NCBI RefSeq assembly: GCF_000204415.1 | Contig: NC_015416.1 | Coordinates: 1,426,001-1,490,000 of the forward strand | DNA: 64,000 bases | Reading direction: 5' to 3' | Source of the DNA: Methanothrix soehngenii GP6 | GTDB lineage: Archaea; Halobacteriota; Methanosarcinia; Methanotrichales; Methanotrichaceae | Part shown: positions 1-64,000 of the stretch, piece after piece | Numbering within the stretch: position 1 is the stretch's first letter | Layout: each line of letters begins with the position of its first letter | The notes under the pieces: generated by a model | Told to the model about the DNA's origin: nothing | What the model saw: only the letters and a program-made list of their open reading frames with translations | Databases searched by the model: none | Program-made: the position numbers and the translations under genes

Positions 1-395
1 CCACTCTCCTTTATCCTGGCGGCTGCATCTTTTATCTGGGATTCGTTCAACCGGTCGATCTCCTTGCCCCGGAAGTCTATGGCCCCATCAAGAATGATGG
101 ACTGGCCCAGGTTGTAGTCCTGAGGATTGGTCCCCGGACCCGGTATCAGCACCAGGGCCACAGGATCCGTCTTCTTCTCGGCAATCATATTTGTGATCAG
201 AGTGGTGCTTAAAACCACCCTCTCGATCTTGCTGACGTCCACTCCTCTGACCAGCTCATCCAGAGCCCCCAGCAAGCATCCCAGCAGATCATTGTGATCC
301 GTAGGCACATAGGCCGTCTTCTCCACCCGGCTGCCATCCACCAAAACAGCATCAGTGGTGGTTCCGCCGACATCTATTCCAATAAGCATTTTCAT
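1..395 (-). CDS. Hydantoinase/oxoprolinase family protein, N-terminal part (runs off the left edge)
   Basis: About 130 residues are visible, from the start codon to the window edge. The N-terminus MLIGIDVGGTTTDAVLV is the ASKHA-type phosphate-binding loop of hydantoinase A/oxoprolinase proteins. A later stretch (LSTTLITNMIAE) also fits the family. These proteins couple ATP hydrolysis to opening of cyclic amides; the substrate cannot be told here. Two in-frame ATGs (395 and 389) are possible; the first overlaps the stop codon of the upstream MFS gene by 4 nt (ATGA), so the two are probably co-transcribed. Confidence 0.85.
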   Translation of the reverse strand, partial: MKMLIGIDVGGTTTDAVLVDGSRVEKTAYVPTDHNDLLGCLLGALDELVRGVDVSKIERVVLSTTLITNMIAEKKTDPVALVLIPGPGTNPQDYNLGQSIILDGAIDFRGKEIDRLNESQIKDAAARIKES

Positions 396-1162
396 TCGCC
401 TTTCGATAGGCGCTCTGGATCAGGATATATATCGGCTTTGTGGTCTTTTGGAGGATATATGAAAGAGGGCTTTGCTAAACCATAGAGGCATAGGCCGAAA
501 TTGTGCCGACCCTTCCCGTGGAGGAGGTCTGAAAGCTTTCGGATGGAGTTGCCGCCGCCCCAGCAAATAGAGGGCACGAGCATTGCCATTATCCTCCTCC
601 AGCCATTCTTATAATCCAGGTAAAACAGGGCTATGCAACCCAACAGGCATAGAACTCCCGCCAGGATGAAAGTAGCAGAAAAGCCAACAAAGCTGGCCAC
701 GGCTGCACCCAACGCCCCGGTTGCTGCCGTGCCCAGGCCGGTAGCGGTTGAGTATACTGACCACTGAAAGCTCTCCTGTCCCTTATCGAGATTTGCAGAC
801 CACAAACCAAGCCAGGTTGGATAGGCGAGTCCGCTTCCCAATCCATAAATAACCTCTGCGATATAAATATGATATATGCTGCTGGCAGAGACATAGATGA
901 GGGGGACACCAGCCATGAGAATCGTCCCCACGAACAGCCACTTCGTCTTATCAGACTGCCTGTCCACATAATGGCCAAAGGGGAGTTGCACCAGGGACTT
1001 GGTGAATAGGAAGAGAGCACTGGCAAGTCCCGCGGAAAGCATGCTGCCTCCAGCTACACCGCCACCATTAATATAAATGGCAATTATGGGCTGAATCAGT
1101 CCAAATCCGGTGAGGACGAATATATCCGACAGCATAAGCAGTTTCATGGTGCGGTTCATCAT
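392..1162 (-). CDS. MFS-type transporter, half-size or C-terminally truncated
   Basis: 256 codons. Residues 1 to about 185 have the pattern of an MFS N-terminal half: around six hydrophobic helices and the cytoplasmic loop between helices 2 and 3 (FGHYVDRQSDKTKW). The last 70 residues are polar and do not form a second six-helix bundle, whereas normal MFS carriers have 12 helices in about 400 residues. It is either a half-carrier that dimerises or a decayed gene that lost its C-terminal half. The stop overlaps the hydantoinase start. The substrate is unknown. Confidence 0.6.
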   Translation of the reverse strand: MMNRTMKLLMLSDIFVLTGFGLIQPIIAIYINGGGVAGGSMLSAGLASALFLFTKSLVQLPFGHYVDRQSDKTKWLFVGTILMAGVPLIYVSASSIYHIYIAEVIYGLGSGLAYPTWLGLWSANLDKGQESFQWSVYSTATGLGTAATGALGAAVASFVGFSATFILAGVLCLLGCIALFYLDYKNGWRRIMAMLVPSICWGGGNSIRKLSDLLHGKGRHNFGLCLYGLAKPSFIYPPKDHKADIYPDPERLSKGE

Positions 1163-1540
1163 AACGAATCACCTCCGATCCGTAATTTCAATCATTTATT
1201 AATTATTAAACAAGATAAAAATACAATAGCATCATCCGGCCATTGCACTAACGAAATATTCTCCGCCCTCCTATCGACATCCTACGCGATAATCAGACCA
1301 AGGAAGCTCTTGGCAGAGCTAGAATAGAAGGATGTTATATCAATATGGACTTAAAATTCAGACGATAGATATCCATATTCTGAATCATCAATGTTTTTCA
1401 GCATGAAGTCTTATATAAATATTGCTAAGCATAGCTAAGTGGAATATGCCGATCTATTTCATCATGCCATCAGAGTCATGCGATTCATATATGGCCATTT
1501 TGCCGGGAGCGAGGGATAGGCCAAAAGGCTTCAGTCCCAT
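1163..1540. other. AT-rich intergenic region with an orphan box A
   Basis: No credible gene is visible in these 378 nt. Positions 1411-1423 (ttatataaatatt) make a strong archaeal TATA box on either strand but lie far from both flanking starts. An imperfect inverted repeat (atatgga...tccatat) lies around 1342-1379. The part next to 1162 should hold the promoter of the MFS/hydantoinase pair. Confidence 0.4.
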
Positions 1541-1774
1541 CTAATCCAGCGCACCAATGAGCGGCTTTATCTCATAGACATCCAGCTGCCTTTGAATGGT
1601 AAACAGCTGATTGCCCATCTGATGGCTCTTGAGAAGGGAGTTCCCCACGTCCTTTGGCAGATAAAACTCCTCTTCCCCGAGCTTCACCCGGAAGAACTTC
1701 CTGCTCTCGCCCAGCTCCATGCCGCTATATCTGCCTGTGACCTTCTCGCCGACCTTAAGAATTCGAGGCTCCAT
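1541..1774 (-). CDS. Small hypothetical protein
   Basis: 77 residues, no family recognised. The protein is mixed alpha/beta with no membrane segment or Cys cluster. Coding is supported by a good Shine-Dalgarno (GAGGTGA) about 7 nt before the ATG and by protein-like composition. The 100-residue ORF on the other strand (1592-1894) is treated as its shadow. Confidence 0.55.
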   Translation of the reverse strand: MEPRILKVGEKVTGRYSGMELGESRKFFRVKLGEEEFYLPKDVGNSLLKSHQMGNQLFTIQRQLDVYEIKPLIGALD

Positions 1775-1995
1775 AGAGTTTCACCTCATTTATTGTTATA
1801 TTTGTATCTTGCTACTACTTCTATCTTCCGATCGGAGGCTGAAGACAAGCTTTTTAAACCAGGCAGCAATACGCTGTCAAAAAATGTGCATTAAGGTACA
1901 AAATTGGAGAATGACATAGACATGAATTCGATATGGAGGGACACAGATCAGCCATTTCTCCTGCTCTGTGATCGACTACTTCAGGGTGAGAAAAA

Positions 1996-2091
1996 ATGAG
2001 CATGCCCACCCCCTACATTGCGCTACTGATCGCTCTTATAGTTATGATATCCACAACTATATTTATATTAATGAGGAAATACCATGATTAA
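1996..2091 (+). CDS. 31-residue single-helix membrane protein upstream of the symporter
   Basis: A short ORF (starts MSMPTPYIALLIAL, ends RKYHD) with one strongly hydrophobic helix at residues 8-25 and a basic C-terminal end. The SD GGGTGAG (1984-1990) lies 5 nt before the ATG. The stop codon (2089-2091) overlaps the start of the symporter gene (2084) by 8 nt, so the two are translationally coupled. Several sodium:solute symporters have a small membrane companion gene just upstream; by position and topology this could be such a subunit. That role is inference; the coding call rests on the SD and overlap. Confidence 0.55.
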   Translation: MSMPTPYIALLIALIVMISTTIFILMRKYHD

Positions 2092-3496
2092 TCAATTGCT
2101 GCTGTTGGCCTACGTCCTGGCGATAATCCTGCTCTCACTTAAGCTGCGACAGGGGACATTCTCAGGCTTTGTCCTCTCCAACCGCAACATCGCCTATCCT
2201 GCCGTCATCGGCATTGCCTATACTGCTGCCTACTTCAGCGCAGCCTCCTTCCTGGGAGGAGGCGGTTACGGACTTGCCGCCGGCATGCCCTGGGTGATCT
2301 TCTGCTCCCTATTTCATGTCGGATTCGCCTGCATCGCCTGGATCATGGCAGGGAGGATATGGACCATGGCAAAGCAGTACGATGCCAAGACGGTTCCCCA
2401 GCTGCTGGAGAGAAGATACAACTCTCCCCTGGGAAAGGTCATACTTGCTATCATCATGCTCATCCTCTATACCGTATACCTGGTCCCCATCTTCAAAGGA
2501 TGCGCTACCCTATTTCAGGGAATGATTGGCGTATCCTACCTGGAGGGTCTATTGATCACCGTAGCCATAGTGGCCATTTACTACGCCATCGGCGGGCTGC
2601 CGGCGATAATCTGGGTGGGATTCATCCAGGGCGTATTGATGCTGATAGGGGCCGTCTTCCTCTACGGCGGCCTGATCTCCGCTGGCGGCGGACTGGATAT
2701 CTGGGAGAGAATTCCCCTTGATGTGCTCAGCATGAATGGCCTTAATATCCCCTGGCAGCAGACATTTGGACAGGCCTTCTCCATCAGTCTGGGACTGCTC
2801 GCCCTTCCCGATCTGCTGATTATGATATTCTCCGCCCGGGACAAGAGGGTCGTTCGCTTCGCGGGCATTTACGGACCCATCTCCATCGCCATCTATTCAG
2901 TATGCATCTTCTCCCTGGGAATCCTGGCCTATGGAGCATTGAGCGCCGAGCAGATAGCTCCATTCCTCAAGAATCCCGACGGCCTGGTGCCATTCGTCGC
3001 CACACTGATCCTGCCCAAGGGCTTTGACGGGATCATCCTGTTGGCAGCCATATCTGCAGCCATGTCCACTATGAGCGCCATTGTGCTGGTCACTGCAACC
3101 TCCCTCACCTCGGACATCCTGCGCTATCTGAATCCAGGAATTGCCGACCGGAAGGTTCTCCTACTCACCCGCATGATTGGGGTGGCTATACTGATCATCG
3201 CCGCCGTCTCGGCGATCAATGTGCCACAACAGATCGTGCCCCTGGTGGCGGTCAGCATGGGTATCATCGCCTGCTGCGTCCTGGTGCCACTGTTCTTGGG
3301 CATCTTCTGGCAGAGGGGCAATGAGACCGGCTTCATTGCCAGCCTGCTTGCCTCCTTCCTCTCGGTGGTGGTCTGGTACTTCTACGGCTACCCCCTCATC
3401 CACCCCGTATTTGTAGGGCTGATCTGCGGAACGGCAGCATATCTCATCGGCAGCCTGGCGACGAGCCGGCCGGAAGGGGTGAAGACCACAGGTTAG
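2084..3496 (+). CDS. Sodium:solute symporter (SSS/SLC5 family)
   Basis: 470 residues, almost entirely hydrophobic, with 12-13 predicted helices. The early segment (LSNRNIAYPAVIGIAYTAAYFSAASFLGGGGYG, residues about 31-63) and ARDKRVVRFAGIYGPI are typical of the SSS family, which moves small organic solutes with sodium. The length is normal and no extra domain is attached, unlike the second SSS protein at 5759. The substrate cannot be assigned: pantothenate, acetate, proline and other types look alike at this level. It overlaps the 31-residue ORF upstream; a T-run at about 3552 may end the transcript. Confidence 0.85.
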   Translation: MINQLLLLAYVLAIILLSLKLRQGTFSGFVLSNRNIAYPAVIGIAYTAAYFSAASFLGGGGYGLAAGMPWVIFCSLFHVGFACIAWIMAGRIWTMAKQYDAKTVPQLLERRYNSPLGKVILAIIMLILYTVYLVPIFKGCATLFQGMIGVSYLEGLLITVAIVAIYYAIGGLPAIIWVGFIQGVLMLIGAVFLYGGLISAGGGLDIWERIPLDVLSMNGLNIPWQQTFGQAFSISLGLLALPDLLIMIFSARDKRVVRFAGIYGPISIAIYSVCIFSLGILAYGALSAEQIAPFLKNPDGLVPFVATLILPKGFDGIILLAAISAAMSTMSAIVLVTATSLTSDILRYLNPGIADRKVLLLTRMIGVAILIIAAVSAINVPQQIVPLVAVSMGIIACCVLVPLFLGIFWQRGNETGFIASLLASFLSVVVWYFYGYPLIHPVFVGLICGTAAYLIGSLATSRPEGVKTTG

Positions 3497-3664
3497 ATAT
3501 AAAACAGCTAATAGGAGGATGATCAGCCCCGTTCTTCCGCCTATTTTGCCAATTTTTTTGCCGAATACCATTGAATTATGGACTGAATGGAAGATCAATT
3601 GGCAGTGATCAGGCAGCTGCTCGCCACCTCATTGAGGAGACAGGGGAAAGCACTTTTGGATTAA

Positions 3665-3673
3665 ATTAATATA
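3665..3673 (+). promoter_or_regulatory. Box A of the MC1 gene
   Basis: The sequence attaatata lies about 43-50 nt before the TTG start at 3716, followed by an SD (caggaggga) at about 3702-3710. This spacing fits a short 5' leader. Confidence 0.5.
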
Positions 3674-3715
3674 CCGAATCAGAGAGGCATATCATAACCA
3701 TCAGGAGGGAAAAAT

Positions 3716-3982
3716 TTGGCTGAAATGAGAAACTTTGCCCTGAGGGACGCCCAGGGAAATGAGATTGGAGTCTTCACAGGAAAATCGCCCAGGCAAGCGG
3801 CACTGAAAGCCGCCAACCGCGGCTACACAGAGATTAAGTTGCGTGAGCGTGGCACCAAGAAGGTACACATCTTCTCAGGAGAGAGGGTGCAGGTAGACAA
3901 GCCTGCGGGAGCACCTGCCTGGATGCCGGATAAAATATGGAAGCCAAAGGTGAAGAAAGAGGGCATCGAGAAGCTGGATTAG
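3716..3982 (+). CDS. Chromosomal protein MC1
   Basis: 88 residues, basic. It matches the MC1 family of abundant monomeric DNA-bending proteins of Methanosarcinales (residues 5-40, RNFALRDAQGNE ... RQAALKAANRG, are diagnostic). MC1 compacts DNA and bends it sharply. The start is TTG: the SD GGAGGGA sits 6 nt upstream and the protein begins MAEMRNF; the first ATG at 3725 would remove the first residues of the fold. The protein looks intact, and the N-terminal half closely resembles the Methanothrix version as I remember it. Confidence 0.95.
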   Translation: MAEMRNFALRDAQGNEIGVFTGKSPRQAALKAANRGYTEIKLRERGTKKVHIFSGERVQVDKPAGAPAWMPDKIWKPKVKKEGIEKLD

Positions 3983-4145
3983 GTCTAAGCCATATCAGGA
4001 GCCTCAGGCAAAGGAGCGCAGCCCTCTTATCGGGTCTGCGCCGCATCCTTGCCTCTAAAACAAAAATGGCATAAATATTTATTTTATAAGAATGGGGATG
4101 AATTGAGCTTACGCTACTATAATCCCTCTCCATTCCAGGAATATC

Positions 4146-5450
4146 CTAAGGCACAAGGCGCCTTCGATCTCTGGGAAAGATCACCGCATCACGAATGTTC
4201 TCCAGATTGAGCATGGTCATCACCAGGCGGGACAGCCCCAGACCCCAACCAGCATGAGGGGGCATTCCATAGCGAAAAGCCCGAAGATAGAATTCAAAGC
4301 CATCAGGATCCAGCCCCTTCTCCTTTATCCTCTCCACCAGCAGGCTGTAGTCGTGCACCCTCTGCGCCCCGCTGGCCAGCTCCATCCTCGGGTGCATGAG
4401 ATCGAATCCCCGGCAGATCTCAGGCTTATCCTCATAAGGCAGAGTATAGTAGGGCTTGATTGATGATGGCCAATCTATCAGGAAGTAATGCTCTCCAATG
4501 CTCTCTCCTAAGAATCTCTCCGTCTCTGTATCCAGGTCGTCGCCCCATTGCATCCTGGCCCCAGCCTTCTCTTCCGCCAGCTCCAGAGCACGGGTGTAGG
4601 TGATCCTCTTGAAGGGAAGCCGGGGCACCTCCAGCTCCATATTCAAGACCTCCAGCTGGCGGCGGCAGTTATCAGCCACATAGCTATATGCCCCGGCCAC
4701 CGCCTCCTCCAGGATCTCCATTACATCCTTGTCATCGGCAAAGCTCACCTCCAGATCTATGGAGATGGCCTCATTCAGATGGCGCCTGGTATCATGCTCC
4801 TCCGCCCGGAATATGGGACCGATCTCATAAACACGGTCCATGCCCGCTCCCATCAGCATCTGTTTGTAGAGCTGCGGGCTCTGGTTCAAGAAGGCCTCCT
4901 TCTCAAAGTAGCTGATGGGAAAGAGATCTGTCCCTCCCTCTGTGGCTGCGGCCACGATCTTGGGGGTGAAGACCTCAACTATCCCCTTCTTATGGAAATA
5001 GTCCCTGAGACTGCAAAGGACTGCGCTCTCGATCTCGAATGCGGCCAGGACGCAGGGCCGGCGGATGTCCATGAACCTGGAGTCAAGGCGGGTGTCAAGC
5101 TCGCACTCCACCTTCTCCGTGGGATCCAAAGGAAGAGGCACCTGGGCGGCGCTCAAAACCTGAATCTCCGTGGGAAGGATCTCATATCCTCGCGGAGCCT
5201 TGGCCTCCGCCTTAACATTCCCCCGGACCATAACCACGCTCTCCCGGCTGATGGAGCGCGCCATCTTGAAAACATCCTTTCCCAGGAGCTTCTTGACCAG
5301 AGTTATCTGAGCCATTCCCTCTCTGTCCCTGAGCACCAGGAAAGCTATGCCCCCCAGGTCCCTGATCTCATGGGCGAAGCCCGCCAGCATGACCTCTTTT
5401 CCGTCCATATCCGCAGATATTTGGCCTGAATAATGAGTTCTGAGGATCAA
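4146..5450 (-). CDS. aspS: Aspartyl-tRNA synthetase, archaeal type
   Basis: 434 residues, normal for the archaeal class IIb enzyme: N-terminal OB-fold anticodon domain (1-105), then the catalytic core with motif 2 ([14 protein letters not shown]) and motif 3 ([11 protein letters not shown] near the end). It lacks the insertion domain of bacterial AspRS. His27 ([11 protein letters not shown]) lies where non-discriminating archaeal enzymes carry His and discriminating ones Trp, so it may also charge tRNA-Asn for amidotransferase conversion; that is inference from one site. It is monocistronic and divergent from the symporter-like genes at 5556. Confidence 0.95.
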
Positions 5451-5555
5451 TTCATCTCACGGCTGCGAGAATGAATTCCTGATATAAAAGCAGTCTGATC
5501 TACATGCAGTAGATATATCTGCTAAGGGGATTATAACCTATCCGGGTTTATAGCC

Positions 5556-5762
5556 ATGGCCTCACTCCACGACCTCCTGAGCCAGAAGGATTTCTGGATT
5601 TTGCTCTTCTTCTTAGGATGGGTGCTGCTCAACTGGCCTATGCTTTCCTTGGCCGATGCCATAATTCTGCTGGGCATGCCTGCGATACTCGTCTATATAT
5701 CTGCAGTCTGGATGATACTCATTCTCCTGATGTACCTCTTTGACCGGGGGAATTCTGGTTGA
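5556..5762 (+). CDS. Small two-helix membrane protein partnered with the SSS-DUF835 protein
   Basis: 68 residues with hydrophobic helices at about 13-32 and 35-63 and a short polar N-terminus. It overlaps the next gene by 4 nt, so it is translationally coupled. Its position matches the small subunit genes that precede some SSS transporters, and the same arrangement occurs at 1996/2084. The likely role is an accessory subunit of the receptor-like symporter downstream; there is no recognisable catalytic motif. Confidence 0.65.
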   Translation: MASLHDLLSQKDFWILLFFLGWVLLNWPMLSLADAIILLGMPAILVYISAVWMILILLMYLFDRGNSG

Positions 5763-8700
5763 TAGGCCAGAATACCGCTCTTGTGGTTATGGTGCTCTAT
5801 CTGCTCCTTCTTTTCGCAATAGCTAGGTTCTCAGATAATAGAAAGCTAGAGGGCAAGAGCATCGTCAGCAATCCCTATGTCTATGCCCTCTCCCTATCCG
5901 TATATGTCTCAGCATGGACCTTTTACGGCTCCATAGGAAGAGCAGCATCTACCGGCCTGGAATTTTTGCCTATATATTTAGGGCCCGTCCTGGCTATGAC
6001 ATTGGGCTGGGTGCTCATCAGAAAGATGGTTCGCGTATCCAAGGAGTACCGCCTCACCTCCATCAGCGATTTCTTGAGCTTTCGCTACGGCAGGAGCTAT
6101 GCCATCGGCGCAGTGGTTGCTCTGCTCAGCCTGGTCATGGTAACCCCTTATGTGGCTTTGCAGCTGATAGCCATCTCCACCTCATTAGAGACTCTGGCCG
6201 AATCCCATACCCTCCTGAGCTTCTCCTGGGAGAGCACCCTGGTGGTGGCCCTCCTCCTGGGCATATTCGCCATGATCTTCGGCGCCCGCCAGCTAGACCC
6301 CATGGAGCGGCATGAGGGGCTGATTGCTGTGGTGGCCTTCGAATCCCTGGTGAAGCTGGTGGCTTTTCTGATGATAGGGCTATTCGTTGCCTATGGAATC
6401 TTTGGAGGCTATGGGGATATCTTCAGCCAGATGGCTGAACAGGCTCGTAGTAATCCGAATTATTCCAACCTCATGGACGTGGAGTATCCTCTTTGGTTCT
6501 CCCTGACCCTCGTGTCCTTTTTTGCCATATTATTCTTGCCCAGACAGTTTCATGTCATGGTTGTGGAGAACTCAGAAGTGGGCCATCTGAAAAAGGCGAT
6601 GTGGCTCTTCCCCCTCTACCTCCTGCTGATCAACCTTTTCGTTCCGGCCATCGCCTGGGGCGGGTTGCTCCTCAATACCCCCGGCCTCAAGGACTCCTTC
6701 ATAATAACCATACCTTATAGCCACAATCAAGACCTTCTATCTCTTTTGGTCTTCATAGGAGGGACATCGGCAGCCACTGCCATGATCCTAGTCGAGTCCG
6801 TGGCCGTCGGCACGATGCTGCTCAACGACCTGGAGCTCCCCTATATTCTGCGCCATATTAAAAAGCAGAAGAACCTGGCCGATGCACTCCTCAACACCAG
6901 AAGGCTGAATATACTCCTGGTTGTCCTATTAGGATACCTCTTCTCCCATGTTGCTGCCTATCAGATACTGGCAGATATCGGAATCGTCTCATTTCTCGCT
7001 GCCAGTCAGCTGGCGCCAGCTGCTCTCGGAGGCCTTTATTGGAGAGGAGGAAACCGAAAAGGAGCTATGGCAGGTCTCGTTTCAGGATTTCTGCTCTGGT
7101 CCTACACCGCCTTGATACCCACCATGGCCGGGGACGATGGCATGCTCTCAAGCCTGGTTAGAGATGGAGCCTTCGGCCTGTCTTTCCTCAGACCCACAGA
7201 CCTATTCGGCCTCGGCCTTGACCAGTGGACCAACTCCGTATTCTGGACGCTGCTGGTCAACACCAGCCTTTACATCCTCGTATCCCTTCTCACTAAGCCC
7301 AGTCTCGAGGAGGAAAGCATCGCTAAATCATTCATATACGGTGCAGAAAAAGCGATGGCACAGGGCGAGGAGCTGCCAGTTGAGCCCCGAGCTATGCTTT
7401 ATGGGACAATAAGCGAGATCGAGACGACCCTTGCAAAGTATATAGGAGAGGAAAGAGCAAATCGTCAGGTCGATCTATATCTGAGGCAACTGGGAGCGAC
7501 CAGAGAGACGGTTAGCCCCAGGCAACTTCAGGAGCTTTGGAACCAGTTCGAAAAGACCCTCACCGGGTCAGTAGGACCTTCTGCCACCAGAATGATTGTA
7601 GAGGAACAGGTTCCCGTTAAGCCAGTGGTGGAAGAGAAGAAGGAGACCCTTCCCACCTATGATCTGACGAGGGGAAGGATATACATAGTGCCTGATATCG
7701 CTTATGAGGTCTTCACCGACCAGATCACCCACGGTGTAGAAGGGCTGTGTATCACCCACTCCTCCCCGGAGGAGGTCAGGCTCCGCTGGGGATTCAAGGA
7801 GACGCCCATCATCAAGCTGAGCGACGAGAAGAGAAGCGATCGATACATCTCACCCCGAAATCTGCCCCTCCTATTCATAACCATAAAATCGTTCGTCGAC
7901 TCCAGCAGAAACAGCATTGTGCTCATCGACAGCATAGAAAAGCTGGTGAATGAGAACATGTTCAAGGTTCCAGAGAGGGAGATGCTGGACTTCGTCTATC
8001 AGATGGAGCTGCTGGGAAAAAGGACTCATCTGATCCTGGCTGAGGGAGAGGATTTCGTCCATATGGAACTGAATTCCAGCGTCAATGAGGCAAAGGAGCT
8101 ATTGTTCACCCTGGGTCCCCTCTCAGAGTACCTCTTTCGGCTCTTCTCAGATACGATGCTCTCCGCACTGAATGAAGGGGTGAGAAGAGAGGTGGTCATG
8201 AAAGCCAATGAACTTATTGCAGCAGGCGGATTCTTTGAGGTGGCTCCAAAGAGAGATCGGCCCTCTGACGAAGCCGGGCCGGCCTGCGAGCCAGATATGC
8301 AGGATGCTCTGACCGCCATTCCCAGTTTGAATATCAGACCAGGACTGGTTCTGACCAGGCATAGCTTTTTCCTCGCTTTAAGGAGGCTGGACAGAATCAT
8401 CAGAACATTTGATCCCACCTTCGATATCAAGGATACATTGGCTGAGATCATGAAGAGCTATGGAAGGAGCCCATTTGAGGTATCGCTTATCCCAGGGACC
8501 ACGTATATCGTAGAGGAGGAGAAGCCCAAAAAGAGCCTGGAGGTATTCAGCGAGCTGGTAGCTCATGGAATGGAAGGGTTATGCCTCAGCCGACACAATC
8601 CCGAGACTCTGCAAGAGAGATTCAGCATACCTCCGGAGACTGTGATATGGCTGACTCAAAAGAGCGAACCAGGATACAGAACGGTGGACCCCACGAACTT

Positions 8701-8944
8701 TCCCAGGTTGAGCGGCATGATCTCCGAATTCCTCGACCAGGCCAACTATCCAATCATCCTCCTGGAAGGCATGGGCTACCTGATCACCCAGAGCAACTAT
8801 GAGACTGTGCTCCGGTTCGTTCAATTCCAGAGAGATGAGATTGCCATGAAGAACGCAATAATGCTGATCCACATTGATCCGTTATCCTTGGATACAAAAG
8901 AGCTCCACCGTCTGGCAAGCGAGATGGAGCCGTTCAGAGGCTGA
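5759..8944 (+). CDS. SLC5-type sensor/transporter fused to a STAC-like linker and two DUF835 domains
   Basis: 1061 residues. Residues 1 to about 520 form an SSS membrane module of the kind found in CbrA-type sensor kinases (SAWTFYGSIGRAA, LPIYLGPVLA, SISDFLSFRYG, PYVALQLIA). Residues about 555-620 (YIGEERANRQVDLYLRQLG ... LTGSVGPSATRMIVEE) match the STAC linker found between SSS and signalling domains. Two cytoplasmic DUF835-type domains follow: about 640-800 (GLCITHSSPEEVRLRWG ... ILIDSIEKL pattern) and about 905-1055 (GLCLSRHNPETLQERF ... VIWLT ... IILLEGMGYLI). There is no His-kinase, PAS or ATPase motif. It probably senses a solute while binding or transporting it and signals through the DUF835 domains, whose partner is unknown. 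Confidence 0.85.
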   Translation: MIGQNTALVVMVLYLLLLFAIARFSDNRKLEGKSIVSNPYVYALSLSVYVSAWTFYGSIGRAASTGLEFLPIYLGPVLAMTLGWVLIRKMVRVSKEYRLTSISDFLSFRYGRSYAIGAVVALLSLVMVTPYVALQLIAISTSLETLAESHTLLSFSWESTLVVALLLGIFAMIFGARQLDPMERHEGLIAVVAFESLVKLVAFLMIGLFVAYGIFGGYGDIFSQMAEQARSNPNYSNLMDVEYPLWFSLTLVSFFAILFLPRQFHVMVVENSEVGHLKKAMWLFPLYLLLINLFVPAIAWGGLLLNTPGLKDSFIITIPYSHNQDLLSLLVFIGGTSAATAMILVESVAVGTMLLNDLELPYILRHIKKQKNLADALLNTRRLNILLVVLLGYLFSHVAAYQILADIGIVSFLAASQLAPAALGGLYWRGGNRKGAMAGLVSGFLLWSYTALIPTMAGDDGMLSSLVRDGAFGLSFLRPTDLFGLGLDQWTNSVFWTLLVNTSLYILVSLLTKPSLEEESIAKSFIYGAEKAMAQGEELPVEPRAMLYGTISEIETTLAKYIGEERANRQVDLYLRQLGATRETVSPRQLQELWNQFEKTLTGSVGPSATRMIVEEQVPVKPVVEEKKETLPTYDLTRGRIYIVPDIAYEVFTDQITHGVEGLCITHSSPEEVRLRWGFKETPIIKLSDEKRSDRYISPRNLPLLFITIKSFVDSSRNSIVLIDSIEKLVNENMFKVPEREMLDFVYQMELLGKRTHLILAEGEDFVHMELNSSVNEAKELLFTLGPLSEYLFRLFSDTMLSALNEGVRREVVMKANELIAAGGFFEVAPKRDRPSDEAGPACEPDMQDALTAIPSLNIRPGLVLTRHSFFLALRRLDRIIRTFDPTFDIKDTLAEIMKSYGRSPFEVSLIPGTTYIVEEEKPKKSLEVFSELVAHGMEGLCLSRHNPETLQERFSIPPETVIWLTQKSEPGYRTVDPTNFPRLSGMISEFLDQANYPIILLEGMGYLITQSNYETVLRFVQFQRDEIAMKNAIMLIHIDPLSLDTKELHRLASEMEPFRG

Positions 8945-8986
8945 TTAGGAGAATTTTTAATAGCTAGACTACCCTAATATACAGCT

Positions 8987-9229
8987 ATGATCGAAGTTGG
9001 AATAGTCTTGCTGGCGGTCGTTCTCATATTCGGAGCCTTTCTTTTGCTGAGGTCCCTTAAAAATTTCGTCATAAACGCAATCGCCGGCCTCTTTATTCTT
9101 TTCCTGGCCAATCAGTTCATCAGCGCGGATATCGGCTATAGCTGGCTGGTCATACTGATTTGCGGAATCGGCGGGGCAGTTGGAGCAATCCTCTTGTTAG
9201 CCCTTCATTTCATAGGATTAGGCATCTAG
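8987..9229 (+). CDS. BofA-like membrane protein
   Basis: 80 residues with three hydrophobic segments. The middle and end (NAIAGLFILFLANQF, then GIGGAVGAILLLAL) follow the pattern of the pro-sigma-K processing inhibitor BofA family, which is widespread in archaea that do not sporulate; its archaeal function is unknown. It lies 42 nt after the SSS-DUF835 gene on the same strand and may share its transcript. Confidence 0.7.
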   Translation: MIEVGIVLLAVVLIFGAFLLLRSLKNFVINAIAGLFILFLANQFISADIGYSWLVILICGIGGAVGAILLLALHFIGLGI

Positions 9230-9368
9230 AATAGAGAGTGCCCTGAGAGGTGAACAAAGCATATTGGCCCAATCGAGATGAGAGGCATCAGGAACCGGAT
9301 GAACGGAGATAGGAAAGCCATAGAAGGAGATTCAATCAGATAAATAAAAATGTATATTGGGAAATATA

Positions 9369-10598
9369 TCAGAGCCCCAAACGAGCTTGCTGGGGGACAG
9401 TGACATTGGTCAGATCCTTCAGCCGGTAATCCTGTTGCAGTATTGACTTGAGCTTGCCGGAGTACACACTCAATGTTATCTCTTTGGTCCGGCCATATCT
9501 GCCCTTACTGATCACAATGGTATGCAAGATGCCAAGCATATCCAGCTCCGCAATGAGATCTGTGATCCGGCGATGGGTGAGAAAATCGGTCTCTACCAGA
9601 GGACAGAGCTGTTTGTACATATTGTAGACCGCACTAGTAGTGATGTTTCTCGTTCCTTGCTCCTCTAAGAGAATGATGCTATAGAGCACTAGCTTAGATT
9701 GGGTGGGCAGGGTCTTGATGACTTCTTCTACCCGATCCTGCTCTATCTTATCTCTGGCCTGGCGGACATGAACCTCCGTGACCACAGTAGATCGGGCCCT
9801 TTCCGCCAGCTCTCCAGAGATGCGCAAGAGGTCAAGGGCTCGGCGGGCGTCTCCATGCTCTTGAGCTGCGAATGCCGCGCAAAGAGGTATTACGCTCTCC
9901 TGCAAGGATCCGGAACAGAATGCGACATTGGCCCTCTGTTCCAGGATCTCTCTTATCTGCTCAGCATCGTAGGGCGGAAAGATGATCTCGTCCTCACCAA
10001 GAGAGCTCTTCACCCTGGGATCAAGAAACTCTGTGAACTTGAGGTCATTGGATATGCCGATGATACTCACCCGCGATCGGAGGAGGTCGGAGTTTACCCG
10101 GGAGAGGTTATAGAGAACATCGTCTCCCTTTCGCACCAATTTATCCACCTCGTCCAGCATTATCACTACAACTTGCTTCTCCTCATCTAGGGCATTCCTA
10201 AACTCTGCATAAACCTGGTCTGTGGGCCAACCGGTCATCGGAATATCTCTGTCGAAGTGCCTTGCCAGGTGGGCCAGAATCCTGTACTGGGTATCGACTA
10301 CCTCGCAGTTGATGTAGATCACAACGCACTTCATATCTTCAAAGCTGGCCTCTTCCAGTTCTTTTCCCACATATTTGGCCACCGCTGTCTTTCCGGTGCC
10401 AGTCTTTCCGTATATGAGGACATTAGAGGGCGTCTCACCTCTCAGAGCTGGGACCAGAATCGATGCAAGGTTATTGATCTGCTCTTCTCTGTGAGGCAGT
10501 TTGGATGGTGTATATGTAGGACGCAGGATGTCTCTGGATTGAAATATCTCCCCTTGCGCCAATAAATCAGCAAATAACCCTCTGGATATAGGTACCAA
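9369..10598 (-). CDS. cdc6: Orc1/Cdc6 replication initiator
   Basis: 409 residues. AAA+ ATPase with Walker A GKTGTGKT (64-71), Walker B LDEVD (148-152), sensor 1 around IGISND, and a C-terminal winged helix (about 300-400). It binds origin recognition boxes and loads MCM. It is transcribed away from the AT-rich region that begins at 10599, which contains ORB-like sites; this initiator-next-to-origin arrangement is common in archaea. The length and motifs look intact. Confidence 0.95.
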   Translation of the reverse strand: MVPISRGLFADLLAQGEIFQSRDILRPTYTPSKLPHREEQINNLASILVPALRGETPSNVLIYGKTGTGKTAVAKYVGKELEEASFEDMKCVVIYINCEVVDTQYRILAHLARHFDRDIPMTGWPTDQVYAEFRNALDEEKQVVVIMLDEVDKLVRKGDDVLYNLSRVNSDLLRSRVSIIGISNDLKFTEFLDPRVKSSLGEDEIIFPPYDAEQIREILEQRANVAFCSGSLQESVIPLCAAFAAQEHGDARRALDLLRISGELAERARSTVVTEVHVRQARDKIEQDRVEEVIKTLPTQSKLVLYSIILLEEQGTRNITTSAVYNMYKQLCPLVETDFLTHRRITDLIAELDMLGILHTIVISKGRYGRTKEITLSVYSGKLKSILQQDYRLKDLTNVTVPQQARLGL

Positions 10599-10654
10599 GA
10601 TAATTCCCCTTGAACATTTTAAAATCGTCCTGGTGGATATTAAGAGTTATGGTT

Positions 10655-10681
10655 AACTCCCCTTCATTTCCTCTGGAAATA
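10655..10681 (-). promoter_or_regulatory. ORB-like element 1
   Basis: On the minus strand the core TTTCCAGAGGAAA (10667-10679) is followed by TGAAGGGGAGTT. This fits the archaeal ORB layout of a short dyad (TTCCANNGGAAA) followed on one side by a G-run. Confidence 0.7.
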
Positions 10682-10688
10682 TTGGCCT

Positions 10689-10714
10689 CCTACCCCATGA
10701 TTTCCTCTGGAAAA
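10689..10714 (-). promoter_or_regulatory. ORB-like element 2
   Basis: Minus-strand core TTTCCAGAGGAAA (10701-10713) is followed by TCATGGGGTAGG. The orientation is the same as element 1 and the dyads are 34 bp apart (about three helical turns). Confidence 0.7.
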
Positions 10715-11297
10715 GAGATAAAACTCCAGCGAATACCCTGATAGATAATAAAATAAAACTAGCTATTTCTAGGTTCTCTTTTATTCATATATATATCTTC
10801 CTCTCTACAGAGAAAGAGACTATGTTTTAATCTATGCAGATAAACATCTTAAATCTATAGCTAAATGATACGTAACCACATAAAAAAGCTGCAATTTAAG
10901 TAAGTAGTTACTGAGAATATCGATTATATTCTTCGCGATACGGATGATAGTTCAATAGTTTTTGTCGACTGTTAGTAACAGGATCAATAAACGCTAATGA
11001 AACCAGAATCCGTAGCTAGCGTCTTCATCGCAATTTCAGATCACGTCCAGTTGAATGCAAGCGCTAAACCGATGAAATTGAACCTTGATATCTCAAGAGC
11101 ATCACCACGAAGGATTTACAGCTATTGCCATCGGATGGAAGATATTTGAATAGCAGGAACTGAAGCATAGAGAATGCCGACAAAAAAATGGATGGAGCCC
11201 AAGATGACCTCAGTGAATGCAGGATCGAAGAGTCAAACTCATCCTGCATATCCAACCAAGAACGATTAGCGGAGGGACAGAGGTCACATAGGCTTGA

Positions 11298-11311
11298 GTT
11301 CCAGTGGAAAC
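11298..11311 (+). promoter_or_regulatory. ORB-like dyad (element 3, G-run weak)
   Basis: GTTCCAGTGGAAAC is the perfect core dyad of the canonical archaeal ORB, but the following sequence (catacggtccc) has no clear G-run, so it may be a mini-ORB. Confidence 0.45.
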
Positions 11312-11371
11312 CATACGGTCCCTCTCATAGGCCGTGGAAAGCTGCTTGGCTATCTGGTCCAAAAGAGGGAT

Positions 11372-11632
11372 TTAGCTGACTGGTATGGTCTCAAGCTGGC
11401 TAGCAACATTCCAGATCAGGGTTCTGGTATGAAGTGGAATATTAGGGTCATTGCTTATCTCATCGAGTATGGAAATGGCAGATGCGGCCTTTATCGCCTC
11501 GTTTACGCTCTCGTCCATGAGGATGGTCTTGACGCTCTCTGCAGAGCGCCTGATATTCCTCGGGACTGCATCATCGCTCATAATACGTTCTAATACCTCA
11601 ACACATTGCTTAAGGACATTTTCAGCTGTCAT
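11372..11632 (-). CDS. UPF0147 family protein
   Basis: About 86 residues, helical throughout. The pattern [21 protein letters not shown] ... [23 protein letters not shown] fits the archaeal UPF0147 family, whose function is unknown. The ATG at 11632 follows a GGTGG SD; an upstream in-frame start at 11647 would add five residues. It lies inside the candidate origin, divergent from the zinc-ribbon gene at 11744. Confidence 0.85.
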
Positions 11633-11743
11633 AGAACCACCACCCATATCTATGGGAAAAAGGTTATGATGTTTATCTGCCTTTGATTCAAGGATGATAT
11701 ATCGTTGTATTTAAACGTATGTGGTAATGCTGGTGATGGGACG

Positions 11744-12214
11744 ATGGAAGAAGATGAAGTACTCAGCAAGATAACCAGGCTTCTTGAGAGGGGATGCACA
11801 ATGCTGGCTACGCACCATGACTGCGGAGCGCCCCTATTTCGCTGTCAGGGAGAGATAGTCTGCCCGGTCTGTTCATTTCAGGATGAGCAGGTCCATGGTG
11901 AGCAGCTTTCCGGAGCTGGAAGAGAGGCTCCGGAGCCTTCGGGATCAGAAGAGGATCGGCCGGATCACGAGCCCGGTATGCCTCTCTTGCAGGCGGCAGG
12001 GAAGAGTTTGCCTGGCGGAACGAGGAGTACGGGCCCCTTTGATGAGGAGAGGATGGATGGCGGGCTTATGGAGGCGAAGGCTGGGCTGCGCGCATCATTG
12101 ATCGCGCGGCTGGACGAGCTCTCTGCAGGCATAAGATCTGAGCAGGATCTGGATAGGCTGAAAAAGATGCTGGACTGTGCAGAAGGACTGCTGCGTGTGC
12201 TCCGATCGATGTGA
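11744..12214 (+). CDS. Zinc-ribbon protein of the Sjogren/scleroderma autoantigen p27 family
   Basis: 156 residues. The N-terminus (residues 1-45) carries a helix and a C-x4-C ... C-x2-C zinc ribbon (HHDCGAPLFRC ... IVCPVCSF), the layout of archaeal homologues of autoantigen p27. The remainder is a polar, low-complexity linker and a C-terminal helix. Family function is not established. The ATG at 11744 was chosen because the family begins about ten residues before the first helix. It lies between the inverted ORBs. Confidence 0.7.
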   Translation: MEEDEVLSKITRLLERGCTMLATHHDCGAPLFRCQGEIVCPVCSFQDEQVHGEQLSGAGREAPEPSGSEEDRPDHEPGMPLLQAAGKSLPGGTRSTGPFDEERMDGGLMEAKAGLRASLIARLDELSAGIRSEQDLDRLKKMLDCAEGLLRVLRSM

Positions 12215-12332
12215 ATAGAATCAAGCTCTTTTTTCGAAGGCAATGCAGCTTCCTGTGAGGATCAAATGGCCCTCTGCTCAAGATTGCCTTGCTCGGGCCA
12301 GTTTCATAAGGCGCGCATTTCAGGGCTTCTGC

Positions 12333-12357
12333 TTTCCACTGGAAATCAAGGGGTTGG
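12333..12357 (+). promoter_or_regulatory. ORB-like element 4, inverted relative to elements 1 and 2
   Basis: The plus-strand core TTTCCACTGGAAA (12333-12345) is followed by TCAAGGGGTTGG. The dyad, spacing and G-run match elements 1 and 2 but point the opposite way. The G-run lies 8 nt before the TTG proposed as start of the lipoprotein gene and could also serve as its ribosome binding site. Confidence 0.65.
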
Positions 12358-12361
12358 TCAA

Positions 12362-13480
12362 TTGTGTTTGAAAAAGTTTAGAGAGTGTGGTATAGCTCCG
12401 ATATTATTTCCCCTTATACTGGTATTATCGTCCATCACTGGCTGCATCGAATTGGGATCCCAACCACAGCATGCCTCATCCGCTGGCGGTGCAGCTCAGC
12501 AGTCAGAGGCGTGGTCGGGTCAGCTGAAAATGGAGATAGACCCCAATCTGGATATCGATCTCTTCAGCCTGCGGGGAAATGTCGTTCTCACCGGGAATGG
12601 CACTCTACCTTATCTATTGCTCAATGCCACCCTCCGCCAGGGGAAGGCCTCAATCTCAAGCACCAAGTACCTGCTGATGAGGCTGGAGACGAACAGGGAT
12701 TACAGCTTCGAGATCGCCAAGAACCTCGAACTACTTCCCGGCAACTACACCTGCACCCTGGAGGCATCAGGCCCTGGCGGCATTCTGGCCAGCGAGAACA
12801 GAAGGTGCAGCCTGGCTGAGGATCAGGAGGATCTGATCTCTAAAAGGATCTCCTCTGGGGAATTGATATCGATCTCTGATGCTCGTGCCCTTTATGCCGG
12901 CAGATCTCTCTATAGATATGAGTCAAATGAGGATGAAGAAGAGCCAGAGGAGGATGCAGGGAGAGAGGGCGAGAAAGAGAGAAAAATCGAGCGTGTCGAG
13001 AGTACGAAAGCTCGTGCTCTGATATCGTCAGGAGAAGGGCTAACCACCAAGCTTCAGGCTCCAGAAGAGGCCGAGCAAGAGGATTCGAAGGAATCAAAGG
13101 CAGAGATATCGGCAGAAGGAGAAGACTCCAGGTCAGAGGATGAGAATGAGGCCGATGATCGCGTCGCAGATGAATTTGATGCATCAGTTGGTTCAGGCGA
13201 AGATGGAGATGGTGCAGGGGATCCTGAGCTTTTTGATGGTAGCGCCGGCGCCGATGCCGATGGTGGCGAAGCATCAGTCAGCAGCGTTGTGGTCATGGAT
13301 GAATCAGATGGAAAGAAGGAGTCAGAAGGGAATTTCGTAGGCAGCAGCACCTCTAAGAAGTACCATCTCCCTGACTGCCGCTATGCCTTGAAGATCAAGC
13401 AGGAGAACAAGGTCTATTTCCAGAGCGCCGAGGAGGCAAAAAGCCAGGGATATCTTCCCTGCAAGAGCTGCCATCCCTGA
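12362..13480 (+). CDS. Acidic secreted lipoprotein with a C-terminal Ada-like Cys domain
   Basis: 372 residues from the TTG at 12362. Residues 1-28 are a signal peptide ending in a lipobox-like SSITGC. A beta-rich region follows (about 45-170), then a long Glu/Asp/Ser-rich low-complexity stretch (about 190-320), then a 50-residue C-terminal domain (VGSSTSKKYHLPDCRYA ... GYLPCKSCHP) resembling the small metal-binding domain related to Ada and found on some nuclease-like secreted proteins. The ORF is open from 12266, but an earlier start would not give a signal peptide. It is probably anchored on the cell surface; function unknown. Confidence 0.7.
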   Translation: MCLKKFRECGIAPILFPLILVLSSITGCIELGSQPQHASSAGGAAQQSEAWSGQLKMEIDPNLDIDLFSLRGNVVLTGNGTLPYLLLNATLRQGKASISSTKYLLMRLETNRDYSFEIAKNLELLPGNYTCTLEASGPGGILASENRRCSLAEDQEDLISKRISSGELISISDARALYAGRSLYRYESNEDEEEPEEDAGREGEKERKIERVESTKARALISSGEGLTTKLQAPEEAEQEDSKESKAEISAEGEDSRSEDENEADDRVADEFDASVGSGEDGDGAGDPELFDGSAGADADGGEASVSSVVVMDESDGKKESEGNFVGSSTSKKYHLPDCRYALKIKQENKVYFQSAEEAKSQGYLPCKSCHP

Positions 13481-13490
13481 ATTCATCCGT

Positions 13491-14063
13491 TCACAGCGGT
13501 CCGATGAGAACGCAGGAGAGACCGGGGGCCTGAGGGGGAGAGGCAGTGCTCCCTCTCTCGATCCTTTCCTGGGGGTAGCCAAGATCTGTTAGGGCGAGCA
13601 CGCTTCGCGCGAGCCCCCTCTCCTCCAGCAGCCGGCAGACCCCTTCCAGATCGGTGCTGTCATCGGTGAGAAGAAAGACGGATTTGTTCCGGCTCAGCTC
13701 CGATGCTATTGCCTCTGGGTCCATCCTCCGCCCGTGGACTGTGATGGGGACCACATCAAGCTCGCTGATCTTCAGGCGAGCGCAGGCCACCTGCAGGCTG
13801 GATATCCCTGGGATCACCCTGCCCGGCAGATAGCCCAGGCCGGAGAGCATGGGGTCACCGGTGCTCAGAACCACGGCCTCCTCTGGCAGAGATGAGAGCC
13901 TCTTGTAGTCCTCTATCTCCCTGACAATGCAGTCCGGGTCGATATATTCCCTGGCCAGGTCTATCGACCTCTTCGATCCATAGATCAACCTCGCCCGGCC
14001 GATGGCCTCCTCGGCTTCCTGGGTCATCATGCCCGGGCCGATGCCCACTCCTACAATGATCAT
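13491..14063 (-). CDS. cbiE: Cobalt-precorrin-7 C5-methyltransferase
   Basis: 190 residues, tetrapyrrole methylase fold. The N-terminal VGVGIGPG and central LSTGDPMLSGLG loops bind S-adenosylmethionine; overall pattern and length fit CbiE, which methylates C5 in anaerobic cobalamin synthesis. CbiT, which normally acts with it, is encoded at the other end of the same operon (19357). Overlaps cbiD by 4 nt; last gene of the operon. Confidence 0.88.
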   Translation of the reverse strand: MIIVGVGIGPGMMTQEAEEAIGRARLIYGSKRSIDLAREYIDPDCIVREIEDYKRLSSLPEEAVVLSTGDPMLSGLGYLPGRVIPGISSLQVACARLKISELDVVPITVHGRRMDPEAIASELSRNKSVFLLTDDSTDLEGVCRLLEERGLARSVLALTDLGYPQERIERGSTASPPQAPGLSCVLIGPL

Positions 14064-15085
14064 GGAGCCTCCAATAAGATCCGCCCATCCCTTTGGAGGA
14101 GAACTATCCGGGTGTAAGGCAGCTTCTCTTTGGCCCTCCTCAATCCCAGGGCAATGTTCTCATGCTCCGGCTCCTTTTCCACCATCTCCGCCACGGTATT
14201 GTAATCCGTATTCTTTAGTATCTCGGGCCAAGCCCATTTTAGTATCAGAGCGGGAAGGCCACATAAGATGCTCTCCTGATCAGGCTCAAACTCCAGCCGG
14301 CCCAGCTGGTTTCCCATAAGCACCGCTTCGTGATCGGGAAAGAGAATTCGACTGAGCTTGAGTCCGGTTCTGCCCGTGCTGACCACCACCTTCTTCGCCC
14401 CTTTCAGCTCCTCAGCCCTCTCATTTATCAGGTGCTCATTCCAGGGCTCCACAAATCCGGTCGATCCCAGGATGGATATGCCTCCCATTATCCCCAATTT
14501 GGGGTTGAGGGTCTGGCGGCTAATCCTCTCTCCTTGGGGAACCCAGATCTCCACCCGAACATGCTCAAGACCTGTCACCTTCAGCCCTTCGGATATAGCC
14601 ATCATGATCTGCCCTTTTGCTGAGGGGCTTATGGCCGGTCGACCGATCTGGTCGCACAGGCCTCCGGCTCCTATCCTTCCAATTCCCGCCCCGGCGAGCA
14701 GAACCGTCTCTCCAGATGGCTCTGCCCGGGCCGATATCCCCAGGCCGGCGGTGACATCGGACTGATGGTCCCCTCCGTCCTTGCGAGCATTGCAGTAGCC
14801 GTTCTCTGCCTTAACGGAAACCGAGACCGGTATTCCGGCTGGCGTCATCACCTCCAGGCTTTCGGTCGCCCGGACCAGGGATACGACTGCCCCTTTCGCT
14901 GCGGCGGCGGCGGTGGTTCCCGTGGTAAGGCCGCGCTTTAATAATTGGCCGCTTGAGAGGATGGTCCATCTGCCCGACAGGATCTTCTCCCGGGCCCGGG
15001 GATCGGAACAGGATTCGATCCAGGAGAGGGGTATGCTAAAGCCGCTGACTGGATCGGCTATCAGCTCAGGGTCTTTCTCTGGCAT
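14060..15085 (-). CDS. cbiD: Cobalt-precorrin-5B C1-methyltransferase
   Basis: 341 residues. The motif LKRGLTTGTTAAAAAKGA (residues about 50-68) is the family signature of CbiD, followed by the conserved GAGIGRIGAGGL and NPKLGIMGGISILGSTG segments. It methylates C1 of the corrin precursor. The start overlaps the end of cbiC by 20 nt, consistent with translational coupling. Confidence 0.93.
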   Translation of the reverse strand: MPEKDPELIADPVSGFSIPLSWIESCSDPRAREKILSGRWTILSSGQLLKRGLTTGTTAAAAAKGAVVSLVRATESLEVMTPAGIPVSVSVKAENGYCNARKDGGDHQSDVTAGLGISARAEPSGETVLLAGAGIGRIGAGGLCDQIGRPAISPSAKGQIMMAISEGLKVTGLEHVRVEIWVPQGERISRQTLNPKLGIMGGISILGSTGFVEPWNEHLINERAEELKGAKKVVVSTGRTGLKLSRILFPDHEAVLMGNQLGRLEFEPDQESILCGLPALILKWAWPEILKNTDYNTVAEMVEKEPEHENIALGLRRAKEKLPYTRIVLLQRDGRILLEAP

Positions 15086-15698
15086 AGGTGTTTATGATCT
15101 CGTTTATGGCTGCTACGGCGATGGGGGTTCCGCCGCGGGTACCGGCAGTGGATATCGAGGGGACGGGGATCTCGCGGAGCCTCTCTTTGCTCTCCAGGGC
15201 ATTGACAAAGCCCACTGGCACTCCTATCACCAGATCGGGCTGGACCCGTCCCGACTCCATGAGCTCGCAGAGGGTCAGCAGGGCAGAGGGGGCATTTCCT
15301 ATCACCGCTATTGATCCGGAGAGCTTCTCATTCAGGGCAAATACACCGGCTGAGGTGCGGGTGATCCCCCTGGATGCCGCCAGCTCGTCTCCCTTATCGA
15401 TGAACGCCTCTATGGGGCTGGTATGGCCTTTCTTTAGCACCCCCGCCTGGACCATCTTGATATCCACGTAGATGGGAGCGCCTCGTTCCAGGGCCTTAAG
15501 GCCTGCCTGAAAAGGGTCATTCTGAAATCTCATGATATCGGCTGTGCTTGGGTCGCCGGTGGCAATGACGCATCTCTGGGTGATCCTGTCCTCCAGGCTC
15601 CGGTCCCCGATCATGCTGGATATGAGCTCCCGGCTTTTTCTGCTGATCTTTATCGCCTCAGGTGTGCTGGCCCCAATATCGGTATAGTTCTCTATCAT
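15066..15698 (-). CDS. cbiC: Cobalt-precorrin-8 methylmutase
   Basis: 210 residues, normal for CbiC/CobH, which moves the methyl group from C11 to C12. Diagnostic segments are RCVIATGDPS, APIYVDIKMVQAGV and the C-terminal VIGVPVGFVNALESKE. It sits 11 nt from the stop codon side of the cbiH gene in the same operon. Confidence 0.93.
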   Translation of the reverse strand: MIENYTDIGASTPEAIKISRKSRELISSMIGDRSLEDRITQRCVIATGDPSTADIMRFQNDPFQAGLKALERGAPIYVDIKMVQAGVLKKGHTSPIEAFIDKGDELAASRGITRTSAGVFALNEKLSGSIAVIGNAPSALLTLCELMESGRVQPDLVIGVPVGFVNALESKERLREIPVPSISTAGTRGGTPIAVAAINEIINTYARERP

Positions 15699-15709
15699 AT
15701 CAATCAGCT

Positions 15710-17140
15710 CTAGTAGCTGTATTTGGTATCATATCCCCTTCGGGCTATGATCCTGCCCTCTCTTATCTCCGCCTTCGGGCAGGATACCAGAAGGGTGAAC
15801 CGGAAGCCTGATGGCTTTGTCTCCATCAGCTCTTCTGCCTTCATTATGATCATCTCTTCTCCCTTCCGGGCCACGTCCCTGGCCAGGGCCACCGCTCTCT
15901 CCGGTTCCAGCTCCTGGAGGAAGGCCTGCACCTCATGCCCTTTCACATTATAGATCACAACGCCGAAGCCTGCTGCTGCCAGCAGGGATGGCGCTTCTGG
16001 ATTATCCAGCTGGGAGAGAAGGGCGAAGTCCCCGGAGAGGGGAGCTCCTGCCCTTGCGGCAACTGACGAGAAGGCGCTCACTCCAGGAGATATGTGAACG
16101 GGAAGCCGATTTCTGGCCAGGTCCATGATCCGCCAGCCCGCGGAAAAGATGCTCGGGTCGCCGCCGGTGAGGATGCTCGCCTTCTTTCCCGAGCGGGCGA
16201 GCTGTTCTGCCTCCTGGAAGCGGGCGTATGATCTCTCCGGGCAGGGACCCGCATGAGCGACCTTCTCCCCTGGATAGTCCCCGATCAGGTTCAGGTAACG
16301 CTCTGCTCCCAGAATTTTTTCAGATGAGCTGAGGATGGTCCGGGCCTCTGCGGTGAGGTTTGCCTGACCTCCCGGGCCGGTGCCCACCAGGTTCACCTCT
16401 GCCTCTCGAGCAACATCCCCCCTGTAAGTGCCCCTGCCCGGGAGGATGAGAAGCGTGGTCATATCGATCTCCTCTCTCAGGGAAACGCTATCCATGAGGG
16501 CAGCGGCTGTGGTCCAAAAGAGCCTTTCTCCCTCTCTTCCCACCTCTTTTGCCACCAGAACATCTCTTTTCTCATAGATATTCAGGGCGCGCAATAGCTG
16601 CCAGTCTCTTTTCCGGCTTCTGGGATTGTAGAGGGCGACGGGCATTCCAAAATCCGCTGCCTGTCGCAATCGGCCCTCGATATCCTGCCAAGGGGTGAGA
16701 AGGTCGCTGAGGCTTATCACCGCCACGCATTCTCGGAAGAGAAGGCCGGCCCGGCAAGCTGCAGCGGTAAATGATGTGACCCCAGGAATAACCTCCACCT
16801 CAGCTGGATGCTCTGCCATCTCCAGGCCCAGGCCTGCCATGCCGTAGACGTTAGCGTCTCCCGAGCTCACCAGGGCCACAGGTCCCCGGCTGAGCAGATC
16901 CAAAGCCGCTCGGACCCTGTCTGTCTCCTTTCCCATGCCGCTGGAGTAGACCTCCTTTCCCGGCAAGAGGTCTTCTATGAGCTTCAGATAGGGCCGGTAG
17001 CCGACCACATAATCAGCTCCTTTTATGGCATCCACTGCCGCTAGGGTGCGGAGGGAGGCATCACCCGGCCCGATGCCAACGATTGAGAGCCTGTTAGCGC
17101 AATGACGGTCTATTGATCGGCTGAGTGCAGAATCATTCAT
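15710..17140 (-). CDS. cbiH: Precorrin-3B/cobalt-factor III C17-methyltransferase fused to a second methylase-like domain
   Basis: 476 residues, about twice the usual CbiH. Residues about 17-245 form a bona fide CbiH (VGIGPGDASLRTL, SSGDANVYGMAGL, ALYNPRSRKRDW), the ring-contracting C17 methylase. Residues about 250-476 repeat the tetrapyrrole methylase fold (VNLVGTGPGGQANLT, LTGGDPSIFSAGW, ISPGVSAFSSVA) but diverge at several positions. The second half could be a degenerate paralogue or a separate activity, possibly covering a step for which no gene is seen here. One continuous frame joins the halves. Confidence 0.85.
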   Translation of the reverse strand: MNDSALSRSIDRHCANRLSIVGIGPGDASLRTLAAVDAIKGADYVVGYRPYLKLIEDLLPGKEVYSSGMGKETDRVRAALDLLSRGPVALVSSGDANVYGMAGLGLEMAEHPAEVEVIPGVTSFTAAACRAGLLFRECVAVISLSDLLTPWQDIEGRLRQAADFGMPVALYNPRSRKRDWQLLRALNIYEKRDVLVAKEVGREGERLFWTTAAALMDSVSLREEIDMTTLLILPGRGTYRGDVAREAEVNLVGTGPGGQANLTAEARTILSSSEKILGAERYLNLIGDYPGEKVAHAGPCPERSYARFQEAEQLARSGKKASILTGGDPSIFSAGWRIMDLARNRLPVHISPGVSAFSSVAARAGAPLSGDFALLSQLDNPEAPSLLAAAGFGVVIYNVKGHEVQAFLQELEPERAVALARDVARKGEEMIIMKAEELMETKPSGFRFTLLVSCPKAEIREGRIIARRGYDTKYSY

Positions 17141-17169
17141 TGAATCCCAATCCCTTTTCGGCAGTCATT

Positions 17170-18063
17170 TTAATTTTCTCCAATGGCAACGGTCACCCTT
17201 CCGTATGCCTTCTTGGGAAGAATGAGCCTCTTTGCCAGGGCGAGGACTGCGGGCTCGGCAACTCCCGCCAGTCCCAGGTCCTCTGCCCTCGAGGGAGTGG
17301 AAGGTTTTTGGGAGTTGAGCTCCTCCCGGGAGAGAAAGACGATCTCCCTGTCTAGAGACTTCGCCGCCTCCAGCAGGCCCTCCTCCTCCTTCTTTAGCCA
17401 GGCGGTGGCTAAGAATGCTATATCCTCTCTCTTCCTGCCGGATTCCGCCAGGGCCTGGTCTATCGCTTGGAGGACCTCCTCAGAGGATACGCCCTTTCTG
17501 GCCCCCACACCCAAAACCAGCCCCTTTGCCTTGAGCACCGCCACATCTTCATCCACCAGCAGTATCTTAGGCCCCTTCAGCCTCAATATTGGGACGTCCT
17601 CTGTCAAGAATGCGAGGTTGATGGATTTTGAGGAGCTTTTGTTCACGATATCAGCCTTCAGCCGCCCGGCCACGCTCTCCAGGCAGGGCCGGCCCGAGGC
17701 ATCGGTGGCGGTGGTTATGGCCGGATAGAGCCCCATCCTTTCTGCTAAAAGCAGGGCCAGGTCATTGGCCCCGTGGTGGCCTCCTACCACCGGCACAGCG
17801 CAGCTGAGGGCGGAGTCGACGGCCACCACCGGCCGGTCTCGCCATTTGTCCTGCAGATGGCGGCAGAGGCTTCTGGTCACGATCCCCACCGCCATGATCG
17901 CTACCAGCAGATCGTATTTCTCAAGGAGCCTCTTCATCCTCTCCTCCTCATAAAGGACTAGAGTAGATTGATAGCGATCGCTTAAGGCCCGGGCAATCCT
18001 CTCTCCCTTATCCCTATCCCGGGGGAAGACCAGGATGGCCAGGGACTTCAGCGGCTCCGGTAT
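17170..18063 (-). CDS. cbiG: Cobalt-precorrin-5A hydrolase, probable non-AUG start
   Basis: 297 codons from an ATA at 18063, or 255 from the first ATG at 17937. The body matches Cbi[19 protein letters not shown], then [14 protein letters not shown], and a C-terminal domain. It opens the delta-lactone of cobalt-precorrin-5A with loss of acetaldehyde. The frame upstream of the ATG encodes the first strand and helix of the family ([24 protein letters not shown]), with no ATG, GTG or TTG back to the in-frame stop. An SD (AGGAGGT, 18071-18077) lies 7 nt before ATA 18063. It overlaps the end of cbiF. Confidence 0.85.
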
Positions 18064-18758
18064 AGGTGAGACCTCCTGTATCCCGTTCTCTTAACCACAT
18101 CGCCCACCAGTATGAGGGCGCTGTGGTCTATCTTCGCCTCTTCTACCTTATCGGCGATATCATCTATTGTTCCGCACAATACCTGCTGGTCCGGCCAGGA
18201 GGCGTGATAGACCACCGCCACCGGAGTTGTGCCCGGCAGGTCTAAGGACTGGACTATGTCCCTGATCTTGTCGATTCCCAGAAATATGGCCATGGTCGTT
18301 CCCAGGCGGCTGAGGGTGGGCAGGTCGTCCTTTGCCAGCGTGGTCCCTTTGGGCCTGGTTACGATCAGAGATTCAGAGATCCCCTTGAGGGTAAGCTGGG
18401 TCTTCAGAGCGGCGGAGGCGGCAAAGAGGGAGGAGACTCCGGGAACCACCTCCACCTCTATTCCCATCTCTTCCAGGGGTTTCATCTGCTCTAATATGGC
18501 GCCATAGATCGAAGGGTCGCCGCTGTGCAGTCGCACTACCTTCTTTCCCGCTCGCAGGAACTCGACCATCTTTGCCTGGGTCTCCTCTATAGACAGTCCA
18601 TTGCTGTCGACCTTGATGGCTCTCAATCCCTCCAGGAGCTGGGGGTTGACCAGAGAGCCGGCGTACACCACCAGGTCCGCCTCCTCCAAGAGCCTCTTGC
18701 CCTTGACGGTGATCAGCTCCGGGTCGCCCGGTCCCGCCCCTACGAAGTAGACCTTCAT
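18048..18758 (-). CDS. cbiF: Cobalt-precorrin-4 C11-methyltransferase
   Basis: 236 residues. [16 protein letters not shown] at the N-terminus and [16 protein letters not shown] in the middle are the SAM-binding loops; the pattern throughout is that of CbiF/CobM. It methylates C11. Its ATG overlaps the cbiL stop by 4 nt, and its own 3' end overlaps the extended cbiG. Confidence 0.93.
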
Positions 18759-19363
18759 TCTCTCCTCCGGGCCAAGAGGACGCTGAAGTAATCGCTCCTC
18801 TCCGGCATCTCTCCCCGGACGATCCTCTCCTCCGGGGTAAAGAGCCTCATGCCCAATGTGAAATCCTCATAACCCTCTTCTCGTAGCTCCTCAGCCAGCT
18901 TCCTGGGCCTGGTGGCCTTTATCCTGATCACCGACTGCACCTGGGATCCGTCCGAGACCAGAAAAGACCTCTCCAAAGGTACATCGAATCTGGAGGCCAG
19001 GGCTGGGACCACTCCCACCCCGGGAATGGTCTGGATCTCTATTCCCGGATGGCGCTCTTCTATCACCCTCTTCAGATGGCTGAAGGTGGAGAAGGTGTTG
19101 ATGTCGCCGATGCAGGCAAAGCCCACCTGGCTGGTGCCAGCGTCCTGGGCGATGATATCTGCATTTTTCTGCCAGATCCTTTTCAACTCCAGTTCATCCT
19201 GGATCATGGGGAAATCCAGGATCTGGGGGGAGGAGTAGGGCCTGGCCAGCTCTGCTGCCATCTCCCCTGGAACATAGACCCGCTTGCAGCTCTTCAAGGC
19301 CGCTGCTGCCTTGAAGGTCAATAGCTGCGGATCGCCCGGTCCTAGGCTTATGCCGATTAACAT
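18755..19363 (-). CDS. cbiL: Cobalt-factor II C20-methyltransferase
   Basis: 202 residues from ATG 19363. The ORF is open far upstream, but that extension is a shadow of cbiT in another frame. [20 protein letters not shown] is the family N-terminus and [13 protein letters not shown] the central loop (the family usually has GDP/S there). It methylates C20 early in the pathway. It overlaps cbiT by 7 nt. Confidence 0.9.
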
Positions 19364-19869
19364 TTGCCGATCACCATGAATATGGGGTTTATGGGCTTGA
19401 AGGCAATGTCCCCCGCCAGGTCGTAGCCCCGATTGATGTGAATCTGCAGGATCTCCCTGAAAATGCCTTCCTTTTTCATCAGCTCTGCCACCTTGCTGGC
19501 AATTCCTATCCTGGCCAGGTCGACGACGATCATGCATCCCGGGCTGGCCTTCTCCAGCAGAAGGGGAAGGAATCTGTCTATTCCTCGGGTGCCGCCGATA
19601 AAGCATCTGTCCACCGCTGGCAGCCGGGGTATGATCTCCTCTGCCTCGCCCAGGAGGAATTTCCCGCATTCAACCAGTTCTCTGCTGAGATTTATCGCCT
19701 CTGGTCGGCGGTCCAGGCCGTAGATCCTGTCTGTGTAGCATGAGGCGGCCAGGGAGACTGCCCCTGAGCCGCAGCCTATATCCAGGAACAGATCGCCAGG
19801 CCTGATGGCCAGCTTCCCCATGGCGATGTGGATGTTCTCCTCTGCTGTCGCCGTGCCCGGAAGCTTCAT
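19357..19869 (-). CDS. cbiT: Cobalt-precorrin-6B C15-methyltransferase (decarboxylating)
   Basis: 170 residues. Class I SAM methyltransferase with the glycine motif LDIGCGSGAVSLAAS and, before it, the family N-terminus MKLPGTATAEEN. ATG 19869 is preferred over 19953: a TATA-like cttttatt lies about 25-30 nt upstream on the minus strand, so the message may be leaderless. It decarboxylates and methylates C15. First gene of the eight-gene cobalamin operon, divergent from the ATP-grasp gene. Confidence 0.88.
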   Translation of the reverse strand: MKLPGTATAEENIHIAMGKLAIRPGDLFLDIGCGSGAVSLAASCYTDRIYGLDRRPEAINLSRELVECGKFLLGEAEEIIPRLPAVDRCFIGGTRGIDRFLPLLLEKASPGCMIVVDLARIGIASKVAELMKKEGIFREILQIHINRGYDLAGDIAFKPINPIFMVIGKC

Positions 19870-20024
19870 GGGCTTTAGGAGAAGTGGGCTGGAATAAAAG
19901 GTTAATTGATGATCTCTTGCTTCTTTGTCTCTTGCCGATCTCCCTCCTCTCAATAGCCCTGTCTTTCGGCCTCTTCGGCCATAAGACTAGTATAGCCTGC
20001 TCTTCATTGGCAGTTCGAGAATTC

Positions 20025-20939
20025 ATGGACATCTTCGTTGCCGAGTATGCATCCGCCCTGGGTCTGGGCGGCACACATGAGCTGGAGGGCAGAGCCATGC
20101 TCTCCTGTCTGGTGGAGAGCTTCGCGTCCAGCGGACACGAGGTGGCCTATCCCACCTCTGGGCCCAGGTTAAAAGAGGGCAAGCCCATAATGCTTGAGGC
20201 TGGGAGGGATTTTGGGTCTCTCCTGCAGTCGATCGAGGCAGAAGCATGCCTGCTGATCGCTCCTGATGGCCTGCAGCCGCATTTTTTGGAGATAATCGAA
20301 GGCCGGACGGCCAATCTTGGCTCTAGCCCCGCTGCCGCCAGTCTGGCTGCGGACAAGCTACTCTCTACCCAGGCGCTCGCGCGCTCCGGCGTTCCAGTGG
20401 CAGAAATCGTGGACCGGCCCGATCCGGTGGATAAGGGCTGCCTGCAGTATGTGGTCAAGCCGCGCACCGGCTCGGGCTCGGAAGGGGTGAGGATCAGCTC
20501 CTTTGTCCGGGCGGGCCCGGAGGAGATCGTCACCCGCTACCATGAGGGGCTGCACCTCTCCGCCAGCTTCATCGTGGGGAAAGAGGGTTTTCTGCCCTTA
20601 ACCCTCAACCGCCAGCTGATCGACTTTGCCGATGGGAAGATGAGATATCAGGGAAGCCAGGTGCCCTACCGCACTCCCCGGGCGGCGGAGATCTGGGAGG
20701 CGGCGGAGAAGGCGGCAGATGTCCTGGCTTTGCGCGGTTACGCGGGCATAGATTATGTTTTGGGCGAACGACCGTGGGCAGTGGATGTGAACGCCCGGCC
20801 AACGACATCCATCATCGGCATCGCCCGGGTGATGAAAGAGGAGATCGGGGAGCTGATACTGCAGGCAAAGTTTGGCGGGATGCCGGAGCGGGTGCATGTG
20901 ACAGGGGAGTACACGTTCCTGAAGGGAGAGCTCGGTTGA
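20025..20939 (+). CDS. mfnD: ATP-grasp ligase, probable tyramine-glutamate ligase of methanofuran synthesis
   Basis: 304 residues from ATG 20025. N-terminal EYASALGLGGTHELEGRAML and the ATP-grasp core (VVKPRTGSGSEGVRI; GIDYVLGERPWAVDVNARPTT with metal-binding Asp and Asn) fit the MfnD-type ligases, which join glutamate to tyramine in methanofuran synthesis. It could be another small ATP-grasp ligase; the assignment rests on the overall pattern. A decayed copy of its last 67 codons follows at 21257. Confidence 0.75.
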   Translation: MDIFVAEYASALGLGGTHELEGRAMLSCLVESFASSGHEVAYPTSGPRLKEGKPIMLEAGRDFGSLLQSIEAEACLLIAPDGLQPHFLEIIEGRTANLGSSPAAASLAADKLLSTQALARSGVPVAEIVDRPDPVDKGCLQYVVKPRTGSGSEGVRISSFVRAGPEEIVTRYHEGLHLSASFIVGKEGFLPLTLNRQLIDFADGKMRYQGSQVPYRTPRAAEIWEAAEKAADVLALRGYAGIDYVLGERPWAVDVNARPTTSIIGIARVMKEEIGELILQAKFGGMPERVHVTGEYTFLKGELG

Positions 20940-20996
20940 TTAAGAGTAATCCCATTGAGAGATAAGCATAATAGCGAGCATAAGAGATTGGAAACC

Positions 20997-21155
20997 ATGT
21001 CCGAAAAAAAGCACGCCTGCGACTCCTGCCCCCTGCGAAGATACTCTGACAAGCACCCAGACTCCGTGGTAGCCAGAATCTGGCGCTGGCATACCGGTTG
21101 GTGCCCCGGCTGGAAGGCCTATCAGGTGTCGCTGGCTGAGACGGCATCCCGCTAA
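20997..21155 (+). CDS. Small Cys/Trp-rich protein
   Basis: 52 residues. C-x2-C (ACDSCPLRRY) and a later HTGWCPGWKAY give three cysteines, with a basic and aromatic middle. It is probably a small metal- or nucleic-acid-binding protein. It resembles short conserved archaeal proteins but I cannot name a family. It lies between the intact ATP-grasp gene and its decayed copy. Confidence 0.6.
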   Translation: MSEKKHACDSCPLRRYSDKHPDSVVARIWRWHTGWCPGWKAYQVSLAETASR

Positions 21156-21256
21156 ATCTGCTAAGCCACGAATATGAGGAAAAAATGGCCCCTCCCTGTA
21201 TCGGATCGTGATGCAACATTCGGCCACGCGTTTTGGTCTTCGCCAAATGGCGTTTG

Positions 21257-21457
21257 ATCGACTTCGTGCTGGGGGAACGACCCTAGGCGGTGGATGTGAA
21301 CGCCCGGCCCACGACATCCATCATCGGCATCGCCAGGGTGATGAAAGAAAAGATCGGAGAGCTGATCGTCAGGGCCCGGTTTGGGGGATTGCCGGAGATG
21401 GTGCACCTGGGGGGAGAGAGCATATTCCGCAAAGGGGACTTAGCCCTTATGGCCTGA
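21257..21457 (+). pseudogene. Decayed partial copy of the upstream ATP-grasp gene (3' end)
   Basis: Translation gives IDFVLGERP, a stop, then AVDVNARPTTSIIGIARVMKE and further matches to the C-terminus of the gene at 20025, ending RKGDLALMA. The Trp codon of the intact copy (tgg) is tag here. Similarity starts abruptly in the middle of the ATP-grasp domain, so this is a partial tandem duplication. Nothing indicates it is expressed. Confidence 0.85.
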
Positions 21458-21500
21458 TGAGATTTCCATGCGGGTGCGATCCCTCCCTTCGCCCCCCAAA

Positions 21501-22481
21501 TCAAGCCTCCAGAAACTCCGCCGTCTTCATGAACTCGACCACATCGTTTTCGCTGGGCAGGTCGGTGCTCGCTCCCGGGGTGACGATGTTCAGGGCGGCC
21601 ACAGCGGAGGCGAACTTTACAGCTTCTTCATTCGAGTATCCATGGTATTTGGCATGGATGAATCCAGCGGTGAAGCTATCTCCCCCGCCGGTCGTGTCCA
21701 CCACTTTGACCTTGTAGGAGGGCACCCGGAAGGTCCGTTCATTATCCAAAACCAGCGCGCCTCTGACATCCAGGGTGACGATCACCGTCTCTGCTCCATA
21801 ATCCTTCAGCTTCTTGATAGCGGAATCGACATCCTTCTCCCCGGTTATCAGCATCGACTCCTTGCCGTTCATGATTATCACCTGGCTGTTATGCATGGCA
21901 TGCTTCAGCTCCTCTGGTCGGTGGTTGACCATGCTCATGCTGGGATTCGTGATGATGTAGATACCTCTTTTTTTCGCCTCTTCTATGGCCTTTTTCATCA
22001 GCGCCATATTCTCCTGGCTTATCAGGCTGGTAAGGACCATGGTATCGATCTTATCAAAGACCTCAGGATTGAGGTCCTCTTCACCCAGCAGGGCATTGGC
22101 CCCTCTGCTGGTCAGAACGGTCTTCTCGCCGTTATAGAGAAAGACCAAAGACATCCCGGTCAGGCCCTCCTTTAAGGTGACATATTTGGTGATTGCGCCG
22201 TGAATCCTCAGGTTTCTCAGGTATTCCTCGCCGTGGTCCTCTTTGCCCACTGAACCGAGGATGTAAGTGGTTGTGCCCAATTCTGCCAGGTTGGTTGCCA
22301 GGTTGTGTGCTGAGCCTCCGGTATCCTGGCTGAGCTGATCGAGGGTGATCTTGGAGTCGAAGGGAAAACAGAGGTTGTCATTTACCACCTTGAACTTCTC
22401 AGATCTGGCAATCAGGTCTACGATTATACCGCCCACTACGAGCACGCCCTTATGGCTAATGCTGCATTCTTCAAATGGCAT
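21501..22481 (-). CDS. PfkB-family carbohydrate/nucleoside kinase
   Basis: About 326 residues from ATG 22481. VVGGIIVDLIAR at the N-terminus, the GGSAHNLATNLAELG motif, and the catalytic signature DTTGGGDSFTAGF with base Asp near the C-terminus are all present, so it is likely active. Possible substrates are a sugar, adenosine or ribose derivative; not resolvable by eye. The ORF is open to 22595, but the extension lacks family similarity. Confidence 0.85.
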   Translation of the reverse strand: MPFEECSISHKGVLVVGGIIVDLIARSEKFKVVNDNLCFPFDSKITLDQLSQDTGGSAHNLATNLAELGTTTYILGSVGKEDHGEEYLRNLRIHGAITKYVTLKEGLTGMSLVFLYNGEKTVLTSRGANALLGEEDLNPEVFDKIDTMVLTSLISQENMALMKKAIEEAKKRGIYIITNPSMSMVNHRPEELKHAMHNSQVIIMNGKESMLITGEKDVDSAIKKLKDYGAETVIVTLDVRGALVLDNERTFRVPSYKVKVVDTTGGGDSFTAGFIHAKYHGYSNEEAVKFASAVAALNIVTPGASTDLPSENDVVEFMKTAEFLEA

Positions 22482-22657
22482 GCTGATATGGATAGCTCTG
22501 CTGATAGATAACATTAAGGGCCCTATCCGCCCGAAGGGCCGAAGGGAGCCTTCACGCTTTCCAGAATGCTGGCCATCATCTTCGGTCGTATACAAGGCTC
22601 TCTTTTCCCTTGGTTCATTCCTATTTCATCCTCATTTCATCATAATTTCTCCTCATT

Positions 22658-23425
22658 TCATTTCCAGGCAAAAGAGAAGAGAGACGGGCCTTCTGCCAGG
22701 TAGATCAGGCCAAGCAGCAGAGGCTGATGGAGGATATAGATGGCCAGAGAGTTGCGGCCCAAGAATATGAGCCCTCTGACCGGAGGCCAGGCACTGATAT
22801 CGGGCAGGGGAAAGCGGCGGCCGAGATCTTTGTAGAGCAATGCTCCCCCGGCCATACCCATCAGCACCACCCCAAACCAGGGCAATAGAGGCACATAGTC
22901 CAGGGAGGTGAAGCTTCGGGGAGCCAGGCCCAGCCAGATGAGCCAGAAAAAGTCGACCTCAAGCTCCTGGATGTACAGGCCCAGCAAGATCGCTGCCAGC
23001 CCTAAAAGGAGGTTCATTCTGCCCAGGCGGAGGAGGGGATAGGCTAAGAGTATGGAAATGGAGATGAGGTGGAGTATTCCAAAGACAATAAATCCCCTTC
23101 CAATGACGATATAGGTTACAAGGGTAATTCCCAGGGCCAGGCTCATTATCCAGAGGCTTCTTTTCAAGAGCCTGAAAGGGTATTGATTCCGCTGGCCGGC
23201 CAATTTCGCCCGGGAATAGCTCAGGGTGAGGGAGATGCCAACCAGCAGGAGAAAGAGGGAGGCAGTGAAGCGGGCCAGATAAAACCAGAATCCTCCGGAC
23301 AGATCAATCTCATGGATCCTGAAGAAGTCCAGGTCATACGCCAGGTGGAAGATGACCATCATTACAATGGCCAGTCCTCGAAGAAAATCCACCTCCCAGA
23401 GGCAGACCGTCCGGCGGTCATCCAT
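22658..23425 (-). CDS. DUF1624 / heparan-alpha-glucosaminide acetyltransferase-like membrane protein
   Basis: 255 residues with about seven hydrophobic helices. The N-terminus EVDFLRGLAIVMMVIFHLAYDL, with its conserved Asp-Arg and His, and the C-terminal GRNSLAIYILHQPLL are typical of the DUF1624/acyltransferase-3-like family, which may transfer acyl groups across the membrane. Convergent or isolated from neighbours; no partner is evident. Confidence 0.82.
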   Translation of the reverse strand: MDDRRTVCLWEVDFLRGLAIVMMVIFHLAYDLDFFRIHEIDLSGGFWFYLARFTASLFLLLVGISLTLSYSRAKLAGQRNQYPFRLLKRSLWIMSLALGITLVTYIVIGRGFIVFGILHLISISILLAYPLLRLGRMNLLLGLAAILLGLYIQELEVDFFWLIWLGLAPRSFTSLDYVPLLPWFGVVLMGMAGGALLYKDLGRRFPLPDISAWPPVRGLIFLGRNSLAIYILHQPLLLGLIYLAEGPSLFSFAWK

Positions 23426-23483
23426 AGAGCATGATGTGCGGCCAGTGCTTAATAGGTATGGTTCTGATCGCTAAATTTTCTTG

Positions 23484-23624
23484 TCAGACCAAACGGACAT
23501 CTCTTTTCCCTCTTACTTTCTCGTACAGTCTTCTGTCCAGTGTCAACAGCGGCATTCCTTTCTCCTGTGCCGCCGCCAGGAAGGTTTCTAGCCATGCGCT
23601 CGGAGAGGCCCCACCCGGCTGCCA
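23484..23624 (-). pseudogene. C-terminal fragment of a PIN-domain protein
   Basis: Minus-strand translation ends AQEKGMPLLTLDRRLYEKVRG and RDVRLV before a stop, the usual C-terminal strand-helix of PIN nucleases (VapC-like, with the late TLDRRL motif). An in-frame stop at 23625-23627 cuts off everything upstream and no acidic N-terminal motifs are found nearby, so it is a remnant. Confidence 0.55.
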
Positions 23625-23724
23625 CTATGCCAAATTAGATCTGTCAGTTGTCCCAGGCTTTGGGAAGGACGGCGAAAAGGGTAAAATGAAAGAGGGGCTT
23701 TGAGAAGACCGAGATGTTTTGACC

Positions 23725-23901
23725 ATGAGCGAGCAGAACCGCAGGTACGTTCAAAAGGAGATCGGCAGGCTCCTCTCCGATATCTGGCGGATTAAAGGGC
23801 TGGCGGAGCAGGAGTATGGCCCGCAGCACATCATCACCAAAAAACTCACAGGCATGCATGGGGATGCACAATTGCTGCTGCAGGAGGCTGCTGGCAAATA
23901 G
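23725..23901 (+). CDS. Small hypothetical protein
   Basis: 58 residues, highly charged and helical (NRRYVQKEIGRLLSDIWRIKGLAE). No family recognised and no strong SD upstream (gaccatg). Coding is plausible from composition only. Confidence 0.4.
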   Translation: MSEQNRRYVQKEIGRLLSDIWRIKGLAEQEYGPQHIITKKLTGMHGDAQLLLQEAAGK

Positions 23902-24151
23902 TTGTGAGAACTGCAATGTCGCCCAGAGGATCTTCTTCCAACATCTTTTCACCAGCCGAGCATCTCTTTGCCCTGGAATCGTCCGCTGCCATCAAGCGAA
24001 AGTTTTTTATATCGGCAATTGCCGTATATAGTAATTGGCAAAGGTCGAAGCATCTTTTCCTCCTACATCACTGACTTTTGCCTCCCTCCTTCTTACTCTA
24101 AAATACGGCAGGTCATAGGCTTAAATAAAGAGAGTGAGAAAATTAACTATA

Positions 24152-24871
24152 ATGCGCAGGCTGACCGCTTATATCTCCGGCAAGGTTCAGAAGACTGGCT
24201 ACCGGGCCAGGGTGGTTTCCATTGCCAGGGACTTTGGACTGACCGGCTACGTCCAGAACCTCGATGACGGCCGGGTCAAGGTGGTGGCAGAAGGGCAAGA
24301 CTACGACCTGGGGAGCCTACTTGCCGCCATAGACATCAAGAATACTCTGATTCAGGTGGCAGATATCCAGAAGGAGTATTCAGCTGCAGCAAATGAGTTC
24401 CAGGGATTTTTTAAGGTGGTCTCGGGCAGTGGAGAGACCGATCAGAGGATCGATCAAGCAGCGGAATTGCTCAAGGAGCTGATCTCTGTAAACAAGGATG
24501 TGCTGAAGGAGATAAAAGCCACCAGAGTGGAACTGAAAGATGAGATACGAGCCACTCGCGAGGAGCTCAAGGAAGAGATAAGGGCCACTCGCGATGAGGT
24601 GAAAGCCACGCGTGACGAGGTCAAAGCCACCCGCGTAGAACTAAAGGACGAGATAAGGGTCACAAGAGACGACCTGAAAGCGGAGATCGTTGGGGTAAGA
24701 GATCAGGTCAAATCATCCGCAGATCTGCTGGCAGAAAAAATAGACTCCGCCAAAGAGGAAATCGCAGTTAGTATTGATGATATCCGTTCAGATTATAGAG
24801 ATGATCTAACCGAGAGGCTGGCAAAGATAGAAGAGGACATCTCGCAGATAAAGGCTAAAACAGGAATCTGA
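24152..24871 (+). CDS. Acylphosphatase-domain protein with a C-terminal hendecad coiled coil
   Basis: 239 residues. Residues 3-90 form an acylphosphatase domain (SGKVQKTGYRARVVSIA; GYVQNLDDGRVKVVAEG) in which the catalytic Arg and Asn positions are kept. Then a linker, then residues about 115-205 in repeats of the form EIRATRDELKD, mostly 11 residues long with two 7-residue units, followed by more helix. Stand-alone acylphosphatases are about 90 residues. The N-terminal domain may hydrolyse acyl phosphates or bind phosphate; the coiled coil suggests oligomerisation. Confidence 0.8.
   Translation: MRRLTAYISGKVQKTGYRARVVSIARDFGLTGYVQNLDDGRVKVVAEGQDYDLGSLLAAIDIKNTLIQVADIQKEYSAAANEFQGFFKVVSGSGETDQRIDQAAELLKELISVNKDVLKEIKATRVELKDEIRATREELKEEIRATRDEVKATRDEVKATRVELKDEIRVTRDDLKAEIVGVRDQVKSSADLLAEKIDSAKEEIAVSIDDIRSDYRDDLTERLAKIEEDISQIKAKTGI
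24508..24710 (+). repeat. In-gene repeat encoding hendecad units
   Basis: About seven imperfect copies of a 33-nt unit (two cut to 21 nt) that encode the EIRATRDELK repeats. The copies differ mostly by synonymous changes, so the repeat is kept at the protein level. Confidence 0.7.
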
Positions 24872-24914
24872 TTCTAGGGCAATTGCCTGAAAAAAAGATG
24901 CTAGAGATATCCCT

Positions 24915-25928
24915 TCAAAGGATTATCTCTATGTCCAGCTCTTCTGCCAGCTCTTTGTAGCGGTTCCTGATGGTGACCTCTGTCACTCCTGCCACATCTG
25001 CCACCTCGCGCTGTGTGCGCCGGTCCCCGCAGAGGATGGAGGCGATATATATAGCGGCTGCGGCCACGCCAGTGGGCCCGCGCCCGCTGGTGAGCTCCTT
25101 TTCCGCGGCCTGGCGGAGGATCTCAATTCCCTTCGCCTGCACCTCGCCCTTCAGATTCAGGCCGGAGCAGAAGCGGGGGATGTAGTCGATGGGGCTGGTG
25201 GGCATGAGCTTCAAGGCCAGCTCCCGGGACACAAACCGGTATGTCCTGCCGATCTCTTTTCTCGATACCCTGGATACCTCTGCGATCTCATCCAGGGTAC
25301 GAGGCACATTGCACTGGCGGCAGGCGGCATAGAGCGCTGCTGCTGCCACGCCTTCAATGCTCCGCCCCCGGATGAGGTTCTTGTCTACAGCCTTGCGGTA
25401 GACAACCGCCGCCGTCTCCCGCACATTTCTGGATAGACCTAGAGCTGATGCCATTCGGTCCAGCTCAGACAGGGCAAAGGCTAGGTTTCGCTCTGTGGCA
25501 TTGCTGACCCGGATGCGCCTCTGCCATTTTCTCAAGCGGTAGAGCTGAGCCCTATTCTTGGAGGATATGGTCTTGCCATATGAGTCCCTGTTCCTCCAGT
25601 CGATCATGGTGGAGAGTCCCTTGTCGTGGATGGTGTACGTCATGGGCGCCCCAACCCTCGACCTCTTCATGCGTTGATCGTGGTCGAAGGCTCTCCATTC
25701 CGGCCCCTGATCTATGAAGTTCTCATCGATCACCAGGCCGCAGTCGGAGCAAACCAGTTCTGCTCGTTCATAGTCGCGCACCAGGGTGTGGCTCTTGCAC
25801 TCTGGGCACTCGACTGTAAACTTCTCAAACTCGTCTACCTTCTCTTTCTCGCGTCTGAGCCGGGTACGCTCCTTGAGCTTCTCCGGCTCTGCCCTCTCTA
25901 TCTCTCTCAGCTTTTCAATTTCTTCCAC
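24915..25928 (-). CDS. tfb: Transcription initiation factor IIB
   Basis: 337 residues, full length. An N-terminal charged region, then a zinc ribbon ([24 protein letters not shown]), B-finger/linker and two cyclin-like repeats (about 140-230 and 235-330). It recruits RNA polymerase to TBP-bound promoters. It overlaps gar1 by 22 nt, an arrangement known in euryarchaeota. Confidence 0.97.
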
Positions 25929-26191
25929 TTGCTATCTCTCCCCGGCGCCTCATCGATATAGAGCTTCTTTCCGATGTGGGCAGCGGCATCTGTTCCTCTA
26001 TTCGGCCGAACGATTATATATGGACGATCGATGGGACCGAATATATCGAAAACCTTTCCGACCCTGGTCCTTTTCTGATCCACCACCCAGGAGTTACCCC
26101 TGGGGATAGCGGTCTCGCTTCCAACGATCTCTTCACTCTGGACTATCAGTTTATTCTGCACGACATGAAGCGCGGTGCCTAGTCTCTTCAA
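25907..26191 (-). CDS. gar1: H/ACA RNP component Gar1
   Basis: 94 residues. A beta-barrel protein with the Gar1/Naf1 core ([20 protein letters not shown]). It helps the H/ACA guide RNP make pseudouridine in rRNA. An AT-rich promoter-like stretch (ctatatagat / cttaaatag on the minus strand) lies 20-50 nt upstream. Co-transcribed with tfb. Confidence 0.93.
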
Positions 26192-26344
26192 AAGGTCACC
26201 TCATCTATATAGATAAAGAAGTACTATTTAAGCCTTCCGAAAACCATTTATTAAATGAATCCTGCAATCCGCGCCGCGCATGCCCCAAAGGAGACGGAAG
26301 GCCGGACCGAAGCTTTATCTGTTAATGCCGGCTAGTCCTCACTG

Positions 26345-27307
26345 ATGTTTGAGCGTCTTCCAACTATCCCCACATCGCAGGAGCTTTTAGATAAATCATT
26401 CCGGCGCGCCACCCGTGCTGCCGACAATGAGTCCATGGTCCTGAATGCAGGCAATATCCTCTCAGATAACCTTGCCAATTTGATCCGGAAGTTTCCCTCC
26501 TTTGAGAACCTGCCTCCTTTTTACAGAGAGATGGTGGAGATAACGGTTGGCGTAGATAAGATCCGTATCAGCTTATCTCGCCTGCGCTGGGCCTCCAGGC
26601 AGACAAGACTGATAACCAGAGAATATGTGGGAAAGATCCGGCGGGCCAGGGGGACGGACAGCACTCCCCTCCGAAAGTCGGCCTTTGGGCGCTTCTCATC
26701 GGTGATGAGATCGATTGAAAAGGATATGCTGTTCCTGAATTCTGCCCGGAATCTGCTTCGCAAGATGCCGACCATAGACCCGGAAGCTCCAACCATTCTC
26801 ATCGCCGGTTATCCCAATGTGGGGAAATCAAGCTTCATCATCCGCATCACTGGGGCAAAACCAGAAGTGGCAAGCTATCCTTTTACCACTCGGGGGATAA
26901 TTGTGGGCCACTTCGTTCGGGACGATAAGAGGTATCAGGTGGTGGACACTCCCGGATTGCTCGACCGGCCAATGTCGGAGCGAAATGAGATCGAGAGGCA
27001 GACCGTGGCTGCCCTCAGCCATCTGCAGGGGGTAGTGCTATACATTCTGGACCCAAGCGAGCACTGCGGCTATCCTCTGGATTCACAGCTTCGTCTGGCC
27101 GAGGATCTATCCAATTGGATCAGGCTGCCCATGCTGATCGTCGCCAATAAGGTTGATATCAAGAGATACAGTGATCTGGCAGAGATGTCCACCGAGACCG
27201 GAGAAGGCGTCTCTCTAGTGCTGGAGAGGCTGATCGCTCTCCTGGATAGTAAAGGCGATGGACTTGCGGGCAGTTCTGATGCTGATAAGTCTATATTTAT
27301 AAAATGA
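26345..27307 (+). CDS. NOG1-type GTPase
   Basis: 320 residues. N-terminal helical domain (1-145) beginning MFERLPTIPTSQELLDKSFRRA, then an OBG/NOG1-type G domain: G1 GYPNVGKSS (155-163), G3 DTPGLL, G4 NKVD. NOG1 acts in large ribosomal subunit assembly. Archaeal forms lack the eukaryotic C-terminal extension, as here. Confidence 0.92.
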   Translation: MFERLPTIPTSQELLDKSFRRATRAADNESMVLNAGNILSDNLANLIRKFPSFENLPPFYREMVEITVGVDKIRISLSRLRWASRQTRLITREYVGKIRRARGTDSTPLRKSAFGRFSSVMRSIEKDMLFLNSARNLLRKMPTIDPEAPTILIAGYPNVGKSSFIIRITGAKPEVASYPFTTRGIIVGHFVRDDKRYQVVDTPGLLDRPMSERNEIERQTVAALSHLQGVVLYILDPSEHCGYPLDSQLRLAEDLSNWIRLPMLIVANKVDIKRYSDLAEMSTETGEGVSLVLERLIALLDSKGDGLAGSSDADKSIFIK

Positions 27308-27330
27308 TATCTACTATCCCGCCGGAGAAC

Positions 27331-27897
27331 TCAATTGCGGACTGTGATCCTCAGCACCATGAGCTTTTCAAAAAAGCATCCCTTGCTGGCCACCCGCTCT
27401 GTGATAAGCCCGGCGTCCCCTGCCATCATCTCCACCTCCTCCGGTCCGCTCAGGCTGGATATGAGCAGCAGTGCTCTTCCCCCCGGCCGGAGATGCTCCG
27501 CCAGATCGAGCAAGAACCGGCCTATGGTCTCCCTGCCGCTCTCCCCTCCGTCCAGGGCATAGTTGATCCATTGATCGCTTCTCTCTGCCTGTTTTGTGGG
27601 AAGGTAAGGGGGATTGAAGATGATCAGATCGAATTTCCCTCTTATTCCTTCGAAGAGGTCGGATCTTATCACCTCCACCCCTCTCTCCCTGGTCGCCCTG
27701 ACTGCATGAGGATTTATGTCCAGGGCGACAAGGCTCTCCACCTGTCTGGCCAATTCCAGGGATACGAGACCCGAACCGCAGCCTACCTCGAGCACATGAT
27801 CCTCTGGGCGGGCCTCTTTTATGGCCGCCTGCAAGAGGAGAAATGTATCCTCGTCCGGATGATAAACCTCACAAGACCCGAATCCTGGACAAATTAT
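27331..27897 (-). CDS. HemK2/Mtq2-like N-methyltransferase, probable non-AUG start
   Basis: 188 codons from ATA 27897, or 167 from the first ATG 27834. Class I methyltransferase with LEVGCGSGLVSLELA and the catalytic FNPPYLP motif, which methylates Gln or Lys amines; the nearest type is the HemK2/Mtq2 family acting on release factors. The family N-terminus (EVYHPDEDTFLLLQAAI) is encoded upstream of the ATG, with no ATG, GTG or TTG before an in-frame TAG. An SD GGAGG (27904-27908) lies 6 nt before the ATA. Confidence 0.85.
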   Translation of the reverse strand: MICPGFGSCEVYHPDEDTFLLLQAAIKEARPEDHVLEVGCGSGLVSLELARQVESLVALDINPHAVRATRERGVEVIRSDLFEGIRGKFDLIIFNPPYLPTKQAERSDQWINYALDGGESGRETIGRFLLDLAEHLRPGGRALLLISSLSGPEEVEMMAGDAGLITERVASKGCFFEKLMVLRITVRN

Positions 27898-27935
27898 CTC
27901 AATCCTCCAACGCGCCTAAATGCTCCTTTCCTTTT

Positions 27936-28721
27936 TCAACTCTGCCGGCACCTGTACAGGTCATCCACATAAGAGCAGATATCATGGATGACCTGGGGAT
28001 CGTTCAACCATACCCCTGCCTCGTAGTTGTCATCGATCCCTCCCTGGGAGAGATTGGCAGAGGTCACTATCGCCTCTTTTCTGTCGATCATATAGATCTT
28101 AGCATGGAGCGGCCGGACGAAAAGGAGCTCTCCTCCCAGCCTTCTTACCTCATCCTGGATGTCATCGCTCATTCCTGAGCTGTAGTCCGATTCCCGTCCC
28201 CTCATGAACACCACCAGCCTCCCTCCCCGGCGGAAGAACTTCTGCAATGGAGCAGCAATCCGATTCCAGGTCTGCCTCTTTATCCAGGGGGATACAACCA
28301 CCACCTCGAACCTGGCCGCCTCCAGCATCCTGCAGAGTCTGTCCTCAATGGAGTGGAGGCGAAGGGGTGGAAAGGTGCCCAGGAAGATGGCTGAAGGATT
28401 TTGCTCCTGGCGGGCAAGGTAGCTCTCCAGGTATTGCAGCCTTTCCGACGAATTGTATTCTGCCGATCTTTTCGTCTTCTTGAGCTCCTCTTCCAGATCC
28501 AGGTTGCGGCTCTTGAGCTTGAGCAGATGTGCGCATTCCCGCTGGAGCTGGTCCAGCTTCATCTCCTTTTCCCTGAGCCGGCCCCGCAGCTGTTCTACGT
28601 CCATTTGCATCTGGCGATAGCCTGCTAGCAGCCTTTTATTGCGACCAGCTTCCAGCTGGATGATGCTGAGGGATATCACCGCTAAAGCCAGAAATGCCAG
28701 CCAGATCCAATATCCTTCCAT
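27936..28721 (-). CDS. Membrane-anchored phospholipase D-like protein
   Basis: 261 residues. One N-terminal membrane helix (5-24), a coiled coil (about 30-105) and a PLD-superfamily domain (about 115-258) with one HKD motif (LHAKIYMIDRKEAIVTSANLSQGG). A single HKD usually means the protein dimerises. It may cleave phosphodiesters of lipid or nucleic acid. It has its own promoter (box A at 28758-28771). Confidence 0.8.
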   Translation of the reverse strand: MEGYWIWLAFLALAVISLSIIQLEAGRNKRLLAGYRQMQMDVEQLRGRLREKEMKLDQLQRECAHLLKLKSRNLDLEEELKKTKRSAEYNSSERLQYLESYLARQEQNPSAIFLGTFPPLRLHSIEDRLCRMLEAARFEVVVVSPWIKRQTWNRIAAPLQKFFRRGGRLVVFMRGRESDYSSGMSDDIQDEVRRLGGELLFVRPLHAKIYMIDRKEAIVTSANLSQGGIDDNYEAGVWLNDPQVIHDICSYVDDLYRCRQS

Positions 28722-28757
28722 TGCTGCTTGACCTCAGAAGCAAATCTCATTGTAAGT

Positions 28758-28771
28758 TATATATAGATAAC
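28758..28771 (-). promoter_or_regulatory. Box A of the PLD-like gene
   Basis: Minus strand ttatctatatataa, centred about 43 nt before the ATG at 28721; typical position for an archaeal promoter with a short leader. Confidence 0.55.
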
Positions 28772-28884
28772 GTGATCGATATACATAACGGATTTGCACT
28801 ATTGCATTTTCATTAGGTGAAAATGGATGCTTGAGCCAAAACGGCATCATCAACAAACCAAAATAAACCAAAAGAGTATGTCTG

Positions 28885-28905
28885 TACCATAAAAAAAATG
28901 GTTTC
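28885..28905 (-). terminator. T-run terminator of the thermosome gene
   Basis: On the minus strand the thermosome stop is followed within about 15-25 nt by ACCAT, a run of eight T, then ATGGT, a T-rich stretch typical of archaeal termination. Confidence 0.55.
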
Positions 28906-28912
28906 GGGATGA

Positions 28913-30592
28913 TCAGAACATCCCGGGAGGCATTCCTCCCATCCCCATTCCGGGCATTCCTCCCATTCCACCCATGCCCCCCATCCCAGGAGGCATGCCG
29001 CCTGCACCGCGTGCAGGAGGTTCCTTGGTGGAGGCTAAGACATCATCGATGCGCAGTATCAAGCAAGCAGCATCAGTGGCTGACAAAATGGCCTGAATCT
29101 TAACCCGCAGGGGCTCGACCACGCCCAGCTCATACATATCCACCGTCTCCCCGGTATAGGCATTGAGCCCTATGTTCTTGTTGCTGGAGTGCCTGCTCTT
29201 CAGCTCAACCACCTTATCGATGGCATCAAAGCCAGCGTTCTCGGCCAGAGTCTTGGGCACGATCTCCATCGCCTCAGCGAACTTGGCGACGGCAAGCTGC
29301 TCCCTTCCCTTCAGGGTGGCGGCATATTCGCGCAGGCGCAATGCGATCTCGATCTCCGGGGCTGCACCGCCAACCACCAGCTTCTTGTCCTCCACCACGT
29401 CTGCCACCGCATGTAAGGCATCGTCAAGGGCCCTCTCCAGGCCATCCAGGACTTGCTGGGTTCCTCCCCGGAGGAGTAGGGTTGCAGCGCTTTTCTTGGT
29501 GCCGGTGATGAAGGTCATTATCCCACTTCCCACCCTCCGCTCCTCCACCAGAGCGGCGGATCCGAGGTCCGAGGGTTTCAATTCATCCAGGCTGGTGACG
29601 ATGTTAGCTCCCGTGGCCTTGGCAAGCTTGTCCAGGTCCTTCTTGATCACCCTTCTCAGGGCGAGGACCCCCGCTTGTGCAAGGTAATGCTGGGCCAGGT
29701 CGTCGATGCCCTTCTGGCAGAAGACCACATTTGCGCCGCTGGCGATCACCTTATCTGCTGCCTCTTTTACCCTCTTCTTCTCATGCTCCATGAACATCTG
29801 GAACTGATCGGAGGAGGTGATCTGGACCTCAGTCTTGGTCTCAGTGTCCTTGGACTCGATGGGGCAGGAGAGCAGGGCCACCTTGGCATCTGTGACCTTG
29901 CGGGGCATATTCTGGTGGACGATCTCCTTGTCGATCACCACTCCCTCGATGATCTCTGAGTCTGCTGTGCTCTCGCCCACCTTCTTCTCCACGTTGACCC
30001 TGTCCATGTCGAAGACCCTCTTATCCCCATAGTCCTCGGTGGCATTGAGGACCAGATCAACGGCATATCCGGCCATCTTGCTGTCAGGAGAATCTGCCAG
30101 CTTGCCGGTCATAGCGGTCCGGGCGATTCTCTCCAGCAGCACCCGATCTGACTCCTGGGCCTCGAAGGCGATTGACTTTGCGATCTTTACTGCTTCATCA
30201 GCTGCCATTCTATAGCCCTGCACGATCATAGTGGGGTGGACCTTCTGGTCTAAGAGCACCTCCGCTTTCCTGAGAAGCTCCCCCGCCAGCACAGCTACAG
30301 TGGTGGTGCCGTCACCCACCTCTTTATCCTGGGTCTTGGCAGCCTCGATGAGCATCTTGGCAGCAGGGTGCTGCACATCCATTTCCTTGAGGATGGTCAC
30401 CCCATCGTTGGTGATGGTGACGTCGCCAATGGAATCCACCAGCAGCTTGTCCATGCCTTTGGGGCCCATTGAGCTGCGCACGGCATTGGCCACTGCGCGG
30501 GCGGCCATTATATTATTCGAAATGGCTTCGTTTCCCGATTCTCTGCGGGTATCTCTTAAAATGATAACTGGTGTTCCACCCATTCCTGCCAT
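28913..30592 (-). CDS. ths: Thermosome subunit (group II chaperonin)
   Basis: 559 residues, full length. ATP-binding motifs [11 protein letters not shown] and [15 protein letters not shown] (equatorial domain), an apical domain in the middle, and a C-terminal Gly-Gly-Met tail. It folds proteins in a two-ring ATP-driven cage. Its start lies in a promoter-like region with a leader; the T-run downstream ends the unit. Confidence 0.97.
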
Positions 30593-30766
30593 GTATAATA
30601 ATCCTCCAGCAAATGATTCTCGTTAAGCAGTATTTGCTCTTCTATAAAACCTTTTCTTATAGATTGGGCTTCACATGGCTGTTATTTGCCTCCTGAAGGG
30701 AAGCTGCCAGCAACTTTAAGTAGTTGAAGCTCCTCCAGAGGGTCTAATCTTATTGAGGAATAAAAA

Positions 30767-30961
30767 ATGGTAGATGGAACAGTTAAGTTTTTCAATCGAG
30801 TCAAGAACTTTGGATTCATTGCTGGTGACGATGGTAAGGACTATTTCGTTCATGTGACTGGTTTGAAGCCCGGTGTCGCAATCGATGAGGGCGACAAGGT
30901 GAGCTTCGATGTCATTGAGGGCGAGAAAGGCCCCAAGGCCGATAAGGTAGAAAAGGTTTAG
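30767..30961 (+). CDS. Cold shock domain protein
   Basis: 64 residues. GTVKFFNRVKNFGFIAGDDGKDYFVHVTGL holds RNP1-like (NFGFI) and RNP2-like (YFVHV) motifs of the five-stranded nucleic-acid-binding fold. CspA-like proteins are not universal in archaea but occur in Methanosarcinales. SD gagg about 8 nt upstream of the ATG. Likely an RNA chaperone. Confidence 0.93.
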   Translation: MVDGTVKFFNRVKNFGFIAGDDGKDYFVHVTGLKPGVAIDEGDKVSFDVIEGEKGPKADKVEKV

Positions 30962-31047
30962 ATAATAATATAGCCACTACATAAATTCAGCAAAGCGATA
31001 GCAGGGCAAGGGTCCTTGCTATTGCAATAATCTATTTTATTGGGCCG

Positions 31048-31656
31048 TTATAATCCAATAGCAAACGCATATGGCGCCAACAGAGAGAGGATGATAGCGA
31101 TGCCTATTATCAAGAATAGGGTGCCCGCTATCCTGGATACCAGCTTCCTGTCGACCTTCTGAGAGATGATTTGCCCCAGATAGATTGCCATAACGGAGAG
31201 GATGAATAGCGCTGCCATAACCCCTATGAAGACCATGATTGGATTATACTCCGTGGCAAAGAGGGCGGATGCGATCTGGGTCTTGTCTCCCCACTCCGAT
31301 AAAAAGATAAGGGAAAATCCGGATAGAAGAGCGTTCCCGGACGATAGCCCCCTCTCTTCTTCTGCCTCCTTTTGGTCTCCTCTGAGAATCAATGCTCCAA
31401 ACAGAATGAACACCCCGCCAGATATCAGTTTTAGCAGATCGAGGGGAATTATGCCTGTCATCCAGGAGCCTATGAGAATGGCAAATCCATCTGTGATCAG
31501 AAAAGCTAGCATGACTCCGGCCAGGAGCGGGATGTACTCCCGGGTGCGGGAGGAGAGGAGTATCACAGAGAGCTGAGTTTTGTCGCCCATCTCCGCCAGG
31601 CCGATGGCGATGAGGGGAATTATGATCTCGTTAAGCGGCATGGCCATTGGAGTCAT
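31048..31656 (-). CDS. TMEM165/Gdt1 (UPF0016) family cation transporter
   Basis: About 202 residues, six helices. Two copies of the E-x-G-D-(K/R)-(T/S) motif are present: AEMGDKTQLSV near the N-terminus and SEWGDKTQIASAL in the second half. Family members move manganese or calcium. The true start is uncertain among TTG 31665, ATG 31656 and ATG 31641, because the N-terminal residues are not conserved. Confidence 0.85.
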   Translation of the reverse strand: MTPMAMPLNEIIIPLIAIGLAEMGDKTQLSVILLSSRTREYIPLLAGVMLAFLITDGFAILIGSWMTGIIPLDLLKLISGGVFILFGALILRGDQKEAEEERGLSSGNALLSGFSLIFLSEWGDKTQIASALFATEYNPIMVFIGVMAALFILSVMAIYLGQIISQKVDRKLVSRIAGTLFLIIGIAIILSLLAPYAFAIGL

Positions 31657-31690
31657 CCCGCTCAAAAGCAGTTCGCTGCAAGGTCATATC

Positions 31691-33499
31691 CTACCTTCCC
31701 CAGAATGGGTCCTTCTTGCGTTTGATCTCCAGGAAATTCTCCAGCACCTCTCTCTCATCCTCGGCCAGCTTCGGCTTCAGCTCCAGCTCCACAATGCGGG
31801 CATGCTTTTCCGGGATATTGACATAGAGGATATCACCTTCATGGATCTGCCGGCCCACAGTGGGCCCGTCGATGGATATGGCCACCTCCTGGCCGACGGT
31901 TGCCGATCCCTGGTTCTCATTGTGGGCCTGGATTCCCTTGATCACTCCTACATTGGCCCCGTCCTCTCTCATTAGATTGACCTGGGTCCTGACGATCCCG
32001 CCGATCACCTGAACTCCCACCACAGCGGGCTTAGATTGCCGGAAGACACAATCTGGAAGTATGCGCACTGCCCCCGGCCGGATGACCGCTTCAAGGCGCT
32101 CTTGCTCCATCTTATTCTTCTGATCTTCCACCCAGCGTTCGTAGCTCTCGATGATGGTGTAGATGATATCGCTGGAGAAGACAGGTACATTCGTCTTCTG
32201 TATCTCGTTCAAGGCATCGGGCAGTATATCCACATTGAATCCCAGGATGGCGGAAAGAAGGGGATCGTTGATGGCAGCGGCCCTTATCACATCCCTTCTG
32301 GATATGGGCCCCACATCTGCATAGTGAATGTGAATATCCCTTGCCTTTAGCTCCCCTACCAGGGCCTCCAGCGAGCCGATGGTGTCCGACTTGATGATTA
32401 AACCCTCGTTTTCGGTGTCAATCCTGACTGCGTCCAACTCGGATTTCAATTCCAGGGATAGGGCCTCTACCTCGTCGGGATTGGAGACCACCCGGATGGT
32501 TGATCCGGCCAGGGCGTTATCCAGCTTTGGAGCGGAGACCTTCACCCCAGAAGCGGCAGATACGTGCTTTACCGGAAGGAACCTCTCCTCGCTCCTGATC
32601 TCAGCCAACGGTTTGGGCTTGAGCAAGGCCCTGATCTTGGTAACCAGGGGCTCGCGCGAGGTGCCGACGATTACAGTATCCCCGGCAAAAAACTCCCCAT
32701 TGTAGAGTATGACATCCAATGTAGTGCCCAGCCCTTTCTCCTCCTTGACCTCGAGAATGGTGCCCACCCCTGGACCGGTGGCGGTGAGCTGCAGATTATC
32801 CTTGAGGAATCTCTGCGCCAGGCCAACCAGGATCATGAGAAGGTCAGGAACCCCTTCTCCGGTTATGGCACTGATGGGCACGATGCCCACCGTCCGGGTG
32901 AAATCGGTGATGCGATCATAGCGGTCTGCGTCAAAGCCATATTTGTAGAGTTCTCCCACAAGCTCATAGAGCCTGGTATCGAGGATCTCTGAGACCCTCT
33001 CGCTCTGCACCTTCAGGCTCTTGGCGAAAGGAGCATTGGTGGTGGTATGCCATCCGCCAATGCGGTCCATCTTGTTGGCAGCAACCACAAATGGGGTCTT
33101 GAAGCGCTTGAGAATGCTCAGGGACTCGATGGTCTGGGGCTGGAAGCCCTCGTTTACATCCACGATCAGCACTGCCAGATCGGCCAGGGAGCCGCCCCGG
33201 CTGCGCATGGATGTGAATGCATGGTGGCCCGGCGTATCAATGAACAGCAGTCCCGGTATCTCGATCTCCTTTCCGAAATGCGATCCACAGAAATCCTGAA
33301 CCACATCTAAAGGAACCTCTGTGGCGCCAATGTGCTGGGTTATCAGGCCGGCCTCTCCCTTGGCTACTGCGGTACCTCGGATCTTATCCAGGAGTGTGGT
33401 CTTGCCATGGTCCACATGCCCCATCACCACTACTATCGGTGTCCTGAGGTTTGATTGCTTGCCCTTTGCCTTGCCGGCCTTTTTGGATTTCTGCTGCAT
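31691..33499 (-). CDS. infB: Translation initiation factor aIF5B
   Basis: 602 residues, full length for the archaeal factor. G domain with G1 GHVDHGKTT (27-35), G3 DTPGHHAF and G4 NKMD; then EF-like domain II, domain III and the C-terminal domain that contacts aIF1A. It joins the ribosomal subunits at initiation. Last gene of the L7Ae-S28e-L24e-NDK-aIF5B cluster, though 98 nt from ndk with a minus-strand TATA-like ctttaaatt in the gap, so it may also have its own promoter. Confidence 0.95.
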
Positions 33500-33597
33500 G
33501 AAATATCGCTTCTCACAGAATTAGCCCTAAAAAAGTGATTTATTTTTTGGGAATTTAAAGGCTCCCATGAGGGCTTGACAGAAGCATCTGCCAGGAG

Positions 33598-34056
33598 CTA
33601 CTCGTAGAGCCATTCTTCATCTATTCGCTTGTATGTCACCAGCTCGGAGGGATCAAAGTGAAGAGCGATCTCGCGAGATGCTGACGCCGGGGAGTCTGAG
33701 CCGTGCACCACATTCCGTCCCGTCTCAATGCCCCAGTCGCCGCGAATGGTTCCCGGTACGGCCTCCACTGGATTTGTGGCGCCGTTCATCTTTCTCATGG
33801 CGGCAATGGCACCCCTTCCCTCGACCACCAGGGAGACGGATGGTCCTGAGGTGATGAAGTCCACCAGATCCTGGTAGAACTTCTTGCCCACATGCTCTGC
33901 GTAATGCTCTTTAGCCTTCGCTTCAGGCATCGCAGCGAGCTTCATGGCAACGATCTTGAAGCCCTTCTCTTCAATACGTTGCAGGATCTTGCCCACCAGG
34001 CCTCTTTGCACTCCATCGGGCTTGACCATGACGAATGTTCTTTCGATATCCGCCAG
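33598..34056 (-). CDS. ndk: Nucleoside diphosphate kinase, probable non-AUG start
   Basis: 152 codons from a CTG at 34056, or 143 from the first ATG 34029. His motif VVHGSDSPASA is present with the phosphorylated His, and the N-terminal KPDGVQRGL. The conserved first strand (ERTFVMVKPDG) begins five residues before the ATG, and no ATG, GTG or TTG lies in frame back to the in-frame stop, which is the L24e stop codon itself. Candidate starts: CTG 34056, 8 nt after a G-run (34065-34069), or ATC 34047, which would give the canonical MERTFVMVKPDG. Transfers phosphate between nucleotides. Confidence 0.9.
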   Translation of the reverse strand: MADIERTFVMVKPDGVQRGLVGKILQRIEEKGFKIVAMKLAAMPEAKAKEHYAEHVGKKFYQDLVDFITSGPSVSLVVEGRGAIAAMRKMNGATNPVEAVPGTIRGDWGIETGRNVVHGSDSPASASREIALHFDPSELVTYKRIDEEWLYE

Positions 34057-34059
34057 GCC

Positions 34060-34230
34060 TTATGCCCCCTTGCGGGCCCACTTTATTCTTCTCGTTACCC
34101 GGCCAAGGGCAACGTTGTTCTCGCATTTGGCAGAACAAAAGAAAAATACCGTTCCGTCCTTCTTGGCATAGAGCTTGCCCGTGCCAGGCTCAATGGTCTT
34201 ATTGCAGAAGCTGCACTTTCTCTCTTCCAT
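34060..34230 (-). CDS. rpl24e: Ribosomal protein L24e
   Basis: 56 residues. A C-x2-C ... C-x3-C zinc motif ([23 protein letters not shown]) and a basic tail ([13 protein letters not shown]) are diagnostic for L24e. It lies between rps28e and ndk in the usual order. Confidence 0.95.
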
Positions 34231-34235
34231 CTTCC

Positions 34236-34448
34236 TCACCTGCTGGTAAGCTTCTTTGCTTCTCTTGCCGTCTCCAGCAGCATAAGGACATCGCCGATTC
34301 GTATGGGCCCCATGCTGTTCCTGGTTATGATTCTCCCCTTGTTATTGCCCTCAAGAATACGGCACTTGATCTGCATTGCTTCTCCATGCATGCCGGTGAC
34401 GCCGATGACCTCGATTACCTCTGCTGGTATTCCGTTATCGTCCTCCAT
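34236..34448 (-). CDS. rps28e: Ribosomal protein S28e
   Basis: 70 residues, an OB-fold small-subunit protein. The pattern [13 protein letters not shown] ... [25 protein letters not shown] is fully conserved. Overlapping and closely spaced with L7Ae and L24e. Confidence 0.97.
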
Positions 34449-34458
34449 AGGATATCAC

Positions 34459-34827
34459 CTACTTCAGAGATCCAATTTTTTGGACGATCTCATCCAGAAT
34501 CTCTTTTCCTTTCCCCGGCTCCACGATCGCAGCGGCTGCGCTCTTAACGCCCAGGCCTGCAGCGGCACCAAGCTCGCTCTGTTTCTTGACGTAGATATAG
34601 GGGGTCTTCTTCTCTTCGCATAGAGCGGGAATATGAGCGACGATCTCAGGTGGCTGAACATCCTCGCCTACTATGACCAGACGGGCCACACCCCTCTCTA
34701 TGGCCTTGGTGGCCTCGTTTGTGCCCTTCTTTATTCGGCCGGTATCGCGAGCCAGCTCTAAGGCCTCAAGGGATTTTGTGGCCAAATCTGCTGGAACATC
34801 AAACCTTACATATATTGGTCTTGCCAT
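34459..34827 (-). CDS. rpl7ae: Ribosomal protein L7Ae
   Basis: 122 residues. [29 protein letters not shown] is the K-turn RNA-binding core. It binds ribosomal RNA and also C/D and H/ACA guide RNAs (Gar1 lies at 25907). First gene of the ribosomal cluster. Confidence 0.97.
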
Positions 34828-34940
34828 AACTTAATTCTCCTTCCGGGCGACAACGCCCATCATCATTCATCGCAAAAGCGCCTTTTGGATTATACCTCAA
34901 GACTAGATCTGCCATTAGTTCCACATGTAAAAAGGTTGCG

Positions 34941-35798
34941 CTAGGGCCCAAGAAGCCCCATCAGCACAAACCGAATGTTTTCCTCGGAAACAAATCCGGA
35001 TAACTCTCCTTCTGATCCACTGCTGGAATACTCTAGGTCGCTCTTTTCAGCTAGATCGCTTGCTTTCCGGCTGGTATCTGCTGTTGGCTGGATATACCGG
35101 GCGACGATGTCGAAACCATCCTCACCGTTCCTGGACGATGTGATCCTCAGGTTGAACTCCTTATATCCGCCAGCCATGGGCATGCTCGCTCCACCGCGAC
35201 CTAGGGCTGCTACCTGCAGGTCGGCTCCGCTGTCATCAACCAGGGTGAAGTTCTCCGATGGCTGGCCACCGGATATGACATCGATGGACTGCTGTACTGC
35301 TTCTTGCGGCCCGAATAGAGTTGGCCTGCCCATGACCATGACAAAGTCGGTGCCCATGGGGATCATCATATAGCCTTCATAGGGAATGACCAGGCTGTTG
35401 TAGCCCATCGGATAAGGCTCGATCCAGTGGAACTCCGCCCAGGTGTTATTGAAGCGAACCTCCCCCAGCCTTTCGATCCTGGTGGAATAAAGCTGGTCCC
35501 CATAGATCAGGCCGATGGACTGCGGGAGGGCGATACTTGCTGCATTGGTCAGATTCTGAGATGAACTGATATTTATCCAGTATGCCATATCAGTGTTCTG
35601 CGGTGCCATCTCCAGCACGTCTCCCAGTCCATCGAAGCTCCAGTCCACCAGGCTCCCCTTAACGCCAAAGGTCTCAGGGGAATTGGCATCTGATGTAACA
35701 GCAATCTCTTTCTGGTTGGTGCCCAGGGGTAGGAAATAAGCAATTCCTGAGAGCACCATAAGAGCGCCTACGAAGATAGCGAAAGCCTTCTGATTCAT
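34941..35798 (-). CDS. Secreted or membrane-anchored hypothetical protein
   Basis: 285 residues. One N-terminal hydrophobic segment (5-25, signal anchor or signal peptide), then a beta-rich extracellular part with N-glycosylation-like NIS/NLT sites. The C-terminal 20 residues include a second hydrophobic patch (IRFVLMGLLG). No family recognised. Confidence 0.7.
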   Translation of the reverse strand: MNQKAFAIFVGALMVLSGIAYFLPLGTNQKEIAVTSDANSPETFGVKGSLVDWSFDGLGDVLEMAPQNTDMAYWINISSSQNLTNAASIALPQSIGLIYGDQLYSTRIERLGEVRFNNTWAEFHWIEPYPMGYNSLVIPYEGYMMIPMGTDFVMVMGRPTLFGPQEAVQQSIDVISGGQPSENFTLVDDSGADLQVAALGRGGASMPMAGGYKEFNLRITSSRNGEDGFDIVARYIQPTADTSRKASDLAEKSDLEYSSSGSEGELSGFVSEENIRFVLMGLLGP

Positions 35799-35826
35799 CC
35801 TCTCTCCCTCACGAAATAGTTATTAT

Positions 35827-37278
35827 TTAACCTTTCTCTATCGGCCATAGGGGCTCATCTTGTATATAACTCCGGCCCAGGCGCAGGGCTATCTCCGCAC
35901 GCTCCAGCTCCCGGCCCAGGTAGCCGGCATGGTCCAGCCTTCCTATCAATCCCCGGTCGATGAGGGTATTAAGCACCTTCCGGGCGCTCGTGCCAGCTAC
36001 TGTGATCCTGCCGTTTCCAGCCACGATCCTCCCTTCGGAGAGGAAGATTCTGAAGCTTCCGGCAGGGTCAGCCTCGAATTTATGGTCTGCCGAGGCCTCC
36101 ACCAGCTCCCGGGGAGGAACCTCCTCTGGAATTCTCCTCTTCTCTTTGAGTATCAATAGGTCTAGGCCCAGGTCTTTTGGAGGAGTCTGGCGCCCTTTGG
36201 CCAGAACCATCATCCGCGAGGCCACAGCCAGCTCGTGAATGGAGCCCTTTGCCTTGGCGCTGTATTCGGGGGTGAAGAGCAATGAGGCCCCCACCTCCAT
36301 TGCCAGGACGGATAGGAGCAGGTTGGCCCCCTGGCTGTCTCCATCCAAGAGCTCAGTAACATTGCCCACCCCGAAGAAAAGAGGGATATCAGGATCGGCC
36401 TCACGGAGGCTGATGTATCTGATCATCGACCGGGCCAGGCCCATCAAGGGGGGATCGAGGACCGGATCGGCAATAATCTGGATTGCATAATCCTTTGCTT
36501 TGTTCAGGTTCTCCTCCAGGGTGACGGATCCAGGTCCCGGTATGACCACTGCCGGTATACCCGCTTCTGCCACCCTGCTTCCCACCAGGGGAAGGTTTTC
36601 ACCGTTCAGGCTGAGTATCATGTCCGCCCCAGCCTCAATGCCGGCACAGATGAGCTCCGGCCGAACGGCATCTATGCTTATGGGAAGGGCAGTGACTTCC
36701 CTTGCCTTCTTCAGCGCTCTTTTGACGCTGGCAGAGGTGGCGTCCAAGGATGCGCCCAGGTCAATCAGATCGGCACCCTGCTCCTCGAAGTATCTGATCC
36801 GCTCCACCAGATCCTCATCCCGGAGCCTGGTGGCATCGACTACCTCCGCCAGGACCTTCATCCGCGAGCTGCCGCCGATCTTGACACCTTTAATGGTCAA
36901 CTGCCCTCTGGCCTGTGCCTCCTGCCGCTCCAGCTGAATGATGGCCTCCTGCCTTCTCTTCGCCTCCAATAGGACGCAGGCCGGAACAGTAGTGGAGAGC
37001 TCAACCTCATCCAGGCGGGGCAAGAGCGATATCAGGTCTACAGCATGCTTCGGACCCAGGCGGATACTGGTGCCAAGAGCCATCTCCGCCCCTCGGAAAT
37101 CGGCGGTTATGGCTCCTGGAATCAGAATCAGGTCGTATCCTTGAGGCCCTGCCCGGCAGAGCATCTCCGGGGTGATAAACGCTGCTACATCGACATCCAG
37201 CACCAGCACATCCGCGCCACAGGCTGATCTTCTGACCTGCTCAGAGGCCAGCCTTCCGGTGACGAGAAGAACCTTCAT
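35827..37278 (-). CDS. Dihydropteroate synthase-like protein
   Basis: 483 residues, in the archaeal DHPS-related family: an N-terminal domain of about 120 residues, then a TIM-barrel with the pterin-synthase-like segment IDLGASLDATSASVKRALK ... ISIDAVRPEL, and a C-terminal domain. Methanogens make tetrahydrosarcinapterin rather than folate, so the reaction may differ from DHPS; I cannot name it. 52 nt before the DUF473 gene on the same strand. Confidence 0.8.
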   Translation of the reverse strand: MKVLLVTGRLASEQVRRSACGADVLVLDVDVAAFITPEMLCRAGPQGYDLILIPGAITADFRGAEMALGTSIRLGPKHAVDLISLLPRLDEVELSTTVPACVLLEAKRRQEAIIQLERQEAQARGQLTIKGVKIGGSSRMKVLAEVVDATRLRDEDLVERIRYFEEQGADLIDLGASLDATSASVKRALKKAREVTALPISIDAVRPELICAGIEAGADMILSLNGENLPLVGSRVAEAGIPAVVIPGPGSVTLEENLNKAKDYAIQIIADPVLDPPLMGLARSMIRYISLREADPDIPLFFGVGNVTELLDGDSQGANLLLSVLAMEVGASLLFTPEYSAKAKGSIHELAVASRMMVLAKGRQTPPKDLGLDLLILKEKRRIPEEVPPRELVEASADHKFEADPAGSFRIFLSEGRIVAGNGRITVAGTSARKVLNTLIDRGLIGRLDHAGYLGRELERAEIALRLGRSYIQDEPLWPIEKG

Positions 37279-37330
37279 CTCTTGAGCAAAGCCGATCTTC
37301 TCGGTCGTTCTCCTCTAAAAAAAGAGGCTT

Positions 37331-37720
37331 TTACCGTGCCCCGCAGTACCTCACCTCATCCACGTCTAAAGTGAGGGGCGTTGCTGGCTCAATGGACGCA
37401 ATCCTTCTCACCCGACCGACGCCCACCAGCTGAAGCTGCAGCCTTGCTGCCTGAGACTCGCTCTCCTCATAATAATTCTCCCCAGACTGGATGGTTCTGT
37501 GGGTTATGACCTGAAGGGCCTTTATGGTGGTGATAAGGCCGGTAGTGCCTGGAACTACATCCAGGGCGCTTGAATCGGTGATGAATATCCTCTCGCCAGG
37601 CTGGCAGTTGTAGATGGCAAAGAAATTGTTCGGGCTCCTGATCTCCACCGTCCTCACCCTGGCGGCGAGAATCTCTTTTATCACATGTCTGGATAATCCG
37701 GTTAGGCTTGTGTAAATCAT
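37331..37720 (-). CDS. DUF473 protein
   Basis: 129 residues. N-terminus LTGLSRHVIKEILAARVRTVEIRS and the middle GERIFITDSSALDVVPGTTGLI fit DUF473, found almost only in methanogens and related archaea; function unknown. It lies 6 nt from the PAC2 gene and in line with the pterin-synthase-like gene, so they form an operon. Confidence 0.85.
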   Translation of the reverse strand: MIYTSLTGLSRHVIKEILAARVRTVEIRSPNNFFAIYNCQPGERIFITDSSALDVVPGTTGLITTIKALQVITHRTIQSGENYYEESESQAARLQLQLVGVGRVRRIASIEPATPLTLDVDEVRYCGAR

Positions 37721-37726
37721 CTGGCA

Positions 37727-38470
37727 TCACCCGTACATTGGGAACTCTTTCGGCAACTGGGTCTGCTGTTCCTCGGGTGCGGCCGCTTTCATCTGCTGGG
37801 CCAGTTGAGCCATCTGCACCTCGATCTCCTCTGCCTGTTCAGCGAGCTTTGCAGTGTTCACTCCCAGGCCATAGATCTTGTTAATGGTCTCGATGGCAGC
37901 GATCGCCGAGCGGGGATCAGGTTCTGCTGATGCCGTCTCCCCCAGCAGGCAGACCGCAGGGAGGTTTCTTATGCGGCACTCATTCATGATGCTACCGGTA
38001 ATTCCGGTGATCGTTCCTATCTCAAAGATCTCTGCTTTGCCCCTTATCTTATCCAGCAGCTCCTGGCGGCTTACAGCGCCAAAGACCCGGTTCTGATCAT
38101 CCATCACGGTTATTCCTGCCAGGCAGATCAACTCCTGTACATCGATGGACTCTGCCCAGGCCACTATCTCCCTTCCAACCTCATAGGAGGCCAGGGGATG
38201 GATGGGAATGTCAGCGGTCAGAACCACTACCCCCTTGCTCGCATCCTCATAGATGCGGACCGGCATGTTCACTACTCCTCCCAAAAGGACTGCCAGTGGC
38301 GGGAAGTATTTGGAGTTCATCGCTCCGATATAGGTCATCTTCAGATCGTTGACTATGTACTGGCTGGCGATGTTACCTACCAGGCCGATTCCCGGGAATC
38401 CCTCTATCAGAATAGGGTTTTTGACAGTGAGCTCCTTTTCAAGGATGACCTGGACAATATCCTTCTCCAT
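37727..38470 (-). CDS. Proteasome assembly chaperone (PAC2) family protein
   Basis: 247 residues from ATG 38470. N-terminal LIEGFPGIGLVGNIASQYI and the central DIPIHPLASYEVGREIVAW are conserved in the archaeal PAC2 family. C-terminal 40 residues are helical and Gln-rich. Family members help assemble proteasomes or bind small ligands; the archaeal role is unproven. Confidence 0.85.
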   Translation of the reverse strand: MEKDIVQVILEKELTVKNPILIEGFPGIGLVGNIASQYIVNDLKMTYIGAMNSKYFPPLAVLLGGVVNMPVRIYEDASKGVVVLTADIPIHPLASYEVGREIVAWAESIDVQELICLAGITVMDDQNRVFGAVSRQELLDKIRGKAEIFEIGTITGITGSIMNECRIRNLPAVCLLGETASAEPDPRSAIAAIETINKIYGLGVNTAKLAEQAEEIEVQMAQLAQQMKAAAPEEQQTQLPKEFPMYG

Positions 38471-38628
38471 GAAAGATAATAACCTTTTATCTAAGATAAG
38501 ATCATCGCTTCCCCTGGAGGGATCGAGGGACTGGACAAAAGAGGACAATGGGCGGGGCGTATTCTTAAAATAATGTCTCTCCTATTGATGAGCAGAGCAG
38601 AACGATAAAGAGCAATCTGGGGTTGAAA

Positions 38629-40704
38629 ATGGCAGAAGTAATCAAAGACATTATCGATCAGGCAAAATCAGCAGACAGAACTTACCTCATGGAGCATGAG
38701 AGCAAGGCCATTTTGGAGGAGCTGGGGATATCCACAACCGGCTCCGTGGTAGCAAGAACCGAAGAGGAGGCAGTGGAGATATTCAAGTCTCTGGCCAGTC
38801 CAGTGGCCTTGAAGGTTCTCTCTCCTGATGTAGTCCATAAATCCGATGCAGGTGGGGTCAAGCTCCATTTGAATGAGGAGAACGACGTCCGGCGAGCCTA
38901 CCGGGATATTGTCAGCTCATTTCAGGGAAAGCCGGTGGAGGGCATCTCTGTGCAGAAGATGGCCCCGACGGGAATAGAGGCCATCGTGGGAGTGGCAAAC
39001 GACCCCACCTTCGGGCCGGTTCTGATGTTCGGCCTGGGGGGGGTATTCGTTGAGGTCTTGAAGGATGTCAGCTTCCGCTCCATCCCCATCACCCGCTCAG
39101 ATGCACAGGAGATGATCGAGGAGATCCGGGGGTATTCCCTGCTCAAGGGCAGCCGGGGCCACTCTGCGGATATCGAGGCCTTGAAGGATCTACTGATGAG
39201 GATATCGGATTTTGTGAACTTGGAGCCCCGCATCTGGGAGATGGATCTTAATCCCGTGTTCCTCTATCCCCATGGTTGCACTGTGGTCGATGCCAGAATC
39301 ATCCTGGGCGAGCCCAGGGCCAGTCCACCCGCCGGGAAAGAGAAGCAGGATCTGCATGACCTCTTCTATCCTCAGAGCATAGCGGTGATCGGGGCTTCGG
39401 GTACGCCCGGAAAGCTGGGCTGGAATGTCTTCACCAATCTGGTCAGCCACAAGTTCAAGGGTATGCTCTATCCCATTAACCCCCGGGCAGAGGAGATTCA
39501 TGGCATCAAGGCCTATCCCCGCATCAGCGCGGTGCCCGAGCGAGTGGATGTGGCCATCATTCTGGTCTCTGCAGGCATGACCGCGGATGTAGTGGAGGAG
39601 TGCTGCCAGTGCGGCGTGCGCTATATCGTAGTCGAGTCGGCCGGGTTTGCGGAACTGGGGCCGGAAGGCAAGAAGATCGAATTGCAGATGAAAGAGATCG
39701 CAGATAGGTATGGCGTGCGGCTGCTCGGACCGAACTGCTCGGGGATCATCAACACTCACTGCAGCATGGTGCAGTCCATAGGGATTGTGGATGCCTTGAG
39801 TCAGGGCAACATCGGCCTGGTCTCCCAGGCAGGGGTGTGTGCAGCCGGGATGCTCTGGGGGCTGCGCCATATCATGGACTTCGGCATCATAGCCACCATT
39901 GGCAACAAATTGGACATCAATGAGACCGATATCATGGAGGCGGTGAGCAAGGACGAGAACATCAATGTCATCTGCATGTATCTGGAGTCGGTGAAAGGCG
40001 GCAGGAGGTTCATAGACCAGGCTCGCCAAATCACCATGAAAAAGCCCATAGTGGTGCTAAAGTCCGGCCGGACCGAGGCGGGAAAGAAGGCCGTGGCCTC
40101 CCATACTGCCTCTCTGGCCGGAAACGACCAGATCTACAGCGCCGTCTTCCGCCAGTCGGGGATCATCCGCGCCCGAGACTATGAGCATATGTTCAACCTT
40201 TCCAGAGCCATATCCAAGCAGCCCCTGCCTGACCGGGAGGGGGTTTTCATCATAACCTATGCCGGCTCGTTGGGGGTGATAGCTGCCGATGCCATCATCG
40301 ACAATGGCATGCGCCTCTCCGAGCTGGAGGAGCCTCTGAAGAAGAGGCTGATGGACCTTTTGCCGGACTATGTCTGCGGCATGAACCCGGTGGACTACAC
40401 CTTCAGCCAGGATGCCAGGATTGTGAAGAGCACCATAGAGATCGGGGTGGATAGCATTGATGTGGGCAGCTTCATTGTCATCCTCCAGGCGGAGATCCTG
40501 GACAGCTATGTTGATACCCTGAAGAGCATCGACTACAAGGGAAAACCCATCATCGCCTGCGTTGCCGGAAAGGAGTTTGAGATGCCCGGGGTCATAAAGA
40601 TGGAGAAGGCGGGAATACCGGTCTTCTCGACCCCAGAGCAGGTGGCAGATGCCCTGGGGATCATGTACCGGCACTACAAGAGGGTTAAACAGGCGAAGAA
40701 CTGA
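38629..40704 (+). CDS. acd: ADP-forming acyl-CoA (acetate-CoA) ligase, fused subunits
   Basis: 691 residues. N-terminal ATP-grasp domain (about 5-225, the beta-type part), then the CoA-binding and ligase domains (about 240-690) with YPQSIAVIGASGTPGKLGW and the catalytic His loop VASHTASLAG. It interconverts acyl-CoA plus ADP and phosphate with acid plus ATP. In Methanothrix, acetate activation is usually by the AMP-forming enzyme, so this one may serve other acids or run in the ATP-yielding direction. Start: ATG 38629; a TTG at 38623 is possible. Confidence 0.9.
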   Translation: MAEVIKDIIDQAKSADRTYLMEHESKAILEELGISTTGSVVARTEEEAVEIFKSLASPVALKVLSPDVVHKSDAGGVKLHLNEENDVRRAYRDIVSSFQGKPVEGISVQKMAPTGIEAIVGVANDPTFGPVLMFGLGGVFVEVLKDVSFRSIPITRSDAQEMIEEIRGYSLLKGSRGHSADIEALKDLLMRISDFVNLEPRIWEMDLNPVFLYPHGCTVVDARIILGEPRASPPAGKEKQDLHDLFYPQSIAVIGASGTPGKLGWNVFTNLVSHKFKGMLYPINPRAEEIHGIKAYPRISAVPERVDVAIILVSAGMTADVVEECCQCGVRYIVVESAGFAELGPEGKKIELQMKEIADRYGVRLLGPNCSGIINTHCSMVQSIGIVDALSQGNIGLVSQAGVCAAGMLWGLRHIMDFGIIATIGNKLDINETDIMEAVSKDENINVICMYLESVKGGRRFIDQARQITMKKPIVVLKSGRTEAGKKAVASHTASLAGNDQIYSAVFRQSGIIRARDYEHMFNLSRAISKQPLPDREGVFIITYAGSLGVIAADAIIDNGMRLSELEEPLKKRLMDLLPDYVCGMNPVDYTFSQDARIVKSTIEIGVDSIDVGSFIVILQAEILDSYVDTLKSIDYKGKPIIACVAGKEFEMPGVIKMEKAGIPVFSTPEQVADALGIMYRHYKRVKQAKN

Positions 40705-40712
40705 ATTTCCAA

Positions 40713-40721
40713 TTTTTTTTT
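40713..40721 (+). terminator. T-run terminator of the acyl-CoA ligase gene
   Basis: Nine consecutive T just after the stop codon at 40704; typical of archaeal factor-independent termination. Confidence 0.6.
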
Positions 40722-40804
40722 ATCATTTCGCATGATCGCCTCCTTCCAGAAGAGACAAGGTTTAAGATCTCCCAGGTATGCTATGACATGGAGGTATTAG
40801 GAGA

Positions 40805-41398
40805 ATGGGATTCAAGTTTGTATTGATGACGTTGGCCCTGGTCGCATGCCTATCGGCTGCGGCTCTTGGCGCCAATGCAGTTCCGGAGTTTCCCACTGAG
40901 GATATGTCCGGCAGTGTGATCCGAGAAGAGGTTCAAGAAGGAGTCTATGGCGTTGCAGATGATCCATCGCTATCTTTTAGAAATGAGAGCCTGTTTTATA
41001 TCGACAGACAGACGGGGATGAGCCCCAATGCCGTCACCAAGGTGCCTGTTAGGTATGTAGCAATAGCAGGGAACTGGTCCTTTACCCTTACCGGAGCAGC
41101 TACCAGCTACCTCACCCTTAATCTGTACCAAAACCAAGATGCAGTATCGGGATATGGTATACTGATGCAGAATGGAAACGCAGCTCAGGTAACCGCTGCG
41201 GGCACTATACTGGGCGACAGAGTGGCCCTGTTCGTGTCCCCGGTGCAGAGCCAGGGCCTTTATCGCTTGAGCCTGACCATAACCCCGGGATCCATGAACG
41301 GCAGCTTCGTCTACACCGCTCCGGGAGTGACCCAACCGGGCATAGCCTCTGGAAAGCTGCTGTCGGTTCAGCCGGTGGCCGTTCCAGCGATGGCATAG
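40805..41398 (+). CDS. Secreted hypothetical protein, paralogue 1 of a local family
   Basis: 197 residues. Signal peptide 1-23 (LMTLALVACLSAAALGANA). The mature part has the pattern GNWSFTLTG ... L-x-L-x-LYQNQDAVSGYGIL ... AAGTILGDRVALFV ... YRLSLTI ... SGKL, beta-strands with alternating hydrophobic residues. The same pattern recurs in 41572-42135 and, more weakly, in 43625-44233. Function unknown. Confidence 0.7.
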   Translation: MGFKFVLMTLALVACLSAAALGANAVPEFPTEDMSGSVIREEVQEGVYGVADDPSLSFRNESLFYIDRQTGMSPNAVTKVPVRYVAIAGNWSFTLTGAATSYLTLNLYQNQDAVSGYGILMQNGNAAQVTAAGTILGDRVALFVSPVQSQGLYRLSLTITPGSMNGSFVYTAPGVTQPGIASGKLLSVQPVAVPAMA

Positions 41399-41410
41399 TG
41401 CGGACTTAAG

Positions 41411-41479
41411 GCCGGCAAGAGCCGGCCCGGCAAAATCGCAAAATACCCTGGCGGGATATAATAGATCCCCCTTTTTTTC
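41411..41479 (+). terminator. Hairpin and T-run after the secreted-protein gene
   Basis: GCCGGC-aaga-GCCGGC (41411-41426) can form a strong stem, and a seven-T run follows at 41473-41479. Confidence 0.45.
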
Positions 41480-41571
41480 AGTTGCGCCTTTCAAGCCCAC
41501 GATTATTATACCAGAGATTGCTATATCATTTGATTGCCGTATCATCTGTGGAAAAGAGGCTTGAGTGGTGA

Positions 41572-42135
41572 ATGCAATTGCATTTGAAAGGAATTCCGAT
41601 GGCGATCTTGGTCTTGCTGATCCTCCTCTCGGGGGCAGCATCACAAGGATATATGGGTACCGTCTCTACCGGCAGGGGAATACTCACCCCAATCACCGTG
41701 GGAGAGGAAGAGTCATCGCAGGCACAGGTCGGCCTCTCCGGGGGGCTAAACCTCACCGGAAGCTGGTCGGCGAATCTTAAGGGCAGCCCCGCCAGACATC
41801 TGGATCTGGAGATGTTTCAGCAGGATGACCTGGTTATGGGCTCAGGGCAGCTTAGCTCTGAAGGCCGAAGAATTAACATCACTGCCGCCGGGTCGGTTGG
41901 GACAAAGGACCTGATGGTGTTCGTCATGGCTGCGGGAGGGGAGGAGGTCATAAGAATGGAGCTGTCCGCAAGCAAGACTGCCATCACCGGGGTGTATGAG
42001 GCATTTTCCCGGGGGATGCCGATCGAATCGGGAACGTTGACTGGAAGTGTGATCCTTTCCGCACCCCAAGATAAAGAGATAACCATCATCAGCGCCGCCA
42101 CACCATTACCGGCGGCAAGCACCTCTTATGCATAG
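41572..42135 (+). CDS. Secreted hypothetical protein, paralogue 2
   Basis: 187 residues. Signal peptide about 10-24 (MAILVLLILLSGAAS). The mature part repeats the pattern of the neighbour: GSWSANLKG ... LDLEMFQQDDLVMGSGQL ... AAGSVGTKDLMVFV ... IRMELSA ... ESGTLTGSVI. The ATG at 41599 (SD aaagga) is an alternative start that puts the signal peptide at the very N-terminus. Confidence 0.7.
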   Translation: MQLHLKGIPMAILVLLILLSGAASQGYMGTVSTGRGILTPITVGEEESSQAQVGLSGGLNLTGSWSANLKGSPARHLDLEMFQQDDLVMGSGQLSSEGRRINITAAGSVGTKDLMVFVMAAGGEEVIRMELSASKTAITGVYEAFSRGMPIESGTLTGSVILSAPQDKEITIISAATPLPAASTSYA

Positions 42136-42218
42136 GCAGCCAGTGATCTAGAGAAAAGGCAGCCAATCGGGCCGAATCGATAAGAGCATCTACAAAAGCA
42201 GCAATGGCCAGAGCATCG

Positions 42219-43556
42219 TTATGTCTTGGCGCCTGGGTTGAACCTCTTCATCATCCTCTTCATGTTCATCTTGCCCATGCCTCCTCTCATCCCCTTGAGC
42301 GCCTTCTGCATGGCCTGATGGGATTTGAGCAGCTCGCGGACGAGGTCAGGCGAAGCGCCGCTGCCCTGGGATATGCGCTTGATGCGCGAGGCGGTGATGA
42401 TCTTGGGGTCATCCAGCTCTGCGGCGGTCATGGAGTCCATGACTACCCGGTATTTGTCCAGCCTGTCCTTGGTCATCTGATACTCTTTGTCCGATAGCTC
42501 AAAGCCCAGACCTCCCATGGGCAGCATCTGCATGATCTGCTTTAATGGTCCGAGCTTGTTCATGGCCTCCATCTGCTGGTACATATCCTTGAGGGTGAAC
42601 TTGCCCCGCATCAAGGACTCGACATCCACCTCCTGCTCGGTCTGAACCTCCTGGGCCCGCTCGATGAGGGTTTTGATATCACCCATCCCCAGCATGCGGG
42701 AGATGAAGCGATCGGCCTCAAACCGCTCTAAATCCGCAGGCGTCTCGCCCACTCCGATGAAGGCCACCGAGGTCTTGGTCTCCGCCACCGCAGAAAGGGC
42801 TCCGCCGCCCTTGGCAGTGCCGTCAAGCTTGGTGATGATAACCCCGGTGATGTTGACCGCCTCGTTAAACGCTTTCGCCTGCTCGCTGGCCTGCTGGCCT
42901 AAAGCGGCGTCCATCACCAGCAGCTTCTGATCGGCGTTTACCACTGCGTGGATGTCCTTCATCTCCTGGATCAGGTCCCCCTCCAGGGCATGCCTCCCTG
43001 CGGTATCGACGATCCGTATATCGTATTTTTTTGTGGCCTCCAGGCCGTTCCTGGCTACTGCCGGGGCATCGGTGTTGCCCTTCTCGCCGTAGAAGAATAT
43101 GCCCTGCTTCTCGCACAGAGCCTTGAGCTGGTCATAGGCTCCTGCCCGGAAGGTGTCAGCGCATATTACCGCAGTGCGTAAGCCTTTCCTCTGGAAGAAG
43201 GTGGCGAGCTTCGCTGCGGTAGTCGTCTTTCCCGAGCCCTGCAGGCCCACGAGCATGATGTTCTGCTTTTTCAGAGGGATGTCGGCACCGCGGCCTACAA
43301 GGTTTATCAGCTCCTGGTAGACGATGTTGATCACATGCTCCCTTGGGTTCATGCCCGGAGCGGGCTTCTCGTCCAATGCTCTCGATTTGATGGTGTTGGA
43401 TAGCTGCATCACCAGCTTCACATTCACGTCTGCTTGCAGGAGGGCACGCTGAATCTCCCGTACCGCTTCGTCGACCAGTGCTTTATCTATCTTATTCGCT
43501 GAGGCAATCTTCTTTAGGGCATTGCGCAGCGATCCGCCTAAGTTGTCCAGGACCAT
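42219..43556 (-). CDS. srp54: Signal recognition particle protein SRP54
   Basis: 445 residues. N-terminal four-helix bundle, GTPase G domain ([30 protein letters not shown]) and a C-terminal Met-rich M domain that binds 7S RNA and signal sequences. Targets nascent membrane and secreted proteins. Own promoter at 43586-43594. Confidence 0.97.
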
Positions 43557-43585
43557 AATGCTTCCATTTCTGGTGGTCTTTAAGC

Positions 43586-43594
43586 CATATAAAT
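43586..43594 (-). promoter_or_regulatory. Box A of srp54
   Basis: Minus strand atttatatg, about 33 nt before the ATG at 43556. Confidence 0.55.
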
Positions 43595-43624
43595 TGTTTC
43601 TCGATGCAAAGCCATTCCAGGGGC

Positions 43625-44233
43625 CTATATCCTCACGGCGGTGGCATTTCCCTCGTCCATGATCTCACCATTCCACTTCAGTATATAAGCTCCAAATAGC
43701 GTTTCATTCGCTAAAACCAGATCAAGATCGCATCCGTCATACCTTTGATCCGGGAATTTTGGCGCCGCCGATTTGACCTTCAGCATTAGCAGTTCTCCCT
43801 CGAAGGAGCCGCTGGCAGATACGGAGTTCTTCGCCAGGCCCTCTCTCAGTTCGCCAAAGCCCATCACCTTGCTCCCACCGGAGGCCCAGAGGTCGAGGCC
43901 CAGGGAGACATCGCTCCGATTGGCAAATCTCACCGTCCAATCCCCGCTCACTTTATCTGCTTCGCTGGTTTCAGTCTCATTGAATGGCGATCCATCAGAG
44001 AACGGATCTCTCTTCCCTTCCACCACGGTGACTTTGGTGGGGGAATTTGCCATATCCATGCTGGGGGGAGTGATCAGGGGCTTGGGCATATCCATGTTGG
44101 CTCCGGTGATACTGGGCACTGCGATGGTGCCGGGATCCAGGGCTATGGCCTGAATCGATAAGCATGATAGCAACATCAAAACAAATGCCATTTGCATGTC
44201 AGTTCGTCTCACTTTTGCCCACCTGCCTGTCAA
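43625..44233 (-). CDS. Secreted hypothetical protein, distant paralogue 3
   Basis: 202 residues. Hydrophobic N-terminus ([16 protein letters not shown], residues 15-30) as signal peptide. The second half has GDWTVRFAN ... [19 protein letters not shown] ... [15 protein letters not shown] ... [10 protein letters not shown], the same order of elements as the proteins at 40805 and 41572, but transcribed the opposite way. Function unknown. Confidence 0.6.
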
Positions 44234-44501
44234 TTATCTTCGTTATAATTTTAAACGTATCCCAGGGAAGAGGCGTCCACCTCCAGTCGGTTGGCATTAC
44301 CTGAAAAGCGGACAAGTATATATTTCATCCAGCCTATTATGCTATAGAAATGTCGTCCCTCCAAATGAACTCAAGCCAAGGAATGCAGCCCCGGGGATTG
44401 GATATTTCGTATGCATTTCGTCTTAGCCACCAATAGACTGTGCGGCGGAGATAGCGATGTTGGCAGAATTGCCGTCTGAGCATTGATTGGAGATGAAGAC
44501 A

Positions 44502-45545
44502 ATGGGAAAGACATATTCGACCGGGCTGATAGTATCGCCAGCAGAGATTCAGCATAATATGGCCATGTTTGTTGCCATGGCAAAGCTTCTGAGGGCGGTG
44601 GAGCATCCCTCTTCCTTTGACTGGAGGAGTATTGAGGGCGAAGACTTTACCACCCCCATCCGCGATCAGGGAAAATGCAGTAGCTCCGTTGCCTTCGCCA
44701 CCATCGCCCTGATGGAGTCCATGATAAAGATCGCAAATCAGGACCCCAAATTGCAGCCCGATCTCTCTGAGGCCTATCTTTTTCCCCGAGGAGGTGGAAA
44801 ATGCGAGAGCGGTGCTCAATTCGGGCGGATGCTCACGGCTGCAGAGTCCGGGGTTTGCGATGAGCTCTGCTGTCCTTATGCTGGAGACTGGAAGCCATGC
44901 CCGGATTTCAAGAGCAGATTGACTGCCATCACATTCTCTGAGACGATCTTCAGCCCGGAGCAGGCCAAAGCCCATATCGCCTCAACCGGCCCTCTAATGA
45001 GCGGCATGGCGGTCTATGCAGACTTCTTCGAGCATGATGGGGGGATTTATAGTCAGGATTATGGGAACTTCGTAGGCAACCATGCCATTCTGATCGTTGG
45101 CTATGACGAAGGGGAGGATTGCTGGATAGGGAAGAACTCCTGGGGTCTCACTTGGGGGGAGGGAGGGTGGTTCAGAATCAAGCAGGGAGAGTGCGGCATA
45201 GGCTCAGCTTTCCCATTCTATTCCGCTGCCATAGGCTTGAGTCCAGTTCTAGCCTTCCCACCGTCACCAGACATCGCCGCCCCGATCGACGGCACCTTGT
45301 ATGTAACCATGACCAGAGCCGGAGAACGCGATGTGATCTTGCTGGTGAACAATAGGGAGATCGGGGCGCTCACCTTGGGCGAGACCCTGACTGCAGGGGA
45401 GTTCAAGAGGGGTGATACCATCCAGTTCGACCTTGTGGGAATCGCTCATAAGAACGTCTGCTTCCCATCGGGCTGGAGGATATGGACTCTCAGGATGGAT
45501 GGAGGAAAGTACGAGTTCCGGGTTCTGGAGCGGGATAAACGATAA
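44502..45545 (+). CDS. Papain-fold (C1A) protein with Ser at the catalytic Cys position
   Basis: 347 residues from ATG 44502 (SD GGAG 9 nt upstream). Papain fold: oxyanion Gln and active-site segment DQGKCSSSVAFA (papain QGSCGSCWAF), His in NHAILIVGYDE, Asn in KNSWGLTWGEGG. The position of papain Cys25 is Ser (codon 44685-44687) and the following Trp is Val. The disulfide cysteine before it is kept. A C-terminal beta domain of about 100 residues follows. No signal peptide. It is either a pseudoprotease or a Ser-type variant, as in some Plasmodium SERA proteins. Confidence 0.85.
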   Translation: MGKTYSTGLIVSPAEIQHNMAMFVAMAKLLRAVEHPSSFDWRSIEGEDFTTPIRDQGKCSSSVAFATIALMESMIKIANQDPKLQPDLSEAYLFPRGGGKCESGAQFGRMLTAAESGVCDELCCPYAGDWKPCPDFKSRLTAITFSETIFSPEQAKAHIASTGPLMSGMAVYADFFEHDGGIYSQDYGNFVGNHAILIVGYDEGEDCWIGKNSWGLTWGEGGWFRIKQGECGIGSAFPFYSAAIGLSPVLAFPPSPDIAAPIDGTLYVTMTRAGERDVILLVNNREIGALTLGETLTAGEFKRGDTIQFDLVGIAHKNVCFPSGWRIWTLRMDGGKYEFRVLERDKR

Positions 45546-45695
45546 CCACAAGGTTTATTATCATTATAGTTCGAACCGCTATCTGCGGTGATGAAATAGC
45601 ATTCATCTCCCGCGATAGAAGCATCAATCGATCACCGATCGCATCTGTGCCAGGGAGTGGGAATGAGGGCAGGATGCGCATTTAGGAGGATTAAT

Positions 45696-46145
45696 ATGGC
45701 AAAGATTTTTAGCATAATGGTCCTGGCGACCATGCTGGCATTGATAGCGCCTGCAATTGCCCAGCTGCCTTCTGAGGCAGTAGCTAGTAATCGCGAAGAT
45801 ATTTCTGCAATAAACAGGAGCATCATAAATCAATTCGATCCCACGTATGTATGGAAGAATCCATATGCTTTGGATCTATCCGGGATCAGTCCGGCAGTAT
45901 TTGGGAACATCGCCTTCGCCAAGAGCCCCGGTGGCGTTTCATCGGCACTATATACCGAGAGCATCAATGAGTTTTTGAGCCGCGATCCTGATGCCGGCAA
46001 GAGCAACATCACCGTCAATGCCGCCAGAGTGGGATTGACGACAAAGGCCGCTTTTGTTGGAAGCAGTGTGCGAGGGAGCCCATCCGCACCCGGGAGCACT
46101 GCAGCATCACCGAGCGCCGCAGAAATGCAGAATGAGACCACTTAG
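45696..46145 (+). CDS. Secreted small hypothetical protein
   Basis: 149 residues from ATG 45696, with SD GGAGG 7 nt upstream; the longer frame from 45657 lacks a good SD. Signal peptide about 1-22 (IMVLATMLALIAPAIA). The C-terminal 25 residues are Ser/Pro/Ala-rich and perhaps glycosylated. No family recognised. Confidence 0.6.
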   Translation: MAKIFSIMVLATMLALIAPAIAQLPSEAVASNREDISAINRSIINQFDPTYVWKNPYALDLSGISPAVFGNIAFAKSPGGVSSALYTESINEFLSRDPDAGKSNITVNAARVGLTTKAAFVGSSVRGSPSAPGSTAASPSAAEMQNETT

Positions 46146-46387
46146 ATCTTGAGCTTGCGAGGACCTTCCAGGCCCCCCTGGCATGATCCCGGCGTCGTAC
46201 CATGCCGGAATTAAGGCCTCGGGGCCCTTAAGGTCAGGAAGGGCTTCTTGGGCAGGTGGTCCTCTCCCCGGAAATCAGATTTTTTTGCTCCTGTGTGTTA
46301 TATGAAAGGAAGGTCAGCTTCTCCGGCCTAAAGACCGGAGTTCCCTTGCGCCATAGATATGGAATGGTCCATGGGCACAGGCATCGT

Positions 46388-46750
46388 CTACTCCATATCG
46401 CCTTCTTCCACTGCCTCCCTGGGGGCAAGCATCAGATCGTTGAACAGCAGGATCTCAATCACCTGGGCAACATAACGCCTCTGCTGGAATCTCTGGATAT
46501 CCTGGTTCATCTTCAGCTCGGCATCGACCTGCACTCGGATCAGGCTAAGCCTCATATCCCTCTGCTCATCCTCCTTGATGCAGAGGCTGCATATTTCTTT
46601 GAGCAGCCAGGGAAGCCTCAATGGGTTGCGCAATGCTCGGGCCACGAGGAGAATATAGCCCTTCGGCTCTTTTACCTCATCCTCGCCGGTGAGCAACATC
46701 AGGTCTCCGAGAGAGAACTTCTCGCCGTTAATCGTTATGGTGTCATTCAA
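46388..46750 (-). CDS. Hypothetical protein downstream of cobY
   Basis: 120 residues, helical and charged, no membrane segment. Overlaps the 3' end of cobY by 4 nt, so it is in the cobYSZ operon. No family recognised. Confidence 0.6.
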   Translation of the reverse strand: MNDTITINGEKFSLGDLMLLTGEDEVKEPKGYILLVARALRNPLRLPWLLKEICSLCIKEDEQRDMRLSLIRVQVDAELKMNQDIQRFQQRRYVAQVIEILLFNDLMLAPREAVEEGDME

Positions 46751-47349
46751 ATAAAATCACCTTGCAGTATCCGCTCGCAGAGGCGGAGGTCCTCTGCCAC
46801 ATTCACATTCACTGCCAGCTCTATCCTCTCCATTATCAGATGATAATCCTCCTGCTCTCTCTCGATCTCTCCTCCGTCCAGCACATTGATCCCTGAGGGC
46901 ACGATCAGCTGGCCCCGGTAGTTGAAGAGGGAGTCGGGCCTCCGGCCCAGACGGCGGTGCAGATCCAGTGGAGTGTGGGTGGAGAGGGCTGGCTCAGGAC
47001 GTTCTTCATAGACCTCGATTATAGTATCGATGAGCTCGCTTGTGATCAGGGGCAGATCGGCCATGATGACCATTATGGGATCGGTAACCATTGCCTCATT
47101 CACCGCAGAGATCATGTCCGGGACAAAGCCCATCCCCGGAGTATCCACCACGGATAGGCTCCAATCCCGTGCCCAGGCCCGAGTGAGGGGCACATTCTCA
47201 GTGGTGGCGACGTAGATCTTCTCCACTGAGCTATCCTCCAGGGCCAGGGCTACATACTCAATCAACCTCCTGCCGAAGATCGTCACCATGGGCTTCTCTC
47301 CCCTATTCAGACGGGAGCCCCTTCCTCCAGCCATCACCAGAGCGTCCAG
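46747..47349 (-). CDS. cobY: Adenosylcobinamide-phosphate guanylyltransferase, probable CTG start
   Basis: 200 codons from CTG 47349. The nucleotidyltransferase signature MAGGRGSRLNRGEKPM sits near the N-terminus; the fold is that of archaeal CobY, which replaces bacterial CobU. The family begins MDALxMAGG; here CTG-GAC-GCT-CTG-GTG-ATG-GCT encodes exactly that if CTG starts. A strong SD (AGGAGGTG, 47357-47364) sits 7 nt before the CTG; GTG 47337 is 19 nt from it and would cut off the first strand. Overlaps cobS. Confidence 0.9.
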   Translation of the reverse strand: MDALVMAGGRGSRLNRGEKPMVTIFGRRLIEYVALALEDSSVEKIYVATTENVPLTRAWARDWSLSVVDTPGMGFVPDMISAVNEAMVTDPIMVIMADLPLITSELIDTIIEVYEERPEPALSTHTPLDLHRRLGRRPDSLFNYRGQLIVPSGINVLDGGEIEREQEDYHLIMERIELAVNVNVAEDLRLCERILQGDFI

Positions 47350-48098
47350 GGCAGAACACCTCCTAACGCCAGGGCGGCAGCGAGAGCAGTCACCCGTGCA
47401 ATCTCATTTGTCGCTCCAATGCCGTCACCAGTCGCTCCGCCGAAGTTTCTCTTCGAGACCCATACCAGGTAAAGTGCGGCCAGTTGGGCTGCGGCCAGGA
47501 TCGCCAGTCCGAGAGCTCCAAGGGCGAGTGAGCAGATGACCGCCGATATGACCAGGCCCAGGAGGAATTGGCCCTTATCCGTCCTCTGAATCATTATCTG
47601 CCCAAATCCCTTCTGCAGGGAGCTGGAGAAGGCAGCAAAGGATATCATAGCCTCTTTGGCACTGACCTCTGCGGTGAGAAGTGCCAGGGGCAAGAGCCTT
47701 TCCGGCAGGCTGGACAGGACGGCAAATGCCGCCAGGATTAAAACGACGATATACAGTCCTCCTCCGGTTCCCATGTATACGTCCTTCATCGCAGCGATCT
47801 TCTTCTCCCTTGTACCGTGAGCGATGACACCATCAGCAAAGTCTGCCAGGCCGTCGATGTGGTTTATGCCGCATAGCCAGTAGATAGCGACTATTACCAC
47901 TACGGCAACCAGGCTCGCCGGAAATGCCTGCAGAGCGATGTAGGATACCGTTCCCAGGATCGCCCCCAAAACCAAGCCCACCAGGGGAAAGACATAGACA
48001 TGGTTCATCAGGGCTTCCACCCCCTCCATGGATATGCCTACCGGTATGGCGGATAGCCATCCGAAGCCGGATTTAAGGGCGAACAAGAGGCCTTTCAA
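47334..48098 (-). CDS. cobS: Adenosylcobinamide-GDP ribazoletransferase (cobalamin synthase)
   Basis: 254 residues, multi-spanning membrane protein. NHIDGLADFADGVI and the C-terminal NFGGATGDGIGATNEI are CobS motifs. It joins GDP-cobinamide with alpha-ribazole in the membrane. Overlaps cobY and cobZ, confirming an operon. Confidence 0.95.
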   Translation of the reverse strand: MKGLLFALKSGFGWLSAIPVGISMEGVEALMNHVYVFPLVGLVLGAILGTVSYIALQAFPASLVAVVVIVAIYWLCGINHIDGLADFADGVIAHGTREKKIAAMKDVYMGTGGGLYIVVLILAAFAVLSSLPERLLPLALLTAEVSAKEAMISFAAFSSSLQKGFGQIMIQRTDKGQFLLGLVISAVICSLALGALGLAILAAAQLAALYLVWVSKRNFGGATGDGIGATNEIARVTALAAALALGGVLPWTLW

Positions 48099-48574
48099 TT
48101 CCCGCTCCCCGGATTCGTTGCCGCTCTGGTGTACATGTTGGCTGAGACTCCGCCGATAAGCCCGGCCAGAGCATCATCCAGGAAGGGTCCCAGCCGGGAG
48201 AGTATTCCCGGTTTGGCCTTGTCGTAGCGCACATAATCGAACAGCCCCTTATATCCGCCCACGTACTTGGCTATGCTCAGGCCTATGACCTCGTCCGCGA
48301 TGAGGCAGGTCAGATCGTTCTCATAGTCGGACGGTTTCAGGTTGGGAAGGTTGCGCCTTTCTCCCTCCACCTCCAGGAGGAGGGCGGCGTATATGAGCAG
48401 GGCCAGATTGGGGTCGGACAGAGCTAGGTTCATCTCCCGGCGGAATACGGCTTCTGCTCGCTCGCGCGTCTCCACTCCGGGATGGGGGAAGTATAGCTCC
48501 ATTGCTGCAGATATGATCTCTTCCTCAGTGATTCCCCTGCTCTTCAGCACGTCTCTGATATCTCTGGATGGCAT
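48095..48574 (-). CDS. cobZ: Alpha-ribazole phosphatase CobZ
   Basis: 159 residues, the archaeal CobZ / PgpA-like phosphatase fold (DEVIGLSIAKYVGGYKGLFDYVRYDKAKPG, FLDDALAGLIGG). It supplies alpha-ribazole for CobS. First gene of the cobZ-cobS-cobY operon. Confidence 0.85.
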   Translation of the reverse strand: MPSRDIRDVLKSRGITEEEIISAAMELYFPHPGVETRERAEAVFRREMNLALSDPNLALLIYAALLLEVEGERRNLPNLKPSDYENDLTCLIADEVIGLSIAKYVGGYKGLFDYVRYDKAKPGILSRLGPFLDDALAGLIGGVSANMYTRAATNPGSGN

Positions 48575-48626
48575 GGTAGGGAATGCATGGCCTGGGTAGG
48601 ATAAAAGAATATCCCGGTATCGCGAA

Positions 48627-48637
48627 GTTTTATAAGG
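48627..48637 (+). promoter_or_regulatory. Box A of the PII-like gene
   Basis: gttttataagg lies about 33-43 nt before the ATG at 48670, with SD GGTGAGG at 48656-48662. Confidence 0.55.
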
Positions 48638-48669
48638 TCTTATGGCCGATATATAGGTGAGGAAACTCC

Positions 48670-49020
48670 ATGAAGACCATGGTCAAGATTTTTGTAGATC
48701 ACGAGCATCTCGTCAGAGTCATCAACAGCTTGACGGAGCTTGGAATCACCGGCTTTTATCTCATTGAGTATCAAGGAATGGCACCCACCAACTGGAAGAG
48801 CTTCCAGCTGAGCGAGGATCCCGATATGGCATTGAAGGCCATCCGAGATCATTCAGAGCCCGGAGTCATGGTCAATACCGTTGTAGGCCCAGATAAGTGT
48901 CAGCGGCTCATAAAAGAGCTCGAGGAAGCTTTAAAAGGGATAAGGTTTACCATAATCGGGCACCAGGTTAATTCCATAAAGGTTAAAGGAGACGATAATA
49001 CTCATGCAAAACCTAAATGA
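48670..49020 (+). CDS. PII-like (MJ1244-type) small protein
   Basis: 116 residues with a ferredoxin-like beta-alpha-beta layout (MVKIFVDHEHLVRVINSLTELGITGFYLIEYQG; VVGPDKCQRLIKELEEAL). This resembles archaeal PII-like proteins but lacks the T-loop tyrosine motif of true GlnB. The role is unknown, possibly nucleotide or metabolite sensing. Overlaps the NifU-like gene by 17 nt. Confidence 0.65.
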   Translation: MKTMVKIFVDHEHLVRVINSLTELGITGFYLIEYQGMAPTNWKSFQLSEDPDMALKAIRDHSEPGVMVNTVVGPDKCQRLIKELEEALKGIRFTIIGHQVNSIKVKGDDNTHAKPK

Positions 49021-49231
49021 CGAGGTGGAGGCGGCCCTGGGAAAGATCCGGGAGGGCCTTCGCGTGGACGGCGGAGATGTTGAGCTCGTCGATATCAGTG
49101 ATGGCATTGTGACCGTAAGGCTGCAGGGGCATTGTGCGGGCTGTCCATTCTCCCAGATGACCCTGAAGAACTTCATCGAGAAGGAGCTCGTGAAGAGCGT
49201 CGCTGGGATAAAAGGTGTGGTATCCGTCTAG
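49004..49231 (+). CDS. NifU-like Fe-S scaffold domain protein
   Basis: 75 residues, only the C-terminal NifU domain: VDGGDVELVDISDG and the cluster-binding GHCAGCPFSQMT (C-x2-C). It may carry or deliver a 4Fe-4S cluster. Confidence 0.9.
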   Translation: MQNLNDEVEAALGKIREGLRVDGGDVELVDISDGIVTVRLQGHCAGCPFSQMTLKNFIEKELVKSVAGIKGVVSV

Positions 49232-49314
49232 ATATGACGGGTATCGACCGCATCAATATAGACCAGTGAAACTGCATAAGGGTTATCCGTCGAAGTGGCC
49301 AAGGAGTCTGAAAT

Positions 49315-49539
49315 ATGTTCCCAACTAAGAAGGTACAGAGTCTGGTAGGTAGCAAGATTCAGGTAGAGATGAAGGGATCACCCCGATACGTGCTGGAGGG
49401 TGTTCTCAACAGCGTAGATGAGTACTTGAACCTGCACTTGCTGGAGACCGTGGAGCTGATCGGGGGCGAGAAGACTCGCTCTTTGGGATCGGTCATCCTG
49501 CGCGGCAATAACATCATTCTAATCAGCCCAGTGGAGTGA
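49315..49539 (+). CDS. Sm-like archaeal protein
   Basis: 74 residues. Sm1 (IQVEMKGSPRYVLEGVLNSVDEYLNLHL) and Sm2 (LGSVILRGNNIILIS) motifs are complete. It forms a ring that binds U-rich RNA. The next gene starts directly after the stop. Confidence 0.93.
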   Translation: MFPTKKVQSLVGSKIQVEMKGSPRYVLEGVLNSVDEYLNLHLLETVELIGGEKTRSLGSVILRGNNIILISPVE

Positions 49540-49950
49540 GTGTCGGGGATGTCTGTCGAGGAAGCATTAGATTACATTAAATCGCATCCTGAGGGAGCCC
49601 TGCAAAGCGATCTATGGAAGGCTCTGAAGATCGATTCCAGAAAATGCTCTCGCATAGTGGCCAAGCTGCTCAAAGATCGCCATATTACCCGAGAGGTGGA
49701 GTCGGTCGACGGCATCAGGACTTATAGGCTCTTTTGCGTCAGCAGGACTAGCGGCAGACGTTTCGATCCTCTTATGGCTCTGGATGCCTTTGAGCCCTGC
49801 GCCGGCTGCATAGAGGAATGCATTCCCGAGCATTGCGCCAGCCTGAGCGAGTGGATATTCTCAATTGTTATGAGCTCAGACGAGGTGGCTCCTTCCAATG
49901 CAATTCAAGAGGAGGGGGGCAGCCAGGCATTGCGCTCTCCCTCATCATAA
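49540..49950 (+). CDS. Winged-helix protein with a C-terminal Cys cluster
   Basis: 136 residues. An N-terminal winged helix (3-70, with ALQSDLWKALKIDSRKCSRIVAKL as the recognition part) and a cysteine group CAGC-x3-C-x4-C followed by LSEWI (about residues 88-105). The combination of a winged helix and a C..C...C....C-x-L-x-x-W group resembles the Fe-S end of archaeal TFE-beta (hRPC39 family); otherwise a MarR/Lrp-like regulator. Coupled to the SmAP gene. Confidence 0.65.
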   Translation: MSGMSVEEALDYIKSHPEGALQSDLWKALKIDSRKCSRIVAKLLKDRHITREVESVDGIRTYRLFCVSRTSGRRFDPLMALDAFEPCAGCIEECIPEHCASLSEWIFSIVMSSDEVAPSNAIQEEGGSQALRSPSS

Positions 49951-50039
49951 TCAATCCTTTTTTAAGAAAAGAAAATGAGCAAAGAAAATACGTAAGTTAG
50001 GATCTGCCTGCCCATCGATAAAAACCTGCGAAATGGGAT

Positions 50040-50348
50040 TCAGGTGCTTATCTGGTCTGCGCCGAATCCCTTCTTGACCAGGATATCCTTGATCCTTTGT
50101 ATATGATTGCCTTGAAGCTCGATCAGACTGTCCTTTACCGTCCCGCCGCAGGCCAGCTTGGATTTCAGGTGAGTGCACAGCTCCTGCAGATCGATCTCAT
50201 GAGGATCAATGCCCTGGATAACTGTCACCTCTTTTCCATATCTACGCTTCTGAACTTTGACTACGATCCTTTGCTGCTCCTTGGCAACCTCCTCGCAGAT
50301 GCATAGCTCCTGTGGAAGGCCGCAGACGGCACACATTTGAGAACTCAT
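50040..50348 (-). CDS. sui1: Translation initiation factor 1 (SUI1/aIF1)
   Basis: 102 residues. N-terminal C-x2-C ... C-x-C group ([15 protein letters not shown]) typical of archaeal aIF1, then the SUI1 fold ([27 protein letters not shown]). It controls start-codon selection on the small subunit, which bears on the unusual start codons suggested in this window. Confidence 0.93.
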
Positions 50349-50417
50349 TTGGTGGCAGTTACCTCCATAATATATCTCACTACAGGCTGATTATGCTATT
50401 AAAATCTGATGGTGACC

Positions 50418-52778
50418 TCACGGCTTTGTCCGCCCCTGCCTTCGTATGTCATTGATCTTTCTTGATACAATCTCCAACAGGAATATCAAGAGGGCGATGA
50501 TGAGCAGAGCGTCCCTTCTGGATACCCTCTCTTCTGTCATCCTCTGGCTGACCCGAGATGCTTCTGCAATCAGGCTCCTCCCCGCTTCCTCCTCGGTGAA
50601 GACCTTGCCTCCATTGGCCATGATCAGGCTGGGAAGATCTGGATTGTATCCGATGTATCTGTACTCCAGGGGGTAGTTGACAGCAACTCCGTAGTCTCCT
50701 ATATAGTAGATGCCGCTGCTGTTGGGAGTAAACGTCGCCGTGTATCTATTGTCCCCTATCTTTTCCACGTTCGCCCCGGGCAGGCTGGGCCGGGAGTTGC
50801 TGGCAATGGTGATCTGCAAGGGAGTGTTCTGCCATCCATCCTCTCCCTCCACTCTGTCTTCCTGCGGCCGGGGATCGCCCACCGCCCAGTTGACGACGGA
50901 GGATATCAGCTGAGAGCTGGGGCTGCGATATAGCAGACCGGCCCAGGAAATGCCGTTGTCTGTGGTCAGGGCCGCTACCCTCCCCAGGCCGTAACGCCAG
51001 ACGGTGAGGACGGGCTTGCCATCGGTCAGTGCCACCAGCCTCAAAGAGCCGGGTTTGGGGGTGACATCATTGAAGCCAGTGATGGTGGCGTTCAGCTCCA
51101 GATCGGTGGTGATATAGTGGTTCTGGTTGACCACTGCCAGGTCGTAGCTAGTGATGTTCTTCTCCGGCGGCCTCGTCTCCTCGGGCAGAGGGGTGCTGAT
51201 GGTGGTCAGAGAGTCGGGATAAACGAAATAGGTGAACTCCGAGCCCGTGCTGCTGGCGATATCCGGGAAGCTACCCGTCGCGCCAGGGATGGCCTGGACC
51301 TGAATCAGCCTGGTGGTGATGTTCATCTCCCGGATCAGCTCCTTGGATCGTACTACGACATCCCCATAGTTCTGGAGGTTTCCATCGGAGAGGACAATCA
51401 TCTCCCCCTCGCCTCCGCTGGCCTGGATCATATCTCTGGCCAGCTCGAGGCCAGAGTCAAGATAGCTGTTTTCCGTTCCTGTGGGGGCAAGGGTAGCGAT
51501 TCTGTCCGCGAGGACGTTCTGGCTCCGGGATAAGGGCACGGGATCGATCACATTATAGGCCCGGGTTCCAAAGACCACCAGTCCCACATTGTAATCCTGG
51601 AACTGGGGGGAATGCAACAGCTCCACCGCCAGGGCTTTCTCATAGTCTAGCAGGGTGGTCCCGTCCTTGGTGAGAGTGGACAGCAGGCTGAAGGAGATGT
51701 CCAGGACGAAGATGAGCGTCTTGCCTCCCTCAAAGCGGCTGGGAAAGGACTGCACAGGCAGGAACCTCTCCAGAGTCGAGTTGCGGTATTCTCCCAGGTC
51801 GTAGGAATTCTTGCCTCCCACTACCACCAGGCCGCCACCCTCGCGCACATAATCCTCCAGCCGGTCGAGGCTCGAGCTGTATTCGATATCGTCAAGGATA
51901 ATGGACTTATAGCTATCCAGGCTGGGGGGAAGCTCAGAGGCTGCAGTCAGCTTATAAAGATCATCCAGGTTCTGGGCCAGGGACGAGTCGCTTGAGGTGA
52001 GGAGGAGAACCTCCGGCTTGGGGACGACATATATCGACTTCTGGTAAACATCGTTTGCCGGCTGCATATCCGGGGCGATCACCGCTCTGAGGATATGGTT
52101 TCCCGTCTCCAGGAAGGAATGAGAGATCTTGATCGAGGCGCTCCCATTGGCCTGGATCTGGTCGCTGTAGATCTTTTTCTCATCGGCATAGACCGATAGG
52201 GGTCCGCTGTAGTCAAGGGAGCTTCTCACCATCACCCGGAAGGGGTAGTCCCCTCCCAGGACAGCGGTGTTTGGTCCTGATATCTCCACCCCGGCATCGC
52301 CTTTCACCGGATCGATGTCCAGGGCAAAGACAGTGCTATTCGAGCTCCTGGCCAGGGCGAGGGCATCTTCTAGCGATCGGCCGCTATTGCTGTAGCCATC
52401 CGTCACCAGGAGGATTGTGCTTCCTGGAAGGGCATGCTGGAGGATCCTGTCCCCCAGGGGAGTCGAGTCACCGGAGAATGTGCGCAAAGAAGCCCCGGTC
52501 AGATCGGCAACTCGTGCCGCCACATCGGGATCGAATACCGTCATCGATCCGGTCTTGTCATCCAGGACGGTGATGCTCGGCTTTTGCGATTGGACGACCT
52601 GGGTTTGAACAAAATAGGGGTTTGCAGCCGCTGCCAGTATCAAGCAGAAGATCAGCAGCCTGGAGAGGGCGAGGATCTTATTCCTGGCCCGAAGGTGGAC
52701 GTAGACCAGCCCCAACAGGGCTAGGGGTGGCAGGGCCCAGAGGAGTTCCGGCCGAGCGAAATAGAGATCCTGGATCAT
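50418..52778 (-). CDS. Membrane protein with vWA domains
   Basis: 786 residues. Two N-terminal helices, a first vWA-like region (VLDDKTGSM), a beta-sandwich region, a second full vWA with MIDAS DISFS (VLDISFSLLS) and a C-terminal helix. It is the second gene of a Bat-like pair, overlapping the next by 4 nt. Such proteins often act with MoxR ATPases; none is seen here. Function unknown. Confidence 0.8.
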   Translation of the reverse strand: MIQDLYFARPELLWALPPLALLGLVYVHLRARNKILALSRLLIFCLILAAAANPYFVQTQVVQSQKPSITVLDDKTGSMTVFDPDVAARVADLTGASLRTFSGDSTPLGDRILQHALPGSTILLVTDGYSNSGRSLEDALALARSSNSTVFALDIDPVKGDAGVEISGPNTAVLGGDYPFRVMVRSSLDYSGPLSVYADEKKIYSDQIQANGSASIKISHSFLETGNHILRAVIAPDMQPANDVYQKSIYVVPKPEVLLLTSSDSSLAQNLDDLYKLTAASELPPSLDSYKSIILDDIEYSSSLDRLEDYVREGGGLVVVGGKNSYDLGEYRNSTLERFLPVQSFPSRFEGGKTLIFVLDISFSLLSTLTKDGTTLLDYEKALAVELLHSPQFQDYNVGLVVFGTRAYNVIDPVPLSRSQNVLADRIATLAPTGTENSYLDSGLELARDMIQASGGEGEMIVLSDGNLQNYGDVVVRSKELIREMNITTRLIQVQAIPGATGSFPDIASSTGSEFTYFVYPDSLTTISTPLPEETRPPEKNITSYDLAVVNQNHYITTDLELNATITGFNDVTPKPGSLRLVALTDGKPVLTVWRYGLGRVAALTTDNGISWAGLLYRSPSSQLISSVVNWAVGDPRPQEDRVEGEDGWQNTPLQITIASNSRPSLPGANVEKIGDNRYTATFTPNSSGIYYIGDYGVAVNYPLEYRYIGYNPDLPSLIMANGGKVFTEEEAGRSLIAEASRVSQRMTEERVSRRDALLIIALLIFLLEIVSRKINDIRRQGRTKP

Positions 52779-54517
52779 GTCTCCCTCCTCCAGCGCATGA
52801 TGGCCAGCTCCAGAATGATGGCCAGGGCGGCTAGGGCTATCACCCAGGGGGATAAATCCCTCTGTACAATGGTATTGCGAACCACTCCTAGAAATTCACC
52901 CTGCTCGAAATCTCGGCTGCGGAGAAGGGAGGACTCGGTGGGGTTGTACATGTTCGCCGCCACCGTTCGTCCCTGGAAGCGATAGATTCCCACCTCGTCC
53001 AGGGAAATAGTGCTGGCGATGAGGCTGATGCTGGGGGTTTGGATGGTGGATTGCTCGCCTGTGGCTATGATCTCCCCGGTCTTCCGGTTGGAGTCTTCTA
53101 TATCCGGCACCCCCGTCATCCAGTTGATCATCTGATACCAGAATATGGGGTATTCGGGGCGCAGATAGAAGTCCGAGTCCATCTCCAGGCCGTCATAGAT
53201 CACAATCCCCTCGCCCAGCCGCCAGTAGGCGAGGATGGGGGCACCATTGGCTTCCACCATGGTGGTCGCGCCCCTGCGAGCAGCAGCGTCCGGGTAGCTG
53301 TAAATCCCGATCTCATCGAAGTGCAGGCCCTCGGCAAAACCAAAATTTCTCACCCAAAGCCTGGTGGGGCCGGGGAGCTTTCCCGTCACCCTCACCGGGA
53401 GATATTGGGGGCTCTCAAGATCGAAGGGGAGGTAGATCACCCGGCCGCCGTCGATGTAGCGGTTGAGCTCGCCATCGGCCGAGGCATTCCTTGCCAGGAC
53501 GATCAGATCGAAGTCCGAGTACCTGCCTGAGGTCATAACAATAACATTTGGCAGGGACTGGAGGGCTTTTAGGGCTGGCCCGGCCTCGCCCAGATAAAGA
53601 ACGTCCCTCTTAGCCTGGTCTGGCACATAGACATAAGCCCGGTTGTCCCAGGAGATGGCGTCCTCAATGTCCAGAGAGATCTCATTCACCCCGGGATAGG
53701 CGGTGAAGGATAGGTAGTAGTCGCCGTCCTGTGGGATTGCAGCTGCCTGGCTGGTCTTGCCGCCCGGGCCGGTGATGGTAATGGGTATGGTTCTTGTCGG
53801 GCCGTAGTTGTGAATCAGAGCAGTATGGTTTACGTATCCCGTTCCCGGCACATTCCAGCCCTCTGTCAGGGCCAGGTTGTTCCCTCCCTGGTATGAGTCG
53901 GCAAAGACTATTCCCACCCGGCCGCCGGCCTCGATGAGATTGCGGGTGACATCGGGATCGTCTCCCGTCCAGCTGATGAAATCCGAGACCAGAAGAATAT
54001 CCCCCCCGGTGCTGCCCAGGAGTATGCTGGCCTGGGTCAGTGCGCTGGAGAGGTCTGCTGAGACTGCAGCCGGCTTAAATTGTGGGAGTTGATCTCGGGC
54101 CTCAGCTGGACTGCCCTCGGTGAGGACCGTTTGTGGAACGTTTTTTGCTAAGATGATGCTGATTCTCTCATAGCGGTCGAGGTATGAACGGATGATGTTC
54201 TGGGCGGGGGAGAATGAGGACTGCATGCTCGCAGAGCCGTCCAGGACTACTACCAGATGGCTGCTTGCCGGCCCCTGTTCGTTGGTGTAGGGCCCGGCTG
54301 CGGCGAGGGAGAGAGAGCAGATGGCCAAGAGCTGCACCCAGAAGAGGGGATCGCTTATCAGACGGCTGAGGACGGCGGTGCGCTTCGCCTCCCCCTCTCG
54401 CAAGAACTGGATGGAGGAGAAGCGGATCTCCTTTGGCTGGGGCCGGATGAGGTAGATTATTACCAGGGGTATTATGCCAAGGAGGCCCAAAAGGGCAATG
54501 GGATTGCTGAAGGGCAT
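52775..54517 (-). CDS. BatA/aerotolerance-type vWA membrane protein
   Basis: 580 residues. N-terminal BatA motif (PIALLGLLGIIPLVIIYLIRPQPKEIRFSSIQFL), a vWA domain with MIDAS DGSAS (VVVLDGSASM), an extracellular beta-rich middle, and a C-terminal helix. Same layout as bacterial BatA-type proteins. First gene of the pair, divergent from the fwd cluster. Confidence 0.82.
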   Translation of the reverse strand: MPFSNPIALLGLLGIIPLVIIYLIRPQPKEIRFSSIQFLREGEAKRTAVLSRLISDPLFWVQLLAICSLSLAAAGPYTNEQGPASSHLVVVLDGSASMQSSFSPAQNIIRSYLDRYERISIILAKNVPQTVLTEGSPAEARDQLPQFKPAAVSADLSSALTQASILLGSTGGDILLVSDFISWTGDDPDVTRNLIEAGGRVGIVFADSYQGGNNLALTEGWNVPGTGYVNHTALIHNYGPTRTIPITITGPGGKTSQAAAIPQDGDYYLSFTAYPGVNEISLDIEDAISWDNRAYVYVPDQAKRDVLYLGEAGPALKALQSLPNVIVMTSGRYSDFDLIVLARNASADGELNRYIDGGRVIYLPFDLESPQYLPVRVTGKLPGPTRLWVRNFGFAEGLHFDEIGIYSYPDAAARRGATTMVEANGAPILAYWRLGEGIVIYDGLEMDSDFYLRPEYPIFWYQMINWMTGVPDIEDSNRKTGEIIATGEQSTIQTPSISLIASTISLDEVGIYRFQGRTVAANMYNPTESSLLRSRDFEQGEFLGVVRNTIVQRDLSPWVIALAALAIILELAIMRWRRET

Positions 54518-54621
54518 TGAAAAGACAATTCCTGAAGAAGTATGAAAAGCTTTGCGCAGGCAATAAATATGATCGAGATTGATGTTACTGCTGTATCCTT
54601 CCCAAACTGAGGTATCTGGTT

Positions 54622-55083
54622 ATGGTAAGCGCCATGGAGATTTATATGCTATTGCCCAAGACCAACTGCAAGAAGTGCGGGCTTCCCACCTGCATGGCTT
54701 TTGCCGTGGGCCTCTTGGGCCGGGAGAAGAAGCTGGAGGAGTGCACTCCTCTATTCGAAGAGAAGAAATATGAGGCGAAGCTCGCCAAGCTGAAGGAGAT
54801 CGTGGCTCCACTGGAGAGCGCCTCAGAGACCGGCCTTGTCATTCATCCGGAGAAGTGTTTTGGCTGCGGCAACTGCGTGATCGCCTGTCCGGTGAATGTG
54901 GCGGCCGAGCCCACCAGGGTCGGCGCTGGCCTCGGTCCGGAGGGGGATCGTGTCATCCTCCGGGTGGAGGACGGGGTGGTAGTGGCCAATAACCTGCAAG
55001 AATGCAAGCGCTTCGGGCCGAATAAGATTCTGTGCAATGCCTGCACTGCGACCTGTCCGAGCAAGGCCATAGAGTTCGTCTGA
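54622..55083 (+). CDS. Fe-S protein of the formylmethanofuran dehydrogenase cluster
   Basis: 153 residues. N-terminal 4Fe-4S segment of the corrinoid Fe-S protein type (LLPKTNCKKCGLPTCMAFAV), linker, then a ferredoxin-like region with CFGCGNCVIACP and CNACTATCP (two 4Fe-4S). Probably passes electrons to the formylmethanofuran dehydrogenase subunits encoded after it. SD GAGGT 8 nt before ATG 54622. Confidence 0.85.
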   Translation: MVSAMEIYMLLPKTNCKKCGLPTCMAFAVGLLGREKKLEECTPLFEEKKYEAKLAKLKEIVAPLESASETGLVIHPEKCFGCGNCVIACPVNVAAEPTRVGAGLGPEGDRVILRVEDGVVVANNLQECKRFGPNKILCNACTATCPSKAIEFV

Positions 55084-55093
55084 GGTGATGCAG

Positions 55094-56332
55094 ATGACAG
55101 AATTCAATTATAAGACCTGTACAGGCTGCTCGCTCATATGCGAGGACATACTTTTTCCGGACGCTGGCTCTGGGTCTGTCTCCCAGGCCAGGAACCTCTG
55201 CCGCAAAGGCCAGGCCCACTATCAGGCCCTATTCAGCGAGAGGACGGGGCCTCTGGTGGAGGGCAGTGAGGTTTCTTTAGATCAGGCGATAGAAAGGGCG
55301 GCGGAGATTTTAAGGAACGCCAGCGCGCCCGTGATCTACGGCTGGTCCAACTGCACCCTGGAGGCGCAGGAGGTGGGGCTCGCCCTGGCGGCGAAGATCG
55401 GGGCGTTCGTTGATGATCCCTCCAGTTATTGCGAGGGGCAGCTCATGGAGAGGATCCTCTCCGGGAAGATTCCCAGTTGCACTCTGGATGATGTGCGCAA
55501 CTTCGCTGATACCTCCATCTTCTGGGGTTCGGACCCATCCAGCACCCAGCCCAGGCATCTGTCCCGGTTCTCCTATTTCCCCCGAGGCGAGAAAAGGCAG
55601 AAGAGCTACGAGGAGGAGAGGACCTGTATCGTGGTGGATGTGAGGGAGTCGCCCACCGCCCGGCTTTGTCCCAACACCACCTATCGGGTCTTGCCTGGAG
55701 AGGATCTGCAGTTCCTGGAGGCGATCCTGGCGGTGCTGGAGGGGAAAATCCCCAAGTTCGGGGACAAGAAGAAGATGATTGAGCTTGGCTCCATAATCAA
55801 GAAGACCGAGTACGGGGTGATCTTCCCCGGTCCGGCTATGCTCGTCTCCCTGCAGGATCAGATGGATCGGTTCGAGGAGTTGGTTCGACGGCTGAATGAG
55901 ATCACCACATTCAAGGTGGTTCCCATGACCGGCCAATACAATTCCCGCGGGTACAGCCAGCTATTGTTCGACCGGACAGGAAGGGTCAAAGGGGTCAAGT
56001 TCACTGCCTCCGGAGAGGCGGCGGAGGCCCCCAGCCTGGTGGAGGCGGTGAAGGGGGCGGACGGCATTTTGGTTCTGGGCTCTGATCCCCTGCTGGATCT
56101 GCCTCTTGGCCTGGCGAGGGCTTTTGCTGCTGCCCCCATCGTCGCCATCGATCCCCGCCGGTCCCTGACCGCAGATGTTGCCCGGGTGGTGATTCCTTCT
56201 GCCATATCAGGTCTGGAGACCAAGGGCACGGCGCTGAGAACGGATGGGGTGCGGATCACCTTCGAGCCATCAATGAAGACCAACCAGCTTGCGGATGAAC
56301 AGATTTTGACCAGGATCATGGAGGCGATTTGA
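55094..56332 (+). CDS. fwdB: Formylmethanofuran dehydrogenase subunit B
   Basis: 412 residues. 4Fe-4S binding N-terminus (CTGCSLICEDI), pterin-binding folds, and the Cys in DDPSSYCEGQ where Mo or W is bound. It catalyses CO2 reduction to formylmethanofuran or the reverse. Next to subunit D; A and C are not in the window. Start 55094 (SD GAGGTG 6 nt upstream). Confidence 0.93.
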   Translation: MTEFNYKTCTGCSLICEDILFPDAGSGSVSQARNLCRKGQAHYQALFSERTGPLVEGSEVSLDQAIERAAEILRNASAPVIYGWSNCTLEAQEVGLALAAKIGAFVDDPSSYCEGQLMERILSGKIPSCTLDDVRNFADTSIFWGSDPSSTQPRHLSRFSYFPRGEKRQKSYEEERTCIVVDVRESPTARLCPNTTYRVLPGEDLQFLEAILAVLEGKIPKFGDKKKMIELGSIIKKTEYGVIFPGPAMLVSLQDQMDRFEELVRRLNEITTFKVVPMTGQYNSRGYSQLLFDRTGRVKGVKFTASGEAAEAPSLVEAVKGADGILVLGSDPLLDLPLGLARAFAAAPIVAIDPRRSLTADVARVVIPSAISGLETKGTALRTDGVRITFEPSMKTNQLADEQILTRIMEAI

Positions 56333-56333
56333 A

Positions 56334-56720
56334 ATGGCAGTGGATGTGAAGGTTGTCACCTACCAGGATATCTTCCAGTACGGGGCGGGAAAGATGGGAT
56401 TGCACTCGGAGGAGTATCTCAAACTCAGTGCCAGCATCATCCTGGACAAGGGGGATATGGCCAGCCTGGGGGTAGCAGAGGGGGGGAAGGTTCTGCTGGA
56501 AAACGAGCTGAACCGGATTGTGCTGAATGCCACAGCCTCTGTCGATAAGCCCCATCCGGGTCTGGCGTTCATGATAAAAAGCCCCTGGTCCAATCAGCTG
56601 GAGGGGGATGAGTCCTGCCCGGCCGGTGCTTCGGGGTTCAGGGGGATTCGGGCAGTGGTATCCCCCAGCAGTGAGGGCATCACCCAGATGGATGAGATCC
56701 TGCAGAGGCTGCGGGCCTAG
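56334..56720 (+). CDS. fwdD: Formylmethanofuran dehydrogenase subunit D
   Basis: 128 residues. Molybdopterin-dinucleotide-binding domain (YGAGKMGLHSEEYLKLSASIILDKGDM; MIKSPWSNQL). Directly follows subunit B with a good SD (ggaggcg). Confidence 0.93.
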   Translation: MAVDVKVVTYQDIFQYGAGKMGLHSEEYLKLSASIILDKGDMASLGVAEGGKVLLENELNRIVLNATASVDKPHPGLAFMIKSPWSNQLEGDESCPAGASGFRGIRAVVSPSSEGITQMDEILQRLRA

Positions 56721-56750
56721 GGCAAGGGCCCCGGAAAGGAGGATTCTGAC

Positions 56751-57665
56751 ATGAATCTGATCTCCATTGCCGACCTCTCTGGAGAGGATATACTGCGGCT
56801 GATCCAGAGCGCTGAGGCCTTCCGGGCCAGGCGCGGCCGGCATGGCCAGCCCCTGGAGGGAAAGAGCCTGGCCATGATCTTCGAGAAGCCCTCCACCAGG
56901 ACCCGGGTCAGCCTGGAGGTGGCAGCCTGGGAGCTGGGCGGCCATCCCCTATACCTATCGGCCAACGAATTGCAGCTGGGCCGGGGGGAGACCATAGCCG
57001 ATACGGCCCGGGTGCTGTCCAGATATGTGCATGGCATCACCGCCCGGGTCCACTCTCACGGCACTGTGCTCCAGCTGGCGGAGCACGCCAGCGTCCCGGT
57101 GATCAATGCCCTGTCCGACTGGGAGCATCCGCTCCAGATACTGGCCGACCTCCAGACCATGAGCCAGAACTTCCAGGCTCTGGATGGCCTGCAGATCGGC
57201 TGGATTGGGGATGGGAACAACGTCTGCAACTCCTTGATTCTGGCCTCGGCCATCCTGAGGATGGAGATCACTGTAGCCTCCCCACCCGGGTATGGGCCAA
57301 AGGCCGAGATATTGGAAGAGGCCCGGGCATTGGGCGGAAGCCCGCGGGTGGTCGAGGAGCCGGAGGAGGCGGCCGGAGGAGCGGACGTTTTGGTCACCGA
57401 CACCTGGGTCTCCATGGGGGATGAGGCGGAGGAGGCAGAGCGGCTGAGGGTATTCGGCCGGTATCAGATCAATTCCCAGCTCATGGACCTGGCAGGTGAT
57501 GGGGCCATTGCCCTGCACTGCCTGCCTGCCCACCGAGGTCAGGAGATCACCGATGAGGTGATGGACGGGCCCAGGTCCCGGGTATTCGATGAGGCGGAGA
57601 ACCGGATGCACACCAGCAAAGCGGTGATGGCCTGGCTGATGGGAGAGAAGCAGAACGAGAAGTGA
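56751..57665 (+). CDS. argF: Ornithine carbamoyltransferase
   Basis: 304 residues, full length. Carbamoyl phosphate motif EKPSTRTRVSLEVA (STRTR), HCLPAHRG near the C-terminus with the catalytic Cys. SD AAAGGAGG upstream. Makes citrulline for arginine. Confidence 0.96.
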   Translation: MNLISIADLSGEDILRLIQSAEAFRARRGRHGQPLEGKSLAMIFEKPSTRTRVSLEVAAWELGGHPLYLSANELQLGRGETIADTARVLSRYVHGITARVHSHGTVLQLAEHASVPVINALSDWEHPLQILADLQTMSQNFQALDGLQIGWIGDGNNVCNSLILASAILRMEITVASPPGYGPKAEILEEARALGGSPRVVEEPEEAAGGADVLVTDTWVSMGDEAEEAERLRVFGRYQINSQLMDLAGDGAIALHCLPAHRGQEITDEVMDGPRSRVFDEAENRMHTSKAVMAWLMGEKQNEK

Positions 57666-57734
57666 TCTCCTGGCCATGCAGAGCATGAAGGATCTGGAGG
57701 GTGGGATTGTCGCCTTCGGAGAGGAGGTGGAGGG

Positions 57735-58175
57735 ATGGCTGGAGAGGTCGTTACCGAACGGCTAGGAAAAGAGCTGCAGTTTCTGGCAGAGCCCTCCTGG
57801 GAGAAGAGGGTTTTAGGAGTGCTGCTCTACGGCTCCTGGGCGCGGGGCGATGCCGGGCCGGATAGCGACATAGACCTCTGCCTGGTGGCCCCGGAGGCAG
57901 AGGATAGGGCAGGGCTGTGGAGGGAGTTCGTCTCCCATCTTCGTTCCGAGAAGTACGACCTGAGGATCTTCGAGATCCTGCCGCTTTATATCAAGATGGC
58001 AGTGATAGAAGAGGGTTCGGTTCTCTGGTCCCGGGTTATTCTGGAGCTTTATGAGTACTTTTATCCCTTCCGGCGGGAGTGGGATGATCAGAAGCACAGG
58101 CACGATCTCTCCCCTGGGGAGATGAGAGAGCTGATAGCGGCGGCCAGGAGGGCGCGGGCGGGAGGCGGGCCCTAA
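57735..58175 (+). CDS. Minimal nucleotidyltransferase
   Basis: 146 residues. GSWARGDAGPDSDIDLCLV is the GSx10DxD motif of MNT-type nucleotidyltransferases. In antitoxin pairs such proteins are usually next to a HEPN gene; only a 29-codon ORF (57676-57765) overlaps here, with no clear HEPN features. SD GGAGGTGGAGGG. Confidence 0.85.
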   Translation: MAGEVVTERLGKELQFLAEPSWEKRVLGVLLYGSWARGDAGPDSDIDLCLVAPEAEDRAGLWREFVSHLRSEKYDLRIFEILPLYIKMAVIEEGSVLWSRVILELYEYFYPFRREWDDQKHRHDLSPGEMRELIAAARRARAGGGP

Positions 58176-58250
58176 AGGGGATCGCAAAGTTCTAGTAGAG
58201 CTGAGTTCTTTAATGTGGCCGAGCCCCAAAAAGGGGTGCATGCCGAAGAA

Positions 58251-58296
58251 CGCGGGGGTTGCCAAGTGGTTAAAGGCGCAGGGCTTAGGACCCTGT
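58251..58296 (+). pseudogene. 5' half of tRNA-Leu, direct-repeat copy 1 (att site)
   Basis: 46 nt identical to 61600-61645: the acceptor strand, D arm and anticodon stem-loop up to ccctgt, then sequence unrelated to tRNA. Upstream is a TATA-like tctttaatg about 38-46 nt away, probably the original tRNA promoter. One boundary of the integrated element. Confidence 0.85.
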
Positions 58297-58341
58297 GGAT
58301 AAACCCTATCCTGCAACTAACTCAGGAAGAGGCCAGGGACT

Positions 58342-58926
58342 ATGCGATCCAAATATTTGATTTTCGCTATTGCATGCCTGTTAGTGGCTACAATACCAGC
58401 AGCGTCAAAGATGTTCGACCTGAAAAACTATACAATCGATACGGGCGCCTATTCGCCACCTTTAGATGCTGAAGTGAGCGGCCCAGATACCTTAGAGTGG
58501 TCTTGGAACGAGGGCGAGAGTACCTATATAATTTTACGTAGGGCTACTCATACTCCTAAACAACCTGAAGATCTTAATATTAGCAATGAAGACTTTATGA
58601 ACGCGAATGCTATGAACCTGCTCATGAAATTTTATTCGGGCTTTGAGAACATCAATTTAACGTACACTAATGCCGAGGAATTTCTAAATAATTTTCAGAG
58701 TCTAAACCCGTCATTTGTATCAAAACCATATAGCGGCTACATAGTTATATCTGATCGTTATCCACCTGCAAAAATTTACGTTGGTGCAATTGATTTATAT
58801 AATTATATTATTATTTGCAGCACAGAATCTGATGAAATGATGGCCCTTATAATGCGTGAGTTGAAGGTATATGCGAGAGAAGAGAGTAAGGCTGCCAGAC
58901 TTCAGGCCATCCAGAATATATTGTAG
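58342..58926 (+). CDS. Secreted hypothetical protein of the element
   Basis: 194 residues. Signal peptide 1-21 (FAIACLLVATIPAASK). Mature part mixed alpha/beta with NIS/NLT sites, no recognised domain. Codon use is AT-rich, unlike the host genes. Confidence 0.6.
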   Translation: MRSKYLIFAIACLLVATIPAASKMFDLKNYTIDTGAYSPPLDAEVSGPDTLEWSWNEGESTYIILRRATHTPKQPEDLNISNEDFMNANAMNLLMKFYSGFENINLTYTNAEEFLNNFQSLNPSFVSKPYSGYIVISDRYPPAKIYVGAIDLYNYIIICSTESDEMMALIMRELKVYAREESKAARLQAIQNIL

Positions 58927-59011
58927 GCAATTAGCTGGAGGCAGCTTCACATGCTAATGATCCAAATTCTTATCTTTGATGCCGTTAACCAGCAAACATG
59001 GAGGGAATACT

Positions 59012-60073
59012 ATTAGACTAAAGATCATTCTTATATTAATGATTTATATAATGTTTTCATTTGCAGTAGGGCAAGAGAATACAGCTAATTATTGGATGGA
59101 GAGGGGCGATTATTTCAGCTCTGATTTTTCGGAAGCTGCTATCAGATGCTATGATAAAGTGATTGAACTCGACCCAAAGAATGCAACCGCTTGGTATAAT
59201 AAAGGCGTAATACTTTCGAGTCAGTTTAAGCAGAATGAATCCCTAGCTGCATTCAATATTGCCATTAATTTATCTCCTGAAGATTCAAATGCCTGGAATG
59301 CCAAAGGATTAGGTCTTTATGTTGGTGCCAGACTTAATCAAATAGTAGATGATCTGCTGATTGATTTGAATACAGAATACCCGATCATCAACAATAAGGA
59401 CACCCAAATGAAAATATTAAAAGGTTCCGTTGGACCTAAGGAAATCTGGAATTATACGTTCGATGTACCATTAAAAACTAGGAGAATTGCCGCGGGATTG
59501 AATGCTGATGACAATAACTCGGAGTTGGCGCTTGTTTTCGAGGACCCCAGTGGACTTGCATCTGAGGAAAATGCGGATTTAGGCGCAGAAAAATTAGGTG
59601 TCCAGATAGACTCGCCAGAAAGCGGACAGTGGACTCTTAATGTTTATGGATATAGTGTGCCGGTTAAGGCATCAACAGCGTTTACTGTTAAGTTGATCAG
59701 TCAATCATATTCACCTGAGAGATTTAGTAGTTCCTTGGAAGCAGTAGATAAAGCCTTAGAATTTGATCCTATATCGTTAGATCCAATGATTCTGAAAGCA
59801 AGGGTTCTAATTGATTGCGGCGAATTTGAAGAAGCAATAAAAATTATTGACAACGCTTTAAAGATAGATCCTTCGAATCATGAGGCATGGCAAACAAAAG
59901 GATATATATTAATGAAACAAGAAAACTATACGGAAGCCATTAAGAACCTAAATATCGCCAACGAATTGGATAACAACGGTTATATAATATCTTCAATTAG
60001 TAAGAATAGTATCAATTATTCGTATTATGATGCATATGCAGAACAGATAGACAACAAAATTGTTTACATCTAG
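59012..60073 (+). CDS. Secreted TPR-repeat protein, probable non-AUG start
   Basis: 353 codons from ATT 59012. TPR repeats at about 50-105 and 235-320 (AWYNKGVILSSQFKQNESLAAF; EAWQTKGYILMKQENYTEAIKNL) with a beta-sandwich inserted between them. A signal peptide begins at RLKIILILMIYIMFSFAVG, right after the ATT, and SD GGAGGG (59000-59005) sits 6 nt before it. The ATG at 58979 adds a polar stretch to the signal peptide and has no SD. Confidence 0.7.
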   Translation: MRLKIILILMIYIMFSFAVGQENTANYWMERGDYFSSDFSEAAIRCYDKVIELDPKNATAWYNKGVILSSQFKQNESLAAFNIAINLSPEDSNAWNAKGLGLYVGARLNQIVDDLLIDLNTEYPIINNKDTQMKILKGSVGPKEIWNYTFDVPLKTRRIAAGLNADDNNSELALVFEDPSGLASEENADLGAEKLGVQIDSPESGQWTLNVYGYSVPVKASTAFTVKLISQSYSPERFSSSLEAVDKALEFDPISLDPMILKARVLIDCGEFEEAIKIIDNALKIDPSNHEAWQTKGYILMKQENYTEAIKNLNIANELDNNGYIISSISKNSINYSYYDAYAEQIDNKIVYI

Positions 60074-60087
60074 CACTGAAGTTGAAA

Positions 60088-60114
60088 ATTAGTTCAATTG
60101 AACCTTGAACTAAT
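60088..60114. promoter_or_regulatory. Inverted repeat (operator or terminator)
   Basis: ATTAGTTCAA, then 7 nt, then TTGAACTAAT: 10-nt arms just after the TPR gene. The inner palindrome AGTTCAATTGAAC recurs at 60267-60280. Confidence 0.5.
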
Positions 60115-60266
60115 TTCTGCCCATCTCTCCAAACCAACTTTTTTTTAATATATTGCTCTATATTTATATCTATTTCAAATTAATCAATATCAATAAACCG
60201 CGCAAAATCCCGCGCTGTTGATGCAGAGATTAGAGTTTATACGACGATGCCCAAATTAGTCGATAG

Positions 60267-60280
60267 TTCAATTGAACTAT
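60267..60280. promoter_or_regulatory. Palindrome AGTTCAATTGAACT
   Basis: A perfect 14-nt palindrome at the stop-codon end of the minus-strand regulator-like gene. Same core as 60088-60114, so probably a protein-binding site. Confidence 0.45.
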
Positions 60281-60666
60281 TTCAGGGTCAATACAAGTTT
60301 ACGTTTATCGGAGTGCAACGGCTTGGTTTCAATATCATCCATCGAATTAATGAGCATAGAGAATAATTGCTTGCTCAGGTGCATCTTTTGGCGGGCATCC
60401 TTCGCGAGCATCTTCCCCCCATTGGCCACTATCAAGGCTCTGAGGATCTCTCCTCTATCCTTCTGTAATGGCTGAGGTTCAACCTTTTCCAGTTTGGTTA
60501 GTCTCTGGCGGTCTAGGGCGATATCTAGCGCCAAACGCTCTATATCGGCGGTCTGGCGGGCTTCTAGGGCCGCGATTTGGTCCCGGAGGGAGTGCACCTC
60601 TTGGACGATTACCTTGAACTCTTGATATGGGATTGTGATAAAAGCGGGCTCTTCCATCATCATCAC
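60277..60666 (-). CDS. Coiled-coil/winged-helix protein next to the integrase
   Basis: 129 residues. A coiled coil (about 15-60), then a winged-helix-like C-terminus (EILRALIVANGGKMLAKDARQKMHLSKQLFSMLIN). Start overlaps the integrase stop by 3-4 nt, so they are co-transcribed. Possibly the element's regulator. Confidence 0.6.
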   Translation of the reverse strand: MMMMEEPAFITIPYQEFKVIVQEVHSLRDQIAALEARQTADIERLALDIALDRQRLTKLEKVEPQPLQKDRGEILRALIVANGGKMLAKDARQKMHLSKQLFSMLINSMDDIETKPLHSDKRKLVLTLK

Positions 60667-61523
60667 AACCTCAGATACCTATCATGTTTGGTTCGCTTTT
60701 CGCTATCTGTGAGGTGCAGATACTTTTCTGTAGTTTTGATGTCCTGTGCCGTAAAAGTTCTTTAACCGTGAGCAGGTCACACCCTCGATTTAGTAATAGT
60801 GTGGCGCTGCTATGCCTGAAGAAGACATGGACCCCGCCAGGCTTGGTTATCCCGGACCGCTCTTTACATCTTCGAAAGATATTGTAAATTTGGGTCCGAT
60901 CATATCTCTTATTCCTGTTGCTGTAAAATAGGGGGGGGTTGCTTCCCATCAATGATCTTTTTGGGCCGGACTTTCAAATATTTTCTCAATGTGTCAATGC
61001 AGATATCATTGAGGTATAGGATTGCGTCTTTATCATTCTTACCGCCCCTAATTCTTATCGTTTTATTGATCAGATCAATATCCGAATCATCTAGGTTCGC
61101 TACTTCTGAGGCCCGGAGAGAGGCATAAAAACCTATCTGCAATACACATAAGTATTTTATATTAGTAATTGCATTAAATATGGCCCGTATATCATTTTCA
61201 TCGAAGTAATATGGGAGTTTGCTTCCCATTTTGAGGAAAGGGAGTTTGATAGGCGCGCCGATCATCTGATGATAGTTTTTCATCACGAATGAGTAGTTAT
61301 TAATGGAGCTTCGCGACAATCGGCGGTCAATCAGACTATCTCTGAATCGCTCTGCATCTGCAAGATCAGGGCTGATAGTATCACAAAACGCTAGATAACG
61401 GCGCAATCTATTAACGTAGTCGTTAATGGTGGAGTCTCTGAAGCCCATGCTTCTGATATGGTGCTCAAATCGGTTCGCGGCCTGATCGACCGCAGGCATT
61501 TCATAGTTGATCTGCTTCGACAT
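60663..61523 (-). pseudogene. Tyrosine recombinase (integrase) with two frameshifts
   Basis: Start ATG 61523 (MSKQINYEMPAVD). A SAM-like N-terminal domain, then the catalytic domain. Read through two single-base shifts, the catalytic residues are all there: Arg (SLRASEV), Lys (GGKNDKD), HVFFRH, RH (KELLRH) and Tyr (TTEKYLHLTD). Shift 1 is at a run of eight C (60931-60938); shift 2 is a missing base near 60741-60744. Restored length about 287 residues. Either recently inactivated or sequence errors. Confidence 0.85.
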
Positions 61524-61599
61524 GCTTTTAACCTCACGAAGCAGTGAGTACCCCGCCCCTACGCTTCGGGGGGCAGGAGTAAGGAAAAACGATAGCAAG

Positions 61600-61645
61600 C
61601 GCGGGGGTTGCCAAGTGGTTAAAGGCGCAGGGCTTAGGACCCTGT
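61600..61645 (+). repeat. Direct-repeat copy 2 (att site inside the intact tRNA)
   Basis: Identical to 58251-58296; covers the 5' half of the tRNA-Leu gene. Confidence 0.9.
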
Positions 61646-61683
61646 CACGAAGGTGTTCGCGGGTTCGACTCCCGTCCTCCGCA
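61601..61683 (+). tRNA. tRNA-Leu (UAG)
   Basis: 83 nt, class II. Acceptor GCGGGGG pairs with the 3' CCTCCGC; anticodon stem CAGGG/CCCTG with loop CTTAGGA, anticodon TAG; variable arm CAC-GAAG-GTG; T arm with TTCGACT. No box A is evident in the 40 nt upstream, which come from the element; the host promoter is left at 58200-58250. Confidence 0.95.
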
Positions 61684-61852
61684 TCTATACCTCTTTCTGA
61701 TAGCACTTTTTAGGGCTCGTCCTAATTTACTCCGATCTAATTAGGGGTCTCTTGTGATATACACTTTTCCGAGATAAGGGGACAACCCTGTCCTCCATTT
61801 AATGGCTTTGCATCCGTAATGAGTTTAAATCTTTGTGAGATTTGACTACATG

Positions 61853-63403
61853 TTAAATCCTTAACTCCGCGAATTTAGGGTTTAATTCCATCTAATTTTT
61901 GATATATCACTATCATAAACCGCTTTCAAAGGGAAATTGTTATATACATGTATTCCCTAATATACCATACATGGAAGACTGGGCTAGGTTATGGCTTGAA
62001 GAGCAAAGAAAACAGGGGAAGAAAGGACTTGAAATAAAGAAAATAGGAAATCATCATTATGTATATTATTCAACGACACATTGGAGTAAACAGCTTAAGA
62101 AAAGGATTAAGTCTTCTGACTATATTGGGAAGATCGATCCCATTAAGGGATTTACTGAGGGAGTAAAGAGATCGATAACTAGCAAGAATCTCAGAGGAAT
62201 AAAGGAATATGGAAATGCCGTATTATTTGATCATCTTCTTCCTGATTTACGAGCATGTCTTCAAGATGCTTTTCCAGATGAATGGAAGGAAATATACGCG
62301 GTAGCAATTACGCGAGCTATGGGATATACACCCCTGAAGAGAATAAAGAGTTCCTGGGATAAAATATATGATATACAGGAAATAAATCCTCAATTAGATG
62401 CCAAAAATCTTAGCAAAATCTTAAAATTGGTGGGATCAGATAGTCGAGCCCAAGATTCCGTGTTTAAAGCTTTATCTATGAGGGATAAAGAGCTTGTATA
62501 CGATTTAAGCACAGTATTAACACGTTCTTCAATAAATTTTGCAGAGATAGGATACAATAAAGGGAAAGTTCACGTTCCTCAAATCAATATTGCATTATTT
62601 TGCTCAATGACAACAGGCCTTCCCACAATGATTAGGACTTTGCCGGGAAGCGTCCGTGACATAAAAAGTCTCTACAACAGTATTCTTGAAGCTAGAAAAG
62701 AGGGCGGAACTGTTGTATTAGATCGAGGATTTTTTTCGAAAGGCACCATACAATTCCTGTTAGAAAAAGGCATGAATTTCATACTTCCTGCTAGGAGAAA
62801 TAGTCGCCTTTACAATACAGGTATTGATCTAAGTGGACACATGTTTTATCAAAAGAGATTAATCAAATGTGGAAAGCGCAAAAATGAAAACATCTTTTTG
62901 TATTTATTCGAAGATCAACAATTGAAACTTGAAGAAAATACTACACTATATCGAAAATTAGATGAGGATAAGATTGATGAGATTGACCTCACAAATTCAC
63001 AAGAACGTGCTGGAAAAATCTTGATAGTGTCCAATCTTGATTCCGATCCCAAAGAAATATTTATGCAATATAAAAGCAGAGATCGGATTGAAAAACTATT
63101 TGATACATATAAAAATTCTCTGCATTCAGACATTCTCTATTTGCAGGATAATGAAAGCATATTTGGACATATTTTCATTTCATTCTTATCATTATATATC
63201 TATTCTAAAATCGAGCAAACATTGAAACGAGCAGATATTTTAGATAAGCATTCACCCAAAGACGTTTTGCTAGAGTTAAGCAAAGTATATTTGGTTGAAT
63301 TAGACGACTGCAATTTGATTTCGGAGGTTCCAAAAAAGTTAGAGATGCTTGATAAGAAAATGAAACTGAATTTATTCCCTAAAGCGCGGAGTTAAGGTTA
63401 AAT
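61853..63403. mobile_element. Complete insertion sequence, IS4/IS1634 type, with target duplication
   Basis: IS body 61859-63397 (1539 nt). Inverted repeats: left 61859-61880 (CCTTAACTCCGCG and aatttaggg), right 63377-63397 (reverse complement CCTTAACTCCGCG and ctttaggg). Flanked by the 6-nt direct repeat TTAAAT (61853-61858, 63398-63403). The transposase stop codon lies inside the right repeat. Confidence 0.9.
61971..63395 (+). CDS. Transposase of the IS4/IS1634 superfamily
   Basis: 474 residues from ATG 61971; the frame is open from 61899. DDE motif: Asp in LVYDLSTV, Asp in VVLDRGFFS, Glu in the signature YKSRDRIEKLFDTYKN. Full length and without stops, so likely active. Confidence 0.9.
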   Translation: MEDWARLWLEEQRKQGKKGLEIKKIGNHHYVYYSTTHWSKQLKKRIKSSDYIGKIDPIKGFTEGVKRSITSKNLRGIKEYGNAVLFDHLLPDLRACLQDAFPDEWKEIYAVAITRAMGYTPLKRIKSSWDKIYDIQEINPQLDAKNLSKILKLVGSDSRAQDSVFKALSMRDKELVYDLSTVLTRSSINFAEIGYNKGKVHVPQINIALFCSMTTGLPTMIRTLPGSVRDIKSLYNSILEARKEGGTVVLDRGFFSKGTIQFLLEKGMNFILPARRNSRLYNTGIDLSGHMFYQKRLIKCGKRKNENIFLYLFEDQQLKLEENTTLYRKLDEDKIDEIDLTNSQERAGKILIVSNLDSDPKEIFMQYKSRDRIEKLFDTYKNSLHSDILYLQDNESIFGHIFISFLSLYIYSKIEQTLKRADILDKHSPKDVLLELSKVYLVELDDCNLISEVPKKLEMLDKKMKLNLFPKARS

Positions 63404-63443
63404 ATAACCTTTATTTTCTGTTATCATTACATGAGGAGAAATT

Positions 63444-63749
63444 ATGGACGATAAGGTTACTAAAGCGATGACCTATGGAGGGTTAATCATTGCATTTTTC
63501 GGTATGTGGCTACTTGGTCAAACTCTACAGGTCTCCAGCATAAATTTCGAATCTGGGTATATGCTGAGTATCGCACCTGCATTGATTACTGCAATAGGAT
63601 ACACTTTGGCGGCCTTAGGTGCTTTATTAGGGAATACGGGCACTTTCACAAAAATAGTAGCGGTAATCGCAATCGTGATTTGCATAGCTATTATAGCAAT
63701 GCGAATTTTGGGCTACTACATGATAGTTCAAAGTCATGGTGCAAGTTAA
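63444..63749 (+). CDS. Small membrane protein
   Basis: 101 residues with three to four hydrophobic segments (about 10-27, 42-62, 70-92). SD gagga about 7 nt before the ATG. No family recognised. The region 63750-64000 holds no credible gene; a TATA-like aatatttatac near 63882-63893 may serve a gene beyond the window. Confidence 0.55.
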   Translation: MDDKVTKAMTYGGLIIAFFGMWLLGQTLQVSSINFESGYMLSIAPALITAIGYTLAALGALLGNTGTFTKIVAVIAIVICIAIIAMRILGYYMIVQSHGAS

Positions 63750-64000
63750 AAGTCCCCTATTATCAAGTCCTGCTGATCTGCTAGAATGCCAGGCGGCATA
63801 GATCAATCTCACAAGGTAGCGGATGTGCTTAAGGATGACATTTTCGATAAAAAAAGGTTAGGTTCGTATCACTTATATCAAAATATTTATACGTGATGGG
63901 AACATAAGATCAACTATGTAACAAGATCTTAGGGTTTGACGCTAAATAATATATTCAATTTCTCGCTATTTTGATGTAGTTAGACGTGGTTCTATTGAAT

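Follow-up and report, generated by a model that had tools for sequence, protein, structure and literature searches.

A CbrA-like SLC5-STAC membrane module joined to two DUF835 domains in Methanotrichaceae

The window analyzed here is a 64,000-nucleotide stretch of Methanothrix soehngenii GP6 DNA, positions 1426001-1490000 of a 3,026,645-base genome in two contigs. It contains a gene for a 1061-residue membrane protein flanked by two genes for small membrane proteins. The features of this locus, in window coordinates, are as follows:

5491..5553, + strand: 3' remainder of a KaiC-family ATPase gene now lost, 20 codons and a stop (QSDLHAVDISAKGIITYPGL, then stop)
5556..5762, + strand: small two-helix membrane protein of 68 aa, CbrX-like partner, with conserved NWP and FDR motifs
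5759..8944, + strand: SLC5-STAC-DUF835-DUF835 protein of 1061 aa, TTG start
5774..7294, + strand: SLC5 transporter-fold domain of this protein, residues ~6-512, placed by a phmmer match to 10ed_A
6353-6355, + strand: codon of K199, the counterpart of CbrA K196 (Na2 site), within the SLC5 domain
7391..7603, + strand: STAC four-helix linker, residues ~545-615, with approximate limits taken from the unbroken 10ed_A alignment
7700..7966, + strand: first DUF835, Pfam match at residues 648-736, partial or divergent
8519..8926, + strand: second DUF835, residues 921-1056, 138.7 bits
8987..9229, + strand: BofA-family small membrane protein (PF07441, E=9e-9)

The BofA-family gene begins after a gap of 42 nt and probably belongs to one operon with the SLC5-STAC-DUF835 gene. 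It is the next gene downstream in 31 of the 38 loci with enough flanking sequence and is missing from one genus and from some other loci. Another SSF transporter gene is located close by, at 2084-3496 (Pfam). Of the genes examined from 392 to 13480, none encodes a REC protein that could act as a cognate response regulator.

A Pfam scan of the 1061-residue protein placed both SSF (PF00474; 31.1 bits, gathering cut-off 22.8) and DUF835 (PF05763) above their thresholds. DUF835 matched in two stretches that score 184.9 bits combined and 54.5 and 138.7 bits singly (gathering cut-off 33.1), the first being partial and covering model positions 8-95 of 136. In a phmmer search of the PDB, residues 8-621 aligned over their full length with the SLC5-STAC chain 10ed_A (E=3.1e-85), a chain that we regard as the CbrXA SLC5-STAC construct from the CbrA structure study (PMC13022988). 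The STAC assignment is made because this alignment is continuous; neither Pfam nor NCBIfam listed a STAC match for the protein. Hydropathy revealed 12 clear transmembrane (TM) segments and a broken TM2, all ahead of residue 513, and together with the alignment this describes an SLC5 domain of 13 TM helices joined to STAC. The original prediction, made from the DNA letters and their translations, had proposed a CbrA-type SLC5-STAC membrane module in which two DUF835 domains replace the kinase, and both parts were borne out. No HisKA, HATPase or REC domain matched the protein at E<=10 and no PAS domain was found in it by Pfam; with DUF835 occupying the output position, the protein is therefore not an SLC5-STAC histidine kinase.

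The same prediction had pointed to a coupled two-helix gene ahead of the main open reading frame (ORF). This gene is real: its 68-residue product has two TM segments by hydropathy, and its 3' end shares the four nucleotides TTGA with the start of the main ORF. It was found at 40 of 40 loci, overlapping the main ORF by exactly 4 nt in 36 of them and by 1 nt in one, and with CTGA at the junction in the other three. It is, however, not peculiar to this locus. A profile HMM of the archaeal small proteins matched the short ORFs ahead of the SLC5-STAC genes of Cupriavidus (5e-13), Azoarcus (8e-10) and Paracoccus (4e-6), compared with a best value of 0.08 among 900 shuffled control sequences. In Pseudomonas, cbrX is translationally coupled to cbrA through an overlap of 17 nt (PMC6591292), and CbrX forms a helical hairpin packed against TM3 and TM8 of the SLC5 domain, beneath which STAC is docked (PMC13022988). 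A PDB search with the small-protein profile matched no CbrX chain; the small gene is the positional and topological counterpart of cbrX, with homology seen to the Paracoccus, Cupriavidus and Azoarcus partners. Deletion of CbrX (PMC13022988) or of STAC (PMC5715377) has little effect on growth in Pseudomonas, although crcZ expression in P. putida fell when STAC was removed (PMC7918813).

In the CbrA structure, lysine K196 fills the Na2 site (PMC13022988). The equivalent residue, K199, is a lysine in 41 of 41 members of the archaeal family and in six of six bacterial proteins, and its counterpart is likewise lysine in all bacterial homologues of a further comparison. The pocket positions corresponding to CbrA Y51, W55, F71, Y75 and F406 are invariant in all 41 archaeal members, and the S53 position carries S or T. 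Two positions depart from CbrA, with T (36/41) or A (5) at A56 and S (41/41) at F248. By analogy with CbrA, we predict a sodium-independent fold with a pocket for a small solute, and because A56 and F248 are replaced, the ligand need not be histidine. Methanothrix lives on acetate. Since CrbS is needed for growth on acetate, as RpuS is for pyruvate (PMC9100948), acetate would be an attractive candidate ligand.

Turning to the output half, DUF835 has been listed as an inactivated KaiC-like domain that occurs in REC-DUF835 and REC-PAS-PAS-DUF835 proteins (PMC5847659). Our comparisons gave modest signals in this direction: a profile-profile alignment of DUF835 with KaiC (hhalign) spanned 130 columns with E=1.5e-4 and a probability of 51%, and the best PDB match of DUF835 was FlaH at E=0.019. 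An hhalign comparison of DUF835 with one single KaiC sequence produced no match. The Walker A motif (GxxxxGK[ST]) is absent from the window's protein and present in just one of 41 family proteins. AlphaFold2 models from three-row alignments had mean pLDDT values of 45 for the C-terminal half and 42 for the full protein, a confidence too low for use. Across 41 members, conservation along the protein is highest in the second DUF835, with 35% invariant positions compared with 25% in SLC5 and 14% in the first DUF835. No second DUF835 gene was found elsewhere in the window's genome. In the other archaeal DUF835 proteins that we scanned, the domain is C-terminal behind REC-PAS, PAS/GAF, HisKA-REC or a 7TM histidine-kinase receptor region, and the exchange of a kinase for DUF835 behind a membrane sensor therefore has a parallel.

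The gene neighborhood connects this output to KaiC. A PF06745 search of the relatives located KaiC-family genes immediately upstream of the small gene, and a count with the intact copy of one relative (L033) as query placed such a gene in the adjacent upstream position in 25 of 39 assessable loci, a set that excludes one locus ending at a contig edge (L041). Pfam identifies the gene product as a KaiC ATPase (E=9e-33), and its Walker A motif is largely conserved; in most KaiC-positive loci the stop codon of the gene lies 2-5 nt ahead of the small gene's ATG. The association extends to other families: among 39 DUF835 loci drawn from other archaeal genes (three of them duplicates), 28 have a KaiC gene within the flanking sequence retrieved, compared with none of 16 symporter loci used as a control. 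Regulatory roles of KaiC-like proteins are known from archaea, CirA of Haloferax being one case (PMC13286277). The earlier suggestion of signaling through DUF835 is thereby sharpened to a link with KaiC-family ATPases, whose genes adjoin those for DUF835. The window alone could not reveal this link because its genome has lost its copy.

At 14 of the 39 assessable loci, and in the window, the KaiC gene is missing. Those of these genomes that were tested, the window's included, have no ortholog anywhere, and 15 such genomes hold paralogs only (24-39% identity). A tblastn search of the window with the L033 KaiC gave a match at 5491-5553 (65% over 20 aa, E=0.008), where the window reads QSDLHAVDISAKGIITYPGL and the intact gene KRAVDISVKGIVIYPGL, each followed by a stop; both end 2 nt before the small gene's ATG. 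The segment is a 3' fossil left by deletion of the upstream kaiC. Further remnants are clear in L063 and shorter in L036 and L048, and these separate remnants and absences argue that the gene was probably lost more than once.

We slightly favor, above an even chance, the reading of this protein as a CbrA-like transceptor of the bacterial SLC5-STAC type whose output has been swapped for inactive-KaiC domains that act on KaiC-type ATPases. A small solute would bind to or pass through the SLC5 fold; with a lysine occupying the Na2 site, Na+ is probably not involved. The CbrX-like hairpin would pack on the SLC5 domain and may aid dimerization. STAC, lying under the transporter, would relay the conformational change to the two DUF835 domains, which as inactive KaiC-like folds would dock or regulate a KaiC-family ATPase, the most likely effector of this half, rather than bring about response-regulator phosphorylation. 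In many relatives this ATPase would be the one encoded just upstream; in the window's genome, the partner of DUF835 would be a different protein, perhaps a KaiC paralog. More tentatively, and with somewhat less than even confidence, we propose the full chain, in which STAC reads the solute occupancy of the SLC5 fold and hands it on through two inactive KaiC-like domains to a KaiC-type ATPase, giving phosphorelay-free nutrient sensing in acetate-using methanogens. If this holds, the sensor could, to judge by the repeated losses of its dedicated ATPase, be connected anew to other KaiC hubs.

Information might instead run inward. The SLC5 domain would then be a working H+-coupled importer whose uptake is gated by the DUF835 tail, itself set by KaiC or another protein, much as the original prediction allowed for a regulated transporter. 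The conserved pocket residues and K199 fit such a role, as do the second SSF gene nearby and the finding that the SLC5 domain of CbrA transports histidine (PMC13022988). However, the nearest SLC5-STAC relatives bear signaling outputs (kinase, GGDEF-EAL), archaeal DUF835 elsewhere sits C-terminal to sensors such as REC-PAS proteins and 7TM receptors, and a CbrA/CrbS chimera signaled without a need for transport (PMC5715377). We regard gated import as an unlikely but serious alternative.

The transceptor reading has one main weakness, the dispensability of the dedicated ATPase; the weak DUF835-KaiC homology signal and the slight growth effect of CbrX or STAC deletion in Pseudomonas also count against it. 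Relaxation of DUF835 after kaiC loss was considered and rejected, with DUF835 equally conserved with and without an adjacent KaiC gene; an adjacent KaiC is therefore not an obligate partner, and in the window's genome a paralogous KaiC or another protein must take this place. DUF835 could then dock a transcription factor, an archaeal kinase or the adjoining BofA-like protein, with KaiC as a dispensable modulator, a view that draws on the repeated loss of KaiC beside a conserved DUF835 and on the frequent downstream BofA-like gene. Yet the DUF835-KaiC neighborhood is general in other families and BofA itself is missing in places, and we accordingly give an output independent of KaiC little weight.

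The fusion is a family-wide trait. Among the matches listed from 200 genomes of the class, all 50 Methanotrichaceae genomes carry the SLC5-STAC-DUF835 fusion, 45 of them in one stop-free copy of full length and five as fragments apparently cut by contig ends, so the fusion reaches well beyond the single assembly to which it might have been confined; a single-sequence search of genome contigs had reached two close relatives only. Beyond decay of the upstream kaiC, nothing suggests a mis-joined or degenerating gene, and against 45 uninterrupted frames from independent genomes and a second DUF835 better conserved than any other part, an assembly or frameshift artifact or a relic is refuted for all practical purposes.

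Outside the family, the class search returned matches to DUF835 alone or SSF alone. With residues 1-620 as query, no SLC5-STAC relative was found outside Methanotrichaceae in 393 genomes of the phylum Halobacteriota, the leftover matches being weak and resembling ordinary symporters. In bacteria, the SLC5-STAC module appeared in 63 records of a plasmid collection, mostly Pseudomonadota, at 34-44% identity, and a maximum-likelihood tree separated all archaeal sequences from the bacterial ones with a support of 100. The simplest reading of these sequences is one acquisition from bacteria by the ancestor of Methanotrichaceae followed by vertical descent, a direction that we infer.

A literature search, in a coverage that extended to neither Makarova 2017 nor the primary STAC paper, returned no description of an SLC5-STAC-DUF835 fusion; among the papers covered, PMC5847659 alone names DUF835. 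SLC5-STAC signaling proteins are reported to be absent from archaea in PMC5715377, which cites Korycinski 2015, and a 2021 review mentions that some putative kinases of archaea have SSS domains (PMC7918813). Kinase-free SLC5-STAC outputs are already known from bacteria, as in the Azoarcus SLC5-STAC-GGDEF-EAL proteins; GGDEF outputs on such proteins are mentioned in PMC5715377. New are the DUF835 output, the conservation of such a protein within an archaeal family, the retention of a CbrX-like partner and the neighboring KaiC genes. An SLC5-STAC protein is thus kept, with its partner gene, throughout a family of major methane producers, its kinase replaced by an archaeal output, as though a sensor of bacterial origin had been connected to an archaeal signaling pathway. 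KaiC was reportedly proposed as an archaeal hub by Makarova 2017. Our findings support the idea of a KaiC-based archaeal network onto which sensors from bacteria are grafted (PMC5847659), and they provide a concrete sensor-output pair with which to probe the role of DUF835. Because one sensor type occurs with kinase, GGDEF-EAL and DUF835 outputs, it also offers a handle on what STAC transmits.

Among known systems, CbrA/CbrX of Pseudomonas (SLC5-STAC-PAS-histidine kinase) shares the order of SLC5 and STAC, the K196-type lysine at Na2 and an overlapping two-helix upstream gene. The Methanothrix protein differs in lacking PAS, DHp and CA domains, for which it has two DUF835 domains, in its pocket residues at A56 and F248, and in a gene overlap of 4 rather than 17 nt. 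The best-scoring bacterial relatives are the SLC5-STAC proteins of Paracoccus, Cupriavidus and Azoarcus (41-44% identity), which have a homologous small upstream gene and, like the archaeal family, S at CbrA position 248. Their outputs differ, being HisKA-HATPase in Paracoccus and Cupriavidus and GGDEF-EAL in Azoarcus. The expectation that STAC in bacteria leads to PAS and histidine-kinase domains does not hold throughout, and the GGDEF-EAL relatives indicate that the wider SLC5-STAC family tolerates non-kinase outputs. The hybrid kinases CrbS/MxtR and RpuS (acetate, pyruvate) contain the same SLC5-STAC sensor module, in their case attached to a PAS-HisKA-HATPase-REC output. The NGR234 megaplasmid homologue, which we take to be RpuS, is 36% identical to the Methanothrix protein; RpuS and a CrbS-like Acinetobacter protein have A at CbrA position 248, in contrast to the S of the archaeal family. 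Within archaea, the stand-alone STAC protein Af1502 (PMC4834066) is comparable in its STAC domain and differs in that it is not fused to SLC5 and adjoins Af1503-type receptors. The archaeal REC-PAS-, PAS/GAF-, HisKA-REC- and 7TM-DUF835 proteins resemble the Methanothrix protein in bearing a C-terminal DUF835 on a sensor, often with an adjoining KaiC gene; they differ in that the sensor is of the REC, PAS, GAF or 7TM type and, in those scanned, is followed by one DUF835 stretch.

Upstream of the small two-helix gene, the window retains a trace of the deleted KaiC-family ATPase gene. Because remnants also occur at three other Methanotrichaceae sensor-gene loci (one at L063, shorter ones at L036 and L048), the gene appears to have been lost repeatedly and independently.

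Features in the window
5491-5553, 3' fossil of the KaiC-family ATPase gene
8987-9229, BofA-family membrane protein gene
392-1162, MFS-type ORF, 256 aa
12266-13480, protein with a C-terminal Ada-type metal-binding domain

Of the 38 loci with sufficient flanking sequence, 31 have the BofA-family gene directly behind the sensor gene; one whole genus lacks it there. The MFS-type ORF covers only positions 3-182 of the 347 in the MFS_1 model and is possibly a truncated or decaying gene. The Ada-type protein also carries a long, low-complexity acidic region.

Features at compared loci in other genomes
L119:2391-4260, also L121, L122, L128 and L129, DUF835 proteins of only some 215-275 aa, KaiC-family gene downstream
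L111:2563-3981 and L114:2187-3581, 7TM histidine-kinase receptor region with DUF3795 and DUF835
L103:4293-11055 and L197:3221-10121, operons from Paracoccus
L105:5950-9138, plasmid-encoded protein of Azoarcus sp. KH32C, SLC5-STAC fused to GGDEF-EAL

The short DUF835 and KaiC-family gene pairs, which come from Methanotrichaceae and a sister family, constitute a second DUF835-KaiC module, one devoid of a membrane sensor. The two 7TM-DUF3795-DUF835 proteins contain no kinase and represent a further membrane sensor with a DUF835 end.

Both Paracoccus operons, within which reading frames overlap, encode a nucleotidyltransferase-like protein, a small two-helix protein, an SLC5-STAC kinase, a single-domain response regulator and an exonuclease-domain protein. 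The Azoarcus protein, preceded by its own small gene, is a bacterial member of the same family as the window sensor and likewise lacks a kinase.

What the first reader, a model, noticed from the sequence alone, without database searches (positions are those of the whole stretch)
47338..47364. CobY appears to start at CTG after a perfect Shine-Dalgarno
CTG at 47349 gives exactly the family N-terminus (MDALVMAGG). AGGAGGTG lies 7 nt upstream. The alternative GTG is 19 nt away and truncates the nucleotide-binding strand. This is the best of five similar cases in the window (cbiG, HemK2-like, ndk, TPR gene), which together suggest relaxed start-codon selection.
Basis: partly seen in the sequence, partly recalled or inferred. 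Interest (0 to 1): 0.7.

Follow-up and report, generated by a model that had tools for sequence, protein, structure and literature searches.

The report
Conserved CTG start of archaeal cobY
A vitamin-B12 gene of a methane-making archaeon really does seem to begin at the unusual start codon CTG, a feature shared by most of its relatives, and a few other genes of the same group begin at similarly unusual codons that automatic gene finders miss.

Summary
In detail: on the minus strand AGGAGGTG (47364-47357) stands 7 nt before CTG (47349-47347), which aligns with Met-1 of solved CobY. Comparison decides the start. In 23 Methanotrichaceae rows the codon is CTG 16, TTG 4, ATG 3; in 11 more distant rows ATG 6, TTG 5. 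The first 16 nt of cobY overlap cobS, and substitutions switch from the cobS frame to the cobY frame exactly at this codon, also among CTG-bearing rows alone. So GTG 47337 or ATG 47334 cannot be the main start, and a sequencing error is excluded. Elsewhere, CTG and ATT replace canonical starts in two more genes of this genome, and CTG in one gene of a relative. A scan for SD plus CTG showed no clear excess; initiator tRNA stem and aIF1 loop look normal. Near-cognate starts are real but uncommon here (3-4 of 161 orthologue pairs); no general relaxation of the machinery is shown. No peptide or ribosome-profiling data were available.

The parts
47347..47349 (-). CTG start codon of cobY
   Evidence: CTG in 16 of 23 family rows, TTG 4, ATG 3; frame of selection switches here; aligns with Met-1 of 3RSB/2MZB
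47357..47364 (-). Shine-Dalgarno AGGAGGTG, 7 nt before CTG (9 nt from AGGAGG)
   Evidence: kept or nearly kept in most rows; 16S 3' end ...GGATCACCTCCT
46747..47349 (-). cobY-like gene (adenosylcobinamide-phosphate guanylyltransferase), 200 codons from CTG plus stop
47334..48098 (-). cobS (adenosylcobinamide-GDP ribazoletransferase); its last 16 nt overlap the start of cobY, stop TGA 47336-47334
   Evidence: TIGR00317 above cut-off; overlap kept in relatives
47332..47337 (-). rival starts GTG 47337 (GTGA overlap) and ATG 47334 (TGATG overlap)
   Evidence: disfavoured: codons 2-5, at and upstream of them, are under cobY-frame selection
34054..34056 (-). CTG start codon of ndk (gene 34056..33598), just after the stop of an rpl24e-like gene
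   Evidence: CTG in 23 of 24 rows, TTG in 1; third base of codon 1 never changes while third bases of codons 2 and 3 change 8 and 5 times; rpl24e named from recall of its sequence only
18061..18063 (-). ATA start codon of cbiG (gene 18063..17170), overlapping the cbiF end by 16 nt
   Evidence: ATA in 25 of 25 rows captured; zero changes in 23 rows on the tree
18071..18077 (-). Shine-Dalgarno AGGAGGT of cbiG, 7 nt before ATA
   Evidence: GAG GTC TCA invariant in 23 rows, including three cbiF wobble sites
27892..27906 (-). HemK2-like gene: AGG ATT GAG ATA ATT, possible ATA/ATT start after TTGGAGG; undecided
   Evidence: no canonical start before VYHPDEDTF; N-terminus not conserved, many relatives have ATG at varying places

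Best explanation
cobY is translated from CTG 47349-47347. The anti-SD of 16S rRNA pairs with AGGAGGTG inside the end of cobS and places CTG in the P site. Initiator Met-tRNA (anticodon CAU) then accepts CUG with one mismatch at the first codon base, so the protein should begin Met-Asp-Ala-Leu-Val-Met-Ala-Gly-Gly. Ribosomes finishing cobS, whose stop lies 13 nt downstream, probably add to local initiation. The first base of the start codon is also the free third base of a CobS proline codon; it therefore drifts among C, T and A across the family, which is how CTG could arise and persist. Shown here by sequence comparison: the place of the start, the conserved CTG and SD, and the change of selected frame. 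Inferred: the Met at position 1, the pairing, the coupling with cobS, and a lower output than from ATG.
For: Codon 1 is CTG 16, TTG 4, ATG 3 in 23 Methanotrichaceae rows and ATG 6, TTG 5 in 11 rows of other families. Parsimony changes by codon position 1/2/3: upstream 78/37/22, codon 1 7/0/0, codons 2-5 2/0/11, codons 6-12 4/4/46; in CTG rows only, 47/23/11, then 2/0/6, then 2/2/29. Fisher upstream vs codons 2-5: p = 1.7e-5 (all rows) and 0.003 (CTG rows). 13 of 16 CTG rows have no ATG/GTG/TTG between the upstream in-frame stop and codon 1. The aligned position is Met-1 of M. jannaschii CobY and position 1 of NF045495. First-base composition C16 T4 A3 G0 resembles proline codons before T in this genome: CCC 1115, CCA 521, CCT 446, CCG 208.
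Against: No peptide, ribosome-profiling or reporter evidence. The 'TG' of codon 1 is also fixed by a CobS Trp codon, so NTG conservation alone proves little. SD+CTG is not clearly enriched genome-wide. 3 of 16 CTG rows have a canonical codon further upstream in frame. Most rows are unnamed draft or metagenome-assembled genomes. The protein scores below the curated cut-offs of TIGR00454 (139.8 of 174.7) and NF045495 (105.5 of 250), so the enzyme name rests on homology and the cobS neighbour.
Confidence: 0.9

Rival explanations
1. Classical coupled start at the cobS stop: GTGA (47337) or TGATG (47334), giving MMAGG... or MAGG....
For: GTGA and TGATG overlaps are present; the ATG is present in all 34 rows printed; short overlaps of this kind are typical of coupled genes (PMC10666635, abstract in the search listing only).
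Against: Codons 2-5 are under cobY-frame selection, also in CTG rows; GTG is lost in some rows (GTA, CTG); the ATG is also the conserved Met of the MAGG motif; these starts lie 19-22 nt from the SD; they would remove the first residues of the family fold.
Confidence: 0.05
2. Two starts are used: CTG for the full protein and GTG/ATG for a shorter, minor product.
For: Both sites coexist and termination of cobS lies at the second one.
Against: Nothing indicates that a protein without the first strand folds; no separate SD for the inner start was seen by eye.
Confidence: 0.1
3. CobY is made as a CobS-CobY fusion by a -1 frameshift before the cobS stop.
For: The frames overlap by 16 nt with an SD-like stretch just upstream, which can stimulate -1 shifts (recalled).
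Against: Seven of 23 family rows and all 11 other rows have ATG or TTG at the same place; no classical slippery heptamer was seen by eye.
Confidence: 0.01
4. Sequencing error at the start codon of this genome.
For: One base would turn CTG into ATG, GTG or TTG.
Against: CTG is shared by 16 of 23 rows from independent genomes.
Confidence: 0.005

Closest known systems
CobY of M. jannaschii (2MZB, 3RSB)
   Same: Homologous along the whole length, with N-terminus at the same residue.
   Different: Its database sequence starts with Met; here the codon is CTG. Scores lie below the NCBIfam cut-offs.
Suspected CTG start of Haloferax volcanii HVO_1510 and relatives (PMC8305020, passage read)
   Same: Archaeal gene whose conserved N-terminus lies before any canonical start in several species; an in-frame CTG is one proposal, and peptides upstream of the next Met were found.
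   Different: There start codons vary and some orthologues are broken; here CTG is aligned with ATG/TTG in relatives, has an SD, and marks a switch of selected frame.
CTG-started small ORFs of Methanosarcina mazei by Ribo-seq (PMC11456600, passages read)
   Same: CTG initiation in a related methanogen: 5% of the unannotated small ORFs.
   Different: Those are unannotated small ORFs; here it is a conserved biosynthetic enzyme gene.
Rare AUG-to-CUG/AUU start switches in prokaryotes (PMC5622118, passages read)
   Same: The same kind of switch: 2 to CUG and 1 to AUU among 61,358 ancestral AUG starts.
   Different: That count rests on annotated starts; here CTG is kept across a genus, and an ATA start is invariant.

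Membership tests
CobY (adenosylcobinamide-phosphate guanylyltransferase) | Homology to solved CobY over the whole length, same N-terminus | tested here: met
   phmmer E 9.8e-24 (2MZB) and 9.3e-23 (3RSB), query 19-216 to chain 1-194
CobY (adenosylcobinamide-phosphate guanylyltransferase) | Curated score cut-offs of NF045495 / TIGR00454 | tested here: not met
   105.5 of 250 and 139.8 of 174.7 bits; the name is therefore 'CobY-like', supported by the adjacent cobS
CobY (adenosylcobinamide-phosphate guanylyltransferase) | GTP:AdoCbi-P guanylyltransferase activity | not testable with these tools
   needs an assay
Near-cognate (CUG) initiation site | SD at the spacing used by ATG starts | tested here: met
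   9 nt from AGGAGG; ATG starts of this genome mostly 7-11
Near-cognate (CUG) initiation site | Coding selection begins at that codon | tested here: met
Near-cognate (CUG) initiation site | Canonical start at the same place in relatives | tested here: met
   ATG/TTG in 7 of 23 family rows and 11 of 11 others
Near-cognate (CUG) initiation site | N-terminal peptide or initiating-ribosome footprint | not testable with these tools
   no such data held
Coupled overlap start (NTGA/TGATG) | Coding of the second gene begins at the overlap codon | tested here: not met
   codons 2-4, upstream of it, already change in the cobY pattern
Genome-wide relaxed initiation | Excess of SD plus CTG/ATA/ATT/ATC over background | tested here: inconclusive
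   with SD of at least 5 / 6 nt: CTG 1.43 / 1.69, ATA 0.92 / 1.48, ATT 0.75 / 0.96, ATC 0.93 / 0.72 times background; no clear excess
Genome-wide relaxed initiation | Altered initiator tRNA or aIF1 | tested here: not met
   initiator tRNA keeps GGG-CTCATAA-CCC; one aIF1 with loop KRRYGK (judged usual from recall); other factors not examined

The most novel reading that the evidence does not exclude
The genus Methanothrix keeps a set of near-cognate start codons under purifying selection, e.g. CUG in ndk and AUA in cbiG besides CUG in cobY. They would act as deliberately weak, termination-coupled or SD-driven starts that set protein ratios inside operons, in roughly 1-2% of genes. This would mean an archaeal lineage with lower start-codon stringency than annotation pipelines assume.
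Probability: 0.35. Interest if true: 0.7.

Novelty: new member of a known kind. Interest (0 to 1): 0.55.

Why it matters
Conserved CTG and ATA starts in enzymes of central pathways show that gene calling limited to ATG/GTG/TTG cuts off or misplaces real N-termini in a widespread group of methane producers. The switch of selected frame in overlapping genes is a purely computational way to locate start codons, and makes the question of how strict archaeal initiation is testable with existing genomes and proteomes. An invariant AUA start would be unusual for any prokaryote.

Tried and rejected
The background is large because most positions upstream of a canonical start are non-coding.

(2) Pairwise comparison with one relative (G012, 710 kb): 203 orthologue-like pairs, 42 from contigs chosen near the window and 161 others. 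In 66 of 203 the homology began at least 4 codons before the first canonical start. On reading these, most were conserved overlaps or leaders with ordinary starts. Additional convincing cases: a membrane protein (G000:C1:850252, CTG; 15 relatives have GTG 6, TTG 8, ATG 1; a sixteenth printed row, L287, has a stop inside and was left out) and a dCTP-deaminase-like protein (name from recall of the sequence; G000:C1:232934, ATT; the 10 relatives captured by my motif, of 22 other loci fetched, all have ATG). One more case is in G012: a P-type-ATPase-like gene (name from recall) with CTG where G000 has TTG. A symporter with ACG opposite ATG (q747) is possible only. Rejected: q798 (the methylase domain of that ORF starts near residue 103), and q1006, q18, q137, q247, q392, q1219, q1274.

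(3) A broken initiator tRNA: my first pattern, written from recall, found nothing in 26 genomes. A shorter one found the gene, and it is normal in its anticodon stem. I also looked by eye for an altered aIF1 loop and at some 16S motifs (several of my recalled strings were absent, so that check is weak).

(4) A frameshift fusion and a sequencing error: see rivals.

(5) The TPR gene: no clear orthologue.

Full report
WHAT IS THERE. The window is positions 1,426,001-1,490,000 of a 3,008,626-base contig in a two-contig genome of 3,026,645 bases. The sizes match Methanosaeta concilii (Methanothrix soehngenii) GP6 as I recall them; no call names the genome. Named relatives found with the protein are Methanotrichaceae. 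On the minus strand the cobY frame is open from 47403 to the stop at 46747, and its first ATG/GTG/TTG is GTG 47337. AGGAGGTG lies at 47364-47357 and CTG at 47349-47347, 7 nt apart. cobS precedes it and ends with TGA 47336-47334, so cobY from CTG overlaps cobS by 16 nt. The protein from CTG matches solved CobY from its first residue but stays under the curated NCBIfam cut-offs, so I call it CobY-like.

WHERE DOES IT START. I aligned the junction in 23 Methanotrichaceae rows (19 of the same genus, this genome included, plus 4 named loci) and 11 rows of other families. Of 41 genomes searched, 36 had a match and 30 were cut out as loci; all 30 could be read at the start. Codon 1 is CTG in 16, TTG in 4 and ATG in 3 of the 23, and ATG in 6 and TTG in 5 of the 11. 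That alone is not proof, because the TG is shared with a Trp codon of CobS in nearly all rows. The better test is which frame selection protects. On a tree from codons 9 onward, parsimony changes at cobY codon positions 1/2/3 are 78/37/22 in the 12 codons upstream (wobble of cobS), 7/0/0 in codon 1, 2/0/11 in codons 2-5 and 4/4/46 in codons 6-12. With the 16 CTG rows alone the figures are 47/23/11, 2/0/6 and 2/2/29. In codons 2-5 most changes are silent in cobY but change CobS (Thr/Met, Leu/Pro), or concern only its stop. So residues 2-5 are part of CobY also where the codon is CTG, and a start at GTG 47337 or ATG 47334 cannot make the selected product. CTG is the only start-like codon near the SD; 13 of 16 CTG rows have no canonical codon upstream in frame before a stop.

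WHY CTG. The free first base is the third base of a CobS codon that is proline in most rows. Its composition (C16, T4, A3, G0) is like that of proline codons before T in this genome (CCC 1115, CCA 521, CCT 446, CCG 208), and it changed 7 times on the tree. The simplest reading is drift at a wobble site among start codons that work well enough, with a good SD and ribosomes arriving from cobS. Selection for a weak start is possible but not shown for cobY.

THE OTHER CASES. ndk: codon 1 is CTG in 23 of 24 rows and TTG in one. The upstream gene stops one codon before it in most rows, and 12 of 24 rows have no canonical start before codon 10, inside VMVKPD; 10 have one at codon 4 and one at codon 2, so in those rows a second start is not excluded. 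Codons 2 and 3 show silent changes (8 and 5 at third positions), whereas codon 1 shows only one change, to TTG (23 rows on the tree). No gene overlaps it, so here CTG itself is conserved. ndk has no strong SD by eye; it may depend on the stop just upstream. cbiG: AGGAGGT, 7 nt, ATA. ATA is present in all 25 rows captured from 27 loci (two of them are fragments of genomes already counted); 23 rows went into the tree, with no change in ATA or in GAG GTC TCA, although four of these bases are wobble sites of cbiF. The A is the third base of a CbiF Leu codon, and A-ending Leu codons are about 10% of Leu codons in this genome. 23 of 25 rows have no canonical start between ATA and the conserved AILVF-like block; 2 have one. 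The leader between ATA and that block is not conserved in the cbiG frame, so for cbiG the start rests on the SD and the invariant ATA. HemK2-like: the leader is not conserved, so the SD-led ATA/ATT is only a candidate. TPR: not testable.

BEYOND THE WINDOW. Among 203 orthologue-like pairs between 1.65 Mb of this genome and 710 kb of a relative, 161 from contigs not chosen for the window, I found CTG (membrane protein) and ATT (dCTP-deaminase-like) in this genome where relatives have canonical starts, CTG in the relative where this genome has TTG, and one possible ACG. That is 3-4 of 161 pairs. All are one base from ATG. In 196 of 203 pairs a canonical codon is shared near the start, so canonical starts remain the rule. 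For scale, an annotation-based study counted 2 AUG-to-CUG and 1 AUG-to-AUU switch in 61,358 (PMC5622118, passages read); annotation seldom allows CTG, so the two rates are not directly comparable. I had no letters left for a control genus.

MACHINERY. The initiator tRNA keeps the three G-C pairs of its anticodon stem. The single SUI1-domain gene found is aIF1, in this window, and its basic loop looks usual from recall. aIF1 is the factor that destabilises complexes on non-AUG mRNA in archaea (PMC6237735, passages read). Nothing points to a defect.

LITERATURE. CTG starts are suspected in Haloferax (PMC8305020, passage read) and counted in M. mazei small ORFs (PMC11456600, passages read). Searches for Methanosaeta with 'CTG start codon' and Methanothrix with 'start codon' and 'near-cognate' found no paper; 'CTG start codon' with archaea and 'conserved' found two papers, judged irrelevant from the listing. 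Only open-licence papers are held.

VERDICT. It is a new member of a known kind (near-cognate initiation). The more surprising part is that CTG of ndk and ATA of cbiG are kept throughout the genus.

Noticed in passing
window 50040-50348 (-): aIF1 (SUI1 family), the initiation-fidelity factor, is encoded about 2.7 kb from cobY; it is the only SUI1 match in the genome.
   Followed up: partly
window 60909-61709 (-) and 61601-61683 (+): A phage-integrase-family gene overlaps a tRNA-Leu (TAG) gene on the other strand, a layout known from integrated archaeal elements (the parallel is recalled).
   Followed up: no
window 44487-45545 (+): Papain-like protease ORF reading QGKCSSSVAFA where papain family members usually have QGxCGSCWAF (recalled): the catalytic Cys position seems to be Ser (translation).
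   Followed up: no
window 18048-18063 and 47334-47349 (-): The cbiF/cbiG and cobS/cobY junctions have the same 16-nt overlap, the same phase, and an SD 7 nt before a non-canonical start.
   Followed up: partly
L268 (G000:C1:232934-232936): dCTP-deaminase-like gene has ATT after GAGGTG where the 10 relatives captured have ATG.
   Followed up: yes
G000:C1:850252-850254: Membrane-protein gene has CTG where 15 relatives have GTG, TTG or ATG.
   Followed up: yes
L066, L067, L072: In three relatives the cbiG frame has a TAG just before the SD (TAG GAG GTC TCA), so nothing further upstream can be the cbiG start there.
   Followed up: no
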